64,000 nucleotides of DNA from Tardiphaga sp. 709 (GTDB taxonomy: Bacteria; Pseudomonadota; Alphaproteobacteria; Rhizobiales; Xanthobacteraceae), in NCBI RefSeq assembly GCF_032401055.1, contig NZ_CP135529.1, positions 3,284,501 to 3,348,500 of the forward strand, written 5' to 3'. The first letter of the stretch is position 1; each line of letters begins with the position of its first letter. The notes under the pieces were generated by a model. It worked only from the letters and a program-made list of their open reading frames with translations. It did no database searches and was not told where the DNA came from. Both the position numbers and the translations under genes were made by a program. Below, one piece after another: positions 1 to 64,000 of the stretch.

Positions 1-610
1 TGGTGAGCTCGACGACCAGATCCATCACGGCTTTCTGGGTCGTGACATCGAGGCCGGTGGTCGGCTCGTCAGCTATCAGGAGCTGCGGATTACACGCCAG
101 CGCCAGTGCGATCACCACGCGCTGGCACATGCCGCCGGAGAGTTCGAACGGATAGGCGTGATAACGCTCGCGCGGGCGTGCGATCTTGACTTGCTCGAGC
201 GCCTCGATGGCTTTCTCGGCACGATCGGCGCTACCGGCCTGCGCATGCTGGCGCAACACGTCCTCGATCTGATCGCCGACCTTGCGAATTGGGTTGAGCG
301 CCGCCCGCGGGTTCTGGAAGATCATCGAGATTTCGCGGCCACGCAGGTCGCGCATCTGGTTCTCGGTTGCACCCTTGATGTCGACACCAGAGAACATCAC
401 CGAGCCTTCTGCGATCTTGCCGGCGCGGTCGAGAATGCGCATCACCGCATAGGACGTCACCGACTTGCCCGAGCCGGACTCGCCGACGATGCCGAGTGTT
501 TCGCCCTTGGCCACGGAAATATTGACGTGTTGCACGGCCTTGACGATGCCGCGCCGCGTGGCGAATTCGACAGTGAGGTCGCTGACGTCGAGAAGCGGTT
601 GAGCTGTCAT
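1..610 (-). CDS. dppD: Peptide/oligopeptide ABC transporter ATP-binding protein, partial (DppD-like)
   Basis: This is the ATPase that powers uptake of di- or oligopeptides through the permeases encoded just upstream on the minus strand. About 203 N-terminal residues are present; the C-terminus lies beyond the left edge of the window. The translation shows Walker A (GESGSGKS), the Q-loop ([10 protein letters not shown]), the ABC signature (LSGGMCQRV) and Walker B ([13 protein letters not shown]), in the order and spacing of the Dpp/Opp family. The start ATG is 10 bases after the permease stop, so it is the fourth gene of a dppABCD operon. Substrate assignment rests on family and operon only; nickel or other peptide-like ligands are possible. 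Confidence 0.9.
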
Positions 611-620
611 GTCCGGGCCC

Positions 621-1541
621 TCAGGTGCGTCGCTGCGGATCGACGATGTCGCGCAAACCGTCGCCCAACAGATTGAAGCAGAACACCGCGATCATCAGCG
701 CCAGACCGGGGAACAATGCGATCCACCATTCGCCGGACACCATGAAGGACGCCCCTTCGGCGACCATGATGCCCCATTCCGCGGTCGGCGGACGGACACC
801 GAGACCGATGAAGGAGAGGCCAGCGGCATTGAGGATCGCGTAACCCATGGTCAGCGACATCTGCACGATCATGATCGGCATGATGTTCGGCAGGATATGC
901 ACCAGCAGGATGCGCATCTCGCTATTGCCCGACAGTCGGGCCGCCTGCACGAAGCCCGCTTCGCGGCGGACGTTCGCCTCGGCCCGCGCGACGCGCGCAT
1001 AGAGCGGGAAGTTTACAATGGCCGTGGCAATGATGATGTTCTGCACGGTGTTACCGAGTGCTGCGACGATACCCATGGCCAGCACGAACAGTGGAAACGC
1101 CATGATCGTATCGGCGATGCGGCCAACGATGCGATCAGTCCAGCCACCGAAATAGCCCGACGCGATACCGGCGAGGCCGCCCATGGCGAAGACGAGCGCC
1201 ACCGAGGCAATCGCGATGAAGAAGTCGAGCCGGGTCGCCACGATGACGCGGCTGAAAATGTCACGCCCGAGCTGATCAGTGCCGAACCAGTGCGCCGCAG
1301 ACGGCGCCTTCAGCGCCTGGGCCGTGTCGCTGGCGAGCGGATCGTAAGGCACGATGTAGGGGCCGAACAGCGCTGCGAACACGATCAGCATTAGCAGGCC
1401 GAACGCAAACGCCGTCACGCGGTTCTCGCCGAGAATGTAACGCGTGTGCTGCAGCGTCGCGGTAAAGCCGGAAGTGCGTTTTGCGGGCGCAGGCTTCGGC
1501 GCGGGAACGGCTTCGGAATCGACAGGCGTGACAGCGTTCAT
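621..1541 (-). CDS. dppC: Peptide ABC transporter permease, DppC-like
   Basis: Inner-membrane permease of the peptide ABC transporter, 306 residues. An N-terminal Pro/Ala-rich cytoplasmic stretch precedes the first membrane helix (TAFAFGLLMLIVFAALFG). The family motif for an early periplasmic loop (HWFGTDQLGRDIFSRV) follows, and the EAA-type coupling loop near ARVARAEANVRREAGFVQAA contacts the ATPase. I chose ATG at 1541, preceded by a GAGGTGG stretch; an in-frame GTG at 1550 is the alternative. Either start leaves only a few bases to the stop of the upstream permease gene, so translation is probably coupled. Confidence 0.92.
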   Translation of the reverse strand: MNAVTPVDSEAVPAPKPAPAKRTSGFTATLQHTRYILGENRVTAFAFGLLMLIVFAALFGPYIVPYDPLASDTAQALKAPSAAHWFGTDQLGRDIFSRVIVATRLDFFIAIASVALVFAMGGLAGIASGYFGGWTDRIVGRIADTIMAFPLFVLAMGIVAALGNTVQNIIIATAIVNFPLYARVARAEANVRREAGFVQAARLSGNSEMRILLVHILPNIMPIMIVQMSLTMGYAILNAAGLSFIGLGVRPPTAEWGIMVAEGASFMVSGEWWIALFPGLALMIAVFCFNLLGDGLRDIVDPQRRT

Positions 1542-1551
1542 GGTTTCCACC

Positions 1552-2565
1552 TCACCCTTCCAACCGCACGCGTGGATCGATCACGCCGTAGAGAATGTCG
1601 ATGATCAGATTGATCAGCACATACATGACGGCCATGGTCAGAACGAAGCCCTGCACCGGCGCGAAATCCGACGAGATCAGGGCTTCGACCGCGTAGGAGC
1701 CGATGCCCGGCCAGGCAAAAACCTTCTCGACCAGCACATTCGCACCGAGCAGGAACGAGAACGTCATCGACAGCGTGGTGATGACCGGCAGCATGGCGTT
1801 ACGGAACGCGTAGGTCACGATCACGGCGCGTGGCGACAGGCCGCTGGCGCGAGCCGTACGCACGAAATCGGACGACAGGATCGCCAGCATCGACGCGCGC
1901 GTCATGCGCGCGATCGGCGCGAGTGAAAATATCGCCAGCGTCGCCGTCGGCAGGATCAATTGGTTGAAGGCAGACCTGAAGGCTTCCCAGTCACGCGCGA
2001 TGAGACTGTCGATCAGATAGAAGCCGGTCACATTGGGCGGCGTCGATGCGAACACATCCAGTCGCCCAAGCGGCGCCGGCGACCAGCCGAGCCTGAAATA
2101 GAAGACATAGACCAGCACCAGACCAGTGAAGAACACCGGCAGCGACACGCCGGCCGTCGTCGTCACCCGGCAGAGATGATCGATCCATGAGCCCGGCCGG
2201 GTGGCGGCGAGAATGCCGAGTGGAATGGCGATCATGATCGAAACGAGCAGACCAAGCAGCGTCAGCTCGGCCGATGCCGGCAGGCGGTTGCGAAGCTCCG
2301 TCGCCACCGGCTGGCCTGTCGTCAGCGAGTTGCCGAAATCACCCTTGGCCAGATCCGCCGTATAGCGGAAGAACTGCTCGATCAGCGGCTTGTCGAGACC
2401 GAGCTTCTTGCGGATTTCCTCGATCGCCTGCTTGTCCGCCGACGGTCCCGCGAAATAGGCCGCGGGATCGCCGGGCAGCGCGCGCGTCAGCAGGAATGTG
2501 ACGATCACGACCCCGATCAAGCTCGGGATCGCGAACATCAGTCGTTTGCCGATCAGGCTGAGCAT
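1552..2565 (-). CDS. dppB: Peptide ABC transporter permease, DppB-like
   Basis: Second permease of the peptide ABC transporter, 337 residues, the usual family length. It opens with a membrane helix (LMFAIPSLIGVVIVTFLL) and has the family motif RALPGDPAAYFAG, then about six transmembrane segments and an EAA loop (DFVRTARASGLSPRAVI). The frame stays open for 68 codons upstream, but ATG 2565 is chosen because a perfect AGGAGG lies just before it and the upstream codons read through a dispersed repeat. The gene is separated from the binding-protein gene by that 236-base repeat-bearing gap. Confidence 0.92.
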   Translation of the reverse strand: MLSLIGKRLMFAIPSLIGVVIVTFLLTRALPGDPAAYFAGPSADKQAIEEIRKKLGLDKPLIEQFFRYTADLAKGDFGNSLTTGQPVATELRNRLPASAELTLLGLLVSIMIAIPLGILAATRPGSWIDHLCRVTTTAGVSLPVFFTGLVLVYVFYFRLGWSPAPLGRLDVFASTPPNVTGFYLIDSLIARDWEAFRSAFNQLILPTATLAIFSLAPIARMTRASMLAILSSDFVRTARASGLSPRAVIVTYAFRNAMLPVITTLSMTFSFLLGANVLVEKVFAWPGIGSYAVEALISSDFAPVQGFVLTMAVMYVLINLIIDILYGVIDPRVRLEG

Positions 2566-2612
2566 GATGCTTGCCTCCTGTTCATCGACGGATGCGAATG
2601 CAAGCTCGCGGC

Positions 2613-2749
2613 GCTCCCTCTCCCCCACGCGAAGCGAAGCTTCGCTAGGCGGGAGAGGGTTGGGGAGAGGGGGAGTCGCAGGCGACGGCGCTCGTGGCTC
2701 ACCCCTCTCCCGGCGCTTCGCGCCACCCTCCCCCGCAAGGGGGAGGGGA
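2613..2749. repeat. Dispersed palindromic repeat in the dppA-dppB gap
   Basis: GC-rich block of CCCTCTCCC / GGGAGAGGG inverted units. The clearest hairpin is at 2726-2747: a 9-base stem CCCTCCCCC with a GCAA tetraloop. The same style of sequence recurs at 28684-28856, so this is a genomic repeat family rather than a local structure. It sits inside the dpp operon, between the binding protein and the first permease, where a stable hairpin could hold back transcription or protect the upstream mRNA. That role is inference. Confidence 0.75.
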
Positions 2750-2801
2750 CGATGGAGCCGTTCCGTCATCGAGCAGGGCCAGCATCCTCGCCATCATCAC
2801 A

Positions 2802-4421
2802 TCACGCCTTCACGAGCGCGCGATAGTCGAGCCGACGGTGGAACCAGTACTGGTAGCCGGAAATGTTCTTCTGCATCGCCACGTTGACATAGGGCTGATA
2901 CAGCGGGATCCGCGGCACATCAGTGAAAGCGAGATCGACGAAGCCCTTCACGTCGGCATCATAGGCCGCCTTGTCGCCGGTTGCGGCGGCGGTGCGCGCG
3001 CCGTTGATGAACTTGTCCATCTCGGGCGATTTGTAGCTCATGGTGTTGAACACCGAATTGTCGCCGTGATAGCACCAGTAGAAGAAGTATTCGGGGTAAT
3101 CGAGCCAGCCAGAGAACACGTTGGTGTAGAGCGGCATCTCTTTCTTGTTCAGCTCGGTGCGCCAATTGGCGCCGGGGATCTTGTTGATGGTCGTCTTGAT
3201 GCCGATCTGGCCGAGGCTTTCCTGCACCAGCACACAGAGCGGCTCGTTGACGACGGCAAAGCCGAGATCGAATGAGATCGTAGTCTCGAAGCCGTTGGGA
3301 TAGCCGGCCTCGGCCAGCAGCGCCTTCGCCTTGGCCATGTCGGTATTGTATTTATGCGGCTGCGGCCAGGCCACTTCCGTTGGCTTGTCGGCTGATGCGC
3401 CGTACATCGGATTGGCGAGACCGAACAGCACGGCATCGACGATCTTCTGATAAGGCAGCGCATAGGCCACGGCCTGACGCACCTTCGGATTGTCGAAGGG
3501 CGGCTTGGTGACATTCATGCCGATATACTGAATGCCGTTGCTGAACGGCAGCGACACGACATCGAGCTTGCCGTTGGCCTTGATCTCCTGGAAGTCCTTG
3601 TAGGGCAGCTCATAGGACATGTCGGCATCGCCGCGCTCGAGCAGCGCACGCCGGTTGCCGGCCTGCGGCACCATGCGCCAGATCACGCGCTTGATCTTCG
3701 GTGTCGGGCCGGAGACCCAATCATCATTGCGCTCGAGGATGACTTCCGTGCCCGCGGTCCACTTGGTCACCTTGTAGGCGCCGCCACCGGCAGTCTGCAT
3801 CTTGGTATATTCGAGACCCCACGGATCCTTCTCGGTGGCGTTCTTCTTCACCAGTTCGGAATTGATCACGCAGGGCACGATGACAGCGAGATCCGGAATC
3901 GTCAGGCGATCCTTAGTGGCGAAATCGACGCGTACGGTGTGATCGTCGACGATCACGAACTGCTCGGGCTTCTTCAGCGATCCGGCGCTCATCTGGAAGG
4001 TCGGGAAACCGCCGACGCTGACCGAGCGATCGAGCGACCACTTCACATCCTTCGCCGTCACCGGCGTGCCGTCGTGAAACTTGGCGTTCTTGCGCAGCTT
4101 GAAGGTCGCCGACATGTCGCCGATGGTCATGTCCTCGGCGAGTTCGGGCTTGAACTTGTCGCGGTCGTAATAGGGCACGCCGCCAGGGCCTGCCTTCATC
4201 TCGTGACCGATCAGGCGGTCGTAGCAATTCCAGGACACCTCGTAGCCGGGCACATTGGTGCCGACGCCATGAATGTCGAGATTGTTGGGGCCGCTTTCGG
4301 AGACGATCAGCAGGGTTTCGGACCGGGCATCTGCCTTAGCGGGCGAGAAGATCGCCGGACCGGAGACCATCGCGCCGGCGGCGGCGCCTGTGGCGGTTTT
4401 CAGAAAATCACGACGCTTCAT
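2802..4421 (-). CDS. dppA: Peptide ABC transporter substrate-binding protein (SBP_bac_5 family), Tat-exported
   Basis: Periplasmic binding protein that captures peptides (or related ligands) for the DppBCD transporter. It is 539 residues, typical for the DppA/OppA class. The N-terminus (MKRRDFLKTATGAAAGAMVSG) is a twin-arginine signal, so the protein is probably exported folded. The start at 4421 has a GGGGAG ribosome site; an upstream in-frame ATG at 4436 is less likely. Family landmarks include the early lobe (ELAEDMTIGDMSATFKLRK) and FHDGTPVTAKDVKWSLDR, the classic SBP_bac_5 signature. It is the first gene of the minus-strand operon and divergent from the TonB-receptor gene. The exact ligand cannot be read from the sequence. 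Confidence 0.9.
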   Translation of the reverse strand: MKRRDFLKTATGAAAGAMVSGPAIFSPAKADARSETLLIVSESGPNNLDIHGVGTNVPGYEVSWNCYDRLIGHEMKAGPGGVPYYDRDKFKPELAEDMTIGDMSATFKLRKNAKFHDGTPVTAKDVKWSLDRSVSVGGFPTFQMSAGSLKKPEQFVIVDDHTVRVDFATKDRLTIPDLAVIVPCVINSELVKKNATEKDPWGLEYTKMQTAGGGAYKVTKWTAGTEVILERNDDWVSGPTPKIKRVIWRMVPQAGNRRALLERGDADMSYELPYKDFQEIKANGKLDVVSLPFSNGIQYIGMNVTKPPFDNPKVRQAVAYALPYQKIVDAVLFGLANPMYGASADKPTEVAWPQPHKYNTDMAKAKALLAEAGYPNGFETTISFDLGFAVVNEPLCVLVQESLGQIGIKTTINKIPGANWRTELNKKEMPLYTNVFSGWLDYPEYFFYWCYHGDNSVFNTMSYKSPEMDKFINGARTAAATGDKAAYDADVKGFVDLAFTDVPRIPLYQPYVNVAMQKNISGYQYWFHRRLDYRALVKA

Positions 4422-4740
4422 TCTTGCTCTCCCCAAGGGCGCGAGTGGATCGGCTTGGGAACAGACATCGCAAACTTCGTGCCAGAGCTTAACGAGCCCC
4501 TAATGGCCATCTAGGGGACTGATAAATCTTGCATTTCCGCAACGAGCCCGGCGGTCGGCGTCGCCGGAGACTCAGCCTCGTTGCATACAAAGATATTGAT
4601 ATGCATAAAATTTAGACTGTCGCGCGTGCTTGCCTGGTGATTACTCGCCCGATTCCGGCTTGACATGCACGGCTCCCGCCTCCTTATTGCGAATAGTTCG
4701 CATTAGCATTCGCATCAGATCAGTAACGTTGGGGAATGGC
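4422..4740. other. Divergent intergenic region, dppA / TonB receptor
   Basis: About 320 bases carrying the 5' regions of both divergent genes. It holds an AT-rich patch at about 4585-4615 (ATATTGATATGCATAAAAT), a plausible promoter area, and a palindrome at 4688-4702 listed separately. The receptor frame remains open upstream to a TTG at 4630, but I see no signal-peptide-like sequence or ribosome site there, so I treat it as noncoding. Confidence 0.6.
4688..4702. promoter_or_regulatory. Fur-family-like operator upstream of the TonB receptor gene
   Basis: Perfect inverted repeat TGCGAA-TAG-TTCGCA, followed by a further half-site-like TTAGCATTCGCA up to about 4713. It lies 38 bases before the receptor start. 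Palindromes of the TGC-AAT-ATT-GCA style are bound by Fur-superfamily metal regulators, and the gene downstream is a metal-type TonB receptor. The arrangement suggests metal-responsive repression. Whether the regulator is Fur, Mur or Zur is not decidable here. Confidence 0.5.
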
Positions 4741-6810
4741 GTGAGTTTAAGGTTGTGGGCATCGATCACGGGGGCAGCATGCCTCTCGTCAGTCTGGGTT
4801 GGAGACGCGAAGGCCCAGGAAGGGCAAACGCTTTCGGAAATCGTGGTCAGCGCCGAGCGGCAGAAGGAAGCTGACGCCTTCCAGTCTACCACCCTGCTGA
4901 CCGGTGACGCCCTCCAGCGCACCACCTCCGCCTCCATCGCCGACTTGCTGGCAACCCAGCCGGGCGTTGCCGCATCGACCTTTGCGCCAGGCGCGAGCAG
5001 ACCGAATATCCGCGGCCTCGATGACTATCGCGTTCGCATTCAGGAGAACGGCATTGGCAGCCAGGACGCGTCGGATTTCAGCCAGGACCACCAGGTCCCG
5101 GTCGATCCGCTGTCCGCCGACAAGATCGAGGTGATCCGCGGGCCGGCAACGCTGCGCTATGGCAATCAGGCCATCGGCGGCGTCGTCAATGCCAGCAACA
5201 ATCGCATTCCGGAGAGTCTCGTGCCGGACAATTTCAGCGCGCGCATCAAGGGCGGCGGCTCTTCGGTGGATAGTAGCATCGACGGCGCGGCCAGCATCGA
5301 TGCGTCAGGCAGTAATGTCGCTATTCACGTCGATGCCTTCGGCCGCAGCGCCGGCGATTACAGAATTCCCGGCGGCGGCGTGCAGGCCAATACGAGACTG
5401 CGCTCGGAGGGCCAGTCGGTCGGCGGCTCCTATATCTTCGATGGCGGCTATATCGGCACCGCGATCCAGCACATCACCAGCCTGTATCATATCCCCGGCA
5501 TCGCCGAATCCGCGTCACGGACTCGCATCGATCTCGAACAGACCAAAGTCACCAGCAAGGGCGAGTGGCGCGCGCCAACCGACGGCATCGCCGCGATCCG
5601 CTATACGTTCGGCGTCAGCGACTACAAGCATGGCGAGCTCGGCATCGGCAGCAACGGCGTCGATGGCCTGCAGAACACCATCACCAACAAGGAAATCGAA
5701 GGCCGCTTCGAACTGGACCACGCTTCGGTCGCAACGCCGCTCGGCGCATTGACCGGAAGCTGGGGCGTGCAGGCCAGCAATCGCAAGCTCGCCACCGCAG
5801 GCCTGCTCGGCGGTTTGCTCGCACCGACCAACACGGACACAGCCGCAGGCTTCGTGTTCGAACAGTTGCAGCTCTCGGACACTCTCAAATTTCAGGCAGC
5901 AGGCCGCATCGAACATCTTTCCGTGTCCGGCATGGCGCCGATCTTCCCCAGCAATTTCCTGCCGCCGCCCGACACATTCTCCGAGACTGCAGCGACGCGC
6001 GATTTCGCCTCGAAGAGCTTCAGCTTCGGGCTGCTGAAATCACTGCCCTGGGATATGGTCGCCAATCTGAGTGTACAGCGTGCACAGCGCGCGCCTGCCG
6101 CGCCTGAGCTTTATTCGCGCGGCTCTGACGGCGCATCCGGCACCTTCGTCATCGGCAATCCGGATCTGAAAATCGAAACCGCAGAGTCGGTCGAGGTCGG
6201 CCTGAAACGCAGCAGCGGCCAGCTTCGCTTCGAGGCCAGCCTCTATTACACGCGCTATCTTGATTTCATCTTCAAGCAGGTGACCGGAAACTTCTGCACC
6301 GACACTTTCGCAAGCTGTGGCGCGACCGGCCCACTGCTGCAAGTGGCCTACGGTCAGCGAGATGCGAACTTCCGCGGCGCCGAGCTGATGGCACAACTCG
6401 ATGTGACACCGCTCAGCGACGGCATGCTCGGGATCGACACCCAGTTCGACGTGGTCCGCGCGACCTTTGCCGATGGCAGCAATGTTCCGCGCATTGCACC
6501 GATGCGCGTGGGCGGCGGCGTCTGGTGGCGCAGCGCCGAATGGTATGCCCGTCTGGGCGTCCTGCATGCATTCACGCAGAATGACATTGCGCTCAATGAA
6601 ACGTCGACTGCCGGCTACAACTTGCTGAAGGCCGAGGTGAGCTATACCCACACATTCGCGAAGGTCGACGGCGGCCTGCGCGACATCACCTTCGGCGTCA
6701 CCGGAGACAATCTGCTCGACGAACAGGTCCGCAACCACATCTCCTTCAAGAAGGCGGAAGTGCTGCAGCCCGGACGCGGCGTGCGGCTCTTCACGAGTAT
6801 GAGATTTTGA
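4741..6810 (+). CDS. TonB-dependent outer-membrane receptor, ZnuD-like
   Basis: 22-strand barrel receptor of 689 residues that would import a metal or metal complex with energy from the TonB system next door. The start is GTG 4741, preceded by GGGGAA, giving a signal peptide ending DAKAQ. A TonB box (LSEIVVSAE) and a plug domain follow. The plug stretch with DHQVPVDPLSADKIEVIRGP, AIGGVVNASNNRIP, the later GTFVIGNPDLKIET and QRDANFRGAE resembles the ZnuD zinc-receptor family. The protein ends in aromatic F as barrels do (LFTSMRF). The histidine-rich loop that ZnuD proteins carry after GIPG is missing here (only AESASRTRIDL follows), so zinc is uncertain. exbB, exbD and tonB follow in the same direction. 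Confidence 0.88.
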   Translation: MSLRLWASITGAACLSSVWVGDAKAQEGQTLSEIVVSAERQKEADAFQSTTLLTGDALQRTTSASIADLLATQPGVAASTFAPGASRPNIRGLDDYRVRIQENGIGSQDASDFSQDHQVPVDPLSADKIEVIRGPATLRYGNQAIGGVVNASNNRIPESLVPDNFSARIKGGGSSVDSSIDGAASIDASGSNVAIHVDAFGRSAGDYRIPGGGVQANTRLRSEGQSVGGSYIFDGGYIGTAIQHITSLYHIPGIAESASRTRIDLEQTKVTSKGEWRAPTDGIAAIRYTFGVSDYKHGELGIGSNGVDGLQNTITNKEIEGRFELDHASVATPLGALTGSWGVQASNRKLATAGLLGGLLAPTNTDTAAGFVFEQLQLSDTLKFQAAGRIEHLSVSGMAPIFPSNFLPPPDTFSETAATRDFASKSFSFGLLKSLPWDMVANLSVQRAQRAPAAPELYSRGSDGASGTFVIGNPDLKIETAESVEVGLKRSSGQLRFEASLYYTRYLDFIFKQVTGNFCTDTFASCGATGPLLQVAYGQRDANFRGAELMAQLDVTPLSDGMLGIDTQFDVVRATFADGSNVPRIAPMRVGGGVWWRSAEWYARLGVLHAFTQNDIALNETSTAGYNLLKAEVSYTHTFAKVDGGLRDITFGVTGDNLLDEQVRNHISFKKAEVLQPGRGVRLFTSMRF

Positions 6811-6940
6811 GCACCGAGACCTTGGAATCGCTCCAGTTTGGGCCTCAACTCGGCCTCCGGAGGGCGACATCGTTCACATGCGAAGCTATTCTTCGCCATC
6901 ATCTCACATTGCAAGCTTCGACCGACGGAATGCAGCCCCT

Positions 6941-7726
6941 ATGACAAGATCCTGGTCTCCCATCACAACTGTATTGGTGGCGGTTAGCGGAACTGCGGCG
7001 GTTCCACAGTATGCTGTAGCGGCGACAACGGAAGCGTTGCTGCCGCATAACCTGTCCCCATGGGGCATGTTCGTGAACGCCGACATCGTGGTGAAGGCCG
7101 TGATGATCGGTCTTGCCATCGCCTCGCTGGTGACCTGGACGGTCTGGCTCGCCAAGACGATCGAACTCAACCGCGAAACACGGTCCGCCAAACGGCGGCT
7201 CGATATACTGGAAAGCGATACGACGCTGGCCCAGGTCGAGCGCGACAGCGCCAATGCTCGCGATCCCGTGGCCCAGCTCATTCATTCGGCAGTGCGCGAG
7301 ACTGCGCTCTCCCATGGACTGTTCGATGACGGCTTCAAGGAGCGCATTGCGCTCCGGCTTGAGCGCGTCGAACAGGCAATGTCGCGCCGGATCTCTCGCG
7401 GCATCGGCGTCGTCGCAACGATCGGCGCGACTGCACCTTTCGTCGGCCTGTTCGGAACCGTCTGGGGCATCATGAACGCCTTCATCGGCATTTCGGAAAC
7501 CAAGACGACCAACCTCGCTGTCGTCGCACCGGGCATCGCAGAAGCGTTGCTCGCGACAGCACTTGGTCTTGTCGCGGCCATCCCTGCGGTGGTGATCTAT
7601 AACCAGCTTGTTCGCAACATCACGACCTACCGTGCGCTGCTCGGCGATGCGTCCGCACAGGTCATGCTGCTGATGAGCCGCGATCACGGCCGTCGCGGCA
7701 TGCCGATCTCACGGGCGGCGGAATAG
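6941..7726 (+). CDS. exbB: TonB-system energizer ExbB (MotA/TolQ/ExbB proton channel)
   Basis: Inner-membrane proton-channel subunit that, with ExbD, energizes TonB. 261 residues from the ATG at 6941, which gives a plausible signal peptide (ITTVLVAVSGTAAVP) before the first channel helix (VVKAVMIGLAIASLVTWTVW). The two C-terminal helices carry the family core (GATAPFVGLFGTVWGIMNAF and APGIAEALLATALGLVAAIPAVV). An in-frame ATG at 6878 is an alternative start; neither has a strong ribosome site. It lies in the receptor-exbB-exbD-tonB cluster, 3 bases before exbD. Confidence 0.92.
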   Translation: MTRSWSPITTVLVAVSGTAAVPQYAVAATTEALLPHNLSPWGMFVNADIVVKAVMIGLAIASLVTWTVWLAKTIELNRETRSAKRRLDILESDTTLAQVERDSANARDPVAQLIHSAVRETALSHGLFDDGFKERIALRLERVEQAMSRRISRGIGVVATIGATAPFVGLFGTVWGIMNAFIGISETKTTNLAVVAPGIAEALLATALGLVAAIPAVVIYNQLVRNITTYRALLGDASAQVMLLMSRDHGRRGMPISRAAE

Positions 7727-7729
7727 ACC

Positions 7730-8167
7730 ATGGCTGCAAGATTAGGTGGGCGCTCAGGCGGCAGTGACGACCTCGAAGTCAACCACGAAATCAATGTGAC
7801 ACCCTTCATCGACGTGATGCTGGTTCTGCTGATCATCTTCATGGTGGCAGCGCCGCTGGCGACGGTCGATCTCGGTGTCGACCTGCCGGCAAGTGCCGTA
7901 GAACCACAACCGCGTCCCGACAAGCCGGTCTTCGTCACCGTCAAGCCTGATCTGACAATCGCCGTCGGCGAAGACATCATCCCGCGCGATACGCTGAGCG
8001 GCACGCTGGATGCAGCGACCAAGAACAACAAGGACGAGCGCATCTTCCTGCGCGCGGACAAGGTCGTGAGCTATGGCGATCTGATGGAAGTGATGAACCT
8101 GCTGCGCAACGCAGGCTATCTCAAAGTCGCACTGGTCGGCCTCGACGGACGAACCTCCGCGCCATGA
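7730..8167 (+). CDS. exbD: TonB-system ExbD protein
   Basis: Partner of ExbB in the proton channel, 145 residues. It has a short cytoplasmic N-terminus, a single transmembrane helix with the proton-carrying aspartate D28 in the motif VTPFIDVMLVLLIIFMV, and a periplasmic domain of about 95 residues. The start ATG is 3 bases after exbB stops. The stop overlaps the tonB start by 4 bases (ATGA), so the three proteins are likely made by coupled translation. Confidence 0.95.
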   Translation: MAARLGGRSGGSDDLEVNHEINVTPFIDVMLVLLIIFMVAAPLATVDLGVDLPASAVEPQPRPDKPVFVTVKPDLTIAVGEDIIPRDTLSGTLDAATKNNKDERIFLRADKVVSYGDLMEVMNLLRNAGYLKVALVGLDGRTSAP

Positions 8168-9015
8168 ATGTCTTTGCGCTACATGCGCCGACCGACAGCG
8201 TCGGTCTTCGCTGGACCGGGTCGGCGATCGCCATCGTCGCGATCCATGCCGGCCTGATCGCCGCAGGAATTTGGTGGTACCATCAGCCGAACCCGCCGGG
8301 CGTTACGATGCCCACCATCATGATCGATATGGCGCCGGCCACCGCTGCGCCCGAAACGCAGCCGCTGGATATCGCGCCCGGCCCCGAGATGCAGCAGGCG
8401 GAAGCGCCGTCCGAGCCACCGCCCGAACCGGTTCAACAGAAGCAGGCGGAAGAACAGATCCCGCCGACGCCGCTGATGGAGAAGCCGGTCGTCGAAGCGC
8501 CGCCCGAACAGAAGACCGAGCCGACGCCTCCCCCGCCCGAGCCCGCCAAGATCATTCCCGATCCGCCAAAGCCGGTGCCGGAAAAGCCAAAGCCGAAGCC
8601 GATACGCGCCGAGGTCAAAAAGAAGCCGAACGATGCGCCGGCAGCGCCGCAGACCACTGCAGCACCGCGCGCAGAACGCATCGCGCCTGCAGCATCGGCG
8701 GCCGCCGCCGGTGCATCGAGGGCAGCGTCAGCGTCTTACAATCAGCTCGTTCAATCACACTTGCAGCGCTTCAAGCAATTTCCCCAGAGTGCGCGCACCG
8801 GTCAGTCAGGCACGGCAGTCGTCAGGATCGCCTTTACACTCGATCGCAGCGGTCGCGTGCTGTCTTCCCGCCTCCTGGGATCGTCGGGAAATTCGGCGCT
8901 CGATGCCGAAACGCTCGCCATGGTTCGTCGCGCGCAGCCATTTCCGGCATTTCCGCCGGAGAAGACCGGCGGTACGGAGGCGTTCAATGTGCCATTGAGA
9001 TATGATCTTCGTTAG
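8164..9015 (+). CDS. tonB: Energy transducer TonB
   Basis: Transmits the ExbBD-derived energy to the outer-membrane receptor. 283 residues: an N-terminal helix with the conserved Ser-His face (SAIAIVAIHAGLIAAGIWW), a long proline/glutamate/lysine-rich periplasmic spacer (about residues 65-160), an Ala-rich linker, and a C-terminal TonB domain (about 190-283) with the recognizable GTAVVRIAFTLDRSGRV and PFPAFPPE segments. The gene starts inside the exbD stop. Its last codons form one arm of a perfect hairpin (9002-9032). Confidence 0.95.
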   Translation: MNVFALHAPTDSVGLRWTGSAIAIVAIHAGLIAAGIWWYHQPNPPGVTMPTIMIDMAPATAAPETQPLDIAPGPEMQQAEAPSEPPPEPVQQKQAEEQIPPTPLMEKPVVEAPPEQKTEPTPPPPEPAKIIPDPPKPVPEKPKPKPIRAEVKKKPNDAPAAPQTTAAPRAERIAPAASAAAAGASRAASASYNQLVQSHLQRFKQFPQSARTGQSGTAVVRIAFTLDRSGRVLSSRLLGSSGNSALDAETLAMVRRAQPFPAFPPEKTGGTEAFNVPLRYDLR

Positions 9016-9032
9016 CGACTAACGAAGATCAT
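9002..9032. terminator. Perfect 14-bp hairpin at the end of tonB
   Basis: ATGATCTTCGTTAG, loop CGA, then the exact complement CTAACGAAGATCAT. The left arm is the last codons and stop of tonB. It lies between convergent tonB and the UgpB-like gene, where a bidirectional transcription stop is expected. There is no T-run on either side, so it may act as an mRNA 3'-end stabilizer or a factor-dependent terminator. Confidence 0.6.
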
Positions 9033-9055
9033 GATGCGCCGCGACCCGGCAGATA

Positions 9056-10378
9056 TCACTGCACGGGATTGGCGCGCTCGAACTGGCGCAGCAATTTGTT
9101 GCCGCGCTCGGCTGCAGCGTCGAGGGCCTCCTGCGCAGGCTTTTTACCGCTGAAGGCCTGCTCCAGCTCATCCTCGATGGCGTCACGGATCAGCGTGAAC
9201 GAGCCGAGGCGCAATCCCTTCGAATTTTCCGTCGGCGCCTTGAGCGTGATCTGCTCGATGGATTTCACGGTGCCGGGGTTGCGGTCGTAAAAACCCTGCT
9301 GGCGCGTGAGCTCATAAGCGGCGCGCGTGATCGGCAGGTAACCCGTCTTCTGATGCCAGGTCGCCTGTACTTCAGGCTGCGAAAGAAACGCAAAGAACTT
9401 CGCGACACCCTTATATTCTTCGCGCGGCCGATCGCGCAGCACCCAGAGCGTGGCGCCGCCAATGATCGAATTCTGCGGCGCGGCCGTGACATCCGGCCAG
9501 TACGGCATCAGGCCATAGCCGACCTCGAATTTCGCATTGGCAAGAATGTCGGCGCGGGTGCCCGACGAGCCCAGGAAAATCCCGCATTCGCTCTTCTGAA
9601 ACCGTGGTTCAGCCGCTGTCGCACGGCCGCTGTAGTCGAAGACCTTGGTCTTCTGCCATTCGGCAAGTTGCGTAATATGCCTCACCATCAGCGGATTGTT
9701 GAAGGTGAGCACCGCATCCAACCCGCCAAGGCCATTGGACTTCGTCGCCACCGGAATGTTGTGGAATGCCGAGAAGTTCTCGACATTGATCCATGACGGC
9801 CAGGCCGTCGTGAAGCCGCAAACCGCACCTGCCGTCCGCAATCGCTTGGCAGCGACGCCGAGTTCGGGCCAGGTCCGCGGCGGCTCGTCCGGATTGAGCC
9901 CGGCGGCACGGAACAGATCCTTGTTGTAGTAAAGGATCGGCGTCGATGCATTGAATGGGAAGGACAGCATGTTGCCGGCCATGTCGGTGTAGTAGCCCGT
10001 AATAGCTGGCAGATAGGCTGACGGATTGAACGCCTCCGCCTGATCGCGCATCAGCTCATAGACGGGATAGGTTGCGCCTTTGGCGGCCATCATAGTGGCC
10101 GTCGCGATTTCGTTGACCTGGACGATGGCCGGCTGGCTCCGGGACCGGAAGGCAAAGATCGCCGCGGTGACGGTCTCGGTATAGTTGCCCTTGTAGACTG
10201 GAACGATGCGATAGCCCGTCTGGGTGGCGTTGAAATCCGCGGCCAGCTTTTCGACGTGCCGGCCGAGTTCTCCGGACATCGCGTGCCACCACTGAATGTC
10301 CGTGGCGCGTGCGGGCGTCGCCGTCTGGCTGACTGTCACCACGAGCGCGAGATATCCGAGCGCCGCCTTCAACTTCAT
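9056..10378 (-). CDS. Extracellular solute-binding protein, UgpB-like (glycerol-3-phosphate type)
   Basis: Periplasmic binding protein, 440 residues, with signal peptide MKLKAALGYLALVVTVSQTA ending ARA. The mature start IQWWHAMSGELGRHVEKL and later SFPFNASTPILYYNKDLF match the UgpB branch of the SBP_bac_1/8 family, which binds sn-glycerol-3-phosphate or its diesters for UgpAEC. No ugpA, ugpE or ugpC gene is adjacent. The gene is instead divergent from a membrane histidine kinase, 315 bases away. It may serve a transporter encoded elsewhere or act as a sensory binding protein for that kinase; both are inference. Confidence 0.85.
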   Translation of the reverse strand: MKLKAALGYLALVVTVSQTATPARATDIQWWHAMSGELGRHVEKLAADFNATQTGYRIVPVYKGNYTETVTAAIFAFRSRSQPAIVQVNEIATATMMAAKGATYPVYELMRDQAEAFNPSAYLPAITGYYTDMAGNMLSFPFNASTPILYYNKDLFRAAGLNPDEPPRTWPELGVAAKRLRTAGAVCGFTTAWPSWINVENFSAFHNIPVATKSNGLGGLDAVLTFNNPLMVRHITQLAEWQKTKVFDYSGRATAAEPRFQKSECGIFLGSSGTRADILANAKFEVGYGLMPYWPDVTAAPQNSIIGGATLWVLRDRPREEYKGVAKFFAFLSQPEVQATWHQKTGYLPITRAAYELTRQQGFYDRNPGTVKSIEQITLKAPTENSKGLRLGSFTLIRDAIEDELEQAFSGKKPAQEALDAAAERGNKLLRQFERANPVQ

Positions 10379-10693
10379 TTCATTCTGCCCTTACAACGCC
10401 GTCGGCTGCCGGCCTGCTGTGCTATCATTCTTGTCGGGAGGCCAAAGCTTCCGCCGCCCAATAAAATAATGATTCCATTATAGTTTTGATCGAAATTGCC
10501 CCGCACGGTGGCGTTCACCGGACACGATCTGCCGCAGCACTCTGTTGCGACGTCGCGGCGTTCGGTTCAATCGGGACTGCGCTAGTTCAACCAGTTGTTG
10601 CAGGTTAATAGCCAGCACCGCCTGTATTTGCTACATTGAACTGTCTCGCAACCTCAACGAAACTCTTTCAGACTAGAAAAACGAATTGCCGGG
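10379..10693. other. Divergent intergenic region, UgpB-like gene / histidine kinase
   Basis: 315 bases with no convincing reading frame. An AT-rich patch at about 10460-10485 (AATAAAATAATGATTCCATT) is the likeliest promoter area for the minus-strand gene. I see no clear operator or riboswitch-like structure. Confidence 0.5.
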
Positions 10694-12823
10694 TTGCGAC
10701 GCACGGCTGTCTCACCGATTGAACCTTTCGCCAGGCCGAATGACACAACTGTGGTGACGAGCCCGCACAACGGAGTTTCTGAAGGACAGGACGAGCTGGC
10801 GGCGCGAGGCCGGACCGGCGTCGTCGCGGCTGTCCGTGCGATTCCGATCCGCTGGCGCATTCTGTCCATCGCAGCCCTGAATTCCGCGGTCGTCCTCGTC
10901 CTGGCGGGCCTGATCTGGAGCGGCTCGCGGGTGCTGTCCTCGGCCTGGGACGACGTGCGCCAGGTCCGGCAATCCGATCAGGTTCTGGCCCTGCTCGAGA
11001 GCGAGACCGGCCGGCTGCAGAACCTGATCCATCGCTATATCAATCAGCCCAGCCCCGAACTGTTCGCCGAAATCCTGCTGTTGCGCGAGGCTGTGCTTGG
11101 GACACTGAATACCCGTGCCTCGACCGACCCCATGCTGTCAGGCTCGGTCGCTGAGCTGGAGCGCGTCACCGAGCGCTTCCTCAGCGGCTTCGGTGAATTA
11201 CGGACGCTTCAGACCACCATTGCCAAGACCTATGAGGAACAGGTGCTCGGGCCTGCCAAGGACATGGCGGGGCTGTACTCCATCATCGAAGGCGCCACCG
11301 GCCAGCGCGACGCGCTGATCTGGCCGGCACTCGGCAAGTCGCGTGAGGCATTCACCGCGATGCTGGTCGCCGCCAACGCCTATTATCTGTCGCTGGCATC
11401 CGCCTCGGCCGAGGATGCACGCCGCAACACAGAGACGATCGAGCGTACCATCCCGGTCATGACCGACCTCGCCGACAATGATCTACAGCGTATTGCGTTG
11501 CAGCGGCTCAAGGGACGCTCAGTTGCCCTCCGCCAGGGGCTCGCAAAACTGTCCGAACAACTCTCCAGCCGCACGGACCTGCTGCGCAATTCGATCGATG
11601 CCAGCCAGGCCGACACAATTGCTGCGATCGACGGCCTGTCCGTCAAGATGCGCCAGCGCGAGCAGTCCGCGCAGGCCACTTTCGACCGCACGCTGACGGC
11701 GATCTCCCGCAATGTCATGGTCATCGCCGCGGCATTCCTTGGGCTGATCATCACCGCAGGCATCATCATCGCGCTGAGCATCCGCCTGCCGCTGCAGCAG
11801 ATCATGGCCTCGATGCGCGCGATCACCTCGGGCGACTATGATCGCAAGGTCCAGGGCACGGCCGCCAAGGACGAGGTTGGCGCCATGGCCCGCGCGGTCG
11901 AGGTCTTCCGCGAGAATGCCGTCGCCAAGCGCGAAGCCGAGAACGAGCTGCGTGCATCGAAAGAAAAGGCCGAAAGCGCCTTGCTCGAACTAAATGCCGC
12001 ACAGCAGAATTTGATTGACGCCGAACGGCTGGCCGCACTTGGCGGTCTGGTCGCCGGCGTGGCCCACGAGGTCAATAATCCGATCGGCATCAGCCTGACG
12101 GTGGCATCAAGCTTCGCGCGGCGCTCGGAAATGTTCGAGGCCGAACTGCGCTCCAATGCCCCGTTGCGGCGCTCGCAACTGGAAGAATTCGTCAAGACGT
12201 CACGCGATGCGGCGCAGCAACTGGTCGCCAACCTGCATCGCGCCGGCGAGCTTATTCAGTCCTTCAAACAGGTCGCCGTGGATCGGTCCCACGCCGAACG
12301 GCGGCAATTCAGCCTCTCCGAGGCCACTGATCAGATCATCGCCAGTCTGCGCCCCGTCCTGAAGAAGGCTCCGATCACGCTGACAGTCGACGTGCCGGAC
12401 GGGCTGATGATCGACGGCTATCCCGGGTCCTACGGCCAGATCCTGACCAATCTGTTCCTAAATGCGGCCAATCACGCATTCCCGGACGGCAAGCCCGGCG
12501 CCATCGCTATCACCGCCAAGCCGCGCGGCACCGACGATATCGAGATCAGCTTCTCCGACAACGGCGCGGGCATGAGCCCGGACGTCCAGCGACAGGCGTT
12601 CGACCCGTTTTTCACCACCCGCCGCAACGAAGGCGGCACCGGCCTCGGCCTCCACATCGTGTACAATCTGGTGACCCAGCAGCTGGGTGGCCGGATGATG
12701 CTGGAGTCAAGACTGGGACAAGGCACGACATTTCGCATTATCATGCCGCGGGCCGCCACTGGCGCCGCCGGATCATTTGACGGGACTACGCAATGGCCGA
12801 CCAGGACGATGTCCTCTACCTGA
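10694..12823 (+). CDS. Membrane sensor histidine kinase with HAMP domain
   Basis: Sensor kinase of 709 residues. It has a first membrane helix at about 56-77 (ILSIAALNSAVVLVLAGLIW), a large periplasmic sensor region (about 80-335, mostly helical, no family recognized), a second helix at about 339-361, HAMP (GDYDRKVQGTAAKDEVG), a coiled coil, and the HisKA dimerization domain with phospho-acceptor H458 (VAGVAHEVNNPIG). The HATPase domain shows the N box (NLFLNAANHAF), FSDNGAGM and GGTGLGLHIV. The assigned start is TTG, without a clear ribosome site; GTG codons at 10751/10754 are alternatives. Its end overlaps the next gene by 31 bases. It probably feeds the receiver-kinase and regulator encoded downstream. 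Confidence 0.88.
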   Translation: MRRTAVSPIEPFARPNDTTVVTSPHNGVSEGQDELAARGRTGVVAAVRAIPIRWRILSIAALNSAVVLVLAGLIWSGSRVLSSAWDDVRQVRQSDQVLALLESETGRLQNLIHRYINQPSPELFAEILLLREAVLGTLNTRASTDPMLSGSVAELERVTERFLSGFGELRTLQTTIAKTYEEQVLGPAKDMAGLYSIIEGATGQRDALIWPALGKSREAFTAMLVAANAYYLSLASASAEDARRNTETIERTIPVMTDLADNDLQRIALQRLKGRSVALRQGLAKLSEQLSSRTDLLRNSIDASQADTIAAIDGLSVKMRQREQSAQATFDRTLTAISRNVMVIAAAFLGLIITAGIIIALSIRLPLQQIMASMRAITSGDYDRKVQGTAAKDEVGAMARAVEVFRENAVAKREAENELRASKEKAESALLELNAAQQNLIDAERLAALGGLVAGVAHEVNNPIGISLTVASSFARRSEMFEAELRSNAPLRRSQLEEFVKTSRDAAQQLVANLHRAGELIQSFKQVAVDRSHAERRQFSLSEATDQIIASLRPVLKKAPITLTVDVPDGLMIDGYPGSYGQILTNLFLNAANHAFPDGKPGAIAITAKPRGTDDIEISFSDNGAGMSPDVQRQAFDPFFTTRRNEGGTGLGLHIVYNLVTQQLGGRMMLESRLGQGTTFRIIMPRAATGAAGSFDGTTQWPTRTMSST

Positions 12824-14547
12824 TTGAAGACTCCGGTGATGTCCCGGAAGAATCCAATAACCGAAAATGGAAGATCGCGGTCATCGACGATGACCAGGCC
12901 GTGCATGAAGGCACGCGCTTCGCGCTGAGCGATTACACCCTGAACGGCCAGTCGCTGGAAATCCTGTCGGCCTATTCCGCTGCCGAAGGCCAGGCCCTGA
13001 TGCGCGAGCATACGGATATCGCAGCCGTACTGCTCGACGTCATCATGGAGACAGATGCGGCCGGCCTCGAACTGGTCGAGTTCATCCGCAACGAGCTGCA
13101 CAACGAGACGGTGCGCATCATTCTGCGCACCGGCCAGCCAGGACAGGCGCCGGAGCGCCGGGTCATCGTCGATTACGACATCAACGATTACAAAGCGAAG
13201 ACCGAACTGACCGCCGACAAGCTGTTCACGTCGCTGACCGCGGCGCTGCGCAGCTATCAGCAGCTCGAACGCATGGTGCAGACGCGGCGCGGTCTCGAAA
13301 TCATCATCGATGCGGCCTCGACGCTCTATGATTTCAAATCGATGCAGCGGCTTGCCGAAGGCGTACTGACCCAGATCGCCTCGCTGCTGAATGTGGATTG
13401 CGCCGGCATTCTGGTGCTGCGCGATGGCGGCGTTGTCGGCGACGACTATGCCGTCCTTGCCGGATCAGGCTGCTACAGCCGCTTCATGGGTACCGCGACC
13501 TCGCAGTCGCTCGACCCGGACCTGCGCCAGATGGTCGAAGAGGCCTTCAAGCGCCGCAAGCATGACTTCGCCGACCACCGGACGGCGCTCTATATTCGCA
13601 CCGGCAGCGGCCGCGAGGTTGTCGTGCTGCTGCAGGCGGAGCGGCAATTGTCGGAGACCGATCGTTCGCTGGTGGAGATCTTCGGCAGCCGGTTGTCGAT
13701 CGCCTTCGACAACGTGATCCTCTACCAGCAACTGCACGAGGCCAATACGCAATTGGAAGACCGCGTGGCGCAGCGCACCCGCGCCCTCATGCAGGCCAAT
13801 CGGCGGCTTTCGGCGCAGTGGCTGCGGCTGCAGCGCGCCAACGGCTTCAAGAACGAGATTCTGGGCACCGTCGCCCATGACCTGAAGAATCCACTCGGCG
13901 TGATCCTCGGCCGCACCGAGATGCTGACCGAGCTGATATCCGCGGGATCGCCGAAGGAAAACATCTCCGCGCAGGTCGATCACATCCGTGACGCCACCAA
14001 GCGACTGACCTCGATGGTCGATCACCTGATCTCCGACGCCATGGCGGACGCTTTCGATATCACCATCCGCCGTGAGCCGGTCGATCTGGCGACGCTGGTC
14101 CGGGACGTCGCGGAAGCGAACCGGCCGTCTGCGGTGAACAAGCAGCAGGATCTCTCCGTCTCGGCGCCGGCTCACCACGATCTCACCATGTGCGATGCCG
14201 ACCGGATGCGCGAAGCCATCGACAATCTCGTCAGCAACGCCATCAAATACAGCCCGATCGGCGGCAAGATCGCGCTGCTCATCACAGGCGACGCCGACTA
14301 TGTGCGGATCAGCATTAATGACGAAGGTCCTGGCCTGTCGCCGGAAGATCTCGACCGGCTGTTTGGCCGTTTTCAGAGGCTGTCAGCCAAGCCGACCGGC
14401 GGCGAAAGCTCGACCGGCCTCGGCTTGTCGATCGTCAAACGCATCATCGACATGCATGGCGGCGAAGTGAACGCACATAGCCCCGGCCCAGGCCAGGGCG
14501 CTACCTTCACCATCCTGCTGCCAGCCACCAGTGAGGGCCTGTCATGA
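12793..14547 (+). CDS. Receiver-DUF3369-histidine kinase hybrid
   Basis: Cytoplasmic hybrid signalling protein, 584 residues, no membrane segment. An N-terminal receiver (about 26-155) carries the acidic pocket IDDD and phospho-acceptor D82 (AAVLLDVIM). A DUF3369/GAF-like middle (about 170-320) follows, then a coiled coil and a HisKA domain with H362 (GTVAHDLKNPLG). The ATPase domain has NLVSNAIKYSP, INDEGPGLS and STGLGLSIV. It could take phosphate from the kinase before it and pass it, or an allosteric signal, to the OmpR-type regulator after it. It overlaps both neighbours (31 and 4 bases), so the three are co-translated. Confidence 0.9.
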   Translation: MADQDDVLYLIEDSGDVPEESNNRKWKIAVIDDDQAVHEGTRFALSDYTLNGQSLEILSAYSAAEGQALMREHTDIAAVLLDVIMETDAAGLELVEFIRNELHNETVRIILRTGQPGQAPERRVIVDYDINDYKAKTELTADKLFTSLTAALRSYQQLERMVQTRRGLEIIIDAASTLYDFKSMQRLAEGVLTQIASLLNVDCAGILVLRDGGVVGDDYAVLAGSGCYSRFMGTATSQSLDPDLRQMVEEAFKRRKHDFADHRTALYIRTGSGREVVVLLQAERQLSETDRSLVEIFGSRLSIAFDNVILYQQLHEANTQLEDRVAQRTRALMQANRRLSAQWLRLQRANGFKNEILGTVAHDLKNPLGVILGRTEMLTELISAGSPKENISAQVDHIRDATKRLTSMVDHLISDAMADAFDITIRREPVDLATLVRDVAEANRPSAVNKQQDLSVSAPAHHDLTMCDADRMREAIDNLVSNAIKYSPIGGKIALLITGDADYVRISINDEGPGLSPEDLDRLFGRFQRLSAKPTGGESSTGLGLSIVKRIIDMHGGEVNAHSPGPGQGATFTILLPATSEGLS

Positions 14548-15281
14548 GCCAGAGCCCGCATATCGTCATCGTCGACGATGAAGCGCCCGCCCGCGAGATG
14601 GTGGGCGACTATCTCAAGATGCACGGCTTTGCCGTGACCCTGTGCGACGGCGGCAAGAGCCTGCGCAGCGAGATCGAGACCAAGGTGCCGGATCTCGTGG
14701 TGCTCGACCTCAACATGCCCGAAGAAGACGGGCTCTCGATCATCCGTGACCTCAAGAGCCGCATCAATGTGCCGGTGATCATGCTCACCGCCACCGCAAG
14801 CCCGATCGACCGTGTCGTCGGCCTCGAACTCGGCGCCGACGATTACATCGCCAAGCCCTGCGAACTCCGTGAATTGATGGCGCGCATCCGCTCGGTCTTG
14901 CGCCGAAGCACGCCGGTGAAGGGCGCAGCAGCAGACGCAACGCCTGCCAAGGAGAGCAAGGATCATCTCGTGCGCTTCGGCACGAAATGGCTCGATCTGG
15001 AAGCGCAGGCCCTGCGTGATGATGAGGGCAACGAACATCCGCTGACGGCCTCCGAATTTGGCCTGCTCAAGGTATTCGCCGCGAATCCGAAGCGCGTGCT
15101 CTCGCGCGAACGGTTGCTCGAACTGGCCAATGCCCGCGACGCCGAGGCTTTCGACCGGGCGGTTGACCTGCGGATCATGCGAATCCGCCGCAAAATCGAG
15201 CCCGATCCGACGAAACCCGCCGTCATCCGTACAATTCGCGGCGGGGGCTATTTGTTCTCCCCGGTGGGCGACAAGGCCTGA
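14544..15281 (+). CDS. OmpR/PhoB-family response regulator
   Basis: DNA-binding response regulator, 245 residues. The receiver domain has acidic pocket DDE at 11-13, phospho-acceptor D55 (LVVLDLNMPEEDG), the conserved Thr in LTATAS and Lys in YIAKPCE. The C-terminal winged helix (about 140-240) shows LTASEFGLLKVF and IRTIRGGGYLF. It begins with a 4-base ATGA overlap with the hybrid kinase gene, making it the output of this pathway. Targets are unknown; the divergent UgpB-like gene and the downstream ECF/cyd genes are candidates by position only. Confidence 0.93.
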   Translation: MSQSPHIVIVDDEAPAREMVGDYLKMHGFAVTLCDGGKSLRSEIETKVPDLVVLDLNMPEEDGLSIIRDLKSRINVPVIMLTATASPIDRVVGLELGADDYIAKPCELRELMARIRSVLRRSTPVKGAAADATPAKESKDHLVRFGTKWLDLEAQALRDDEGNEHPLTASEFGLLKVFAANPKRVLSRERLLELANARDAEAFDRAVDLRIMRIRRKIEPDPTKPAVIRTIRGGGYLFSPVGDKA

Positions 15282-15475
15282 ACACCCCTTTTGGAATCTA
15301 TCTCATTCAATTTACACGCATTTCACCTCTGAATGTTTCGTCCCTAGCCCTGCGACGAAACAATTCTCCGGTTCCATGAAACCATTTTCCGCTTTTGAAG
15401 CAGACGCCCTGAAACCCGGGCTCCTTAACAATCCTCCCAACGAAGCCGCAACGCGGTCTCTTACGGGAGTTAGTC

Positions 15476-16087
15476 ATGCAGAACGTCATCGCCCTCAATG
15501 CCGCCGGTCAGCAGGGTATAATTACGGCCCGCGCCACCTCGGACGAGATGCTGCTGGAGAATATTGCCAGCGGCGACCGCACAGCGATGCACACGCTTTA
15601 TGCCCGGCACAATGTGCGGGTCTATCGCTTCGTTCTCCGCATGCTGCGTGACACGTCGGCGGCGGAAGATTTGGTCAGCCAGGTGTTCCTCGATGTGTGG
15701 CGGACCGCCAGCCAGTTCGAAGGCCGCTCGCAGGTCTCCACCTGGTTGTTGTCGATTGCACGCTTCAAGGCGCTGACTGCGCTGCGCCAGCGTAAATATG
15801 AAGACATCGACCAGGACGATGTCATGGAAATCGCCGACCAGGCCGATACACCTGAGGCATCGCTCGATCGCAGCCGCACCAGCGCCATTCTTCGCGCCTG
15901 TGTCGCCAAGCTGTCGCCGGCGCATCGCGAGATCGTCAACCTCGTCTACTATCATGAGAAGTCAGTGGAAGAGGTGGCCGGCCTGATCGGTATCCCCGCA
16001 TCGACGGTGAAGACCCGCATGTTCTACGCCCGCAAGCAGCTCGCCGATCTCCTGAAGACCGCCGGCATCGACAGTATCGCAGCGTAA
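15476..16087 (+). CDS. ECF-type RNA polymerase sigma factor
   Basis: Extracytoplasmic-function sigma factor, 203 residues. Region 2 spans about 36-105 (LYARHNVRVYRFVLRML, then SAAEDLVSQVFLDVW). Region 4 spans about 140-195 (LSPAHREIVNLVYYHEKSVEEVA, with the helix-turn-helix around IPASTVKTRMFYARKQL). A ribosome site (GGGAG) precedes the ATG. No anti-sigma gene lies beside it: the previous gene is a response regulator and the next a quinol oxidase. Its regulator must be elsewhere or it may be controlled transcriptionally. A terminator follows, so it is probably a single-gene unit. Confidence 0.9.
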   Translation: MQNVIALNAAGQQGIITARATSDEMLLENIASGDRTAMHTLYARHNVRVYRFVLRMLRDTSAAEDLVSQVFLDVWRTASQFEGRSQVSTWLLSIARFKALTALRQRKYEDIDQDDVMEIADQADTPEASLDRSRTSAILRACVAKLSPAHREIVNLVYYHEKSVEEVAGLIGIPASTVKTRMFYARKQLADLLKTAGIDSIAA

Positions 16088-16149
16088 TCTGCCGCGTTCC
16101 TTTTGTTCTAACGTTCCAGAGTCAGTTCGCGTAAACCTCCCCACCTCCA

Positions 16150-16182
16150 GCGACCCGGACGGGATGCCCCCTTCCGGGTCGC
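16150..16182 (+). terminator. Rho-independent terminator after the ECF sigma gene
   Basis: A 10-base perfect stem (GCGACCCGGA / TCCGGGTCGC) with a 13-base loop, followed by ATTCTGTTT. It lies 62 bases past the sigma-factor stop and separates it from the oxidase operon. Confidence 0.75.
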
Positions 16183-16260
16183 ATTCTGTTTGGAGCTGCG
16201 GCCTTGTCATCGTCGGCAGGCGCACGAACTTTCGCATCGACCTGCGCAATACATCTGACA

Positions 16261-16277
16261 AAATTGGACAAATTGTC
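16261..16277. promoter_or_regulatory. Possible operator upstream of cydA
   Basis: Palindrome GACAA-A-TTGTC (16267-16277) in an AT-richer stretch that also contains a near copy just upstream (TGACAAAATTG). It sits about 155 bases before the cydA start. Oxidase operons of this type are commonly controlled by redox or stress regulators, but I cannot assign this site to one. Confidence 0.3.
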
Positions 16278-16431
16278 TACGAGTCCGACGGCGAACGCCA
16301 ATGTGGGCAGATGGACAGCCTTTTCAAGACGTTGCCGAATGCGGGCGGCCAACTAACGAAAGACCTCGCACAGTTTCGCCCGCGCGCTCTGCATGATAGA
16401 ACACGTCCAGACTACACATGGACGGATGCAG

Positions 16432-17841
16432 ATGTTCGAAGGCTTTGACCCTGTCATACTAGCCCGAGCGCAATTTGCGTTCACGATGTCATTTCACATC
16501 ATCTTTCCCGCGTTCTCCATCGGGCTGGCGAGCTATCTCGCGGTGCTCGAAGCGCTCTGGCTGTGGACCGGGCGCGACGTCTTCCTCAACCTGTTCAACT
16601 ACTGGCTCAAGATCTTCGCCGTTGCCTTCGGCATGGGCGTGGTCTCGGGCATCGTGATGTCCTACCAGTTCGGCACCAACTGGTCGGCCTTCTCCGACAA
16701 GGCCGGACCAATCATCGGCCCGCTGATGGCCTATGAAGTCCTCACCGCCTTCTTCCTTGAGGCTGGCTTTCTTGGCGTCATGCTGTTCGGCCTCAAGCGC
16801 GTCGGTCCAAGGCTGCATTTCTTCGCTACGCTGATGGTTGCGATCGGCACATTGTTTTCGGCCTTCTGGATTCTCTCGGCGAATTCCTGGATGCAAACGC
16901 CGGCCGGCTACAGCATCAACGATGCCGGCCAATTCGTTGCGGCCGACTGGTGGAAGGTGATCTTCAATCCATCCTTCCCCTATAGGCTCGTCCATATGGT
17001 TCTTGCGGCCTATCTCACCACGGCTTTCGTGGTGGGCGCGGTCGGCGCCTGGCATCTGCTCAAGGATACGCGCCTGCCCGGCCCGCGCGTGATGTTTTCC
17101 ATGGCGATGTGGATGGCCACACTGGTCGCGCCGCTGCAGATTCTTGCCGGCGATCAGCACGGCCTCAACACGCTCGAGCACCAGCCAACCAAGATCATGG
17201 CCATGGAAGGCCATTTCGAAAGCCATCCCCATGGTGCGCCGCTGATCCTGTTCGGTATCCCAAGCCAGGCCGAAGGCAAAGTGAACTACGCTATCGAAGT
17301 ACCCAAGCTCGGATCGCTGATCCTGAAGCACGACCTGAATGCGCCAATGGCCGGGCTCGATACTGTTCCGCGCGAAAACTGGCCGCCGGTGCCGGTGACC
17401 TTCTGGTCGTTCCGCATCATGGTCGGCATCGGCTTCCTGATGCTGGGGCTGGGACTGCTGAGCCTCTTCATGCGCTTCCGCGGCAAGTTCTATGAGTCGC
17501 GTTTGCTTCACAGCTTTGCGCTCGCGATGGGCCCGGCCGGCTTCATCGCCGTGCTGGCCGGCTGGGTGACGACCGAAACGGGGCGGCAACCGTTCACGGT
17601 GTTCGGCCTGCTGCGAACAAGCGCTTCGGTTTCGCCGCTGGCGGCACCAGCCGTGGCGTCGTCGCTGATCGCCTTCGCCATCGTTTATTTCCTGGTCTTC
17701 GCTGCCGGCACGATCTATCTGCTGCGGTTGATGGCCGTGCCGCCCCATCATGATGAGCAAGGCCCGGCCGGCAACGTCCCAAGTCGCGCGGCGGGCATTA
17801 CCCCGGCTGTGGGTGCAACCGCATCGGGGCGCGCGTCATGA
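16432..17841 (+). CDS. cydA: Cytochrome bd-type (cyanide-insensitive, CIO-like) quinol oxidase subunit I
   Basis: Haem-bearing catalytic subunit that oxidizes quinol and reduces oxygen at the inner membrane, 469 residues with about nine membrane helices. H22 in the first helix (AFTMSFHIIFPAFSIG) corresponds to a conserved haem ligand. The motifs DQHGLNTLEHQPTKIMAMEG and GWVTTETGRQPF are diagnostic. The quinol-binding loop is short, as in the CIO branch rather than E. coli bd-I. ATG 16432 (MFEGFDP) is the family-like start; in-frame ATGs at 16393 and 16426 exist. The stop overlaps cydB by 4 bases. High-affinity or cyanide-tolerant respiration is the known role of the family. Confidence 0.94.
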   Translation: MFEGFDPVILARAQFAFTMSFHIIFPAFSIGLASYLAVLEALWLWTGRDVFLNLFNYWLKIFAVAFGMGVVSGIVMSYQFGTNWSAFSDKAGPIIGPLMAYEVLTAFFLEAGFLGVMLFGLKRVGPRLHFFATLMVAIGTLFSAFWILSANSWMQTPAGYSINDAGQFVAADWWKVIFNPSFPYRLVHMVLAAYLTTAFVVGAVGAWHLLKDTRLPGPRVMFSMAMWMATLVAPLQILAGDQHGLNTLEHQPTKIMAMEGHFESHPHGAPLILFGIPSQAEGKVNYAIEVPKLGSLILKHDLNAPMAGLDTVPRENWPPVPVTFWSFRIMVGIGFLMLGLGLLSLFMRFRGKFYESRLLHSFALAMGPAGFIAVLAGWVTTETGRQPFTVFGLLRTSASVSPLAAPAVASSLIAFAIVYFLVFAAGTIYLLRLMAVPPHHDEQGPAGNVPSRAAGITPAVGATASGRAS

Positions 17842-18839
17842 TCGATGTCGCGGTCGTCTGGGCCTTCATCATCGCCTTTGCCGTGTTCGTCTATGTCGTG
17901 ATGGACGGCTTCGATCTCGGCCTCGGCATGCTGTTTCCACTCTTCCCGAAGAAGGAAGATCGTGACGTCATGATGAACTCGGTCGCCCCGGTCTGGGACG
18001 GCAACGAGACCTGGCTGGTGCTCGGCGGCGGAGGGCTGATGGCGGCGTTTCCGCTGGCCTATGCGGTGCTGATGCCGGCGCTGTATACACCGATGATCGT
18101 GATGCTGCTGGGGCTGGTGTTTCGCGGCGTCGCCTTCGAATTCCGCTGGCGCACCACGCGCGAGCGCAATCTCTGGGATATCGCCTTTGCCGGTGGCTCG
18201 CTGATGGCCACGCTGGCGCAGGGCGTGGCGCTCGGCGCAATCCTGCAAGGCATCGTTGTCAATGGTCGCCACTATGGCGGCGGCTGGTGGGACTGGCTGA
18301 CACCGTTCAGCGTCCTGACTGGACTCGCACTAATGGCCGGCTACGGTCTGCTCGGCGCCACCTGGCTCGTGCTGAAGACCGAAGGCGCGTTGCGCGATCA
18401 GGCCTATCGGCTGAGCTGGTGGCTGCTATTCGCCATGCTCGCTGCCATCGGCCTCGTCAGCATCGCGACACCATTTTTGGATGCCGAATATGCGCGTCGC
18501 TGGTTCGCCTGGCCCAACATCATCCTGACGGCGCCGGTGCCGATTGCGGTTGCTGCCATCACAGCGCTCTTGATGCGAAGCCTCGCGGCCAAACAGGATT
18601 ACCGGCCGTTCTTCCTGTCGCTGGCGCTGTTCGCGCTGTCCTATGCGGGATTGGGCATCAGCATGTGGCCCTATATCGTGCCGCGCAGCATCACCATCTG
18701 GCAGGCCGCGTCGCCCGACAACAGCCTGCATTTCATGAGCTATGGCGTCGCCGTGCTGGTTCCCATCATCCTCGGCTACACCGCCTGGGCCTATTACGTG
18801 TTTCGCGGCAAGGTTCGCGCCGGCGCGGGCTATCACTGA
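17838..18839 (+). CDS. cydB: Cytochrome bd-type quinol oxidase subunit II
   Basis: Structural membrane subunit paired with CydA, 333 residues, eight or so helices. Typical features are the N-terminal FVYVVMDGFDLGLGMLFP, NSVAPVWDGNETWLVLGGGG (the family hallmark) and the C-terminal helix with VLVPIILGYTAWAYYVFRGK. It starts inside the cydA stop (ATGA), and its TGA overlaps the start of a small downstream gene by one base, so the three genes are translationally coupled. Confidence 0.95.
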   Translation: MIDVAVVWAFIIAFAVFVYVVMDGFDLGLGMLFPLFPKKEDRDVMMNSVAPVWDGNETWLVLGGGGLMAAFPLAYAVLMPALYTPMIVMLLGLVFRGVAFEFRWRTTRERNLWDIAFAGGSLMATLAQGVALGAILQGIVVNGRHYGGGWWDWLTPFSVLTGLALMAGYGLLGATWLVLKTEGALRDQAYRLSWWLLFAMLAAIGLVSIATPFLDAEYARRWFAWPNIILTAPVPIAVAAITALLMRSLAAKQDYRPFFLSLALFALSYAGLGISMWPYIVPRSITIWQAASPDNSLHFMSYGVAVLVPIILGYTAWAYYVFRGKVRAGAGYH

Positions 18840-18988
18840 TGGCACCTGCGTCGCAGCAAAAGCCCGTCCCTTCAGACAAGCGCCCGCTGATACAACGCCT
18901 GTTGTGGTTTGTTGCGCTGTGGCTGGGCGGCGTCGCCAGTGTGACCCTCGTCAGCTACGTGCTGCGTCTGTGGATCGCACCGAAATAG
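18839..18988 (+). CDS. DUF2474-family small subunit of the quinol oxidase
   Basis: 49-residue protein with a short polar N-terminus (MAPASQQKPVPSDKRPLIQR) and one membrane helix (LLWFVALWLGGVASVTLVSYVLRLW). Its start overlaps the cydB stop (TGATG). Length, the RLLWF..LW..GV pattern and position directly after cydB match the DUF2474 proteins found with CIO-type oxidases, which are analogous to CydX and probably stabilize the complex. It is easy to miss because it is short and a longer frame in the same phase starts far upstream inside cydB. Confidence 0.8.
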   Translation: MAPASQQKPVPSDKRPLIQRLLWFVALWLGGVASVTLVSYVLRLWIAPK

Positions 18989-19148
18989 ACGCGGTGACCT
19001 TTAATCAAATCGTCACCCGCGAACGGCAAATATGCCGGCGACTCACGACGTCCGCGCGCGGACCGTCGCTATGCCCGCTGATTTCATGGTTCCCGTAATT
19101 TGGCTGGGATGATACAGAATATCGGACGCGAAACCGGAGATGCCTGCG

Positions 19149-19751
19149 ATGATCAACATCCGCCGCCTGCTTGGCTTTCAACTCGTCGCCGCAGCCAGCC
19201 TGATGTTGTCGATCACGCAAGGCCTCGCCCAGCAGCCGCGTCCGGATGTCGGCGACGAGCCCGGGCTAATTGCCGACGACTCCGTTCAGCTTGAACCGGA
19301 ATTCCAGAAGCAGATGGTGCTGTACCGCACCACCGAGGCACCGGGCACCATCATCATCGCGACCTCCGAACGCCATCTCTATGTGGTGCAAGGCAATGGT
19401 CGCGCGCTGCGATACGGCATCGGAGTCGGCCGCGACGGCTTCCAGTGGCAGGGCCTCTTGAAGATCTCGCGCAAGGCGGAATGGCCGGACTGGACGCCGC
19501 CGCCGGAAATGATCGCGCGCCAGCCTTACCTTCCTCGCTTCATGGCGGGTGGCCCCGGCAATCCGCTCGGCGCCCGCGCGCTCTATCTCGGCGCCACCGT
19601 CTATCGCATCCACGGCACCAACCGGCCAGACACCATCGGCACCGCCGTATCGTCCGGCTGCTTCCGGCTGGTCAATGCCGATGTCGCCGACCTTTATGAC
19701 CGGATCCCGGTGGGCACCAAGGTCATCGTGCGGCAGAAGCCTGAAATCTGA
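19149..19751 (+). CDS. L,D-transpeptidase (YkuD/ErfK family)
   Basis: Exported peptidoglycan cross-linking or lipoprotein-anchoring enzyme, 200 residues. A signal peptide (FQLVAAASLMLSITQGLAQ) is followed by the YkuD domain from about residue 65 (GTIIIATSERHLYVVQGNG). The catalytic motif is complete: H155 (RIHGTNRPDTIG) and nucleophile C171 (SSGCFRL). ATG 19149 is preferred because a GGAG lies 10 bases before it; ATG 19140 is too close to that site. A stand-alone gene between the oxidase operon and a binding-protein gene. Confidence 0.93.
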   Translation: MINIRRLLGFQLVAAASLMLSITQGLAQQPRPDVGDEPGLIADDSVQLEPEFQKQMVLYRTTEAPGTIIIATSERHLYVVQGNGRALRYGIGVGRDGFQWQGLLKISRKAEWPDWTPPPEMIARQPYLPRFMAGGPGNPLGARALYLGATVYRIHGTNRPDTIGTAVSSGCFRLVNADVADLYDRIPVGTKVIVRQKPEI

Positions 19752-19827
19752 TCTGCACCTCACCGCGCAGCTCTTCGATCCAGTTTTTCTCTGACATATT
19801 TTTATCTGACGACGGGGCGGACTTCGC

Positions 19828-20874
19828 ATGGGGATGAAGCGGACTTTCACGACGGGGCTTGCCATTGGCCTCGTGATTGCCACGGCAGTGGCCGCGGCTG
19901 CGATCACCTATGAGCGCTACGACACCAAGACGCTGAAGCGCACCGTCAAACGCGACGCCGTACTGTGCGGTGTGAATACCGGCCTGCCCGGCTTCTCGTC
20001 GCCGGATGCGCAGGGCACCTGGACCGGCTTCGATGTCGACTTCTGCCGCGCCGTCGCTGCCGCGATCTTCAACGATCCGAAGAAGGTGACGTTCGTTCCG
20101 CTCGACGCGTCGGATCGCTTCAAGGAGCTGCAGAGCCGCAAGGTCGATATCCTGTCGCGCAACTCTACATGGAGCATGTCGCGCGAAACCAATTACGATC
20201 TCTATTTCCCGGCCGTATCCTATTATGACGGCCAGGGCTTCATGGTGCCGAAATCCCGCAAGATCGATTCTGCGCTGGAACTCGATGGCAGCAAGGTCTG
20301 CGTCCAGGACGGCACCACGACGGTACTGAATCTCGCCGACTACTTCCGCAGTAACAACATCAAATACACCGAAGTGAAGTTTCCGAAGCTGGACGAAGTC
20401 CTCAAGGCCTATAATTCCGGCCAGTGCGACACTTTCACGGCGGATGCGTCGCAGCTCTATGCGCTGCGCCTGACCATGAGCAAGCCCGACGATCACCTGA
20501 TCCTGCCCGACGTCATCTCCAAGGAGCCGCTGGCCCCCGTGGTGCGCCAGCGTGACGACGACTGGATGATGATCGTGAAGTGGACGCTCTACGCCATGAT
20601 CAATGCCGAGGAGCTCGGAATCACCTCGAAGAACATCGACGAAGCCCTAAAGTCCAAGAAGCCCGACGTGATGCGTCTGGTCGGCACCGAAGGCGCTTAC
20701 GGCGAAGACCTCAGCCTCTCGAAGGACTGGGCCGCCCGCATCATCCGCCATGTCGGCAATTACGGCGAAGTCTATGACCGCAATATCGGCGAAGGCTCGA
20801 AGCTGAAGATTCCGCGCGGGTTGAACCAGATCTGGAGCGCCGGCGGCATCCAATACGCGCCGCCGATCAGGTAA
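19828..20874 (+). CDS. aapJ: Amino-acid ABC transporter substrate-binding protein, AapJ-like
   Basis: Periplasmic general amino-acid-binding protein, 348 residues with an N-terminal signal/anchor (FTTGLAIGLVIATAVAAAAI). The family-3 SBP pattern is clear: VLCGVNTGLPGFSSPD, GTWTGFDVDFCRAVAAAIF, LSRNSTWSMSRE and DTFTADASQLYALR, all as in AapJ/BztA, which bind a broad range of L-amino acids. The permease and ATPase genes aapQMP are not here: a hairpin follows directly and the next genes are on the other strand. It is an orphan that presumably docks with a transporter encoded elsewhere. Confidence 0.9.
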   Translation: MGMKRTFTTGLAIGLVIATAVAAAAITYERYDTKTLKRTVKRDAVLCGVNTGLPGFSSPDAQGTWTGFDVDFCRAVAAAIFNDPKKVTFVPLDASDRFKELQSRKVDILSRNSTWSMSRETNYDLYFPAVSYYDGQGFMVPKSRKIDSALELDGSKVCVQDGTTTVLNLADYFRSNNIKYTEVKFPKLDEVLKAYNSGQCDTFTADASQLYALRLTMSKPDDHLILPDVISKEPLAPVVRQRDDDWMMIVKWTLYAMINAEELGITSKNIDEALKSKKPDVMRLVGTEGAYGEDLSLSKDWAARIIRHVGNYGEVYDRNIGEGSKLKIPRGLNQIWSAGGIQYAPPIR

Positions 20875-20887
20875 GCTACTTCTTTCT

Positions 20888-20917
20888 AACCTCTCCCCGT
20901 TTTTGCGGGGAGAGGTT
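20888..20917 (+). terminator. Terminator-like hairpin after aapJ
   Basis: Perfect 12-base stem AACCTCTCCCCG / CGGGGAGAGGTT with loop TTTTTG, 14 bases after the aapJ stop. It separates aapJ from the convergent acyl-CoA dehydrogenase gene and could stop transcription from both sides. The arms share the CTCTCCCC style of the dispersed repeats at 2613 and 28684. Confidence 0.7.
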
Positions 20918-20929
20918 AAGAACCCGCAC

Positions 20930-22066
20930 TCAATAATTCTTCAGTCGCGCCAATTGATCCGCGTGGTAATTGCTGTCCCCCAGCAATTCCTGACAGACCC
21001 GCGCGCGCTTCATGAAGAAGCCGATGTCGAACTGGTCGGTCATGCCCATGCCGCCATGCATCTGCACGCCTTCCTGCACGGCGAGCGTCGCCGTGGTGCC
21101 GGCCTTGGCCTTGGCGACGGCAATCGCGGCTGGCGCGGTCGGCGCACCATCATCAATGAGCTGCAGCGCTTTCAGCACGGCTGCACGCGTCACCTCGATC
21201 TCGGTGTAGAGATGCGCGGCGCGGTGCTGGAGGGCTTGGAATTCGCCGATCAGTTTGCCGAACTGCTTGCGCTCCTTGAGATAGGTCACGGTGCGGCCGA
21301 ACACTTCGTCTGACAAGCCGACCATTTCGGCGGCGACGGCGCCGCGGCCGATATTCAGCACGCTGTCCAACAATGCGCCGCCCTGATCGACATCGCCGAG
21401 CACGCTGTCAGCGGTGACCTCGACATTCTCGAACGTGACCCGCGCTGCATTGTGCGAATCCACCATCGCGGTGCGCTCCAGCGCGATGCCCTTGGCCTTC
21501 GGATCGACCAGAAACAGCGTGAGGCCGTCGCGCTCGCCCGGCGCACCTGCACTGCGCGCCGCGACGATCAGGAGATCGGCGGTGTGGCCATCGACGACAA
21601 AGGCCTTCGCGCCATTCAGCTTGAAGCCATTGCCGGAGCGCGCGGCCTTCATCGCCGTCTGCAACGGGCGATGCTTCGCGCCTTCGTCGATGGCCAGCGC
21701 CGCCAGCAGCGCGCCGTTGGCGATCTTTGTCAGGTATTCCGCCTTCTGTGCGTCGCTGCCCCGATTCAGCGCCGAAACGCCCAGCACAGCCGTGGAGAAG
21801 AATGGCGACGGCATCAGCGTGCGGCCGATCTCCTCCATCACCACGCCGGCTTCGACGGCGCCGAGCCCGCTACCGCCAAATGCTTCCGGCACCAGCAGCC
21901 CGGCAAATCCCATCTCGGAAAACGCGCGCCAGTAGTCGCGCGAGAACCCGGTCGCATCCTTGCTATCGCGGAGCTGCCGGAAATGACTGACCGGCGCCTT
22001 GTCGCCGATAAAGCCGCGGGCGCTGTCGCGCAGCATGGTCTGTTCTTCGTTGAGGAGGAGAGGCAT
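20930..22066 (-). CDS. Acyl-CoA dehydrogenase
   Basis: FAD-dependent acyl-CoA dehydrogenase, 378 residues. It has an N-terminal helical domain (GFAGLLVPEAFGGSGLGAVEAG), a middle beta domain (KLNGAKAFVVDGHTADLLIVAARS) and C-terminal helices (EFQALQHRAAHLYTEIEVTRA, then QMHGGMGMTDQFDIGFFMKR). It is the downstream member of a two-gene minus-strand pair with a second dehydrogenase at 22213-23397, as often seen for heteromeric or substrate-paired enzymes. Substrate not identifiable. The start has a GAGGAGGAGA ribosome site. Confidence 0.92.
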   Translation of the reverse strand: MPLLLNEEQTMLRDSARGFIGDKAPVSHFRQLRDSKDATGFSRDYWRAFSEMGFAGLLVPEAFGGSGLGAVEAGVVMEEIGRTLMPSPFFSTAVLGVSALNRGSDAQKAEYLTKIANGALLAALAIDEGAKHRPLQTAMKAARSGNGFKLNGAKAFVVDGHTADLLIVAARSAGAPGERDGLTLFLVDPKAKGIALERTAMVDSHNAARVTFENVEVTADSVLGDVDQGGALLDSVLNIGRGAVAAEMVGLSDEVFGRTVTYLKERKQFGKLIGEFQALQHRAAHLYTEIEVTRAAVLKALQLIDDGAPTAPAAIAVAKAKAGTTATLAVQEGVQMHGGMGMTDQFDIGFFMKRARVCQELLGDSNYHADQLARLKNY

Positions 22067-22117
22067 GGGTGTGATCCGGTTTCAATAATTTGGAAGACGT
22101 CGCATGAAATGGAAACT

Positions 22118-22204
22118 CGTCATCGCCGGGCTTGTCCCGGCCATCCACGTCATCGCCGCAAGGAAAGACGTGGATGCCCGGCACAAGGCCGGGCATAACG
22201 ACGG
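22118..22204. repeat. Dispersed imperfect palindrome between the acyl-CoA dehydrogenase genes
   Basis: A long imperfect inverted repeat: the left arm CGTCATCGCCGGGCTTGTCC pairs with the right arm running to GGCCGGGCATAACGACG, and an inner CCACGTC/GACGTGG pair surrounds the loop. It begins CGTCAT and ends AACGACG, the style of interspersed repeats common in Bradyrhizobium-like genomes. It lies between two co-directional genes and may shape the shared transcript. Confidence 0.75.
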
Positions 22205-22212
22205 AGTGTGGG

Positions 22213-23397
22213 TCACGCCCCCGGCAAATCCAGAATGCGCTTGGCGACAATCCCCAGCATCACTTCGCTGGTGCCGCCTTCGATCGAATTCGCCTTGGTA
22301 CGCAGCCACGCACGCGGACGTGCGCCCTCATGCGAGCGCTGGCTTTCCCATTCCAGCGCATCGATGCCACCTGACGACATCAGGATTTCATGGCGGCGCT
22401 TGTTGAGTTCGGTACCGTAATATTTCATCGCCGACGAGAACGCCGGATGCGCTTGCCCGGCTTTCGCCAGATCGACGGCGCGCTCGGCCGCGCAGGCCAA
22501 TGCGGCCTCATCGACTTCGAAATTTGCGATTTGTCCGCGCAGCATCGCATCGTCGAGGCGGCCCTGTTCGTCCGCCCCGATGGAGTCGGCGGCCACCTGG
22601 CCAAGCGGTCGGCCAGCGCCGCGCTCGCCCATGCCGGAGATCATCGCGCGCTCATGCTGCAGCAGATATTTCGCAACGTCCCAGCCGCGATCGACGGTGC
22701 CGAGCACATGCGACTTCGGCACGCGGACATTGTCGAAGAAGGTTTCGCAGAATGGCGACTTGCCGGAGATCAACAGGATCGGCTTGGTCGAGACACCCTT
22801 CGACGCCATGTCGAACAGGATGAAGCTGATGCCGTCATGCTTCTTGCCGGACGCATCAGTGCGCACCAGGCAGAATATCCAGTCGGCGTAATTCGCGTAG
22901 GACGTCCAGATCTTCTGGCCGGTGATCAGATAATCATCGCCGTCGCTCTCGGCGCGCGTCTGCAGCGAGGCGAGATCGGAGCCGGCATTGGGTTCCGAAT
23001 AGCCCTGGCACCAGCGGATCAGGCCCGCAGCAATCTTCGGCAGATGCTCCTGCTTCTGGGCGTCGGTGCCATATTTCAGCAGCGCCGGCCCGAGCATGGA
23101 AATGCCGAACGACACCAGCGGCAGACGGGCCGATATCGCTGCCATTTCCTGGCGCAGGATCTTCGTCTGTTCGCCGTCGAGTCCGCCGCCGCCATATTCC
23201 TTTGGCCAATGCGGCACGGTCCAGCCCTTGTCGCGCATCCGTTCGAACCAGATCCGCTGCGGCTCGGAAGAATACTTGGCATGACGACCGCCCCAGAACG
23301 TATCTTCGTCCGAACTCATCGGCCTCCGCATCTCCGGCGGGCAATTGGCCTTAAGCCAGGCACGCGTCTCGCTGCGAAATTGATCGAGATCCGACAT
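22213..23397 (-). CDS. Acyl-CoA dehydrogenase
   Basis: Second acyl-CoA dehydrogenase of the pair, 394 residues. Landmarks are an N-terminal WPKEYGGGGLDGEQTKILRQE, the flavin-domain YSEPNAGSDLASLQTRAESD and GQKIWTSYANYADWIFCLVR, and the C-terminal LRTKANSIEGGTSEVMLGIV (the ANSIEGGTSE block of long-chain-type members). ATG 23397 follows GGAAA. The frame is open about 75 codons further upstream, but the translation there does not resemble the family. Divergent from the CMD-family gene at 23570. Confidence 0.93.
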   Translation of the reverse strand: MSDLDQFRSETRAWLKANCPPEMRRPMSSDEDTFWGGRHAKYSSEPQRIWFERMRDKGWTVPHWPKEYGGGGLDGEQTKILRQEMAAISARLPLVSFGISMLGPALLKYGTDAQKQEHLPKIAAGLIRWCQGYSEPNAGSDLASLQTRAESDGDDYLITGQKIWTSYANYADWIFCLVRTDASGKKHDGISFILFDMASKGVSTKPILLISGKSPFCETFFDNVRVPKSHVLGTVDRGWDVAKYLLQHERAMISGMGERGAGRPLGQVAADSIGADEQGRLDDAMLRGQIANFEVDEAALACAAERAVDLAKAGQAHPAFSSAMKYYGTELNKRRHEILMSSGGIDALEWESQRSHEGARPRAWLRTKANSIEGGTSEVMLGIVAKRILDLPGA

Positions 23398-23569
23398 CAG
23401 CGTTTCCATCCGTTTTGTGTGCGGGATGCCGAGCATCCGCAATGTTGTTGGGCGAAGCTTACTCGCCACTTCGTGGAATTCAATGGCCTGCTGCAAAGCG
23501 GAAGTGGTCAGGCTCGCCATTCCGGTGTATCGCCAGAGAACGACGAGCAAAAACACACGAGGAAACAAC

Positions 23570-24115
23570 ATGCGTCTCAAGTGGCTTTCGCCTGGCGAAA
23601 TGTCTGCCGACCAGAAGTCCATCTATGACGAGTCGATCGCCAGCAAGCGCGGACGCCCGCCGGAGCCGATGATGGCCTGGCTCGCCAGCCCGAACATGGC
23701 CCGGCACGCGACCCGCCTCGGCGCGTTTCTGCGCTACGACACCACGCTGACACCCGCGCATGCCGAGCTGGCGATCCTCGTCACCGCGCGGCACTGGACC
23801 GCGCATTTCGAATGGTATGCGCACAAGAAGATGGCGCTCGACGGCGGCCTCGATCCCGCCATCATCGAAGACATCAAGAACCGCCGCACGCCGAGTTTCA
23901 GCGAAAAGATAGCACGGGTGATCTATGACGTCGCCCGGTCACTGCACGAGGCGCAGGGCCTGTCCAAGCCGCTCTATGACGAGGCCACCGAGACCTTGGG
24001 CGCACAGGGCCTCGTCGAGATCATCGGCCTGTGCGGCTACTACACCATGGTCTCGATGACGCTGAACACCTACGAATTCGGCCTGCCGGACGGGCTGGTC
24101 TCGGAGCTTGCGTAG
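23570..24115 (+). CDS. Carboxymuconolactone decarboxylase (CMD)-family protein
   Basis: 181 residues of the AhpD-like CMD fold. The core helix has ELAILVTARHWTAHFEWYAH followed by KKMALDGGLDPAIIEDI. The Cys-X-X-Cys of AhpD is absent, replaced by the H/E/H pattern seen in gamma-carboxymuconolactone-decarboxylase relatives, so a peroxidase role is unlikely. The start ATG has GGAAAC just before it. Divergent from acyl-CoA dehydrogenase genes and next to a VOC protein, consistent with a small catabolic cluster. The true reaction is unknown. Confidence 0.88.
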   Translation: MRLKWLSPGEMSADQKSIYDESIASKRGRPPEPMMAWLASPNMARHATRLGAFLRYDTTLTPAHAELAILVTARHWTAHFEWYAHKKMALDGGLDPAIIEDIKNRRTPSFSEKIARVIYDVARSLHEAQGLSKPLYDEATETLGAQGLVEIIGLCGYYTMVSMTLNTYEFGLPDGLVSELA

Positions 24116-24259
24116 GCGATGCTCCCTGGGATGCGACAGAGCGCGGCGAGACCCATCAATCCAATTCCCGGAAACGATGGGTTTCGCGAAGACGCTCTAC
24201 CGATCCTGCGATCCCGTGACTAGATCGTCTTGAGCATCACGCAAATCAGGAGCTCCCAC

Positions 24260-24757
24260 ATGCCCGACCCAACCCCGCCGATCCCCGCAGGCACACGGAT
24301 TGGGCATGTTCATCTGAAGGTTGCCGACCTCGATCGCGCGCTCGGTTTCTACCGCGACGTCCTCGGCTTTCAGGTCAAGCAGCGCTATGGTGATCAGGCT
24401 GTCTTCATCGCGGCCGGCGATTACCATCACCACATCGGCCTCAATACTTGGGAGAGCAAAGGCGGCCAGCCACCGGCGCCCGGCACCACAGGTCTTTTCC
24501 ATACTGCGATCCTGTATCCGACGCGCGCCGCATTAGCCGACGCGCTGCACCGCGTGCTCTCGGCCGACATTCAGCTTGACGGCGCCAGCGACCACGGCGT
24601 CAGCGAAGCGCTGTATCTGCGCGACCCCGACCAGAATGGCGTCGAGCTGTATTGGGATCGGCCGGAGGCGGACTGGCCGCGCGATGCCAATGGCGGCATC
24701 GCGATGTTTACGAAGCGGCTGGACGTTGAGGAGCTGCTGAAGCAGCGGCAGACATAA
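24260..24757 (+). CDS. VOC-family (glyoxalase/extradiol dioxygenase-like) protein
   Basis: 165 residues, one pair of VOC modules: HVHLKVADLDRALGFYRDVL begins the first, and LFHTAILYPTRAALADALHR the second, ending with YLRDPDQNGVELYWDRP. The metal-ligand pattern H (first module), H (second) and E (VELYW) is present, as in CatE-like ring-cleavage enzymes and glyoxalases. The ATG at 24260 has a clear AGGAG; an upstream in-frame TTG at 24230 is rejected. Substrate unknown. Confidence 0.9.
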   Translation: MPDPTPPIPAGTRIGHVHLKVADLDRALGFYRDVLGFQVKQRYGDQAVFIAAGDYHHHIGLNTWESKGGQPPAPGTTGLFHTAILYPTRAALADALHRVLSADIQLDGASDHGVSEALYLRDPDQNGVELYWDRPEADWPRDANGGIAMFTKRLDVEELLKQRQT

Positions 24758-24765
24758 ACTCAGTT

Positions 24766-24874
24766 CTCATCCTGAGGAGCGCGCCCTTGCGCGCGTCTCG
24801 AAGGATGGCCTCAAGCTCGGAGCCAAGCCAATTTATGGTTCGAGACGGCGCAAATGCGCCTCCTCACCATGAGG
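24766..24874. repeat. Dispersed palindromic repeat (CTCATCCTGAGGAGC type)
   Basis: Left part CTCATCCTGAGGAGCGCGCC and right part GCGCCTCCTCACCATGAGG form inverted arms, with CTCGAAGGATGG / GGTTCGAGACG inside. This composition is typical of a high-copy intergenic repeat in Bradyrhizobium relatives. The right end abuts the stop codon of the convergent MFS gene, so it fills the whole gap between two converging genes. Confidence 0.75.
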
Positions 24875-26128
24875 TCAGAGCTCCACCTTCCGCCCCCGCA
24901 CCATGATCAACACTGCCGCGGCCACCTGCAACGCCATGCAGACATAAAACGGCACGGCGTAACTGCCCGAAAGATCGCGCAGCCAGCCGACGATGCCCGG
25001 ACCGAAAGCGTAGGTGACCTGCGTCGCCGCCGTGATCAGGCTGACCAGCACCCCGAACGAGCGCGCAGCAAATTCGCGCTGCACGATCAGCGCCGGCAGC
25101 GTGATCAGATTACCGACCGAGAATCCGAACAGCGCGCAAGCAAAGAATAGCAGCGCTTCGTTGCGCGAGTTGATGACAATGGCGAGCGCGACGCCCTGAC
25201 TGAGAAACGACAGCGCCGATGCAAGTCGCTGATTGAGCCGGTCGATCACTGTCGAGAACAAGACTCGGCCAACCACCGCCATCAGCGTCAGCAGCGAGAC
25301 CGCGGCCGCCGCTCGCTCGCGGCCGATCACCGGATCGAGAAACGAGATCAGGTGAACGATGAAGCCGACCTGTGCGAACAATCCGAACGCGAAGGCAATC
25401 GTGAGCGTCAGGAACGCCACGTCACGCATCGCCTCCGCGCGAATCCGTGTCGACGATGGCGCGTTGGCTGTAGCAGCAACACCGTCCGGTGTGGCGAGTG
25501 CTGCGCGATGCGGCGGATGACCGACGAAGATGATGATCACCGGGACGAGCAGCACAAGCATAGCGATCGCTGCTGCGATAGTCGCGCCGCCAAAGCCGAA
25601 TGCATTGCTTGCCGTCACCAGTAAGGGCACGCCGACGATGCCGCCGAAGCTCGCGCCATTCAGCGCAAGGCTGATGGCCATGCCGCGCTTCTTGTCGAAC
25701 CACAGACCGAGCGTGTTGGTGATGGCGCCGAGGCTGGTGCCGGCCCATCCAAATGCGAGCAGCACATTCACCGCATAGAGCTGCCAGGGCGACGTGATCT
25801 GTCCGAGCAGGATGGTGGCGAAAGCCATCACGCCGACACCGGCCAGCAAACAGTTGCGCGGCCCGAGCGCACGCATCGCTTCGCTCACGAATGCGACCAG
25901 CAATGCACCGACGAGATAGAAAAAGGTCGTGGCCGTTGCGATGGTCGAGGCCGGCCAGCCATGCACGCGCTGAAGTTCCGCGAGATATACGCTCTGGCCA
26001 TAGAAGCCGAGCGCCCAGCCGAATGTCGCGAGCAGGAAACAAACACCAACGATACGCCAGCCGTCGTAGCGAGCTGATGTCTCGTCATTTACCTCGGGCT
26101 TCTTCGGCCCAGTCGGAGTCGCGTCCAT
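24875..26128 (-). CDS. Major facilitator superfamily transporter
   Basis: 12-helix carrier of 417 residues. The first helix is GWRIVGVCFLLATFGWALGF and the cytoplasmic loop after helix 2 has FVSEAMRALGPR. The middle loop (about 205-235) is hydrophilic and Ala/Thr-rich. The overall pattern (SVYLAELQRVHGWPASTIAT, LGLWFDKKRGMAISLALNG) resembles monocarboxylate/oxalate-formate-type MFS carriers. Substrate unknown. Divergent from the RegA-type regulator gene, 213 bases away. Confidence 0.9.
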   Translation of the reverse strand: MDATPTGPKKPEVNDETSARYDGWRIVGVCFLLATFGWALGFYGQSVYLAELQRVHGWPASTIATATTFFYLVGALLVAFVSEAMRALGPRNCLLAGVGVMAFATILLGQITSPWQLYAVNVLLAFGWAGTSLGAITNTLGLWFDKKRGMAISLALNGASFGGIVGVPLLVTASNAFGFGGATIAAAIAMLVLLVPVIIIFVGHPPHRAALATPDGVAATANAPSSTRIRAEAMRDVAFLTLTIAFAFGLFAQVGFIVHLISFLDPVIGRERAAAAVSLLTLMAVVGRVLFSTVIDRLNQRLASALSFLSQGVALAIVINSRNEALLFFACALFGFSVGNLITLPALIVQREFAARSFGVLVSLITAATQVTYAFGPGIVGWLRDLSGSYAVPFYVCMALQVAAAVLIMVRGRKVEL

Positions 26129-26341
26129 TCCGGATCTGCTTTCATTACGTTTCGTCCATCATGCTGCTCTGCGACAACACGCCGCGCTGATGTATCACCG
26201 TGATTAGAATTAACCACCCGTTTTACGGGACAAAACGCTTTGGATTAACTTCACAATCAAGCCATTCAAATCTTCCCACCCTTGGCAGCTGCATTCGGCA
26301 GCGCCATATGGTATCGTATTGGATATGGAGGATTTTGAACC

Positions 26342-26896
26342 GTGAATGCGCTCGCCGAAGTGACTGAACAGACCGACCGCTCGCTCCTGATCGTGGAGGA
26401 CGACAAGCCGTTTCTGGAGCGTCTTTCGCGTGCGATGGAAACGCGCGGCTTCACGGTCACATCCTGCGACTCCGTTTCCGAAGGTCTCGCCCAGATCAGC
26501 AAATCAGCACCCGCTTTTGCCGTGGTCGATCTTCGCCTCGGTGACGGCAACGGCCTCGATGTCGTGTCGGCGCTGAAGCAGCAGCGTCCGGATGCGCGCG
26601 CCATCGTGCTCACCGGCTACGGCAACATCGCCACCGCCGTGACCGCGGTGAAGATGGGCGCTGTCGATTATCTGTCGAAGCCGGCCGATGCCGATGACGT
26701 CGTTGCGGCGCTGCTTGCGATCGACAATGACAAGTCCGAATTGCCGAACAACCCGATGTCGGCTGACCGCGTACGCTGGGAACACATCCAGCGCATCTAT
26801 GAGATGTGCAATCGCAACGTCTCGGAGACCGCACGTCGTCTGAACATGCATCGCCGTACGCTGCAGCGCATTCTCGCCAAGCGCGCGCCGCGCTAA
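26342..26896 (+). CDS. regR: RegA/ActR/PrrA-type response regulator
   Basis: Global redox-type response regulator, 184 residues. The receiver domain has acidic pocket ED/D at 19-21 and phospho-acceptor D63 (FAVVDLRLGDGNGLDV). A short Pro-containing linker leads to the Fis-type helix-turn-helix at about 142-184 (HIQRIYEMCNRNVSETARRL, then NMHRRTLQRILAKRAPR), nearly invariant in this family. These regulators control redox, nitrogen-fixation and CO2-fixation genes with the sensor RegB/ActS/RegS. No sensor gene is adjacent. The start is GTG, with GGAGG 10 bases upstream. Confidence 0.92.
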   Translation: MNALAEVTEQTDRSLLIVEDDKPFLERLSRAMETRGFTVTSCDSVSEGLAQISKSAPAFAVVDLRLGDGNGLDVVSALKQQRPDARAIVLTGYGNIATAVTAVKMGAVDYLSKPADADDVVAALLAIDNDKSELPNNPMSADRVRWEHIQRIYEMCNRNVSETARRLNMHRRTLQRILAKRAPR

Positions 26897-26910
26897 GCCT
26901 TCTTTAAAAG

Positions 26911-27405
26911 CTAAATCTCGTTCGGCCAGGCTGCATGACCTTGAGGGTCGTGCAGCCTGTTCAGTCTGTGCGCCGCAGTCATCGCGAAGCGCAACAGCAT
27001 GCCCTTGCGCGTCGGCGCCGGCAGACGATGCTCCGGTGCATCGCAATGAACATGCGCGCCATAGGCATCCGCCACGATCAGGCCTGTGTCGGCGGGAAAA
27101 ATCTCGCACGGCAGATCCTGCGCGAAGGCGAAGAACAGCCGGTCGCAATGCGCGCGGTACTCGGGCCATTTTTGATCCGCCCGCAGATCCTCGATCGACG
27201 ACTTGATCTCGACGATCCAGATATCGCCGCGCTCGTTCAGCGCGACCAGATCCGCACGCCGTCCGGATGGCAGCGGCAGTTCGCTGACGCACGAAAACCC
27301 GAGCGAACGCAGCAGCCTTGTGGTTCCGCGCGCAATCGCCAGCGCCGTCTCGGACTGGCGGCGATCGAAAATCAGCGCGGGGGTGTGAACGGCGTTCGAT
27401 TCCAT
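26911..27405 (-). CDS. mmcB: MmcB-family DNA repair protein
   Basis: 164-residue protein with a PD-(D/E)XK nuclease-like core: D52 in SGRRADLVALNERGD and the E66-x-K68 pair in IWIVEIKSS. It matches the alphaproteobacterial MmcB family, SOS-regulated repair proteins first found through mitomycin C sensitivity in Caulobacter. It is convergent with the RegA-type gene, 14 bases apart, and divergent from the von Willebrand protein gene. I see no LexA site that I would claim. Confidence 0.78.
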   Translation of the reverse strand: MESNAVHTPALIFDRRQSETALAIARGTTRLLRSLGFSCVSELPLPSGRRADLVALNERGDIWIVEIKSSIEDLRADQKWPEYRAHCDRLFFAFAQDLPCEIFPADTGLIVADAYGAHVHCDAPEHRLPAPTRKGMLLRFAMTAAHRLNRLHDPQGHAAWPNEI

Positions 27406-27552
27406 GGCGACAAACTTAGCCGATTTCGGCGGGGCCGCACATCACGTCTCCCGCCGGTCGGCCGCATGAATGTCGCAAGCCGGCCACAGGATTCCGCAAG
27501 CGACGACATGCGCCGAAAGCCATCGCTGCAGCCCGGATTACGGAGACATCCC

Positions 27553-28677
27553 ATGAGCTTAGCCCATCTCGGTCGCGTCGTTCTGCTCGCGGCTGCCGCA
27601 AGTCTGCCGCAAGCGATTTTCGCCGGTTCCGCGCAGGCCAAGCCGACCGTCGAAGTCGCCTTCGTGCTCGACACCACCGGTTCCATGAGTGGGCTGATCG
27701 AGGGCGCCAAGCGCAAGATCTGGTCGATCGCGACCACCATCCTCGACAGTAATCCCGACGCCGACATCCGCATGGGCCTCGTCGCCTATCGCGACATCGG
27801 CGACGACTACGTGACCAAGACCTTCGACCTCACCACCGACATCCAGGATCTCTATGGCAACCTGCTACAGGTCCGGGCTCAGGGCGGCGGCGACTGGCCG
27901 GAAAGCGTCAACGAGGCGCTCGATGTCGCCGTCAACAAGCTGCAATGGACCAAGGGCAACGATGTCCGGCGTATCGTCTTCCTGGTCGGTGACGCACCGC
28001 CGCATATGGATTATCAGCAGGACACGAAATACACGATCACGCTCGAAGTCGCGAAGCAGAAGGACATCATCGTCAACGCTGTTCTCGCAGGCGCCGCCCG
28101 CGATACGGAGAAGGTCTGGCGCGACGTTGCCCAGCGCGGCGACGGCCGTTTCATCGCAATCCCGCAGGATGGCGGCCAGGTCGTGATCATCGAGACACCC
28201 TATGACGAAGAGATCATCATCCTGCAGAATGACATCAACAAGACGGTGATCCCTTACGGCCCCCGCGCACTACAGAAGCACACCGAGAACAAGACACGAC
28301 AGCTCTCGGAAGTCGCAGCGGCGGCGCCCGCCTCGGCAACGGATATGGCGAGCTACATCAACAAGCGCGCGAAAGTCTCGTCGGAAGCCGTCACCGGCGG
28401 CGGCGACCTCGTCAGCGACGTGTCCGCCGGCAAGCAGAAGCTCGACAGCGTGAAGGAGGAAGAATTGCCTGAGGCCATTCGCAAATTGTCTCCGCAGCAG
28501 CGCGCCGATGAACTCGGCAAGCAGATGAAGGATCGCAAAGCGCTGAACGACAAGCTCACAGCGCTGGTGGCCAAGCGCGATGCATACCTCATGACCCAGC
28601 GCGACAAGGCGCCGGCCAAGGCGTCGTCCTTCGACCGCGAGGTCGAGGCGACGTTGAAGGTGCAATTGAAGAAGTGA
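27553..28677 (+). CDS. Exported von Willebrand factor A domain protein
   Basis: 374 residues with a signal peptide (RVVLLAAAASLPQAIFAGSAQA) and a vWA domain (about 35-225). The metal-site motif is a DTTGSMS variant (VAFVLDTTGSMSGL), with further MIDAS-like T/D positions (LVGDAPPH). The C-terminal third is charged and helical (Lys/Glu-rich, about 255-374), with no recognized domain. The start follows GGAG. An upstream in-frame extension to 26935 would run antisense through mmcB and is rejected. Role unknown; vWA proteins usually mediate protein-protein contacts. Confidence 0.85.
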   Translation: MSLAHLGRVVLLAAAASLPQAIFAGSAQAKPTVEVAFVLDTTGSMSGLIEGAKRKIWSIATTILDSNPDADIRMGLVAYRDIGDDYVTKTFDLTTDIQDLYGNLLQVRAQGGGDWPESVNEALDVAVNKLQWTKGNDVRRIVFLVGDAPPHMDYQQDTKYTITLEVAKQKDIIVNAVLAGAARDTEKVWRDVAQRGDGRFIAIPQDGGQVVIIETPYDEEIIILQNDINKTVIPYGPRALQKHTENKTRQLSEVAAAAPASATDMASYINKRAKVSSEAVTGGGDLVSDVSAGKQKLDSVKEEELPEAIRKLSPQQRADELGKQMKDRKALNDKLTALVAKRDAYLMTQRDKAPAKASSFDREVEATLKVQLKK

Positions 28678-28683
28678 TCTTTT

Positions 28684-28856
28684 CCCCTCTCCCCCAGCGC
28701 AGCGAAGCTGCGCGCCGCGGGAGAGGGTGCCTGAGCGAAGCGAAGGCGGGAGAGGGCCTTGAGCGAGCGCCCCCTCTCCCGTCTCGAACCGCTCTGCGGT
28801 TCGATCCACCCTCTCCCACCCGTCGCGGCTGCGCCGCGCCCCGGGGGGAGAGGGCA
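28684..28856. repeat. Dispersed CCCTCTCCC/GGGAGAGGG repeat
   Basis: A compound of at least three inverted CCCTCTCCC-GGGAGAGGG units with inner AGCGCAGCGAAGCTGCGC hairpins. It is in the same family as the block at 2613-2749. It begins 6 bases after the vWA stop and ends near the start of the hydrolase gene. Confidence 0.75.
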
Positions 28857-28913
28857 AGAAAGAAACGCCCAGATCCCCCTTTTCTCGCCCGCAAAAATCA
28901 GCATTGTGGCGCG

Positions 28914-29582
28914 ATGACAGATGAAACCGAACATAAAGCCCAGGCCGGCGGCACCATCATCCCGGTGACCCTGTTTCAGCAGAACTGCATGTTGCTGTGG
29001 GATGAGGCCACGCGGCAGGCCGTAGTGATCGATCCCGGCGGCGATGTGCCGCTGATCCTGGACGCCATTGCCAAGGCCAATGTGAAGGTCGAACAGATCT
29101 GGCTGACTCACGGCCATATCGACCATGTCGGCGGTGCCGACGAGCTGCGCGAAACGCTGAAAGTCGAGATCATCGGCCCGCATGTCGCCGATACGTTCCT
29201 GCTCGAACATGTCGAGGACAGCGGTGCGAAATACGGCATGACGGGCACCCGCAACTTCATGCCCGATCGCTGGCTCAATGAAGGTGACACCGTCAGTGTC
29301 GGCGGGCTAAGCTTCGACATCTTGCACTGCCCCGGTCATTCGCCCGGCAGCGTTGTGTATTACAGCAAGGCGATGAAATTCGCCCATGTCGGCGACGTGC
29401 TGTTCGCAGGCTCCATCGGGCGGACCGACTTCCCCGGCGGTAGCCATGAGACATTAATCAATTCGATTACGACCAAGCTGATCCCGCTCGGCGACGATGT
29501 CGGGTTCATCTGCGGTCATGGCCCCGGCTCCAGCATCGGCCAGGAGCGGATGACCAACCCGTTCCTCACCGGCCAGGCATAA
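28914..29582 (+). CDS. Metallo-beta-lactamase-fold hydrolase (glyoxalase II-like)
   Basis: 222-residue zinc hydrolase. The metal motif HGHIDHVGG (about residues 64-72) is complete, with later ligands in CPGHSPGSVVYY, HVGDVLFAGSIGRTDF and the C-terminal ICGHGPGSS. The short version lacking the glutathione-binding C-terminal domain of GloB suggests a YcbL-like hydrolase acting on thioesters; the true substrate is open. ATG 28914 lacks a strong ribosome site, and the frame is open upstream through the repeat. Confidence 0.9.
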   Translation: MTDETEHKAQAGGTIIPVTLFQQNCMLLWDEATRQAVVIDPGGDVPLILDAIAKANVKVEQIWLTHGHIDHVGGADELRETLKVEIIGPHVADTFLLEHVEDSGAKYGMTGTRNFMPDRWLNEGDTVSVGGLSFDILHCPGHSPGSVVYYSKAMKFAHVGDVLFAGSIGRTDFPGGSHETLINSITTKLIPLGDDVGFICGHGPGSSIGQERMTNPFLTGQA

Positions 29583-29589
29583 TCTCGCG

Positions 29590-29916
29590 ATGAGCGATGA
29601 CAGGGCCTCCGGGGAGCAAGGAGCGCTGTCCAAGCACATCCTGCCGAGCTCCGGAACGATGATCGGCGTCTGCGCGACGCTGATCGGACTGGTCAAGATC
29701 ATGGAGCCGCAGATCGGCCCCAGCCGGGTCGATGAATATTCGGCCATCGCCTCGCTGTTCTTCCTCGCCAGCGCGGTCGCGTCTTATACGTCGATGCGGA
29801 AGTCGCAAAACCGCCAACTCAGCGAGCGCTGCGAGTCGATTGCCGATCAGTGCTTTCTGGGAGGCCTCGTCGCGATCACGGTGATCATCCTGTTTTTCGC
29901 TTACGAAGTCATCTAG
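29590..29916 (+). CDS. Small membrane protein of unknown function
   Basis: 108 residues with three predicted membrane helices (GTMIGVCATLIGLVKIM, IASLFFLASAVASYTSM, FLGGLVAITVIILFFAYEVI) separated by short polar loops. No family recognized with confidence. It starts 7 bases after the hydrolase stop and is probably co-transcribed with it. Its end overlaps the convergent gene by a few bases. Confidence 0.7.
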   Translation: MSDDRASGEQGALSKHILPSSGTMIGVCATLIGLVKIMEPQIGPSRVDEYSAIASLFFLASAVASYTSMRKSQNRQLSERCESIADQCFLGGLVAITVIILFFAYEVI

Positions 29917-30173
29917 CAGGATCGGACAGCTTGACCCGGATCGGCCCAATCCTCGATCTGCGACGCCGCAATGGTACGTTTGGGCTGATGCGGATTGAGC
30001 GTGCCAGCTGTTGCGGTCCAGCCTTTGGCCAGAATTTCCCGGGCGAACAGTTTTGCATCGATTTCGGATTTGAAGGTCCTGGTCGTACGTACCCCGCCCC
30101 CAGCGCGGGTGTCGGACTTCACTGATTTGTCGGGGCCAAACGCCACGTACCAGATATCGGGCTTCGTCATCAT
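29913..30173 (-). CDS. Conserved-looking small hypothetical protein
   Basis: About 86 residues (MMTKPDIWYVAFGPDKSVKS onward), with a basic middle and a charged C-terminus (TLNPHQPKRTIAASQIEDW). No signal or membrane segment. Start chosen at the double ATG 30173/30170, because the upstream extension looks like noncoding sequence. The balance of charged and aromatic residues looks coding, but the family is not recognized. Confidence 0.55.
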   Translation of the reverse strand: MMTKPDIWYVAFGPDKSVKSDTRAGGGVRTTRTFKSEIDAKLFAREILAKGWTATAGTLNPHQPKRTIAASQIEDWADPGQAVRSC

Positions 30174-30238
30174 GGTGTAGTAACGCGAATTGTGACGAAA
30201 AGTTGCACCTGGTGTGGCATATGCGGCGCCAATTTTGC

Positions 30239-31210
30239 TTAGCGCTTGGTTACATGCCGCGGCTGGACGATATCCGATACCAGCCCGAGCTTTTCCAAAA
30301 GGCGGATCGTCAGATAGGTGGTGTCGAATTCCCACCAGCGATGGCCATGGCGTGCTGAGCGCTGATCGGCGTGATGGTTGTTATGCCAGCCCTCGCCATG
30401 GGCGAGGTAGCCAATGAACAGATTGTTGCGGCTGTCCTCATCGGTCGCGTAGTTGCGATAACCCCAGATGTGGGTGACCGAATTGACTGCCCAGGTCTGA
30501 TGCCAGACGAAGACCGTTCGTACGAACACTGCCCAGATGACGATGCTTAGTGCGAACTGCACGGCCTCGGCCCATGACCCACCCCACAGCAATTTTCCGG
30601 CCAGGCCCGCAAAGAAGAAGACGTTGACCTGGATGAGCAGGATCTTCAGCTGCCAGAAATTACGTTCCAGCGCGACATAGAACGGATCGCGCAGGACGTC
30701 TTTCGCATACCGGTCATAAATACCGAGGCGGGACAGATCCGGGTTCTTCACCAGCAGCCAGCCGATATGGCCCCAGAAGAAGCCGGCAAGTGGGCTGTGG
30801 GGATCCGGCTGTTCATCAGACTTCTCGTGATGACGGCGATGGATGGCAACCCAGCGCGCCGGCGTATCCTCGGCACAGCAGATCGCCACGACAACGAAGG
30901 CGTGCTCCAGCCATTTCGGGCACCTGAAACCGCGATGCGTCAGCAGCCGGTGATAGCCGATATTGATGCCGATGAGGCCGAACAACCGCGCTGCGATGAC
31001 CGCCACGATCACCGCTGTCCAGTTGAAGAACAGCGGCATCAGCGCGAGCAATGCGAGTGCGTGAAAGGTAACGATGGTGAGCGTGTTGAACCAGTCGATG
31101 CGGTAGGGCTGCACGCCGTCCGGCAAAGCGAGACCTGTCTCGGTACGATCGGCAAGGGGGATGTCCAGTGCGATGGCAGGGGCGATCTGATCGCGATTGC
31201 TGGTGGCCAT
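30239..31210 (-). CDS. Membrane fatty-acid (acyl-CoA, delta-9-type) desaturase
   Basis: Di-iron membrane desaturase introducing a double bond into acyl chains, 323 residues. All three histidine boxes are present: HRLLTH, HRRHH and HNNHH (EGWHNNHHADQ), with four membrane helices in the usual pairs (LTIVTFHALALLALMPLFF; NVFFFAGLAGKLLW onward). The sequence DWFNTLTIVTFH and the WAVNSVTHIWGYR segment are typical of stearoyl-type desaturases. ATG 31210 follows GGAG; an upstream in-frame ATG at 31285 is less likely. Confidence 0.93.
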   Translation of the reverse strand: MATSNRDQIAPAIALDIPLADRTETGLALPDGVQPYRIDWFNTLTIVTFHALALLALMPLFFNWTAVIVAVIAARLFGLIGINIGYHRLLTHRGFRCPKWLEHAFVVVAICCAEDTPARWVAIHRRHHEKSDEQPDPHSPLAGFFWGHIGWLLVKNPDLSRLGIYDRYAKDVLRDPFYVALERNFWQLKILLIQVNVFFFAGLAGKLLWGGSWAEAVQFALSIVIWAVFVRTVFVWHQTWAVNSVTHIWGYRNYATDEDSRNNLFIGYLAHGEGWHNNHHADQRSARHGHRWWEFDTTYLTIRLLEKLGLVSDIVQPRHVTKR

Positions 31211-31327
31211 CGTTCTCCGCATCCGGGCGATTGATCGCCGCGTGGTGCTCGTGTGATTCCCCGGCACTTCTCTACGCGAGAACATCGGCGCTGACTACAG
31301 ATACGCCGTAGGCCATAGATGGAACAA

Positions 31328-31353
31328 AACAGGCCGCCTGAAGGCGGCCTGTT
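31328..31353 (-). terminator. Terminator of the DUF1236 gene
   Basis: Perfect 11-base stem AACAGGCCGCC / GGCGGCCTGTT with a 4-base loop. Read on the minus strand, the stem ends in GGCCTGTTTTGTT, a T-rich tail. It lies 23 bases past the stop of the DUF1236 gene. Confidence 0.85.
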
Positions 31354-31376
31354 CGAAAAGTCATTTATTGATCGGC

Positions 31377-31796
31377 TTAATCGATCACTTCGACGATGCG
31401 ATGGGTACGCGGCTCGACGAGAACCGTGCGACCATTGACCACGGTGTAGCGGTATTCACGGGCGGAATTGTATTCTGCCGGAACCTCGTAATAGGTTACT
31501 CCGCTCTCAGGCAACACGGCACCGACGCGAACTTCGTTGCTATAGGTGTAGGATGGGCGACGCTGTTCCACGACATAGCTGCGGAACCGCGGACGATCGT
31601 CGACGCCGAGCACGCCGGCTACGCCGCCGACAACACCACCAATGGTGCCGCCTACGATAGCGCCAACAGGACCAGCTGCGCGCTCGCCATCGCGCGCACC
31701 ACGCTCGATGCCTCCGGGGACACCCTGAGCCTGAGCAACAGCGGGAAGAGCCATTGTGGCGACAATGGCGGCGGTTCCGAGAAGACGGCGGATCAT
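31377..31796 (-). CDS. Exported DUF1236-family protein
   Basis: 139-residue secreted protein. Signal peptide IRRLLGTAAIVATMALPAVA; a Gly/Ala/Val-rich low-complexity stretch (VGAIVGGTIGGVVGGVAGV) that could insert in a membrane or form a glycine zipper; then the C-terminal DUF1236 module ending RYTVVNGRTVLVEPRTHRIV, common in Rhizobiales periplasmic proteins. Function unknown. ATG 31796 has GGAG upstream; a longer upstream frame is rejected. Confidence 0.85.
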   Translation of the reverse strand: MIRRLLGTAAIVATMALPAVAQAQGVPGGIERGARDGERAAGPVGAIVGGTIGGVVGGVAGVLGVDDRPRFRSYVVEQRRPSYTYSNEVRVGAVLPESGVTYYEVPAEYNSAREYRYTVVNGRTVLVEPRTHRIVEVID

Positions 31797-31928
31797 GATG
31801 ATCTCCAGTTTCGATTGATTGGTGTTGCGCCGATACAAGTGCGCGGTCGCACAATGGTTCCGGGAAATTGAACCGTTAGAACCTGCGCACAGCGGCTGAA
31901 ATAGCTTGAGAGAAATGGAACCGAATAG

Positions 31929-34418
31929 TCAGTTCGTGATCATCGCACGGATGCGTTGCAAGAAATGATCGAGGTCGAACGGCTTGGTGATCATTTCCAT
32001 CCCAGGCAGCAGGAAGCCCTTCGCCATAACGACGCTTTCAGAATAACCGGTGATGAACAGGATCTTCAAGTCCGGCCGCGCCTCGCGCGCCTGATCGGCA
32101 AGCTGACGGCCGTTCATGCCGGGCAGCCCAATATCGGTGACCAGCAGATCGATATTCGGCGTCTCGCGCAGGACCCGTAAGCCCGACGGACCATCAACTG
32201 CCTCGAGCACGCGATAGCCTTCGTCCTGCAACATATCGACGATGACAGAGCGCACCACCGGCTCATCCTCGACCACCAGCAGGGTTTCGCCTGCGGCTAC
32301 GCGCTGATCGTCCTTCAGCGGGTCGGCATCCTGTGTAGCAGCGTCTCCCTCGTGACGCGGCAGATACAGTTTCACAGCCGTCCCGATACCGAGCCTGCTG
32401 TCGATGCTGACATGTCCGTTGGACTGACGCGCGAAGCCGTAGATCATCGACAGGCCGAGGCCCGTGCCCTGCCCGATCGGCTTTGTCGTGAAGAACGGAT
32501 CGAAAGCGCGCGCCACGACCTCCGGGCTCATGCCGGTTCCGCTGTCGCTGACACTGATACAGATATAGTCGCCCGGCGTCAGAGCCGGCGCATTGGCATT
32601 GATGGCATCGACACGCACATTCTGTGTCGCGATCTTCAGGTGCCCACCATCAGGCATCGCGTCGCGCGCATTGATCGCCAGATTGAGCAACGCGCTTTCC
32701 AACTGGTTCGGATCGCACAGCGTGCACCACAGATCAGGCGCCGCCGCGATATCGAGATCCAGCGTCTCGCCAATGGTCCGGCGCAACAGATCCTCCAGCG
32801 AGACGATCAGCACATTGGCATCGACGCTTTTCGGAATTAGCGGTTGCCGCCGCGCGAAGGCCAGCAACCGGTGCGTCAGCGCCGCCGCACGATTTGCCGA
32901 GGTCATCGCAGCGTCGATATAGCGCGCGATATTGTCGGTGCGACCCTGACCGAGCCGTGTCTGCATCAGGTCGAGCGAGCCGACGATGCCTGTGAGCAGG
33001 TTGTTGAAGTCGTGCGCGATGCCGCCGGTGAGCTGACCGACAGCCTCCATCTTCTGCGACTGCCGCAGCGCCTCTTCAGTATTTCTAAGGCGCTCGGCGG
33101 CAGCCTTCTCGGCAGTGACATCGCGCGCCACACAATAGATCTGGTTCTGATCCGGCACCGCCGTCCAGGACAGCCAGCGATAGGAGCCATCCTTGTGGCG
33201 AAGGCGATTCTCGAAGCGGATCGTTGGCTCGCCGGCAACAAGCTTATCGACCTCGGTCATTGTCCTGGCCTGGTCCTCGGGATGCTCGAGCCAGCGCGAG
33301 GTCTTGTTGAGCAGCTCGGCCTCGCTCCAGCCGAGCGTGCGCGTCCAGGCCGGATTGACGGTGCGCCAGACGCCATCATAGTCGGAGACCATCAGGAGAT
33401 CCTGCGACACGCTCCAGATCCGGTCGCGCTCACGCGTCTTGTCACGCACGCGCTGTTCCAGCGTCTCATTGAGGTCTGCAAGTTTTGCCGCGAGCTGACG
33501 CGCCTGATCCTCGCTCTTGCGCAGCGCCTTCTCGGCCAGCACCTGATCGGTGACGTCGGTATGCGCACCGACCAGCCGCAGCGGCTTTCCCGCGTCGTCG
33601 CGCTCGATATAGGACCGGACTGAAATCCAGCGAGTCTCGCCATCGCTCGGGCGAATGATGCGATACTGTACAGTGTAGTCGCGCACGCCGCTTTTCACCG
33701 CATCGCGAAATTTCTGCTCCGTCGCCTCGCGATCCTCGGGGTGGATGCGACGCACCCAATCTTCGTGCGACTCGTTGGCCGCTTCCGGCGGTAAACCATG
33801 AACAATCAGATATTCGGGCGATCGACGATTGCGGAAGCCGGTACGTAGATCGACTTCGAGACCGCCGATCTGGCCAATCTGCTGCACGCGCGCGAGCTCT
33901 GCTTCTCGCTCACGCAAGACAATGGTCGCTTCATGATCCCGGGTGACATCGCGGCAAACCACCAGCACGCCGCCGACGCCGTCATCCAGATCGAGCGGAC
34001 TGTAGCTGTAGGTCCAATAGCTGTGTTCGAGCTTGCCATTGCGCGTCATGGGGATCAGCTGGTTTTCGTGCCAGGTGGCACCGCCGCCACTCATCACCTG
34101 CGCGATCTGCGGGCCGATGATGGGCCAGATCTCGTGCCAGAATTCACGGCCGCGCGCGCCCAGCCCTGCGTGATGCTGTTGTGCATCCATGGTCAGCCCA
34201 TAGGCGTCATTATAGAACTGGATGAGGTCCGGTCCCCACCAGATGAACATCGGGTGGTTCGTATTCAGCACGATCCGGATCGCGGTGCGCAGACTCTGCG
34301 GCCAGGTGTCCGGTGCTCCGATCGGATGCGACGCCCAATCGTAAGCACGCATCAACGCTCCCATCTCGCCTCCACCGGCGAGAAAGTCGGGCGAATTCGG
34401 TCGATGGGCATCCAACAT
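31929..34418 (-). CDS. PAS-containing hybrid sensor histidine kinase
   Basis: Cytoplasmic hybrid kinase, about 829 residues, no membrane helix. N-terminal PAS-like domain (FIWWGPDLIQFYNDAYGLTM), two further PAS modules (WVRRIHPEDREATEQKFRDA; WTRTLGWSEAELLNKTSRWL) and a coiled coil. The HWE/HisKA-type kinase core has its His in GGIAHDFNNLLTGIVGSLDL, with the ATPase motifs VSDSGTGMSPEV and GQGTGLGLSMIYG. The C-terminal receiver has its phospho-acceptor Asp in DLLVTDIGLPGMNG. The start codon is uncertain (ATG 34418, or TTG 34439); no good ribosome site. No response-regulator output gene is adjacent. This architecture often senses light, oxygen or redox. Confidence 0.9.
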   Translation of the reverse strand: MLDAHRPNSPDFLAGGGEMGALMRAYDWASHPIGAPDTWPQSLRTAIRIVLNTNHPMFIWWGPDLIQFYNDAYGLTMDAQQHHAGLGARGREFWHEIWPIIGPQIAQVMSGGGATWHENQLIPMTRNGKLEHSYWTYSYSPLDLDDGVGGVLVVCRDVTRDHEATIVLREREAELARVQQIGQIGGLEVDLRTGFRNRRSPEYLIVHGLPPEAANESHEDWVRRIHPEDREATEQKFRDAVKSGVRDYTVQYRIIRPSDGETRWISVRSYIERDDAGKPLRLVGAHTDVTDQVLAEKALRKSEDQARQLAAKLADLNETLEQRVRDKTRERDRIWSVSQDLLMVSDYDGVWRTVNPAWTRTLGWSEAELLNKTSRWLEHPEDQARTMTEVDKLVAGEPTIRFENRLRHKDGSYRWLSWTAVPDQNQIYCVARDVTAEKAAAERLRNTEEALRQSQKMEAVGQLTGGIAHDFNNLLTGIVGSLDLMQTRLGQGRTDNIARYIDAAMTSANRAAALTHRLLAFARRQPLIPKSVDANVLIVSLEDLLRRTIGETLDLDIAAAPDLWCTLCDPNQLESALLNLAINARDAMPDGGHLKIATQNVRVDAINANAPALTPGDYICISVSDSGTGMSPEVVARAFDPFFTTKPIGQGTGLGLSMIYGFARQSNGHVSIDSRLGIGTAVKLYLPRHEGDAATQDADPLKDDQRVAAGETLLVVEDEPVVRSVIVDMLQDEGYRVLEAVDGPSGLRVLRETPNIDLLVTDIGLPGMNGRQLADQAREARPDLKILFITGYSESVVMAKGFLLPGMEMITKPFDLDHFLQRIRAMITN

Positions 34419-34518
34419 GCGCGGGCAATCGGTACGCAAGACCAGTCTGACGTATCTTGAGAACTTAGCGCCCTGTCAGACCCGGCGCAAATCGGCGCAA
34501 ATCACGGCCTGTTACTTG

Positions 34519-35709
34519 TCAGGGTGACTTGATGAGGCCGGCAGCCGTGAGAGCCCGGGTAATGACACTGTTGATATCGATAGGCCGCCGTCCTGCGGGA
34601 TCGCGGCGCGCGGCGCCTCGATCGCCTGACGTGCGCGGCTTTTGCTGCGTCACCAATGAGACAACAGCATCCGCCGGCGCCGCGGGTTCCACGGCTGCAG
34701 CTTCGACATTGCGGGGTGCAAGCTGCCGGGTAAGGCCGAAGAACTGCGCGATATGATAGGAGGATGAGATGCCGGCTTCGAGCAGGAAGGCACCGGCGGC
34801 ACCATAGGGCTCGTCCTGCCCGGCAATCGCCAGCGGCGCGCCATGCGCCATGTCGGTGATCGTGTAGGATTCCACGACGGTTTCCCCGTCCTTGTTCCAC
34901 CACACCTCACGCGGATAGCCGTCGACATCGACGGCGGACATCGGTGCGGGCGGCAGGCCGTGAAGGTCGAGCCACTGCTTGACGATTTCGCCGGCATTGG
35001 CGGGATTGACGGTGCGATCGGCACTGCCATGCCAAACGGATACTTTCGGCCACTCACCGGTATGCGGCGATGCCTTGCGCACGAGATTGCCGAGATCGTT
35101 CGCGGCGCGCGGCGCCGCGCGATACATACCGCTCAGCGCTTCCTGCATGGTGGTGGCGATACCGTAAGGCAGGCCTGCGATGATGGCACCAGCAGCAAAG
35201 ACATCAGGATAGGTCGCGAGCATCACCGAGGTCATCGCGCCGCCGGCCGACAGACCCGTAACGAAGATACGCTTGCGATCCACATCGTGGTCCACGGCGA
35301 TCTGCTCGATCATCTCTCGGATCGAGAGCGCTTCGCCGCTATCGCGCGCGATATCATCGGCGTTAAACCAGTTGAAGCAGGTGTTGCCGTTATTGGATGA
35401 CTTCTGCTCGGGCATCAGCAGCGCGAAACCATAGCGCTCTGCGAGAGCAGACCAGCCGGTGCCGTTGTCATAGCCCGCAGCGTTCTGGGTGCATCCGTGC
35501 AGCACGACGACCAATGCCGGATTCGCTGCCAGCGTGGCGGGCACGTAACTGAACATACGGAGGTCGCCGGGATTGCTGCCGAAACCCGTTGATTCGCTGA
35601 TCGGGCTCAAACCTGCCGACGCACGGCCACGCGCCAGCCCTTCCAACGTATTGATTCCGGGCGGTTTCGGGAGATTGCGGAGGAAATCGATATTATCGGC
35701 GAGGGACAC
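34519..35709 (-). CDS. PHB depolymerase-family esterase (LpqC/PhaZ type)
   Basis: Alpha/beta hydrolase of about 396 residues in the poly(3-hydroxybutyrate) depolymerase/feruloyl-esterase family. The oxyanion segment VVVLHGCTQNAAGYDNGTGW and the nucleophile motif GLSAGGAMT are clear, and a conserved histidine follows in DMAHGAPLAIAG. The start is chosen as GTG 35709 because AGGAG sits 5 bases before it and VSLADNIDFLRNLP fits the family's N-terminus; ATG 35754 is the alternative. The C-terminal 60 residues are low-complexity and Pro/Ala/Arg-rich. Could degrade polyhydroxyalkanoate or another ester; no signal peptide is evident. Confidence 0.88.
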   Translation of the reverse strand: MSLADNIDFLRNLPKPPGINTLEGLARGRASAGLSPISESTGFGSNPGDLRMFSYVPATLAANPALVVVLHGCTQNAAGYDNGTGWSALAERYGFALLMPEQKSSNNGNTCFNWFNADDIARDSGEALSIREMIEQIAVDHDVDRKRIFVTGLSAGGAMTSVMLATYPDVFAAGAIIAGLPYGIATTMQEALSGMYRAAPRAANDLGNLVRKASPHTGEWPKVSVWHGSADRTVNPANAGEIVKQWLDLHGLPPAPMSAVDVDGYPREVWWNKDGETVVESYTITDMAHGAPLAIAGQDEPYGAAGAFLLEAGISSSYHIAQFFGLTRQLAPRNVEAAAVEPAAPADAVVSLVTQQKPRTSGDRGAARRDPAGRRPIDINSVITRALTAAGLIKSP

Positions 35710-35858
35710 GGCAGCTCCTAGGTCGTCAGGCTTATACAACAGTACCGACGGCATATGGTTGCTGCACTGCAAAATAAAACAAATACGGTTTCAATATACC
35801 TATCAACGAAACGAGAGGCGCCACAGACGCTTCAGAAATTACCTATATTGCAAAGGAA

Positions 35859-35901
35859 GCCCCGCAGGGCCGGCCATAAACATGGCCACGCCGTACGGGG
35901 C
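35859..35901 (-). terminator. Terminator-like hairpin after the MXKDX gene
   Basis: GCCCCG...CGGGGC outer stem with an inner GGCC(ATAAACAT)GGCC pair, followed on the minus strand by TTCCTTTGC. It lies 22 bases past the stop of the MXKDX-repeat gene. Confidence 0.65.
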
Positions 35902-35923
35902 GAGTCGGGGAGAAAATGACGCT

Positions 35924-36172
35924 TTATTGCTTCATTTCGTTCTTCATCATCTTGTCTTTCTTCATGCTGTCTTTGTGCATGGAATCCTTCTTCGCACTGT
36001 CTTTCGACATTCCCTGGGTACCCGTGGTCCTGGCCTCGCCGTCCCTGGCCGTCGTACCCGTGCCCATCTTGGTCGAATCCTGACCGGAGGGCCCGGTCGC
36101 CTGGGCAAAGGCTGCGAACGGAGTGGCGCCGATGGCCGTGGCGCAGATCGCAAAAAGAATGGTTTTCCGCAT
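35924..36172 (-). CDS. Exported pentapeptide MXKDX-repeat protein
   Basis: 82-residue secreted protein: signal peptide TILFAICATAIGATPFAAFA, a Gly/Thr-rich middle (QDSTKMGTGTTARDGE) and a C-terminal run of Met-X-Lys-Asp units (MSKDS, then MHKDSMKKDKMMKNEMK). This is the MXKDX-repeat family found in proteobacterial periplasms. Met-rich repeats often bind copper or silver; a metal role here is inference. Ribosome site AGGAG 5 bases before ATG. Next to the chromate-transport genes. Confidence 0.88.
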   Translation of the reverse strand: MRKTILFAICATAIGATPFAAFAQATGPSGQDSTKMGTGTTARDGEARTTGTQGMSKDSAKKDSMHKDSMKKDKMMKNEMKQ

Positions 36173-36273
36173 GGTCAGCTCCTGTTGAGTGAACGGCCTT
36201 CAACGCCACGTCACTCGAAACGTTCCTGTTCCGTCGGCCGTCAATTACCTCTTCCGCACACGGTTTCGCGAGG

Positions 36274-37671
36274 TCATACCAGGCCGGCAATGTGCAAAAG
36301 CACACCCGCGCCTGCACAGGCCGACAGTATCTGCAGCAGACCAATCCTCAGATAGAAGACCCCAAGCAGAGCCGCGACCGACAGCGCGACAGCCCATCCA
36401 TTGACGCTGTGCAAAACCGGCATGTCGAAGCTCAGTCCGAGCGTACGAACAGGTTTCACCTCGCGAAACATCGTGTGGATGGCGAACCATATCGCGAGGT
36501 TGAGGATGACGCCGACCACTGCGGCGGTAATCGCCGCCAGCGCGGCGCTCAGCGCGCGATTGCCACGAAGGGTCTCGACGAACGGCGCCCCGAGGAAAAT
36601 CCAGAGAAAGCACGGCGCAAAGGTCACCCAGGTCGCGAGCAACCCACCAAGCGTGCCCGCCAGCAGCGGCGGCAACATCCCGGGTGCGCGGAAGGCGGCC
36701 ATGAAGCCCACGAATTGCAGAACCATGATCAACGGACCAGGCGTGGTTTCGGCCATGCCAAGGCCATCGAGCATCTCGCCCGGCTTCAGCCATGCATAGT
36801 GATCGACGGCCTGCTGCGCGACATAGGCAAGAACCGCATAGGCACCGCCAAAGGTGACCATCGCCATCTTGGAGAAGAAAACGGCAATCTGGCTGAACAC
36901 GTCATCGCTGCCGAACGCCACGAGCAGCACAGCGACGGGCGTGAGCCACAGCACAAGCCAGACGGCCGCAACGATGAGCGACTGCCGGACGCTCGGCCGG
37001 GCATGGAGAGGAAGTTGATCTCCGAGCAAGCTATCAGCGTCGCCGCCGCCTGATGACCCGTGGCCCGCACCCATCGTGAAGGCCGACAGACTGGCCCGAC
37101 CGCCGAGGAAGCCAATTGCTGCCGCACCGAAAACGATCACCGGGAACGGCACATCGAGAAAGAAGATCGCGAGGAAAGCGATGGCTGCCAGCGCGCGCAT
37201 CACGTCGTTCTTCAGTGCACGGCTACCGACCCGCGCCACCGCCTGCAGCACGATCGCGAGCACTGCGGCCTTCAGGCCGAAGAACAGCGCCGCGACGATG
37301 CCGACATTACCGAATGCAGCGTAGATCCAGCTCAGCACCATGATGCAGATCGCACCGGGAAGGATGAACAGCCCGCCGGCCATCAGCCCGCCAGCTGTCC
37401 GGTGCATCAGCCAGCCGATATAGGTCGCAAGCTGCTGCGCCTCCGGGCCCGGCAGCAGCATGCAGTAGTTCAGCGCATGCAGAAACCGGCTTTCCGACAC
37501 CCAGCGCTTCTCGTCGACGAGGATGCGATGCATCACCGCGATCTGCCCGGCCGGACCGCCGAAGGAAAGCAACGCGATCCGCAGCCACACCGAGAACGCC
37601 TCCGAGAAGGAAACGCCGTGGGTCTGCGGCTCGGAAATGGCCGGTGGCGTGACCGAAGTTGCTTCCGTCAT
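36274..37671 (-). CDS. chrA: Chromate transporter ChrA (CHR family, two-domain)
   Basis: Inner-membrane chromate/sulfate antiporter, 465 residues. Two homologous halves are visible: WLRIALLSFGGPAGQIAVMH (first) and FFSKMAMVTFGGAYAVLAYV (second), each followed by a GPE/TPGP motif (CMLLPGPEAQQLATYIGW; AETTPGPLIMVLQFVGF). It starts one base after the stop of the rhodanese-ChrB gene, so it is translationally coupled to it. Together they form a chromate-efflux module. A sulfate or other oxyanion substrate cannot be excluded. Confidence 0.92.
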   Translation of the reverse strand: MTEATSVTPPAISEPQTHGVSFSEAFSVWLRIALLSFGGPAGQIAVMHRILVDEKRWVSESRFLHALNYCMLLPGPEAQQLATYIGWLMHRTAGGLMAGGLFILPGAICIMVLSWIYAAFGNVGIVAALFFGLKAAVLAIVLQAVARVGSRALKNDVMRALAAIAFLAIFFLDVPFPVIVFGAAAIGFLGGRASLSAFTMGAGHGSSGGGDADSLLGDQLPLHARPSVRQSLIVAAVWLVLWLTPVAVLLVAFGSDDVFSQIAVFFSKMAMVTFGGAYAVLAYVAQQAVDHYAWLKPGEMLDGLGMAETTPGPLIMVLQFVGFMAAFRAPGMLPPLLAGTLGGLLATWVTFAPCFLWIFLGAPFVETLRGNRALSAALAAITAAVVGVILNLAIWFAIHTMFREVKPVRTLGLSFDMPVLHSVNGWAVALSVAALLGVFYLRIGLLQILSACAGAGVLLHIAGLV

Positions 37672-37672
37672 C

Positions 37673-38491
37673 TCAAGCTTTCGTCTTTGCTGTCGGCCAG
37701 TTGTGGGTTTCGGTGCTGGCATCGCGGCACCAGCGATAGAACGCATCATACAGATTCAGTCCAGCCTCGAGCTGCTCGAGATCGTCGGCATACATCCGCG
37801 ACAGGCCGAGTGACGCCGCCAGCAGGCCCGGCGCTTCCGGGGCGAGATCGAGCCGCGCTGTATCCGCCGCGCGGACAATGGTAGCCAGCCGCAGCAACGG
37901 CGGCGTGGCGAGGCCGAATTCCTCGATCATCACATCGAAGGTACAGAGCTCGCCGCGATGGCTCCAGAACACGCCTTCGATATCGAAGGGCGCAGCATCA
38001 AATTTCTCGCCGACGGCCGACACTTCCGACGGCGCAACGAACATGAACAGCGCCGCCGGATCGATGAAACGCCGGATCAGCCAGGGACAGGCAATGCGGT
38101 CGATCTTTGGGCGTTCGCGCGTCACCCACAAAGTGCGGCCCTGCGGGTTTTGTGGCGGCAACTTGCCGGTGGGAACGCGCGGCAGGCCCGCACTCTCCCA
38201 TGCGAGATATCCGCCTTCCAGAACCTCTGCCGGGATACCGGCCTCGCGCAGCAGCGCGGCAACGCCGTGACTGAGCTTGAGACCTTTCTGGCAGATCACC
38301 ATGGCGGACCGACCGCGCAGTGCCGCGGCCCAGCCATTCACGTCGCCGAATGGCCGCCGGACCGAACCTGGCAGGAGAAACGGCGACCGGGCGAAATCCT
38401 CATCGGTGCGGACATCGACGAGCGCGGGACATTTCGGCGTCCCGATCAGGCGAACGAGTTTTTCAACGGAAATGCTGTTGATCGATGACAT
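37673..38491 (-). CDS. Rhodanese-ChrB fusion protein (chromate resistance)
   Basis: 272 residues. An N-terminal rhodanese domain (about 10-105) has VDVRTDEDFARSPFLLPGSV and the active-site-loop cysteine (MVICQKGLKLSHGVA). A ChrB C-terminal-like domain (about 125-265) has RPKIDRIACPWLIRRFIDP and the later CTFDVMIEEFGL. ChrB acts as regulator or reductase partner of ChrA in chromate resistance. The coupling of a sulfurtransferase to it suggests redox sulfur chemistry, but its mechanism here is inference. AAGGA before ATG 38491. First gene of a likely chrB-chrA operon. Confidence 0.85.
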   Translation of the reverse strand: MSSINSISVEKLVRLIGTPKCPALVDVRTDEDFARSPFLLPGSVRRPFGDVNGWAAALRGRSAMVICQKGLKLSHGVAALLREAGIPAEVLEGGYLAWESAGLPRVPTGKLPPQNPQGRTLWVTRERPKIDRIACPWLIRRFIDPAALFMFVAPSEVSAVGEKFDAAPFDIEGVFWSHRGELCTFDVMIEEFGLATPPLLRLATIVRAADTARLDLAPEAPGLLAASLGLSRMYADDLEQLEAGLNLYDAFYRWCRDASTETHNWPTAKTKA

Positions 38492-38635
38492 GGCGCGTCC
38501 TTGCAGGAATGCGGGACGCGATACTTGGGCATGTCGCCTCGTGGGGAGATCGCTTTGTCCCCATGCCCCAGTATCAAGCCATCGCGATTGACCTGTCAAG
38601 GCGCGTGCTGGGCGGTCAAACGCCGTGCTGGAATT

Positions 38636-40045
38636 CTACGCGTTGCCCGCGCGGCGCATCCAGAGCAGAAAGCCCGCACAGGCGGCGACCGACAACACGC
38701 ACAATGCGAAGCTTGCGAGCAGCGCGATGACTGCAGATGCGGCGGATTGCACCGCGAAATAGACCGCGCCGATCGCAGCAACGCCGGCTGCGTTGGCGAT
38801 TTGCGTCGTGGTGCCGTACATGCCCGAGCCGGCTCCCGCGCTCGACGTCCGCACGGTCGACAGTACGGCACTGGACAGCGGCGCCATGACCAGACCCTGG
38901 CCGTAACCGAATACGGCAAGCGGTACCGCTAGCAGCGACGCAGACGACGCGTTCACGGCCAGCACCGTTACAGCCAGCGCGGCGAGACCGATGACCTGCA
39001 CCACGCAACCCTCGATCAGCACCAGCGTGCCACGATGGCGCGACCGCATGCCGCTGTGACGCGATGCGACGATGAAGGCCAGCGCCAGCGGTATGAAAAT
39101 GAGACCGGCCCGCAGCGGCGGAATGTGCAGCGTGTTCTGCATGAACAACGTCATCACCAAGTAAAATGACAGATTGGCGAAGAAGAAAAAGAACACCGCG
39201 CACAGCCCGCGCATGAAAGCAGCATCCGCCAGCAACGCCAGATCGATCAGCGGCATGCCACCGCGCAACGCGACGCGGCGCTCGAGCCTGACGAAGCCGG
39301 CGATCACTGCCGCACCCGCAGCCATCGCCAGCCACACCGACGGCGCCCAGTGTAATTCGTGCCCGAACAGCAATGGGCCGATCAGACCGAGCAATCCGGC
39401 GAACAGCACCAGCGCCCCCGGTATATCCAGCCGCGTGCCTGGGCGGCGGGGAACGGACGGCATCAGCCGCCACGCAGCCGCGATGATGACGAGCCCCATC
39501 GGTACGTTGACGAAGAACACCGCACGCCAGCCGAGGCCTGCAAGGTCCATCGTCACCAGCAGGCCACCGAGCAGAAAGCCCGCAGCGCCGGCAAGGCCCA
39601 GCACGATGCCGTACACGGCAAAGGCGCGGGCGCGGGTTTCATCCACAAACAGCATATGGATGGTGGCCAGCACCTGCGGCACCATCAGCGCCGCAGTGGC
39701 GCCCTGGGCCAGCCGTGCCAGAATCAGCTCCGGTCCGGATTGGGCGAGCCCGCACCACAGCGACGTCAGGGTGAAGCCGAGCACGCCGGCGAGAAAGGTG
39801 TTCCTGGTACCGTAGATGTCACCGAGCCGCCCGCCGGTGATCACCAGCGTCGCATATCCGATCAGATAGACCGCAATCACGGCCTCGATCTGCGCCGCGC
39901 TGGCACGAAGCTCGACCGCGATGGTTGGGATAGCGACATTGACGATGAAGGCATCGACCCCAAACATGAACTGCGCCGCAACGACGATCGCTAGCACCCA
40001 CCAGCGGCGCGCGGAGTCGACAGGATTGGCAACGATCTGGTGCAT
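38636..40045 (-). CDS. MFS multidrug exporter (DHA2/EmrB-like, 14 helices)
   Basis: 469-residue drug:proton antiporter. The first helix is WWVLAIVVAAQFMFGVDAFIV followed by NVAIPTIAVELRASAAQ, diagnostic of the DHA2 family. Motif A is present (GGRLGDIYGTRNTF), as is the later LGGLLVTMDLAGLGWRAVFF with NVPMG. The long hydrophobic C-terminal half is intact. It lies 144 bases upstream of the rhodanese-ChrB gene on the same strand and may or may not share its transcript. Substrate unknown. Confidence 0.9.
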   Translation of the reverse strand: MHQIVANPVDSARRWWVLAIVVAAQFMFGVDAFIVNVAIPTIAVELRASAAQIEAVIAVYLIGYATLVITGGRLGDIYGTRNTFLAGVLGFTLTSLWCGLAQSGPELILARLAQGATAALMVPQVLATIHMLFVDETRARAFAVYGIVLGLAGAAGFLLGGLLVTMDLAGLGWRAVFFVNVPMGLVIIAAAWRLMPSVPRRPGTRLDIPGALVLFAGLLGLIGPLLFGHELHWAPSVWLAMAAGAAVIAGFVRLERRVALRGGMPLIDLALLADAAFMRGLCAVFFFFFANLSFYLVMTLFMQNTLHIPPLRAGLIFIPLALAFIVASRHSGMRSRHRGTLVLIEGCVVQVIGLAALAVTVLAVNASSASLLAVPLAVFGYGQGLVMAPLSSAVLSTVRTSSAGAGSGMYGTTTQIANAAGVAAIGAVYFAVQSAASAVIALLASFALCVLSVAACAGFLLWMRRAGNA

Positions 40046-40314
40046 GGGAGCGCCTCGCTCAACGGTTCGGCCTGAAGCGGCCGTCCATCTTGATCCCAGC
40101 TTCCAGTCATCAGGTCGATTACCTCGGAGGTAGCTTTATTCAATTGAACTCTTCCGTCGGAATTGGCGCCGCAGGCCCGGCTTCGCAGGTCGATCTCCCC
40201 GTCCAAGTCACACCGAATTTGCATTCCTCGTGCAGGAAGATACCGCCTGTGGCCCGATTGCTGCATGGCGAAGCGATTGCATATACCGGCCCTTCCGGTT
40301 TCGAGGCCTCTTCG

Positions 40315-41709
40315 ATGTATGACTACGATATGATCGTGATCGGCTCCGGCCCCTCTGGCCGGCGCGCAGCCGTCCAATTCGCCAAGCTCGGTAAATCGGT
40401 GCTGGTGGTGGAGAAGGGGCGGCGGGTCGGCGGCGTCTCCGTCCATACCGGCACCATTCCATCGAAGACCCTGCGCGAGACCGTGCTCAACCTGTCCGGC
40501 TGGCGCGAGCGCGGCTTCTACGGCCGTTCCTATCGGGTGAAACAGGACATCGACGCCCGCGACCTGATCATGCGGCTGCAGAAGACACTCGACCACGAAG
40601 TCGAGGTGCTGGAGCATCAGTTCAGCCGCAATGCCGTAAAGACGGCACTCGGCGAGGCGCGTTTCACCGGACCGCACCAGATCGAGATCGCCAACGAGAA
40701 GAACGAGATCAAGAATGTCACCGCCGGTCATATCCTGATCGCCTGCGGCACCCGCCCATTCCGGCCCGATTACGTGCCGTTCGACAACAAGACAGTATTC
40801 GACAGCGACGAGATCATCGACCTGCCGAAACTGCCGCGCAGCCTCGCAGTGATCGGCGCGGGCGTGATCGGTGTCGAATATGCCACCATCTTCAGCGCAC
40901 TCGATGTCGCCGTGACGCTGATCGAGCCGCGGCCGACCTTTCTCGATTTCATCGACAAGGAGCTGATCGACGAATTCATGCATGAGCTGCGCGATCGCAA
41001 TGTCGCGCTGCGGCTCGGCTCCAAGGTCAATGCGATCGAGCACGCACCAAGCGGGCACATCGTGACCAAACTCGCAGACGGCCGCAACGTCACCTCGGAA
41101 ATGCTGCTGTTCGCCGCCGGTCGCGTCGGCGCCACCGACCGGCTCAATCTCGAAGCCGCCGGTATCGCGGTCGATCACCGCGGCCGCATCACTGTCGATC
41201 CCGTCACGCTACAGACCAGCGTGCCGCATATCTATGCCGCCGGCGATGTGATCGGCTTTCCCTCGCTGGCCTCCACGTCCATGGAGCAGGGCCGCGTCGC
41301 CGCCTGCCACGCCCTCGGCATGGATCCGCTGGCGCCGCCGGAGTTCTTCCCCTACGGCATCTATTCGGTGCCGGAGATTTCCACGACTGGGCTCACCGAA
41401 GAGGAAGTCCGCCAGAAGGGCATCCCCTATGAGGTAGGCGTCGCGCGGTTTCGCGAGACCTCGCGCGGCCACATCATGGGTCTGGATAGCGGCATGATGA
41501 AGATGATCTTCTCGACCAAGACCCGCCGCCTGCTCGGCGTGCATATCCTCGGCGAAGGCGCCACCGAGCTGATCCATATCGGCCAGGCCGTGCTCAATCT
41601 CAAAGGCACGATCGACTACTTCATCCAGAACACCTTCAACTATCCGACGCTGGCGGAGGCCTACAAGATCGCCGGGCTGGATGCGTGGAACAGGATGACA
41701 GCACGGTAG
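40315..41709 (+). CDS. sthA: Soluble (Si-specific) pyridine nucleotide transhydrogenase
   Basis: FAD flavoprotein that moves reducing equivalents between NADPH and NAD+, 464 residues. The N-terminal FAD fold has DYDMIVIGSGPSGRRAAVQF. The active-site segment TGTIPSKTLRE lacks the redox-disulfide cysteines of lipoamide dehydrogenases, the hallmark of SthA. A second Rossmann fold (LAVIGAGVIGVEYATIF) binds the nicotinamide nucleotide, and the C-terminal dimer domain ends in the FNYPTLAEAYK stretch. ATG 40315 begins at MYDYD; the upstream open frame does not look like protein. Free-standing gene. Confidence 0.95.
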   Translation: MYDYDMIVIGSGPSGRRAAVQFAKLGKSVLVVEKGRRVGGVSVHTGTIPSKTLRETVLNLSGWRERGFYGRSYRVKQDIDARDLIMRLQKTLDHEVEVLEHQFSRNAVKTALGEARFTGPHQIEIANEKNEIKNVTAGHILIACGTRPFRPDYVPFDNKTVFDSDEIIDLPKLPRSLAVIGAGVIGVEYATIFSALDVAVTLIEPRPTFLDFIDKELIDEFMHELRDRNVALRLGSKVNAIEHAPSGHIVTKLADGRNVTSEMLLFAAGRVGATDRLNLEAAGIAVDHRGRITVDPVTLQTSVPHIYAAGDVIGFPSLASTSMEQGRVAACHALGMDPLAPPEFFPYGIYSVPEISTTGLTEEEVRQKGIPYEVGVARFRETSRGHIMGLDSGMMKMIFSTKTRRLLGVHILGEGATELIHIGQAVLNLKGTIDYFIQNTFNYPTLAEAYKIAGLDAWNRMTAR

Positions 41710-41770
41710 CGCAAGAGCGCCATGGCCACATCGATTCATAGCCTGACGTCACGCGTGGCATGCCCAGGTG

Positions 41771-42520
41771 CTAGCTGCGTTGCCCGCCGATCGAGATGAA
41801 CGCCATGAGACACGGCTCCGACAACGGATTGCGCCAACGATGGCGCGTTCCGTTCTGCACGATGCAATCGCCTTGGCGTAAATGGACTTTCGCCCCGTCG
41901 TCCAATTCCAGCGTCATCTCGCCGCGAACCACGACGCCATAATCAATAGTGTCCGATGTGTGCATGCCTGGCGCGTCGCGCTCGAAATGGTCACCCATGC
42001 CGCGGACCTACTCCGACAACTCGCGCAGCCCGCTCTCCATCGTGACGCCGGGCGGCGGCTTCCAACCTTCGGGGCGCTTCGGTGGATAAGAAATCAGACG
42101 AAACATCGTCCCGCCCGGACCGGGAAACGCTTTCGTCCCTTTCAGCATCGGGTCCGGCTCCAGGCCGGTAAGTCCGGGCACTCCCTCGGTCATGTAGAGT
42201 TCGTAGAAGGTCAGACCAGGACTGGCATCGATCTCCACGACCTTGGACGTGACGTCGAAGGACTTGAACACCGACTTGCCGGCTTCATTGCGGCCGGTGA
42301 GTGCCCGTTTCGGAGGTGGCAGGTCGCTCGCATCTTTCGCATCCGAGCTTTGTGGCAGCGCGGCCAAAGCGCCGCCACCGACGATGACCGAAAGCGCCTG
42401 AAGCAGTTGGCGCCGATCGCTGCCTGCAAATCGTTCGGTACCCTGCGCGGCATCCAGAGACCCGGCATTCGAAGGCTTAGGCTTCTGACGTGACAACCAT
42501 CGCCATGAGAACTTGCTCAT
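41771..42520 (-). pseudogene. Cupin-domain protein broken by an in-frame TAG
   Basis: On the minus strand, one frame encodes a protein with a twin-arginine-like export region (DRRQLLQALSVIVGGGALAA) and then a cupin (DASPGLTFYELYMTEG, GPGGTMFRLISYPPK). A TAG at 42008-42010 interrupts it after RELSE. The same frame continues past it with VRGMGDHFERDAPGMHTSDT and the cupin core VVRGEMTLELDDGAKVHLRQ, then ends at 41771. No frameshift is needed, so a single nonsense change explains the break. The remainder could begin at an internal ATG (41998) as a 75-residue cupin piece. Native function unknown. Confidence 0.8.
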
Positions 42521-42573
42521 CTGCATTCTCCATCGCGCTTTATCGTCAGCACATCGCTGTGCCGCGAGGCTGA

Positions 42574-42996
42574 TCAGGCCGACATGACGTAGGGGATGCT
42601 GCCGATAATGGCGGCAAGCTGGAATGCGTTCGACAGCATGCCGCCCCAATGCATCCGTCGGAGCCGGCGCACGGCCTCGGCATCACCGGCGTCTCGTGCG
42701 CTCATCTGACTATCCATCCGCCGCAAGAACCAGCCCCGCGCCCAGATCGCAAAAGCCGCGATCAAGCCGATGCCGATAGTGAAAACCAGTCGACCAGCCA
42801 GTGCAAAGGCCGTTGTTGCGATGACACCGGCGATAGCGACCATCAGAAAATAAGAGCGGAACAGGCCCCGCAGTAACTGAGTCACTTCCGGAATATCCAG
42901 CCTCACCAGCAGAAAGGCCGGTGACGACAGCAGAAAGAAGCCCATCGAGAAAATCAGAAGGACCATAGAGGCCAAGGCGACGGCATCGGGCGTCAT
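42574..42996 (-). CDS. Small integral membrane protein
   Basis: 140 residues with four hydrophobic segments (ALASMVLLIFSMGFFLLSS, SYFLMVAIAGVIATTAFALA, LVFTIGIGLIAAFAIWARGW, LSNAFQLAAIIGSIPYVM). A basic loop (RRMDSQMSARDAGDAEAVRR) faces the cytoplasm. No family recognized. It lies 53 bases upstream of the broken cupin gene on the same strand and may be co-transcribed. Confidence 0.75.
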   Translation of the reverse strand: MTPDAVALASMVLLIFSMGFFLLSSPAFLLVRLDIPEVTQLLRGLFRSYFLMVAIAGVIATTAFALAGRLVFTIGIGLIAAFAIWARGWFLRRMDSQMSARDAGDAEAVRRLRRMHWGGMLSNAFQLAAIIGSIPYVMSA

Positions 42997-43182
42997 GCGA
43001 TTACCCTTCTATCTGTCCGGGCAACAACCTTTCCATCAACTTCAGATACCAATATCCCCGTCTGCCTCTTCGACACTATTGGGCTTTGGTCGAATCCGGA
43101 GAGATATGCCTTCTCCAACAGAACTGCGCCTATCCGAAGAAGCTGACACGGGCGAGCCCACCCAGCCGAACATCCGTTGCTA

Positions 43183-44262
43183 TCAGTTCAGCTTCACGAC
43201 CTCCACACGCCGGTTCTTGGCGCGGCCGTCATCCGCGTCATTCGATGCTGCGGGTGCGAGCATGCCGACACCGGCTGCGCGCAGGCGCTTGCCATCGGCG
43301 CGGAAGCTCGTGGTGAGCGCCGCCACAACCGACTCCGCACGGCGGCGCGACAGATCGAGATTGTAGTCATAGGCGCCCTGATTGTCGGTGTGACCGACGA
43401 TCAACACGGCAAGCTTCGGATCCGACGACAGCAGACCCGCAATCTCCTGCAGGGTCGGCGATGATTCCGGCTTCAGGTCAGCCTTGCCGGTGTCGAAGAA
43501 TATTCCGTAGAGCGCAACGCGGCCGGTAGAGCCGATGGTCTTCGCCATCTCGTCGGCTTTCACGACCACCATCTTCTGCTCGCGCGGCTTCGGCTCGACG
43601 ATATGCACGACAGCGACCGTACGCTCGTTGAAGGCCTTGCAGTAGAGGTCGTCCTTCACGAGGTAAGTCTGCACGGTGACATAGGCATCGTCGCCAGCTT
43701 GCGGGATCTTGGCAGCGAAGAAACGCTGATCGTCGAGATGAGACGCCATGGCGCATTTGCCATTGGAGAAATCACCGTCTTTTAACTGCGCCTCAGCGAC
43801 GAAATACATCAGCAGGCTCATATCGCCGCCGCCGCCCGCGGCCGAGCGCGTTGGATCGCCGCCGCAGTCATCGGTCTTACAGCTATAGAGCACCTCGCCG
43901 CCGGCTGCCTTGACCACATCCTGATAGTTCCGCAGCACTTCGAGCGGCGAACGATTGGCCGGCAGCAGATAGGTGATGCGCGTGCGTGCGCCCTCGACCT
44001 CGAGAACCTTGCCGGGCTTGTAGACCTGATTGTTCATGCGATCGCGGTCGCTATCGCCCGTCTTTTCGAGCTTCGACAGCGGGATGGTGAAGTCAGTGAA
44101 GGCGAGGCGCTCGTAGCTGATGATGAAGGAGCCGTCGTAACGCTTCAGCAGCGCACTATCTCGGGCACCGGGGATATCCTTGTTGGGAATCGTCGCATCG
44201 GCCTTTGCCGCACATGCACCGAACAAAACAAACAAGCCAACTGTCAGAATGCGTCCGAGCAT
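43183..44262 (-). CDS. OmpA-family protein with DUF4892-like N-terminal domain
   Basis: 359-residue exported protein: signal peptide ILTVGLFVLFGACAAKADA, an N-terminal DUF4892-like region (about 35-225, with YDGSFIISYERLAFTDFTIP) containing two close cysteines (SCKTDDCGG), and a C-terminal OmpA domain that binds peptidoglycan (about 245-359: FFDTGKADLKPESSPTLQEI, VGHTDNQGAYDYN, DLSRRRAESVV, NRRVEVV). It should link the outer membrane or periplasm to the cell wall. Single gene. Confidence 0.9.
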   Translation of the reverse strand: MLGRILTVGLFVLFGACAAKADATIPNKDIPGARDSALLKRYDGSFIISYERLAFTDFTIPLSKLEKTGDSDRDRMNNQVYKPGKVLEVEGARTRITYLLPANRSPLEVLRNYQDVVKAAGGEVLYSCKTDDCGGDPTRSAAGGGGDMSLLMYFVAEAQLKDGDFSNGKCAMASHLDDQRFFAAKIPQAGDDAYVTVQTYLVKDDLYCKAFNERTVAVVHIVEPKPREQKMVVVKADEMAKTIGSTGRVALYGIFFDTGKADLKPESSPTLQEIAGLLSSDPKLAVLIVGHTDNQGAYDYNLDLSRRRAESVVAALTTSFRADGKRLRAAGVGMLAPAASNDADDGRAKNRRVEVVKLN

Positions 44263-44420
44263 GAGTCATGCGTCCTCGTTTCAGGAGCGCACACGATGAC
44301 GATTTAGGATATGGAAACAAGCGGACTAAAGCGCAGCGAATAGCCGCGCAGCCATGTCCGGTTTTCATTGAACCGAATGGTGCTGCGCGGCGACCAATCT
44401 CGTTAAGTCGAAGCCGCTTT

Positions 44421-45353
44421 CTAGCCCCACGGACCGCGCGGACGCGACTGACCGCCGTTCCACGTACCACTTGCTGCAGGCGCGCTGCGCGCTGGTGCCT
44501 GCGACTGTGAACCCATCTGACCCGCGAGCTGCTGCAGCGCCGCGATTCGGTTCTGCGTCGCCGGATGCGTGGTGAACAGATTGTCCATGGCACGACCCGA
44601 CAACGGATTGATGATGAACATATGCGCGGTCGCCGGCGCGCGCTCAGCATCCTCGTTCGGAATCTGATGCGCGGCGTTGTCGATCTTAGCCAGCGCCGAA
44701 GCGAGCCACATGGGCTGGCCGCAGATCCGTGCGCCCATCTCGTCGGCGGCATATTCACGCGTCCGGCTGATCGCCATCTGCACCAACATGGCCGCAAGCG
44801 GCGCCAGGATCATCAGCGCGATCTGACCGATCATGCCCGGGCCATTACTGTTGCGGTTGCCGCCGAAGAACATGCCGAACTGGGCGATCATCGAGATCGC
44901 ACCGGCGATGGTGGCGGTGATGGTCATCAGCAGCGTGTCGTGATGCTTGATATGCGCAAGCTCATGCGCCACCACGCCGGCGAGTTCTTCGCGCGTGAGC
45001 TGCTGCATCAGGCCGGTGGTCACGGCGACAGCGGCGTTCTCCGGATTCCGGCCGGTGGCGAATGCGTTCGGCTGCGGATTGTCCATGATGTAGATCTTGG
45101 GCATCGGCAGGCCGGCATTGTGGGCGAGCTCGCCGACCATGCGATACAAGTCCGGCGCGTTACGTGCATCAACCGGCTGGGCGCCGTGCATCGACAGCAC
45201 CGCGCGGTCCGAATTCCAGTAGGCGAGCATATTCATGCCGGCGGCAACCACCAGCGCGATCATCGCACCCGACGCGCCGCCCATGAGATAGCCGACGCCC
45301 ATGAACAGGGCGGTCATGCCGGCCAGCAGAATCGCGGTCTTGAAGTAGCTCAT
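44421..45353 (-). CDS. htpX: Membrane zinc metalloprotease HtpX
   Basis: Inner-membrane quality-control endopeptidase, 310 residues. N-terminal membrane helices ([33 protein letters not shown]), the catalytic zinc motif [10 protein letters not shown] (HEXXH) and a downstream Glu in the [10 protein letters not shown] stretch. The C-terminus is Gly/Pro/Arg-rich and low-complexity. Ribosome site AGGAGG 5 bases before the start. It degrades damaged membrane proteins under stress. Confidence 0.95.
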
Positions 45354-45535
45354 TTGTCCTCCTGCCCGCCTGCGGGAAACGCAGCGGTGCCGGCATTAAA
45401 TGGTGATCCGCCCAATCGTTCCGCAAGACGGCATTGTGCGGCAGCGCGTCGCGGCCATGCAGCGGACTGCATTGAATGCCGCGACATACGGCCATAGGCT
45501 GCGCGTAACGAAAAACATTACAAAGAGGAAACACT

Positions 45536-46762
45536 ATGGCTCGCGTGAAGTTCGGCGCCTTTCTCGCACCGCATCATCCGATCGGGGAGCACCCGATGCT
45601 ACAGTTCCGCAGGGACCTCGATCTCGTCGAGCAGCTCGATGCGCTCGGCTACGACGAATTCTGGTGCGGCGAGCATCATTCGTCGGGCTGGGAGATGATC
45701 GCCTCGCCGGAGATGTTCCTCGCCGCGGCAGGCGAACGCACCAAGCGCATTCGCCTGGGGACCGGCGTAATTTCGCTGCCCTATCATCATCCCTACAATG
45801 TCGCGCAGCGCATGGTGCAGCTGGATCACATGACCGGCGGCCGCGCGATCTTCGGCTCCGGCCCGGGTGCCCTCGCCTCCGACGCGCATACGCTCGGCAT
45901 CGACCCGATGACCCAGCGCGACCGCCAGGACGAAGCCATCGCCATCATCCGCCGTCTGTTCAACGGTGAGCGCGTCACCGCAAAGAGCGACTGGTTCACC
46001 ATGAACGACGCTGCGCTGCAGATCCTGCCGCTGCAGGAGGAGATGCCGTTCGTGGTGGCGTCGCAGATCTCCCCGTCTGGCATGACACTGGCCGGCAAAT
46101 ACGGCATCGGCATCATCTCGCTGGGCTCGATGTCGACGCAGGGATTGATGGCACTGCCGACGCAATGGGGCTTTGCGGAAGACGCCGCCAAGAAACACGG
46201 CACCACGGTCGATCGCGCCAACTGGCGCGTGCTGCTGTCCTGGCATATCGCCGAGACCCGCGAACAGGCCGCGCGCGAGGCCGGCCCCGGCCTGATGCGC
46301 TGGCACAACGAATATAATGTCGGTACGCTGCAGCGGCCGGGCCTGGAGCCCTTCACCTCACCCGAGGACGCAGTGGAAAAGACGGCGGGCGGCGAGAATG
46401 CGGCCTCGACCATCGGCACGCCGGATGACCTCATCAAGACCATCAAGAACCTGATGCAGGTTTCAGGCGGTGTCGGCACCATCATCGGCTTCGTGCATGA
46501 CTGGGCCAATCCGGAAAACGCGAGGCGCAGCTGGGACATGGTGGCGCGCTACGTGGTGCCGGAGATCAACGGCTACATCGCATCACTGCGCAAGTCGCAG
46601 CAATTCGTGATCGAGAACCGCGAGGTGTTCGAACGCGCTGGACAGGCCGTGATGGCCAAGATCATGGCGAACGAGAAAGCGGCGGCAGCGCTGCCGCTCA
46701 CCGGGCCGGGACGCGTGGCGATTCCACTGGTCAATGCACCGAATCTGCAGAAGAAAGGGTAA
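45536..46762 (+). CDS. LLM-class flavin-dependent monooxygenase
   Basis: Luciferase-like monooxygenase, 408 residues. Landmarks are KFGAFLAPHHPIGEHPML, DEFWCGEHHSSGWEMI, RLGTGVISLPYHHPYNVA and GGRAIFGSGPGALASDAH, the FMN/substrate-binding pattern of the bacterial luciferase family. FMNH2 must be supplied by a separate reductase, and none is adjacent. Substrate unknown. GAGGAAA precedes the start. Confidence 0.92.
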   Translation: MARVKFGAFLAPHHPIGEHPMLQFRRDLDLVEQLDALGYDEFWCGEHHSSGWEMIASPEMFLAAAGERTKRIRLGTGVISLPYHHPYNVAQRMVQLDHMTGGRAIFGSGPGALASDAHTLGIDPMTQRDRQDEAIAIIRRLFNGERVTAKSDWFTMNDAALQILPLQEEMPFVVASQISPSGMTLAGKYGIGIISLGSMSTQGLMALPTQWGFAEDAAKKHGTTVDRANWRVLLSWHIAETREQAAREAGPGLMRWHNEYNVGTLQRPGLEPFTSPEDAVEKTAGGENAASTIGTPDDLIKTIKNLMQVSGGVGTIIGFVHDWANPENARRSWDMVARYVVPEINGYIASLRKSQQFVIENREVFERAGQAVMAKIMANEKAAAALPLTGPGRVAIPLVNAPNLQKKG

Positions 46763-46782
46763 GCCCGGCTCAGGCCTTTGCT

Positions 46783-46873
46783 CCGTCATTGCGAGGAGCG
46801 AAGCGACGCGGCAATCCAGCTCTTCACTTCGGCGAAGAAAGACTGGATTGCTTCGCTGCGCTCGCAATGACGG
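46783..46873. repeat. Dispersed palindromic repeat (CCGTCATTGCGAGGAGCG type)
   Basis: Near-perfect long inverted repeat: CCGTCATTGCGAGGAGCGAA at the left and CTGCGCTCGCAATGACGG at the right, with inner CAATCCAG...CTGGATTG arms and a short central hairpin. This is a recognized-looking interspersed repeat of Bradyrhizobium-type genomes. It fills the gap between two converging genes and may act as a bidirectional transcription stop. Confidence 0.8.
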
Positions 46874-46887
46874 GGAGAGGCTGCCGC

Positions 46888-47712
46888 TCACTTCCCGTAA
46901 TAGTCCTGCACCGTTTCCCACGCCGCCATCTGCAGTATCTTCGCAGTCGCTTCGTCGAGACCCGCGAGATACGGATTGCCCACCGGTGAGCGACCCGTCA
47001 GCGCGCTGAAGACCACGCAGGACGCAAGGTATGTGCCTGCCATGCTCGGATGACGCCTGTCGGGCTGGTAGAGATTGAGCTCGGGCTGCTTCGCGCGCAT
47101 CCTGGCAAATGCCAGCCCTGCCGGAATCACCAAGGCGTTGTTGTCATTGCCGGCGACCGTATAGGCTTCGGCCAGTTGCTGCGTCATCTCCGGCTTGTCT
47201 TCATAGGCCCAGGACATGAAGAAGACCGGTTTCGCGCCATGGGCACGGACGATATCCGCATCCTTTTTCGCATATTCAGTAAAGACCGACTTCAGCTTGG
47301 GATGGATCGGGCACTGGCTGCAATCCATCATGATCGCAGCGTCGAACAGCCGCTCGCGCGTGTTGAAGATGATGTTGTTATTGTCGTCGAAGGAATAGGA
47401 CGCGATGGCGTTGGGTCGGAAATAGCTCTCGACATCGTGCCATTCGAAGCCGGAACCGCCGATGGTCACCGAAGTCGCCTGATAGCTCGTCCTGTTGGCG
47501 GGATCGGCGGCACGCACCAGCGCCAGCACGTGGCTGTGCATGCTGTTGTTGAAATAGAAGAAGCTGTTTCCGATGAATATCTCGGTCTTCGGAAAATCGG
47601 GCCCCAGCGACGTGACCTTGGGTTTGGTCTGCGCTTGCACCGCAACGGGTGCACTGGCCGTGGCAGCAAGGGTCGCCACAGCGACAAGCATGGCTCGCAA
47701 AGTTCTGGACAT
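46888..47712 (-). CDS. Exported SGNH/GDSL-hydrolase-like protein
   Basis: 274-residue secreted protein with signal peptide (AMLVAVATLAATASAPVAVQA). Block I is a GNSFF variant (IFIGNSFFYFNNSMHSHV) placing a candidate nucleophile Ser. The C-terminal NLYQPDRRHPSMAGTYLASC resembles the catalytic Asp-His block of SGNH hydrolases. Four cysteines include a CSQC pair. ATG 47712 has GGGAG upstream; a longer upstream open frame is rejected. Family call is by motif pattern, and the substrate is unknown. Confidence 0.72.
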   Translation of the reverse strand: MSRTLRAMLVAVATLAATASAPVAVQAQTKPKVTSLGPDFPKTEIFIGNSFFYFNNSMHSHVLALVRAADPANRTSYQATSVTIGGSGFEWHDVESYFRPNAIASYSFDDNNNIIFNTRERLFDAAIMMDCSQCPIHPKLKSVFTEYAKKDADIVRAHGAKPVFFMSWAYEDKPEMTQQLAEAYTVAGNDNNALVIPAGLAFARMRAKQPELNLYQPDRRHPSMAGTYLASCVVFSALTGRSPVGNPYLAGLDEATAKILQMAAWETVQDYYGK

Positions 47713-47802
47713 GGAATGTCTCCCGGTTCTTATTATATGCGTATCGATAGCATGGGGCGGTGCGGATTGCGCCGGCCCTGATCGCGGGAGGCAGACAACG
47801 CC

Positions 47803-48099
47803 ATGCCCCATGAGCTCGCACCCCGTGACCTCGATCCCCTGATCCTTGATCTTCTGGAATGGATCGCGCGTGAACCCAGATCCTATGCCGACGTGCTCGA
47901 TGCATGGCGGACGTCGTGCCCACGACTGACGGTGTGGGAAGACTGCATCGATCGTGGATTTGCCACGCGCATGCACATCGCCGGACATGGCTCCGTCGTT
48001 CAGGTGACGGCCGCAGGTTTGTCCTTTCTGCAACGGCATGGACGCGTCATGCCAAAGACGCCAGCCTCGATCACCGCAACTAGTCCAGCGGCATCGTAA
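47803..48099 (+). CDS. Small hypothetical protein, possible winged-helix
   Basis: 98 residues: DLDPLILDLLEWIAREPRSY, then ADVLDAWRTSCPRLTVWEDC and VVQVTAAGLSFLQRHGR. The helix-turn-helix-like spacing and absence of signal or membrane segment suggest a small DNA- or protein-binding module, similar to short proteins I associate with Bradyrhizobium relatives. A GGGAGG lies upstream of the ATG. Converges with the cupin gene and overlaps its 3' end by 20 bases. Confidence 0.65.
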   Translation: MPHELAPRDLDPLILDLLEWIAREPRSYADVLDAWRTSCPRLTVWEDCIDRGFATRMHIAGHGSVVQVTAAGLSFLQRHGRVMPKTPASITATSPAAS

Positions 48100-48592
48100 G
48101 CTGCGCGCCTTCATCGGCCACAAACACCGCGATCAGCTCGGCCGGCTCCGTATTGCTCGCATTGGCCGAAACGAGATGCGTCGAGCCCGGCGGCTCGAAG
48201 AATGACTGCCCCACCTTGAAGGTTTCGACCGGGCCGCCGCCGAGCTGCGAGCGGATCTCGCCCTTGGTGATATAGGCTGTCACCGTGCCCGAATGACGAT
48301 GCGGCGCGCTGAAGCCGCCGGGTCCATAGGACACGCGCACAATGGTCACGCGCTTGCCCGGCACATTCGGCAGCGCATGCGACGTGATCAGCTCCACCGC
48401 ATCGCCGGGATTGGCGCTGGAGCCATTACTACTGACGGCGCAGAGCGGCGCCAGAACCGTCGATAAGGCGTCCATTGTCGTCGGGAGTGCCTTGCCAAGG
48501 GCAATCGCACACATCAGTCCCGCGGCAACGGCAACAGACACACAGCGGGCTTCGGGCAGCCTCGGTGCGATCACATCGCATGTGATGGACAT
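48080..48592 (-). CDS. Exported cupin-domain protein
   Basis: 170 residues with an N-terminal signal or anchor (CVSVAVAAGLMCAIALGKAL) and a cupin barrel: GFSAPHRHSGTVTAYITKGE supplies the metal-ligand histidines, and FFEPPGSTHLVSANASN the second motif. It begins 18 bases after the SDR gene stop with a GGGAG ribosome site, so it is the second gene of an SDR-cupin operon. Function unknown. Confidence 0.87.
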   Translation of the reverse strand: MSITCDVIAPRLPEARCVSVAVAAGLMCAIALGKALPTTMDALSTVLAPLCAVSSNGSSANPGDAVELITSHALPNVPGKRVTIVRVSYGPGGFSAPHRHSGTVTAYITKGEIRSQLGGGPVETFKVGQSFFEPPGSTHLVSANASNTEPAELIAVFVADEGAQLTMPLD

Positions 48593-48610
48593 TCTTCGCT
48601 CCCCTGCCCG

Positions 48611-49453
48611 TCAGCCATTGTCCTGGCCGAACGCCTTGCGCATCGCGACATAACCCTGCTGCTGCTGGCTCCAATTGCGACCGCCGGTGACACCGCCATC
48701 GACCACCAGATCGTTGCCATTGACGAAAGACGACTCGTCGCTGGCGAGGAAGACGGCGGCATGAGCGATGTCGTCCGGCAGACCAGCGCGCGGGATCGGC
48801 TGCGCAGCCTTGAACGCCTCGCGCATCAGCGCCGGCGTCTGCTCGGCTGCTTCCACCGATAGTCCCAGCGCCTTGCCGAAGATTCCGGTCGCGATGGCGC
48901 CCGGCGAGATGCTGTTGACGCGCACGCCGCTCTCGCCGAGTTCCATCGCCACGCATTTGGTCAGATGGATAACCGCCGCCTTGGCGGCGCCATAGACCAC
49001 CGAGGACGAATAGCCGGCGAGCCGGCCGGCAATACTGCCATTGTTGATGATACTGCCCGAGCCCTGCTTCTTCATATGCGGGGCGGCATGTTTCATGCCG
49101 AGCATGACGCTGCGTACGAGTGTCGCCATCGCTGCATCGAAACGATCGACGTCGAGGCCCTCGATACCACCGGTCGGCGCCGGACCACCGGCATTGTTGA
49201 ACAGGCAATCGATGCGGCCGAATTTCTCGACCGCGTGACCGATCAGTGCACTCATCTGCGCTTCATCGGTAACGTCGGTCTGACGGAAACTGCAATTTGC
49301 GCCGAGCTTCAAAGCGAGCGCATTGCCTTCCGACGCACGACGCCCCGCAATCACGACTTTCGCACCCTGCGCGATGAAGATTTCCGCCGTACGGTATCCG
49401 ATGCCGCTCGTTGCACCGGTGATGACTGCGACCTTGTTGTCGAGACGCCCCAT
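48611..49453 (-). CDS. Short-chain dehydrogenase/reductase
   Basis: NAD(P)-dependent classical SDR, 280 residues. Cofactor motif [15 protein letters not shown], the NNAG motif in [13 protein letters not shown], catalytic Ser near NNGSIAG and the YGAAKAA (YxxxK) active site. The C-terminal [18 protein letters not shown] completes the family pattern. ATG 49453 follows GGGGAAA; an upstream open frame is rejected. Likely substrate is an alcohol or ketone of unknown identity. Confidence 0.93.
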
Positions 49454-49698
49454 ATCGTTTCCCCGTTTGTTTTTATGGCCGGCATTTGACGCTCCGAATC
49501 CGCGCCCGCGCAAGGCGTATTTTGAGTCAGCTCGACACGCAGCCCGCTGAATTTGCAGGTGAAGCGGCGAACTTTCCAAGCCACAATCGTCGGAGACTCC
49601 TGAGAATTACGATTAAGGAAGTTCTAAGACGCATCTGCGTATCGTGCAGCATTGTACCGCCATCCAAGCATGGCTCGCGATTGCTGGAGATCTTTTCC

Positions 49699-51387
49699 GT
49701 GAAGCTGCTCAATAACCTGCCGATTTCCGCCAAGCTTGGGCTTCTCGTCACCGTCACTCTGATCGGTCTCTGCCTCGCCGGCGTGCAGGCGACACGCCTC
49801 GTCAGCGCCGAGATGCGCAGCTCTCGCATGGAGCAGGTTCTCGCCATCGTCGAAACGGCGCGCAACATGGCGCTCGGTCTGCAGAAGCAGGTGACAGCCG
49901 GCGAGTTGACGAAGGATGCCGCGATCCAGGAATTCGTCAAGCGCGCCCGCACGATGACTTATGACAAGGGCAACGGTTACGTCTTCTCCTATGACATGAA
50001 CGGCATCGCGCTGGTGACGCCGGATCCGAAACAGTTCGGTACCAACCGGCTGGACGTCCCGACCAATGGCCGTGCGCTGACTCGCGAGTTGCGCGACGGC
50101 GTCGCCGCCAAGGGCGATGTCACGCTGTATTACGAATACATGAAGCCGGGTACGACCGAATTGATCCGCAAGTTCTCCTATGCGGTTGCCGTGCCCGACT
50201 GGAATCTGTTCGTCGGCACCGGCGCCTATCTCGACGATCTCGATGCGAAGCTGACGCCGATCATCTGGTCGCTGGCGACAGCGATCCTCGGTATCGCTGT
50301 TGTCGCCGGCCTGATCGCGTGGTTCATCGCCCGCAGCATCACGAGGCCGCTGAGCCAGCTCGGCACCCGCATGCGGGATCTCGCTGACGGTAAGCTGGAA
50401 GCCGAGATCCCCGGCGCCGGCCGTCACGACGAGATCGGTGCGATGGCTACGACGGTGCAGGTGTTCAAGGATAATGCGATCCGCATGCATGGCCTCGAGC
50501 AGGAAGAGGTCGCCGTCCAGCAGCGCGTCGCCGCCGAACGCAAGTCAGCGATGAACAGCCTTGCCGATGGCTTCGAGCAAAGCGTCAACGGCGTCGTGAA
50601 ATCGGTTGCCACGTCCGCGGCTGGAATGCAGGCTACCGCATCGTCCATGACCAACACCGCAAGCGAAACCACCGATCGCGTTGCCAGCGTCAGCATGGCG
50701 TCCGAGAAGGCGCTGAACAACGTGCAGACCGTTGCCGCCGCAGCGGAAGAACTGACCGCCTCCGTCGAGGAAATCTCGCGGCAGGTTGCGCAATCGACCG
50801 AGATCGCGCGGCAGGCCGTCGGCGAAGCAGACCGAACCAACGCAACGGTTCAGCTCCTGTCCGGCGCAGCCGAGAAGATCGGCGTTGTGGTGCAGTTGAT
50901 CGACACGATTGCAGCGCAGACCAACCTCCTGGCGCTCAATGCCACCATTGAGGCCGCCCGTGCGGGCGAAGCGGGACGCGGTTTCGCGGTCGTCGCCTCG
51001 GAGGTAAAGGCCCTGGCAACCCAGACAGCCAAGGCGACGGAGGAAATCTCGGCGCAGGTTGCCAGCATGCAGTCGACAACCGGCGATGCCGTCTCGGCGA
51101 TCGGCAATATCAGTGCGACCATCGAGAAGATGAGCGAGATTTCGATGGCGATCTCATCGGCCGTCGAGGAACAAGGCGCCGCGACCCGCGAAATCGCCCG
51201 CAACATTCAGGCGGCAGCCACCGGCTCCAGCGAAATCGCTTCCAATATCGGCAGCGTCAACGCGGCAGCCACCGCCACGGGACAGGCGGCCGGCCAGGTG
51301 CTCAACGGTGCGCGCGAGCTCGACGGACAGGCCAGCATGCTGCAATCGGCGGTGACGGACTTCCTGACCAAGGTTCGCGTGGCCTAA
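49699..51387 (+). CDS. Methyl-accepting chemotaxis protein with single Cache domain
   Basis: Chemoreceptor, 562 residues. A first membrane helix ([19 protein letters not shown]) is followed by a periplasmic sCache-2-type sensor (about 33-190, [35 protein letters not shown]), a second helix ([18 protein letters not shown]), HAMP ([20 protein letters not shown]) and a signalling domain with the hairpin tip [20 protein letters not shown]. The start is GTG 49699, with GGAG 9 bases upstream; the longer upstream frame does not look like coding sequence. Ligand unknown; Cache domains of this type often bind small organic acids. Confidence 0.93.
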
Positions 51388-51432
51388 ATCAGGCGACGGA
51401 CCGATGCTTCGATCGGATACGGGCCGTTCCGC

Positions 51433-52236
51433 TTACAGCGCGGGGCGGCCCGATGTCTTTTTGGCGCTGGATGCCAGCGTGGTCAGAGCTGCTTCATCCG
51501 CAACGGAACGCTGCGTAGCTGCCAGCAGCGGCGCATCGACATATTGCCGGATACCGTTCTGATCCATCACGAAGAGCGGCCGGGTGTTCTTCATGTTGAC
51601 GTCCTCGACCATCGCCATGCGACGGTTGTCGAGCATGAACCAGCGGCCATCGAGACGAGCGGCCGCAACGGCGTGATCCTCCTGGCGCAGCGTGTCGCGC
51701 AGGATCACGACCCGCAGATCCTCGGCCGCAACGCCGGCGGCACGTAATGCGGTGAATTTGGCGATGGCGTAGTCCTCGCAATCGCCGGCGCCCGTGGCGA
51801 ACAGTGCCAGCGGCGAACGCCAGACATCCGTTGCGCCATAGAGCACAAGATCATCGCCGGGCCGAACCGCCAGATTGATCGCGCGATTGACCTCACCCAT
51901 ACGGGCGCGACCGTCGCGCGCGCTGGCATCGCCAACGATATCCAGAAACTTTGCTGCCTCGGGCGAACAGCGGACGGGCGTCTCGGCACAAAGCTCGAGG
52001 GCAAGCTGCTCGTCGTCCTGCTCGCGTTCCACCCCGCGCCACTTGGCTTTGAGCTCGCCTTCCGGCAGCGCCGATGTGGAGAGGCCAAACGGCTCCGCAG
52101 GCCGGTCGACAGCGCTGATCGCCTGGTCAGGGAAGGCCGTTCCGGCCGTGAGATCCGTGGGTGCCGCGAAAATCGCCAGCCCCAAGGCCAGCACAGACGC
52201 GCAGCGCACCCGCGCAAAAGCAGAAGTCCACATCAT
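51433..52236 (-). CDS. LapG-like transglutaminase-fold cysteine protease (BTLCP family)
   Basis: Periplasmic cysteine protease, about 267 residues, with a signal peptide (CASVLALGLAIFAAPTDLTA). The triad is C153 (GAGDCEDYAIAK), H188 (RQEDHAVAAARL) and D203 (WFMLDNRR). This is the BTLCP/DUF920 fold of LapG, which clips secreted adhesins from the cell surface. It is divergent from a giant secreted adhesin and next to that adhesin's exporter, which is the setting expected for a LapG-type release enzyme. No LapD homologue is beside it. Whether it cuts this adhesin is inference. Confidence 0.87.
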   Translation of the reverse strand: MMWTSAFARVRCASVLALGLAIFAAPTDLTAGTAFPDQAISAVDRPAEPFGLSTSALPEGELKAKWRGVEREQDDEQLALELCAETPVRCSPEAAKFLDIVGDASARDGRARMGEVNRAINLAVRPGDDLVLYGATDVWRSPLALFATGAGDCEDYAIAKFTALRAAGVAAEDLRVVILRDTLRQEDHAVAAARLDGRWFMLDNRRMAMVEDVNMKNTRPLFVMDQNGIRQYVDAPLLAATQRSVADEAALTTLASSAKKTSGRPAL

Positions 52237-52668
52237 AGACGCCCCGTCTGTCCGGGCATCGGCAAGCTGGGCTGCTCGCACGTGACCGGATCATTTGTGG
52301 GGCCATCTTGAGGCGGGGGATTTTCGACGGGATTAAAAGGGGTTAGCCGGGTCGACGAAGTTCGCGGACAGGCTGAAAGGGGACTAACCGGCTTGGCTAC
52401 AATTTTATCGAAATCGCCAAATTAGAGGATTATATTACCTCATGCGTTTGTTCCCGCGCGTTGAGTTCCCTAAACGGGAGCACAGATTGAACTCGGAACA
52501 TCGTTAATGAAAATTTACTATATGGATCAAGGGCATCCAGATGATTTCACAAAGCAGCCGATAGCTTGAAAAATGATGCGCAGACGTCCACTATCGCATT
52601 GCACCCCGCGGTGGTATGCATGGCTCGCAAATTAGCTAATTAATAACCATAACCATGCGCGGTAGACA
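52237..52668. other. Divergent control region, protease / adhesin
   Basis: 432 bases between divergent genes, noticeably AT-richer than the surroundings in its second half (52410-52650). It contains AAATTAGAGGATTATATTACC at about 52420 and TTAATGAAAATTTACTATA at about 52505 as promoter-like patches. A short in-frame stop (52663-52665) forbids an earlier adhesin start. I see no operator that I can name. Confidence 0.5.
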
Positions 52669-55600
52669 TTGAACTACGCGGGTCCATTCGAATTTTCGCA
52701 ATCTGGCGATGCTCCGGCCGAACCAACGGCTGGTGGCGGCAGTATTGGCCATACGTTTTCCGCTCATACGGCCGGTTCCGCGATTGTCGTGCAGGATGCC
52801 AACCTGCTGTTCTCCGGCGACTACAAGCGCTCCGGCGTCGATCTCGTGCTGTCCAAGGACGGGCACGAACACGTCGTCTCCGACTATTTCAAGGGTTCGC
52901 TGCGCGCAGCACTGTCGTCGCCCGATGGCGCGCAGCTGTCCGGCGACCTCGTTACTGCCCTCGTCGGCGAAGTGCAGGTCGCCCAGCTCGGCGGCGGCGC
53001 CAATGCTGCCGCGCAAGTCATTGGCACCGTCAGCAAGCTAGCCGGCAGCGCAACTGCGATCCGCAATGGCGTCTCCGTGATGCTCAATGTCGGCGATCAG
53101 GTGCAGAAGGGCGACGTTGTCCAGGCCGGCGGGGACTCATCGCTGACCATGACTTTCATTGACGGCACCGTGTTCGGCCTCTCGGCCAACGCACGCATGG
53201 TGCTGAACGAGATGGTTTACGATCCCCAGGGATCGTCGAATTCATCTCTGCTCAGCCTCGTGCAGGGCACGATCACCTTCGTTGCCGGTGAAACTGCCAA
53301 GCATGGCAACATGCGCGTCGATACGCCGGTTGCCACGATGGGCATCCGCGGCACTGCGGTGCTGGTCGAGATCGGTTTCGAAGTGCCCGGACAGGGCGGC
53401 GCACCGCCGGTGAAATTCCAGGTTCTGGTCGAGCCCAACGGCGTGACCGGCTCTTATGTGCTGTATAGCAAGACGGGCGGCCAGGCGATCGGCACCGTCA
53501 ATGCGGCCGGTCAGGTCACCAGCGTGCTCGGCAATGGCGATACGTCCACAGGTGTCGCCGATCCGCTGACGCCGATCGCACGGGCGATCATTGAGCAGAC
53601 GCTGCAGACCTATTTTCCGAACTACGTTCCGAATGCCAATCCGCGCAGCGGACCCGGCGGCGGTTCATCTCCGGGCGATCCCAATTCCGGCACCAGTCCG
53701 GATCCCTTGAAATTCATTATTCCGGATTTTCTGCCGAACCAGCCCTACACCGTCCCGATCAAGCTGCAGGGCGACGGCTCCAACACGTCGCCGATCGACG
53801 TCACCTTCACGCGCTTCAATACCGCACCGATCATCACGGTGACGCCCGTCGTCGTCACGCTGCCGGTCAACCAGAACAGTTTCGATATCAGGGACCAGGT
53901 CCGGATCAACGATCCAGACATCGGTGACGTGGCAACGCCCTATGTGCCGGGCACCGCGCGCGTCATTTCGGCGAGCGGGCCAAGCGGCACGCCGGCCGCA
54001 CTCGATCTCAAGACGCTCATCGTAGTCGATCCGGCAACCGGCCATGTCTCCTATGATCCCGCCGCTTTCGCGTTCCTTGGCGCAGGACAGCAGGCCGTCT
54101 ACACCATCGGCTTCGACAGCCAGTCGGGACCGGACACGACCCATGAGACGCTGACCTTCACGGTCGATGGCACCAACGACGTGCCGGTCGTGGTGTCGCC
54201 GCTGACCGCTGCAGCGAGCCAGGATGATGGTGTCCAGAGTTTCAACCTGCTGGCCGGCGCCTCGGACGCTGATCTCGGCGAAACCGCGACTCTGACTGTC
54301 GGCAACGTCAAGTTCGCGCTCAACGGTGGCACCGCACAGAACGCTGCGCCGACCGGCGTGACGTTGACCGGCACGACGCTGCATGTCGATCCGAGCGCCT
54401 TTGCCTATCTCGGCCAAGGCCAGATCGCGACCATCACTGTCACCTACAACGTCATCGACGCTCATGGGGCGACCGTCGCGCAAACCGAGACGATTACGGT
54501 TACGGGCGTGAACGACCAGCCGACAATCGTATCGACGAACTTCACAGTGCCTCAGGGCGGAGAAGTCACGCTCGGCGCAACGAGCTTCACCATCAGTGAC
54601 CCGGATGTCGGCTCAGACTTCACATTTACCGTCAGCAATGTGAGCGGCGGCACGTTTGTGGTTGATTCGAATAATTTTCGTCTGTTCCGCGTTGCGGCTT
54701 TCGATGAGGGCGGCGGTCAGACGATCACCTTCACCATGGCCGACCTGATCGCCGGGCGCGTCCACTTCATCAGCGACGGCAGCGGTCCGCCATCCTTCAA
54801 CCTTCAGGTTGACGACGGCAGCGGGACGTCGAATAGCCAGAGCCCTGTTGAACTCCAGACTGTCGCATTCTCCGATCTGGCACCGGTTGTCAAAGGTCCG
54901 CTGACCTCTGCTGCAAACGAGGGTGACTGCGCGGTCACGGTTAATCTCCTGGAGTGCGCCCGCGACCCGGACGGTGGCACGCTGTCGATCGACAACGTCC
55001 ATTACACGGTCGGCAAGAACGATTCGACGGCGCTTCCGGTCGGATTTTCGCTCAACGGCGCGTCGCTGACCTACGATCCGGCCAACAAGGCTTTCGATCA
55101 TCTCGCCGCCGGCGAGAAGATGGTGGTGACTGTCAATTACGACATCTTAGATGGGCAGGGCGGCAAGACCCCCCAGACCGAAACCATCACCATCACCGGC
55201 ACCAATGACCGGCCGGTGATCAAGTCCGCTTCCTTTGCCCTGACTGAAGGTGGAATCACGATCCTGTCTGCCAGCAACATCGGCGTGAGCGATCCAGACA
55301 GCCAAGACTTCACCTTCAGCGTGTCGCAGGTCAGCCACGGTAAATTCCAGATCCTGACCGGCACCGGCTGGCGAGATACTTCCACATTCACCTCGGACGA
55401 TCTCGACTCGGGCCGCGTCCGGTTCGTGCATGACCGCAGTGAGTACGATGCGAGCTTCTCGATCAAGGCCGATGACGGCCAGAGCGAGCATAATGTCAGC
55501 AACACGTTCCGCAGCACCATCGAGATCGAGCACGTCAATGACGCGCCGAAGATGCTTGCAGCGCCGCTGCTGATTGCCGAAGGCGGCACAGTCGTCCTGA

Positions 55601-57630
55601 CCGTCCTGAATTTTCTCGTCAGCGATCCCGACGACAACAGCTTCACCTTCACGGTCTCCGACGTCGAACACGGCGTGTTCAAGATCAAGCAGGGAAACAG
55701 CTGGGTCGAGACCGATCACTTCACCACCGCAGACCTGAAGACCGGCCGGGTTATCTTCACGCATGATGGCGGCGGAATTCCGCCGTCATATAGCGTCACG
55801 GCCGACGACAACCACACCGATACACCCAATCACCTGAGCGATCCGGTCGACAGCACCGTGGTCTTCATCCCGGTCAACGACGCGCCGAAGATCGAAAGCG
55901 CGTACTTCAGCGTGGATCAGGGCGGCAGCGTCCTGCTCCACGTATCGAATTTCGGCATCTGCGATCCTGACAGCAGCAGCTTCAAATTCACCGTCTCCAA
56001 TGTCAAAGGCGGCCATTTCGAGACTTACAATTACAGCCACGGACGGTGGTCGTGGACGACCGATACGAGCTTCACGACGGCTGAGCTGAACGCCAACCAT
56101 GTTCGTTTCGCGCAGGACGGCAGCACGACGACGCCGAGCTTTACGATCAAGGCGGACGACGGCTCATCGTTCAATAGCACAAGCGCTCCATTCGGCGGCA
56201 GCAGTCTGCTCACGCATCCGGCGCCAGTCGCGAACGAGGATCACATCGTCAATGCGGCGCTGCCCGCCGGCGACGGCTGGCATCTCGATACCGACAATGG
56301 CCATTACTATCGGCTGGTGACGACGGCGATGAGCTGGGGCGTTGCAAAGATGGCGGCCCAGGCTGACGGCGCCTATCTCGCAACGATTACCAGCCAATCC
56401 GAACAGGATTTTGTCGGACCGCTCGCCGCCGGCTATCGCGCATGGCTTGGCGGCGTGAGCAATGATGATGCGCACGGCTCCGGACATTTCTACTGGGTGA
56501 CCGGTCCGGAGGCGGGCGAGCCTGTTAGCTACACGCACTGGGCCACACACGAGCCAAACGGCGGCGGCGGTGCGAATACGCAATACATCCATATCGAGGG
56601 CGTCGCCGACCGCCAAAATCTGGGATGGAACGACGAACCGGGCTTCGACAACGGACGCGTCTTTATCGAGGAAGTTGGCGGGTTGCCCGGACAGGTCGCA
56701 TTCCGCGAAGATACCGGGACGACGTTGACGACGCGACAGCTGCTGCAGAACGACACTGCCCTGAACCCAAGCTCGCTTTCGATAACCGCGGTCAGCGCGA
56801 CGAGCACCCACGGCGGAACGGTGACGCTCGACGGCAATATCATCACCTATCACCCGGCTGCGAATTTTAACGGCGCCGACAGTTTCACCTATACGCTGTT
56901 CGATGGCGTTGCGACCGCAACCGGCACCGTCAGCTTCGACGTTGCACCGGTCAATGACGCGCCAACGATCTCGACGGAAAACCTTTCGGTGTCGGAAAGC
57001 CCGTCCGGGCAGGTCACGCTCAAGGGGATTTCCGTCACGGATATCGATTCCACGAGCGGCAATTTCACGGTGACCACCGCTGACGGGTGGGGCCATGCGA
57101 CGCCCGCAGGAGGCGGCGCACAGGACTTTGCCGCTATCAACGCGGGCCTCACACAGGGCATCACCTATGCGCCCGGCAACTCGGCGCATCCAACCACCGA
57201 GACGGTGACGGTAATGGTCACCGATAATGCCGGCGCATCCGATTCAGTGAATTTCATCTTTGCGCTGTCGGACACAGCTCCGGTCGCGCTCAAGGGAACA
57301 GCCGGCAAGGACGTGATCCTCGCGACCGACGCGAGCGACACCATGACCGGCGGCGCCGGCAAGGACCAGTTCGTCTTCACTAGCAACCAAGGTCAGCATT
57401 CGATCACCGACTTCACGCAGGGCGAAGACCGGATCGATCTCCACATGCCGAATGCGCCGACGACTGGCAATACTCTGACGGCCTGGCTCGATGCGCACGC
57501 CACCCAGGTCGGTAATGATACGCTGATCCATCTCGATGCGCCCGACGCGGTGGTGCAGACCAACACGATTTTGCTTCAGGACGTGGTCAAAAGCCATCTC
57601 ACTGCAAACGACTTCATTCTGCATGCCTGA
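52669..57630 (+). CDS. Giant type-I-secreted adhesin: FecR-like N-terminus, cadherin/CSPG repeats, C-type lectin domain
   Basis: 1653 residues, acidic, starting at TTG (the only start after an in-frame TAG). Residues about 118-235: FecR-like domain (NVGDQVQKGDVVQAGGDSSL, GTITFVAGETAKHGNMRVDT, VATMGIRGTAVLVEI). About 323-345: Gly/Ser/Pro linker. About 380-610: VCBS/cadherin-like units. CSPG-like repeats begin near 617, 848, 958 and 1071. About 1202-1338: a C-type lectin domain (GHYYRLVTTAMSWGVAKMAA onward) with E1295-P-N1297 and W1320-N-D1322, the sugar/calcium residues. About 1350-1530: more cadherin-like folds. C-terminus: GGAGKDQFVF and LTANDFILHA, as in type I secretion signals. No N-terminal Sec signal. 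The exporter genes follow directly. It is probably a surface or released glycan-binding adhesin. Confidence 0.88.
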   Translation: MNYAGPFEFSQSGDAPAEPTAGGGSIGHTFSAHTAGSAIVVQDANLLFSGDYKRSGVDLVLSKDGHEHVVSDYFKGSLRAALSSPDGAQLSGDLVTALVGEVQVAQLGGGANAAAQVIGTVSKLAGSATAIRNGVSVMLNVGDQVQKGDVVQAGGDSSLTMTFIDGTVFGLSANARMVLNEMVYDPQGSSNSSLLSLVQGTITFVAGETAKHGNMRVDTPVATMGIRGTAVLVEIGFEVPGQGGAPPVKFQVLVEPNGVTGSYVLYSKTGGQAIGTVNAAGQVTSVLGNGDTSTGVADPLTPIARAIIEQTLQTYFPNYVPNANPRSGPGGGSSPGDPNSGTSPDPLKFIIPDFLPNQPYTVPIKLQGDGSNTSPIDVTFTRFNTAPIITVTPVVVTLPVNQNSFDIRDQVRINDPDIGDVATPYVPGTARVISASGPSGTPAALDLKTLIVVDPATGHVSYDPAAFAFLGAGQQAVYTIGFDSQSGPDTTHETLTFTVDGTNDVPVVVSPLTAAASQDDGVQSFNLLAGASDADLGETATLTVGNVKFALNGGTAQNAAPTGVTLTGTTLHVDPSAFAYLGQGQIATITVTYNVIDAHGATVAQTETITVTGVNDQPTIVSTNFTVPQGGEVTLGATSFTISDPDVGSDFTFTVSNVSGGTFVVDSNNFRLFRVAAFDEGGGQTITFTMADLIAGRVHFISDGSGPPSFNLQVDDGSGTSNSQSPVELQTVAFSDLAPVVKGPLTSAANEGDCAVTVNLLECARDPDGGTLSIDNVHYTVGKNDSTALPVGFSLNGASLTYDPANKAFDHLAAGEKMVVTVNYDILDGQGGKTPQTETITITGTNDRPVIKSASFALTEGGITILSASNIGVSDPDSQDFTFSVSQVSHGKFQILTGTGWRDTSTFTSDDLDSGRVRFVHDRSEYDASFSIKADDGQSEHNVSNTFRSTIEIEHVNDAPKMLAAPLLIAEGGTVVLTVLNFLVSDPDDNSFTFTVSDVEHGVFKIKQGNSWVETDHFTTADLKTGRVIFTHDGGGIPPSYSVTADDNHTDTPNHLSDPVDSTVVFIPVNDAPKIESAYFSVDQGGSVLLHVSNFGICDPDSSSFKFTVSNVKGGHFETYNYSHGRWSWTTDTSFTTAELNANHVRFAQDGSTTTPSFTIKADDGSSFNSTSAPFGGSSLLTHPAPVANEDHIVNAALPAGDGWHLDTDNGHYYRLVTTAMSWGVAKMAAQADGAYLATITSQSEQDFVGPLAAGYRAWLGGVSNDDAHGSGHFYWVTGPEAGEPVSYTHWATHEPNGGGGANTQYIHIEGVADRQNLGWNDEPGFDNGRVFIEEVGGLPGQVAFREDTGTTLTTRQLLQNDTALNPSSLSITAVSATSTHGGTVTLDGNIITYHPAANFNGADSFTYTLFDGVATATGTVSFDVAPVNDAPTISTENLSVSESPSGQVTLKGISVTDIDSTSGNFTVTTADGWGHATPAGGGAQDFAAINAGLTQGITYAPGNSAHPTTETVTVMVTDNAGASDSVNFIFALSDTAPVALKGTAGKDVILATDASDTMTGGAGKDQFVFTSNQGQHSITDFTQGEDRIDLHMPNAPTTGNTLTAWLDAHATQVGNDTLIHLDAPDAVVQTNTILLQDVVKSHLTANDFILHA

Positions 57631-57797
57631 TCCCGTGCGGAGGGATTTCGGCACTGGCCGACTGGTCCATTAACTGTCCCTAATGGACCACCTGCACAAA
57701 TCGTCCCGATGATGGCATAATGACCGTTAGATCAGGGCTCGGGTGGTATGCAGCACCTGACGACCATCGATCCATGCGATCCGCAAAAGGTTTGACG

Positions 57798-59555
57798 ATG
57801 CAGCGTGGACTGTCACGAACCTCCAGCCTGCCGGCGCGGAACGAGCTCGGCGATGCCTTGCGGGCCTGCCGCGGCGCCTTTCTGGGCGTCGGGCTGATGA
57901 GCTGCATGATCAATATCCTGTATCTGACCGGCTCGTTCTTCATGCTCGAGGTCTATGACCGCGTGCTGCCGAGCCGCAGCGTGCCGACCCTCGTCGGTCT
58001 CATCATACTGGCCGGCGGACTCTACGTGGCCCAAGGTATTCTCGACCTGCTGCGCGGTCGCATTCTGGTACGGATCGGCAGTTCGCTCGACGAGGCGCTG
58101 AGCCCTCGCGTGTTCCAAACCGTGGTGCGACTGCCCCTCCTCGCCGGCGGACACAACGAAGGCCTGCAGCCGCTGCGCGACCTCGATAATGTTCGCTCGT
58201 TCCTCTCCGGCATGGGGCCGAGCGCACTGTTCGACCTGCCCTGGCTGCCGCTCTATCTGGCGATCTGCTTTGCCTTCCATCCGATGATCGGCGTTACCGC
58301 GCTGGTCGGCGCAGTTCTGCTGGTGGGCCTGACGATCCTCACGGAAATCATGACCCGCGAACCTGCGCGCGAGGCCAACGGTCTTGCGGCACGCCGCAGC
58401 GGGATTGCCTCAGCCAGCCGGCGCAATGCCGAAGTCGTCGTCGCGATGGGCATGGCGGGGCGTCTGACGCAGCGCTGGCGCGAGGCCAACGAGACCTATC
58501 TCGCCGGGAACCAGCGCACCAGCGACGTGGCCGGCGGTCTCGGCGCCATCGCCAAGGTCATGCGCATGATCCTGCAATCAGCAGTGCTCGGCGTCGGCGC
58601 CTATCTCGTGATCAATCAGGAGGCCACCGCCGGCATCATCATCGCCGGCTCGATCCTCAGCGCCCGCGCGCTGGCGCCGGTCGACCTGGCGATCGCGCAC
58701 TGGAAGGGCTTTGTCACCGCCCGGCAGAGCTGGCATCGGCTCAACGGGCTGCTATACGCTCTGCCGGATCAGGCAGCTGTTACTCAGCTGCAGAACCCGT
58801 CGCAGAAACTGACCATCGAAGGCGTCAGCATCGCACCGCCGGGTGAGCAGAAGATCACGGTCAGCGACATCACTTTTGCACTCGCGGCCGGCAACGGCCT
58901 CGGCATCATCGGACCGTCGGGCTCCGGCAAGTCATCGCTGCTGCGCGCGCTGGTCGGCGTCTGGAAGCCGGTGCGCGGTCATGTCCGGCTCGACGCCGCG
59001 GCGCTCGACCAATGGGCACCGGACGATCTCGGCCGCCATATCGGCTATTTGCCTCAAGATGTCGAATTGTTCGCAGGCTCCATTGCCGACAATATCTGCC
59101 GTTTCGATCCCGATGCGAAGGATGACGACATCATCACCGCGGCAAGGCAGGCCGGCGTCCATGACCTCATCGTCGGCATGCGCGAGGGCTATGATACGCA
59201 GGTCGGCGATCACGGCGGCGTTCTATCCGCCGGCCAGGCGCAACGCATCGCGCTAGCACGCGCGCTTTACGGCGATCCGTTCCTGATCGTCCTCGACGAG
59301 CCGAATTCCAATCTCGACACCGAAGGCGATGAAGCGCTGACCAAGGCCGTGCGCGCAGCCCGTACGCGCGGCGCCATCGTCATCGTGGTTGCACACCGGC
59401 CGATCGGCATCGAAGGCGTCGACATGCTGCTAGTGCTAAAGGATGGTCGCATGCAGGCCTTTGGGCCGAAGGAGACCGTGCTGGGTCAGGTGCTGCAGCG
59501 CCCGGCAGCACAGCCGATCAAGATCGTCGCCGACGGTGGAGTAGCCAAGCCATGA
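57798..59555 (+). CDS. Type I secretion ABC transporter (PrtD/LapB-like)
   Basis: Inner-membrane exporter, 585 residues. Membrane domain (about 30-300) with LMSCMINILYLTGSFFMLEV, then an ABC domain with Walker A GIIGPSGSGKSSLLRAL, signature LSAGQAQRIALARAL, Walker B FLIVLDEPNSNLD and H-loop VVAHRP. There is no N-terminal C39 peptidase domain, as in the PrtD class that moves RTX-type substrates. It follows the adhesin by about 170 bases and overlaps the adaptor gene (ATGA). Start ATG 57798 is preferred (AAGG upstream); ATG 57720 and 57774 are alternatives. Confidence 0.93.
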   Translation: MQRGLSRTSSLPARNELGDALRACRGAFLGVGLMSCMINILYLTGSFFMLEVYDRVLPSRSVPTLVGLIILAGGLYVAQGILDLLRGRILVRIGSSLDEALSPRVFQTVVRLPLLAGGHNEGLQPLRDLDNVRSFLSGMGPSALFDLPWLPLYLAICFAFHPMIGVTALVGAVLLVGLTILTEIMTREPAREANGLAARRSGIASASRRNAEVVVAMGMAGRLTQRWREANETYLAGNQRTSDVAGGLGAIAKVMRMILQSAVLGVGAYLVINQEATAGIIIAGSILSARALAPVDLAIAHWKGFVTARQSWHRLNGLLYALPDQAAVTQLQNPSQKLTIEGVSIAPPGEQKITVSDITFALAAGNGLGIIGPSGSGKSSLLRALVGVWKPVRGHVRLDAAALDQWAPDDLGRHIGYLPQDVELFAGSIADNICRFDPDAKDDDIITAARQAGVHDLIVGMREGYDTQVGDHGGVLSAGQAQRIALARALYGDPFLIVLDEPNSNLDTEGDEALTKAVRAARTRGAIVIVVAHRPIGIEGVDMLLVLKDGRMQAFGPKETVLGQVLQRPAAQPIKIVADGGVAKP

Positions 59556-60859
59556 CTACGCCGCTGACAGGATCGCGCCGCTCGATCCGAATCCACCTCA
59601 TTATCGGCCTCGTCGTTGTGCTCGTGCTCGCAGGCGGTTTGGGCGGCTGGGCGTCGACGGCGCAGATCTCCGGCGCCCTGATCGCACCCGGTTCGGTGGT
59701 CGTGGATTCCAACGTCAAGAAAGTCCAGCACCCGACCGGTGGCGTCGTCGGCGAAGTGCGCGCCCGCGACGGCGACGTGGTGAAAGCCGGCGATGTCGTC
59801 GTGCGTCTCGACGACACGGTCACCAAGGCCGGCCTCGCCATCGTCACCAAGAACCTCAACGGATTGTGGGCGCGCGCAGCGCGGCTGGAAGCCGAGCAGC
59901 GCGGCGTCGATCGTATTACGTTTCCACCGCAGCTTATCGAGCAGATCGCGGATGACGACGTGAAGAATGTCATCGCCAGCGAAACGAAGCTGTTCAATGT
60001 GCGCTCGACCGGCCGCGTCGGCCAGAAGCAGCAGCTTCGCGAACGCATCGCGCAGCTCAACGAGGAGATCGCCGGCCTCACCGCGCAGGAAACTGCCAAG
60101 ACGCGCGAAATCGCGCTCGTGGAAAAGGAGCTGGTCGGCGTCCGCGGATTGTTCGATCAACAGCTGGTGCAGATCTCGCGCCTGACCATTCTGGAACGCG
60201 ACGCCGCGCGCCTCGCCGGCGAACGCGCACAGTTCATCGCCGCCCGCGCCCAGGCCAAGGGCAAGATCACCGAAATCGAGCTGCAGATTTTCCAGATCGA
60301 CAAGGACCTCGTCAGCGAAGTCTCCAAGGATCTGCGCGAGACCAATGACAAGATCGGCGAATTCGTCGAGCGCAAGGTCACAGCCGAGGACCAGCTGCGC
60401 CGCATCGACATTCGCGCGCCGCAGGACGGCATGGTGCTGCAGTCCACTGTGCATACGATCGGCGGCGTCATCACCGCAGGCGATGCCATCATGCTGATCG
60501 TGCCGCAGACCGACAATCTGTCGGTGGAAGCCCGGGTCAATCCGCAGGATATCGACAAGCTGCAGATCGGCCAGAAGACGCTGCTGCGCCTCTCCGCCTT
60601 CAACCAGCGCACCACGCCGGAGCTCAACGGCGCCGTCAGCCGCGTCTCGCCGGATACGACGACGGATCAACGCACAGGGCAGAGCTATTACACGATCCGG
60701 ATTTCGATGCCGGCATCGGAAGTCGCCAAGCTCGGCGATGTACGGCTGATCCCCGGCATGCCTGTCGAAGCCTTCGTGCAAACCGGCGACCGCACCATGC
60801 TGTCCTATCTCGCCAAGCCGCTGAGCGATCAATTGATGCGCGCCTTCCGCGAGAAATGA
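59552..60859 (+). CDS. Type I secretion periplasmic adaptor (HlyD family)
   Basis: Membrane-fusion protein linking the ABC exporter to an outer-membrane TolC-type channel, 435 residues. One membrane helix near the N-terminus (HLIIGLVVVLVLAGGLGGW), a lipoyl-type half (HPTGGVVGEVRARDGDVVKA), a long coiled coil (about 170-300, LRERIAQLNEEIAGLT) and a second lipoyl half (IDIRAPQDGMVLQSTVHTIG). It starts inside the exporter stop by a 4-base ATGA overlap. The TolC-like partner is not in the window. Confidence 0.94.
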   Translation: MTTPLTGSRRSIRIHLIIGLVVVLVLAGGLGGWASTAQISGALIAPGSVVVDSNVKKVQHPTGGVVGEVRARDGDVVKAGDVVVRLDDTVTKAGLAIVTKNLNGLWARAARLEAEQRGVDRITFPPQLIEQIADDDVKNVIASETKLFNVRSTGRVGQKQQLRERIAQLNEEIAGLTAQETAKTREIALVEKELVGVRGLFDQQLVQISRLTILERDAARLAGERAQFIAARAQAKGKITEIELQIFQIDKDLVSEVSKDLRETNDKIGEFVERKVTAEDQLRRIDIRAPQDGMVLQSTVHTIGGVITAGDAIMLIVPQTDNLSVEARVNPQDIDKLQIGQKTLLRLSAFNQRTTPELNGAVSRVSPDTTTDQRTGQSYYTIRISMPASEVAKLGDVRLIPGMPVEAFVQTGDRTMLSYLAKPLSDQLMRAFREK

Positions 60860-60869
60860 CCCGGCACCC

Positions 60870-63095
60870 ATGAAGCGCATGCGGCGAGTAAGACGGCTGG
60901 CGCAGAAGTTTGGACGGGCGCGGGCGTTTTGCGTCGTGTTGCTCCTGGGCCTCGCATTGCTGCGCATCGCAGATCCTTCGGCGATCGAGGAATTGCGCAT
61001 GCGGACTTTCGACACCTATCAGGTGATCGAGCCGCGGGTGAAAACGGCAAGACCTGTCGTGATCGTCGATATCGACGAAAAGAGTCTCGCAAAGGACGGT
61101 CAATGGCCGTGGCCGCGCACCCGCGTTGCCGAACTCGTCACCAAGCTGACACGCGCCGGTGCGGTGGTGATCGCGTTCGATATCGTGTTTCCCGAGCCGG
61201 ACCGAATGACGCCTGCGATTGCTGCAGATTTCTTCCAGGGACTGGATGAAGAGACACGGGCCAAGCTCCGCGCGCTTCCGAGCAATGACGCGATACTGGC
61301 ACAGGCGATAAAGCAGTCGCGCGTCGTATTGGGTGAATCGGGGCTGCCCAACCCGGTCAAGACGCTGGACAATTCGCTGCCGCTGACGGGACTCGCCATG
61401 CTGGGCGGCGATCCTGCCCCATACATGATCAATTTTCCGGGGCTGCTCCGCAACGTATCGACGCTGGAATCCGCTGCAGCCGGCCGCGGTCTGCTGACCA
61501 TTCGTACCGAGCGTGACGCGATCGTTCGGCGCGTGCCGATGCTGATGCAAGCTCAGGGCATGACGCTGCCATCGCTGAGTTTCGAAATGCTGCGCGTCGC
61601 CACAGGTACAGATACCATTCTGACCAGATCGGACGAGGCAGGTATTCGCAGCATCGCGGTCAAGGGCCTGCAAATTCCAACCGATCGCAACGGGCAGTTC
61701 TGGGTGCATTTCGCGAAGCACGATCCGTCGATATATATTCCGGCGTCCGACGTACTCGACGGCAGCTTCCCGCCCGGTGCCATTGCAGGCAAGCTGGTGT
61801 TGATCGGGACATCGTCGGTGGGATTGCTGGACGTCAAGACAACCCCGATTGATCCGGTGCTGCCGGGCGTCGAAGTGCACGCGCAGGTGCTGGAAAGCGC
61901 GTTGACACGGCAGGTGCTGTCGCAGCCGAACTATGCAATCGCCGTCGAGCTCGGCGTCGCGTTGCTGCTTGGTGTCGTGGTGATCTCGCTGGCACCCATG
62001 TTCGGTCCTGTGACGCTGGTCCTCATGGGGTCGGTTTTTGCCGCACTACTCGCCGGCACATCCTGGTACTTCTACACGAAACATCGCCTGCTGATCGACT
62101 TCACCTATCCCCTGTTCTCGACCACGCTGATCTATCTCACGCTCATCTTCAGCAATTTCGTGCGCGAGCAGGCGCAGCGCCGCCGCATCCGATCCGCTTT
62201 CAGTCAGTATCTGTCGCCGGCGCTGGTGGCTCAGCTCGCCCAGTCGCCGGAGAAACTGGTGCTTGGCGGCGAGGAACGCGAGATGACCATCATGTTCTCG
62301 GACGTACGCGGCTTCACGACCATCTCCGAGTCCTACAAGCACGATCCGCATGGCCTGACCACGCTGATGAACCGCTTCCTCACGCCGCTGACCAATGCGA
62401 TCCTCGATCGCAAGGGCACCATCGACAAATATATGGGCGACGCCATCATGGCGTTCTGGAATGCGCCGCTCGACGACGGTCAGCACCAGATCAATGCCTG
62501 CCACGCCGCCCTCGACATGCTGGAGCGCATCGACGCGCTGAACAAGCTGCGCCAGACCGAGGCCGAGAATGGCGGCCATGTCTACATCCCGATCAATGTC
62601 GGCATCGGCCTCAATACCGGCATTTGCGTCGTCGGCAATATGGGATCGGACCTTCGTTTCGACTATTCGGTGCTCGGCGACAGCGTCAATCTGGCCTCGC
62701 GTCTCGAAGGCCAGTCAAAGGAATACGGCTTTCCGATCATCGTGGGCTCGAAGACCGCACTCGCCGTCAGGGACAGGTTCGCCATTCTCGAACTCGATTT
62801 CATCATGGTGAAGGGGAAGAAAGAACCGGAAGTGATCTACGCCATCGCCGGACGTGAGGACGTGACGCATTCGGAACGCTTCCAGACGCTGCGCAACCTG
62901 ACCATCGAGATGCTGGCCTGCTATCGTAGTCGCGACTGGGACGACGCGTTGTACGCCATCGAGCGCGGTCGCAATTCCGATGTCGCGAATGCGCTCGAGA
63001 AGCTCTACGAGCTCTATGAGAAACGCATCCGCGCCTATCAGGAGACCCCGCCACCAGCGGACTGGAACGGCTCGTTTGCATTGCTGACGAAGTGA
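60870..63095 (+). CDS. CHASE2-class III adenylate/guanylate cyclase
   Basis: Membrane nucleotide cyclase, 741 residues. An N-terminal helix (AFCVVLLLGLALLRIADP), an extracytoplasmic CHASE2 sensor (about 45-340; VIVDIDEKSLAKDGQWPWPR, IAFDIVFPEPDRMTP), three more helices (about 348-430) and a class III cyclase domain (about 465-650). Catalytic residues appear intact: metal Asp residues in IMFSDVRGFTTISE and DKYMGDAIMAFWNAP, and transition-state N/R in LGDSVNLASRLEGQ. The gene is 10 bases after the adaptor gene, so it is probably in the secretion operon. Product (cAMP or cGMP) is not settled. Confidence 0.9.
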   Translation: MKRMRRVRRLAQKFGRARAFCVVLLLGLALLRIADPSAIEELRMRTFDTYQVIEPRVKTARPVVIVDIDEKSLAKDGQWPWPRTRVAELVTKLTRAGAVVIAFDIVFPEPDRMTPAIAADFFQGLDEETRAKLRALPSNDAILAQAIKQSRVVLGESGLPNPVKTLDNSLPLTGLAMLGGDPAPYMINFPGLLRNVSTLESAAAGRGLLTIRTERDAIVRRVPMLMQAQGMTLPSLSFEMLRVATGTDTILTRSDEAGIRSIAVKGLQIPTDRNGQFWVHFAKHDPSIYIPASDVLDGSFPPGAIAGKLVLIGTSSVGLLDVKTTPIDPVLPGVEVHAQVLESALTRQVLSQPNYAIAVELGVALLLGVVVISLAPMFGPVTLVLMGSVFAALLAGTSWYFYTKHRLLIDFTYPLFSTTLIYLTLIFSNFVREQAQRRRIRSAFSQYLSPALVAQLAQSPEKLVLGGEEREMTIMFSDVRGFTTISESYKHDPHGLTTLMNRFLTPLTNAILDRKGTIDKYMGDAIMAFWNAPLDDGQHQINACHAALDMLERIDALNKLRQTEAENGGHVYIPINVGIGLNTGICVVGNMGSDLRFDYSVLGDSVNLASRLEGQSKEYGFPIIVGSKTALAVRDRFAILELDFIMVKGKKEPEVIYAIAGREDVTHSERFQTLRNLTIEMLACYRSRDWDDALYAIERGRNSDVANALEKLYELYEKRIRAYQETPPPADWNGSFALLTK

Positions 63096-63744
63096 GCCGT
63101 CATTTCGGAACGCGACCCCTGGCTCAGTAATCGTTTGAACTTCAGGCAGCCACGCGCTTCAGACATGCGACATCGCCCCTGTTGTTTGCGGCGCGGGGGC
63201 GCCGTCGTGTCTTGCATTCCCACCCCCTGTTGAGAGGGCGTGCGGAACGCCGGGTGCCCGTTGCACCCTTGGGCCTGATGCCATGCGGTCTTCCGCAGGG
63301 GTAATGCATCAGGACTTTCGGAGGCGCCGAGCAAGTGCCCGACGTTCCGCATACGGTGTTTTTTCGGTTGCTTGCGCGTTGCCATGGCGAACGATCCGAT
63401 CACCAAAATTACAGTCCCAAGGCGAAGGGACAAGGTGCCTCAAGCGAGAAAGCCGGACGCATTTCAATTTGGTCGTCCGTCACACTGTCCAGGGGTCTTT
63501 CCATCCCAAGGTCGGCCGTCTCCTTGCCAGTGGCAGTGCTGGCGCAGATCCGTCCTGCCCGAAGACAGACGTCACCCATGAACCGCGTAACGCCGCATCT
63601 CCGGCGTCCACCGCACCCTGCCCCGCGAACGTGACGATCGCGATCGCCCCTCTCGGTGGGGCAGGACAAAGGGGAATATAAACCTGATGGAGATGCTGTC
63701 AACGGGGGATAGGAAAAAATGTTTGACGCAACCTCGGCCACACC
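63096..63744. other. Gene-free tail with structured block
   Basis: About 650 bases after the cyclase gene with several overlapping frames on both strands, none of which resembles protein by composition or has a convincing ribosome site. It contains the strong hairpin block at 63252-63364 (listed separately). The rest, up to a T-rich patch at about 63713, shows no motif that I can name. Confidence 0.55.
63252..63364 (+). ncRNA. Candidate structured RNA or structured repeat
   Basis: Two consecutive hairpins: GGGTGC-CCGTT-GCACCC (63252-63268), then an 8-base outer stem CCTGATGC/GCATCAGG (63274-63313) enclosing a 5-base TGCGG/CCGCA stem with a TCTT loop. Further along are a weak GGCGC/GTGCC pair and CCG-CATA-CGG followed by a T-run at 63359-63364, like a weak terminator. 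The pattern is consistent with a transcribed RNA or with a dispersed element. I cannot assign a family. Confidence 0.35.
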
Positions 63745-63940
63745 CGTCATTCCGGGGCGCGAGGAGACGCCGAAGGCGGCGTATCGCGAACCCGGAATCC
63801 CGACCTGTTTTGCGCTGAACACTCCCGGATTCCGGGTTCACACTTCAGCGGCTTCGCCGCTTTCGTGTGCCCCGGAATGACAGTGGAAACTCAGGGTTCG
63901 CGCTCTGCCGGCTTCGCCGGCGACGCGCCCCGGAATGACG
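63745..63940. repeat. Compound dispersed repeat (CGTCATTCCGGGGCGCG type)
   Basis: At least three copies of a CATTCCGGGG / CCCCGGAATGAC inverted unit, with internal hairpins AGCGGCTTCGCCGCT and GCCGGCTTCGCCGGC. Such CATTCCGGGG blocks are a multi-copy intergenic repeat in this bacterial group. It lies at the right edge of the window, with no gene visible on its far side. Confidence 0.75.
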
Positions 63941-64000
63941 ATGGGGATGAACATGTCAGGCTTCCCCGCTCCCCCACTCAGAGTGTTTGAGAACGACGAA

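Follow-up and report, generated by a model that had tools for sequence, protein, structure and literature searches.

Organization of the locus

The window, the whole stretch of 64,000 nucleotides of Tardiphaga sp. 709 that was analysed, carries five open reading frames between positions 51433 and 63095. Their coordinates and strands were confirmed, and the ORF check and family profiles agree with the gene set named in a sequence-only reading of the same DNA: a divergent BTLCP protease, an adhesin of 1653 residues, a PrtD exporter, an HlyD adaptor and a CHASE2-class III cyclase. The BTLCP (peptidase C93) protease of 282 amino acids lies on the minus strand (51433..52281; PF06035, 1.8e-17) and probably starts at Met17 (~52233), the first invariant residue. 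A divergent control region (52282..52668) separates it from the adhesin gene (52669..57630, plus strand like all that follows), which opens with TTG, also the commonest first codon among adhesin relatives. The encoded protein has Cadherin/Big repeats and a serralysin-type C terminus, and is predicted to be secreted by a type I route.

Downstream follow a PrtD-type type I secretion ABC exporter (57720..59555), an HlyD-type periplasmic adaptor (59552..60859; TIGR01843, 387.4 bits, cut-off 208.7) and a CHASE2-class III nucleotidyl cyclase of 741 amino acids (60870..63095). The exporter probably starts at ~57777 and not at 57720, since the alignments of relatives begin at about residue 22-23. Its frame overlaps that of the adaptor by 4 bases, and the ORF coordinates bear out the 10-base gap between adaptor and cyclase reported earlier. 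A promoter-like site immediately 5' of the exporter gene (57693-57721) raises the possibility that the adhesin is transcribed separately from the exporter and cyclase.

The exporter belongs to the PrtD subfamily (TIGR01842, 732.7 bits, cut-off 510). LapA-type adhesins use LapB-type exporters, and the model of the LssB subfamily, which we take to stand for these, reaches 366 bits against a cut-off of 693; the exporter is thus not of LapB type. The cyclase consists of a CHASE2 domain (60942-61985; PF05226, 1.4e-57) and a class III cyclase domain (62277-62843; PF00211, Guanylate_cyc, 1.5e-19), both assigned with Pfam. Residues D478, K520, D524, N607 and R611 are identical in 82/82 sequences, so that the CHASE2 sensor is coupled to an intact output domain, whose product is probably cAMP.

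The adhesin combines a retention module with a FecR domain

The N-terminal part of the adhesin, residues ~111-316 (52999..53616), forms a putative periplasmic retention/FecR module. The Pfam FecR domain (PF04773; residues 150-233, 53116-53367), missed by the first reading, overlaps the retention module and places a FecR-domain protein in the same unit as the CHASE2 cyclase. PF04773 matches 39/39 adhesin N-termini, as does the retention_LapA model NF033682 at E<=0.01; the window adhesin itself scores 25.5 bits with the latter, below its curated cut-off of 50. Residues 111-183 additionally give a profile match to PDB 5ix9 (1.3e-5). As the two modules overlap in sequence, ‘FecR’ may here only name the anchoring fold. 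A plasmid search with the adhesin N-terminus gave no match.

The label ‘lectin adhesin’ given earlier does not describe the family. It goes back to a borderline C-type lectin domain (56326..56637; 23.2 bits, cut-off 22.6), and among 16 adhesins scanned Lectin_C was found in the window adhesin alone, while a ConA-like Laminin_G_3 match occurred in two.

An intact protease outside the standard Lap system

Several features recall the Lap adhesion system. The triad C168-H203-D218 of the BTLCP and the flanking D167/E169 are invariant in 34 sequences, from which a protease with catalytic triad and calcium ligands is predicted. The protein matches PDB 4u65 (2.9e-12) and 4fgo (9.8e-9), presumably both LapG structures, and scores 65.6 bits with the LapG model NF045674 (cut-off 320). 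Canonical LapG cleavage, in turn, was rejected: within residues 1-600 the LapG consensus [T/A/P]AA[G/V] occurs in 12/56 adhesins, which is shuffle level (mean 13.9, sd 2.9), and it is missing from this part of the window adhesin. The nearest conserved element, V277-x-x-A280-G281, lacks a conserved alanine before A280, and a conserved [T/A/P]AAG cut site was not found behind the retention module. Within the gene set the protease varies more than the cyclase, occurring in 12/16 adhesin genomes.

Across the genome, LapD_MoxY_N (PF16448, E<=0.1) has one match (L004), a histidine kinase, which was therefore rejected as LapD. Among 17 EAL matches, the six proteins scanned with Pfam, some of them cut at the locus edge, contain no LapD_MoxY_N domain, and no receptor of the arrangement LapD_MoxY_N-HAMP-GGDEF-EAL was found. 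Within the reach of the LapD_MoxY_N model, the claim that LapD is missing holds genome-wide. With no standard-domain LapD found and the LapG consensus not conserved, the locus, judged by its sequence, is not a standard Lap system.

The cyclase is the constant partner of the adhesin

Co-occurrence was analyzed in a family sample of 61 genomes, in which presence of the adhesin (140 bits) and of the cyclase (850 bits) was set at clear score gaps. The adhesin module occurs in 16 genomes, and the cyclase accompanies it in 16/16 compared to 2/45 of the others (p=7.5e-13, related genomes treated as independent). The same treatment applied to all cyclases listed (E<=1e-150) gives 16/16 versus 9/45 (p=1.0e-8), to all BTLCPs listed 12/16 versus 9/45 (p=1.4e-4), and to all PrtDs listed 14/16 versus 7/45 (p=4.6e-7). 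For BTLCP and PrtD the limits (165 and 750 bits) do not coincide with score gaps and were chosen after the scores were known. Two genomes, G325 (one contig) and G322, keep adhesin and cyclase while the protease is absent at E<=1e-17; in two others (G295, G298) cyclase and exporter are present but no adhesin was recognised. Since every adhesin genome has the cyclase and 12/16 have the protease, it is the cyclase that constantly accompanies the adhesin.

This partnership is also seen in gene order. Adhesin and cyclase lie on the same contig within ~11 kb in 10/16 genomes, and in the remaining six they are on different contigs, at least one of them at a contig end (in G316 the adhesin runs into it). 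A link of the cyclase to the adhesin but not to the exporter was considered and rejected, as PrtD adjoins the cyclase in 13/18 cyclase genomes of the sample. In named relatives, considering the best 80 of 580 confirmed loci, the adhesin is upstream of the cyclase in 61/63 loci with at least 9 kb of upstream sequence, and the exporter precedes the cyclase in 11 of the 80, L025 and L028 included. The cyclase ORFs of these two open upstream. In another order of the class, a tight cluster of adhesin, PrtD, HlyD and CHASE2 cyclase exists without the protease (L239); only 2 bases separate PrtD from the adhesin there, and 3 separate the cyclase from HlyD. The sequence-only reading had counted the cyclase to the adhesin/exporter unit and proposed comparing gene order across alphaproteobacterial genomes; the comparison revealed conserved linkage, and together with the co-occurrence and the L239 cluster it upholds that assignment.

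FecR proteins often neighbour CHASE2 receptors

In published systems, as far as the available parts of the reports tell, CHASE2 receptors are encoded beside FecR proteins [PMC9239204, PMC5498481, PMC5192318] and an outer-membrane protein acts on CHASE2 cyclases [PMC7529298, PMC13001267]. We evaluated this pairing in 36 genomes, selected among 99 with a match so as to cover many families, and with at least 69 CHASE2 genes listed. By Pfam, FecR lies within 5 kb of 36 of the 69 listed genes, compared to 0.59 expected, and the other 33 have no FecR match within this distance. Our own profile found FecR in 24/37 CHASE2 regions versus 1/20 arbitrarily placed 18-kb regions; this profile was built mostly from loci then tested, which makes the Pfam count the cleaner test. 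The window genome has one other CHASE2 match, a cyclase whose gene overlaps that of a small FecR protein. With a distance of 7.8 kb, the pair of the window itself lies outside the 36.

By hand count, 5 of 28 FecR frames of at least 1000 amino acids have a CHASE2 gene within 9 kb among the matches listed; one of the five is a FecR-TPR protein (G095) and another has the same length (G107).

A putative cAMP-responsive control region

The divergent region was compared across 42 protease/adhesin gaps. A CRP-like palindrome (<=1 mismatch) is present in 31 of them and absent from the window and 10 others; the 42 are related sequences, not independent, and the conservation of the palindrome arms is in part a consequence of selecting for the match. 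A Clr-type operator was rejected, its consensus (<=1 mismatch) being found in 0/42 gaps. The putative CRP-like site in many relatives suggests cAMP feedback.

An adhesin foot as proposed input to the cyclase

We regard as an evenly balanced proposition an outside-in signalling in which the CHASE2 cyclase receives its periplasmic input from the FecR foot of the retained adhesin, so that attachment may be reported to the cytoplasm; the BTLCP would probably trim or release the adhesin. PrtD and HlyD, with an outer-membrane channel encoded elsewhere, would export the adhesin C-terminus first, and the N-terminal retention module would stay periplasmic as its anchor. Most likely, the cyclase would read the FecR foot as displayed, engaged or cut, and would then shift the level of a cyclic nucleotide, probably cAMP, much as the outer-membrane protein NsrA acts on the CHASE2 adenylate cyclases of Sinorhizobium meliloti. 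A cut by the BTLCP, probably close to the retention module, would release the adhesin and reset the signal, and the CRP-like site in many relatives could close a cAMP feedback. Co-occurrence, gene order, the FecR domain in 39/39 N-termini, the conserved catalytic residues and the FecR-CHASE2 neighbourhoods speak for this reading; the overlap of FecR and retention modules, the 33 CHASE2 genes lacking a FecR match within 5 kb, the LapG consensus not being conserved, G295 and G298, the promoter-like site before PrtD, and the gaps lacking a CRP-like site or a Clr consensus speak against it.

The sequence-only reading had assumed the reverse direction, in which CHASE2 senses an environmental cue and the cyclic nucleotide steers expression or cutting of the adhesin from the inside out. 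The conserved linkage of the cyclase with exporter and adhesin, the palindrome in 31/42 gaps and 18 cNMP-binding domains in the genome agree with this direction, which is possible but which we consider unlikely. It would rest on a hypothetical CHASE2 ligand, a cytoplasmic cyclic nucleotide should be unable to gate a periplasmic protease directly, and the adhesin's own FecR domain, of a kind often found beside CHASE2 receptors, is left unexplained. Given that domain and the FecR-CHASE2 pairing in general, the adhesin is more likely the input of the cyclase than its target.

It is quite improbable that adhesin and cyclase are merely co-expressed in one surface programme without physical coupling, ‘FecR’ being an anchoring fold. 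FecR and retention-module models do cover the same residues, and the giant FecR proteins of the 36 genomes mostly lack a CHASE2 neighbour among the matches listed. Against this stand the strict co-occurrence in the family sample, the recurrence of the adhesin-PrtD-HlyD-cyclase cluster in another order, and a FecR-CHASE2 pairing that also holds for small FecR proteins encoded on their own. Equally poor are the prospects of a Lap-type system with the BTLCP held by an unrecognised c-di-GMP receptor and the cyclase an independent neighbour: the intact triad, the retention module, the 17 EAL matches, one of them in a protein with TM-periplasmic-TM-GGDEF-EAL layout (L017), and the replacement of LapD by DvhD in Desulfovibrio (available text of PMC13090378) speak for it, but the genome's sole PF16448 match (E<=0.1) is a histidine kinase, the cut consensus is not conserved, and G325 and G322 keep adhesin and cyclase with the protease absent at E<=1e-17.

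Returning to the adhesin foot as input, a bolder and more tentative version would make the surface adhesin itself the receptor: the FecR foot would be the CHASE2 ligand, its display, load or proteolytic release would be reported as cAMP, and cAMP-CRP would feed back on the divergent promoter. If true, CHASE2 would have a defined protein as its ligand, and the Lap switch, which works inside-out through c-di-GMP, would have an outside-in counterpart based on cAMP. In 2016, the accessible portion of PMC5192318 called the signals of CHASE2 domains unknown; the S. meliloti CHASE2 cyclases have since been tied to an outer-membrane protein, the periplasmic step not being stated in the corresponding portion of PMC13001267. 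One adhesin and one CHASE2 cyclase, conserved in culturable soil bacteria, render the question of CHASE2 input testable, and suggest that retention-module adhesins can be wired to cAMP and not solely to c-di-GMP.

Comparison with known systems

With LapA/LapG/LapD of Pseudomonas fluorescens and FrhA/CraA of Vibrio cholerae the locus shares an adhesin that is predicted to leave by type I secretion and has its retention module at the N-terminus, and a BTLCP with triad and calcium-ligand positions. It differs in having no recognised LapD, no conserved LapG cut consensus, a PrtD-type exporter instead of one of the LssB subfamily, a FecR-typed module, and a CHASE2 cyclase in the unit. HvyA of Caulobacter is likewise a periplasmic BTLCP of an alphaproteobacterium, but its role is in capsulation and its gene lies in the capsule export locus. 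In the Dvh system of Desulfovibrio vulgaris (DvhA/DvhG/DvhD), BTLCP and adhesin are likewise combined and the LapD role is taken by an unrelated protein; DvhD, however, is a dCache-HD-GYP protein that binds c-di-GMP, in contrast to the CHASE2 class III cyclase of the window.

On the cyclase side, a FecR-domain protein adjoins a CHASE2 receptor in the Burkholderia BiofilmReg operon, which also has a biofilm role, and in a CHASE2 cyclase cluster of Campylobacterota. There, FecR is joined to LysM or lies within an outer-membrane protein, the Burkholderia output is a histidine kinase, and the available parts of the reports describe no type I secretion. In Sinorhizobium meliloti, a beta-barrel is predicted for the outer-membrane component, and the accessible text describes no type I adhesin or BTLCP. 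As proposed for the window locus, the CyaD1/CyaD2/CyaK system with NsrA nevertheless has CHASE2 class III cyclases downstream of an outer-membrane protein, and, by locus number, the FecR-domain gene SMc02177 sits beside cyaD1.

Layout and conservation of the locus

An ORF check bears out the positions of the five genes proposed by the sequence-only reading: a BTLCP protease on the reverse strand (51433-52281) and, divergent from it on the forward strand, an adhesin (52669-57630), a PrtD exporter (57720-59555), a HlyD adaptor (59552-60859) and a CHASE2 cyclase (60870-63095). Since PrtD and HlyD share 4 overlapping bases and 10 bases separate HlyD from the cyclase, exporter and cyclase are very probably made as one transcript. 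The adhesin-PrtD gap of 89 bases (~146 if the later start of PrtD is used) has no terminator-like site listed inside it and holds a promoter-like site at 57693-57721, so the adhesin may be transcribed apart from exporter and cyclase. Convergent with the protease gene is one for a methyl-accepting chemotaxis protein whose sensor is of the sCache_2 type (49486-51387); the two genes have a terminator-like hairpin (51420-51452) between them or at their ends. Just beyond the cyclase, at 63746-63939, CCCGGAATGAC occurs three times across both strands (0.07 expected), in repeats that look like a REP-like palindromic element.

Gene order was compared in the best 80 of 580 loci found with the cyclase as query against genome contigs, chiefly from Bradyrhizobium, with Tardiphaga, Rhodopseudomonas, Afipia, MAGs named only at higher rank and one Frankia record. 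The nearest named locus among these is that of Tardiphaga robiniae Vaf-07 (L024; BTLCP 95%, PrtD 99%, HlyD 97%, cyclase 83%). In the 63 loci of the best 80 whose DNA extends 9 kb or more before the cyclase, an adhesin lay upstream in 61, its FecR part was found in 57 and a divergent BTLCP in 51. Six loci have a FecR adhesin without BTLCP, and in these the adhesin begins at most 660 bases from the edge of the retrieved DNA or overruns it. PrtD and HlyD immediately precede the cyclase in 11 of the 80 loci, PrtD follows it in 8, and two loci (L097, L098) carry the cyclase with no recognised adhesin across more than 9 kb.

In a sample of 61 Xanthobacteraceae genomes, the adhesin module (at least 140 bits) is present in 16. 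The cyclase (at least 890 bits) occurs in 16/16 of these versus 2/45 others (p=7.5e-13), PrtD (at least 750 bits) in 14/16 versus 3/45 (p=3.2e-9) and BTLCP (at least 165 bits) in 12/16 versus 5/45 (p=4.3e-6), with kinship ignored in all three p values; the BTLCP and PrtD contrasts persist, though smaller, under looser score limits. Adhesin and cyclase share a contig, at most ~11 kb apart, in 10 of the 16 genomes. They are on separate contigs in six, five of which are assemblies of 110-680 contigs; in the sixth (G316) the adhesin overruns a contig end. BTLCP adjoins the cyclase, not the adhesin, in G286, G317 and G320, and two genomes, G325 (one contig) and G322, have adhesin, PrtD, HlyD and cyclase with no BTLCP at E<=1e-17.

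An alphaproteobacterium of another order (L239:3208-13183) carries a same-strand cluster of FecR-RTX adhesin (41% identity in the matched N-terminal part), PrtD (31%), HlyD (29%) and CHASE2 cyclase (43%), in which 2 bases separate the adhesin from PrtD and 3 the cyclase from HlyD; the BTLCP profile has no match across its 19 kb. The same gene order despite this divergence argues for selection keeping the four genes together, on the strength of one case from outside the order. In the parts examined, the other CHASE2 loci retrieved from outside the family have no such adhesin-exporter-cyclase cluster.

The adhesin foot and the protease

The adhesin starts, like most of its relatives, with TTG, and combines cadherin-like repeats with a serralysin-type C terminus. 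Conservation is by far strongest in the first ~316 residues: mean column identity is 58% in residues 1-350 (n=39) versus 27% at full length (n=16). Pfam FecR matches 39/39 N-termini, as does, weakly (E<=0.01), the LapA retention module, whose curated cut-off of 50 bits the window's adhesin, at 25.5, does not reach. A profile of the N-termini matches PDB 5ix9 (titled Antifreeze protein; 1.3e-5, residues 111-183), which we take to be the part of the Marinomonas primoryensis adhesin that anchors it in the membrane. By these three matches, the adhesin's foot counts both as a retention module and as a FecR domain. Among 16 full-length adhesins, FecR was found in 16, a ConA-like domain in 2 and a C-type lectin in 1.

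Judged by sequence, the protease is a LapG relative. Its only PDB matches, 4u65 and 4fgo, are presumably LapG proteins, and in 34 sequences C168 (with its neighbours D167 and E169), H203 and D218 never vary; its score lies far under the LapG equivalog cut-off (65.6 versus 320 bits). The published LapG cut consensus is [T/A/P]AAG (PMC13090378, in the part available). The slightly wider [T/A/P]AA[G/V] occurs within residues 1-600 of 12/56 adhesins (shuffle mean 13.9) and is absent from those residues of the window's adhesin, so the LapG consensus is not conserved. A BTLCP need not target an adhesin: Caulobacter HvyA, a BTLCP, controls capsulation (excerpts of PMC4241560).

The window genome has three C93 genes, another of which (~5.79 Mb; L199:6743-17001) likewise lies after genes for a type I exporter and a HlyD adaptor; a large ORF (at least 850 aa) without Pfam match lies nearby, and none of the genome's 17 EAL matches falls there. 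Some BTLCP match exists in 135/150 genomes of the order, and among the matches listed those above 100 bits come from own-family genomes only. In one genome of the family (G111, L197:8167-10740) a BTLCP gene comes before genes for a small FecR protein and a TPR protein, with no adhesin within the 10.8 kb examined.

A c-di-GMP receptor replacing LapD, as DvhD does in Desulfovibrio, is possible: one EAL-search protein (L017) has a LapD-like layout with GGDEF intact, and another (L021) has an EAL domain without the searched motif. The EAL gene closest to the locus (L020, starting ~4.9 kb past the cyclase) encodes a GGDEF-EAL protein in which no membrane segment is predicted and a PAS match stays below threshold. 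The LapD domain is absent from the six proteins scanned with Pfam out of the 17 EAL matches, some cut at a locus edge; the earlier reading had seen no LapD in the window. The genome's single PF16448 match at E<=0.1 lies inside a HAMP-HisKA_3-HATPase kinase, a layout that rules it out as LapD.

The cyclase and its possible input

D478, K520, D524, N607 and R611, presumably the metal, substrate-lysine and transition-state positions, are identical in 82/82 cyclase sequences. As the nearest solved structures are mostly adenylate cyclases, cAMP is the likelier product. Hydropathy predicts membrane segments at 13-31 and 356-374 and a weak one at 89-107; most of CHASE2 falls between them, consistent with sensing in the periplasm.

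The gap between protease and adhesin contains TGTnA-N6-TCACA (either strand) in 27/42 loci, 25 of which have it 316-342 bases ahead of the adhesin start; the rest of the DNA of these loci, 872 kb, has it twice, and simulated sequences gave a mean of 0.03 loci. With one mismatch allowed, this CRP-like palindrome is found in 31/42 gaps, mostly at ~-329 and so at a nearly constant distance from the adhesin (mean information is 1.91 bits for the arms, 0.95 for the spacer and 0.81 for the flanks); at that limit it is missing from the gaps of the window and of L024, L025, L028, L034, L036, L037, L038, L039, L056 and L090. With 18 cNMP-binding domains in the genome, the palindrome is a lead towards cAMP feedback, short of proof.

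Most economically, the FecR foot of the adhesin would act in the periplasm as input to the CHASE2 cyclase, and BTLCP, in loci that have one, would remove or reset this input. Domain content, co-occurrence and gene order are observed here, and we infer FecR-CHASE2 contact, adhesin cutting and cAMP. In 36 chosen phylum-sample genomes, Pfam FecR lies at most 5 kb from 36 of the 69 CHASE2 genes among the matches listed (0.59 expected at random placement), in 27 of the 36 genomes, and the other 33 genes have no Pfam FecR match within 5 kb. The window's own pair, 7.8 kb apart, is outside the 36 counted. Our FecR profile, derived mostly from the very loci then tested, found an ORF in 24/37 CHASE2 regions (6-9 kb) versus 1/20 arbitrarily placed 18-kb regions. 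The window genome's sole other CHASE2 match, a cyclase at ~4.99 Mb (L200:2847-5295), is preceded and overlapped by a 173-aa FecR gene. By hand count, a listed CHASE2 gene lies no more than 9 kb from only 5 of the 28 FecR frames that reach 1000 aa.

Comparison with known systems

In the literature searched, 'type I secretion' never shares a paper with 'CHASE2', and no paper has 'CHASE2', 'adenylate cyclase' and 'adhesin' together. The protease shares its Asp-Cys-Glu arrangement with DvhG, as described in the accessible part of PMC13090378. The FecR-CHASE2 neighbourhood is already in print, in parts: in the available text of these papers, CHASE2 cyclases of Campylobacterota accompany a FecR outer-membrane protein (PMC9239204), a LysM-FecR protein is paired with a CHASE2 kinase (PMC5192318), and the FecR protein SMc02177 has the locus number next to CyaD1, SMc02176 (PMC5498481). 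According to excerpts of PMC7529298 and PMC13001267, the outer-membrane protein NsrA of S. meliloti is required for signalling via CyaK and CyaD1/D2.
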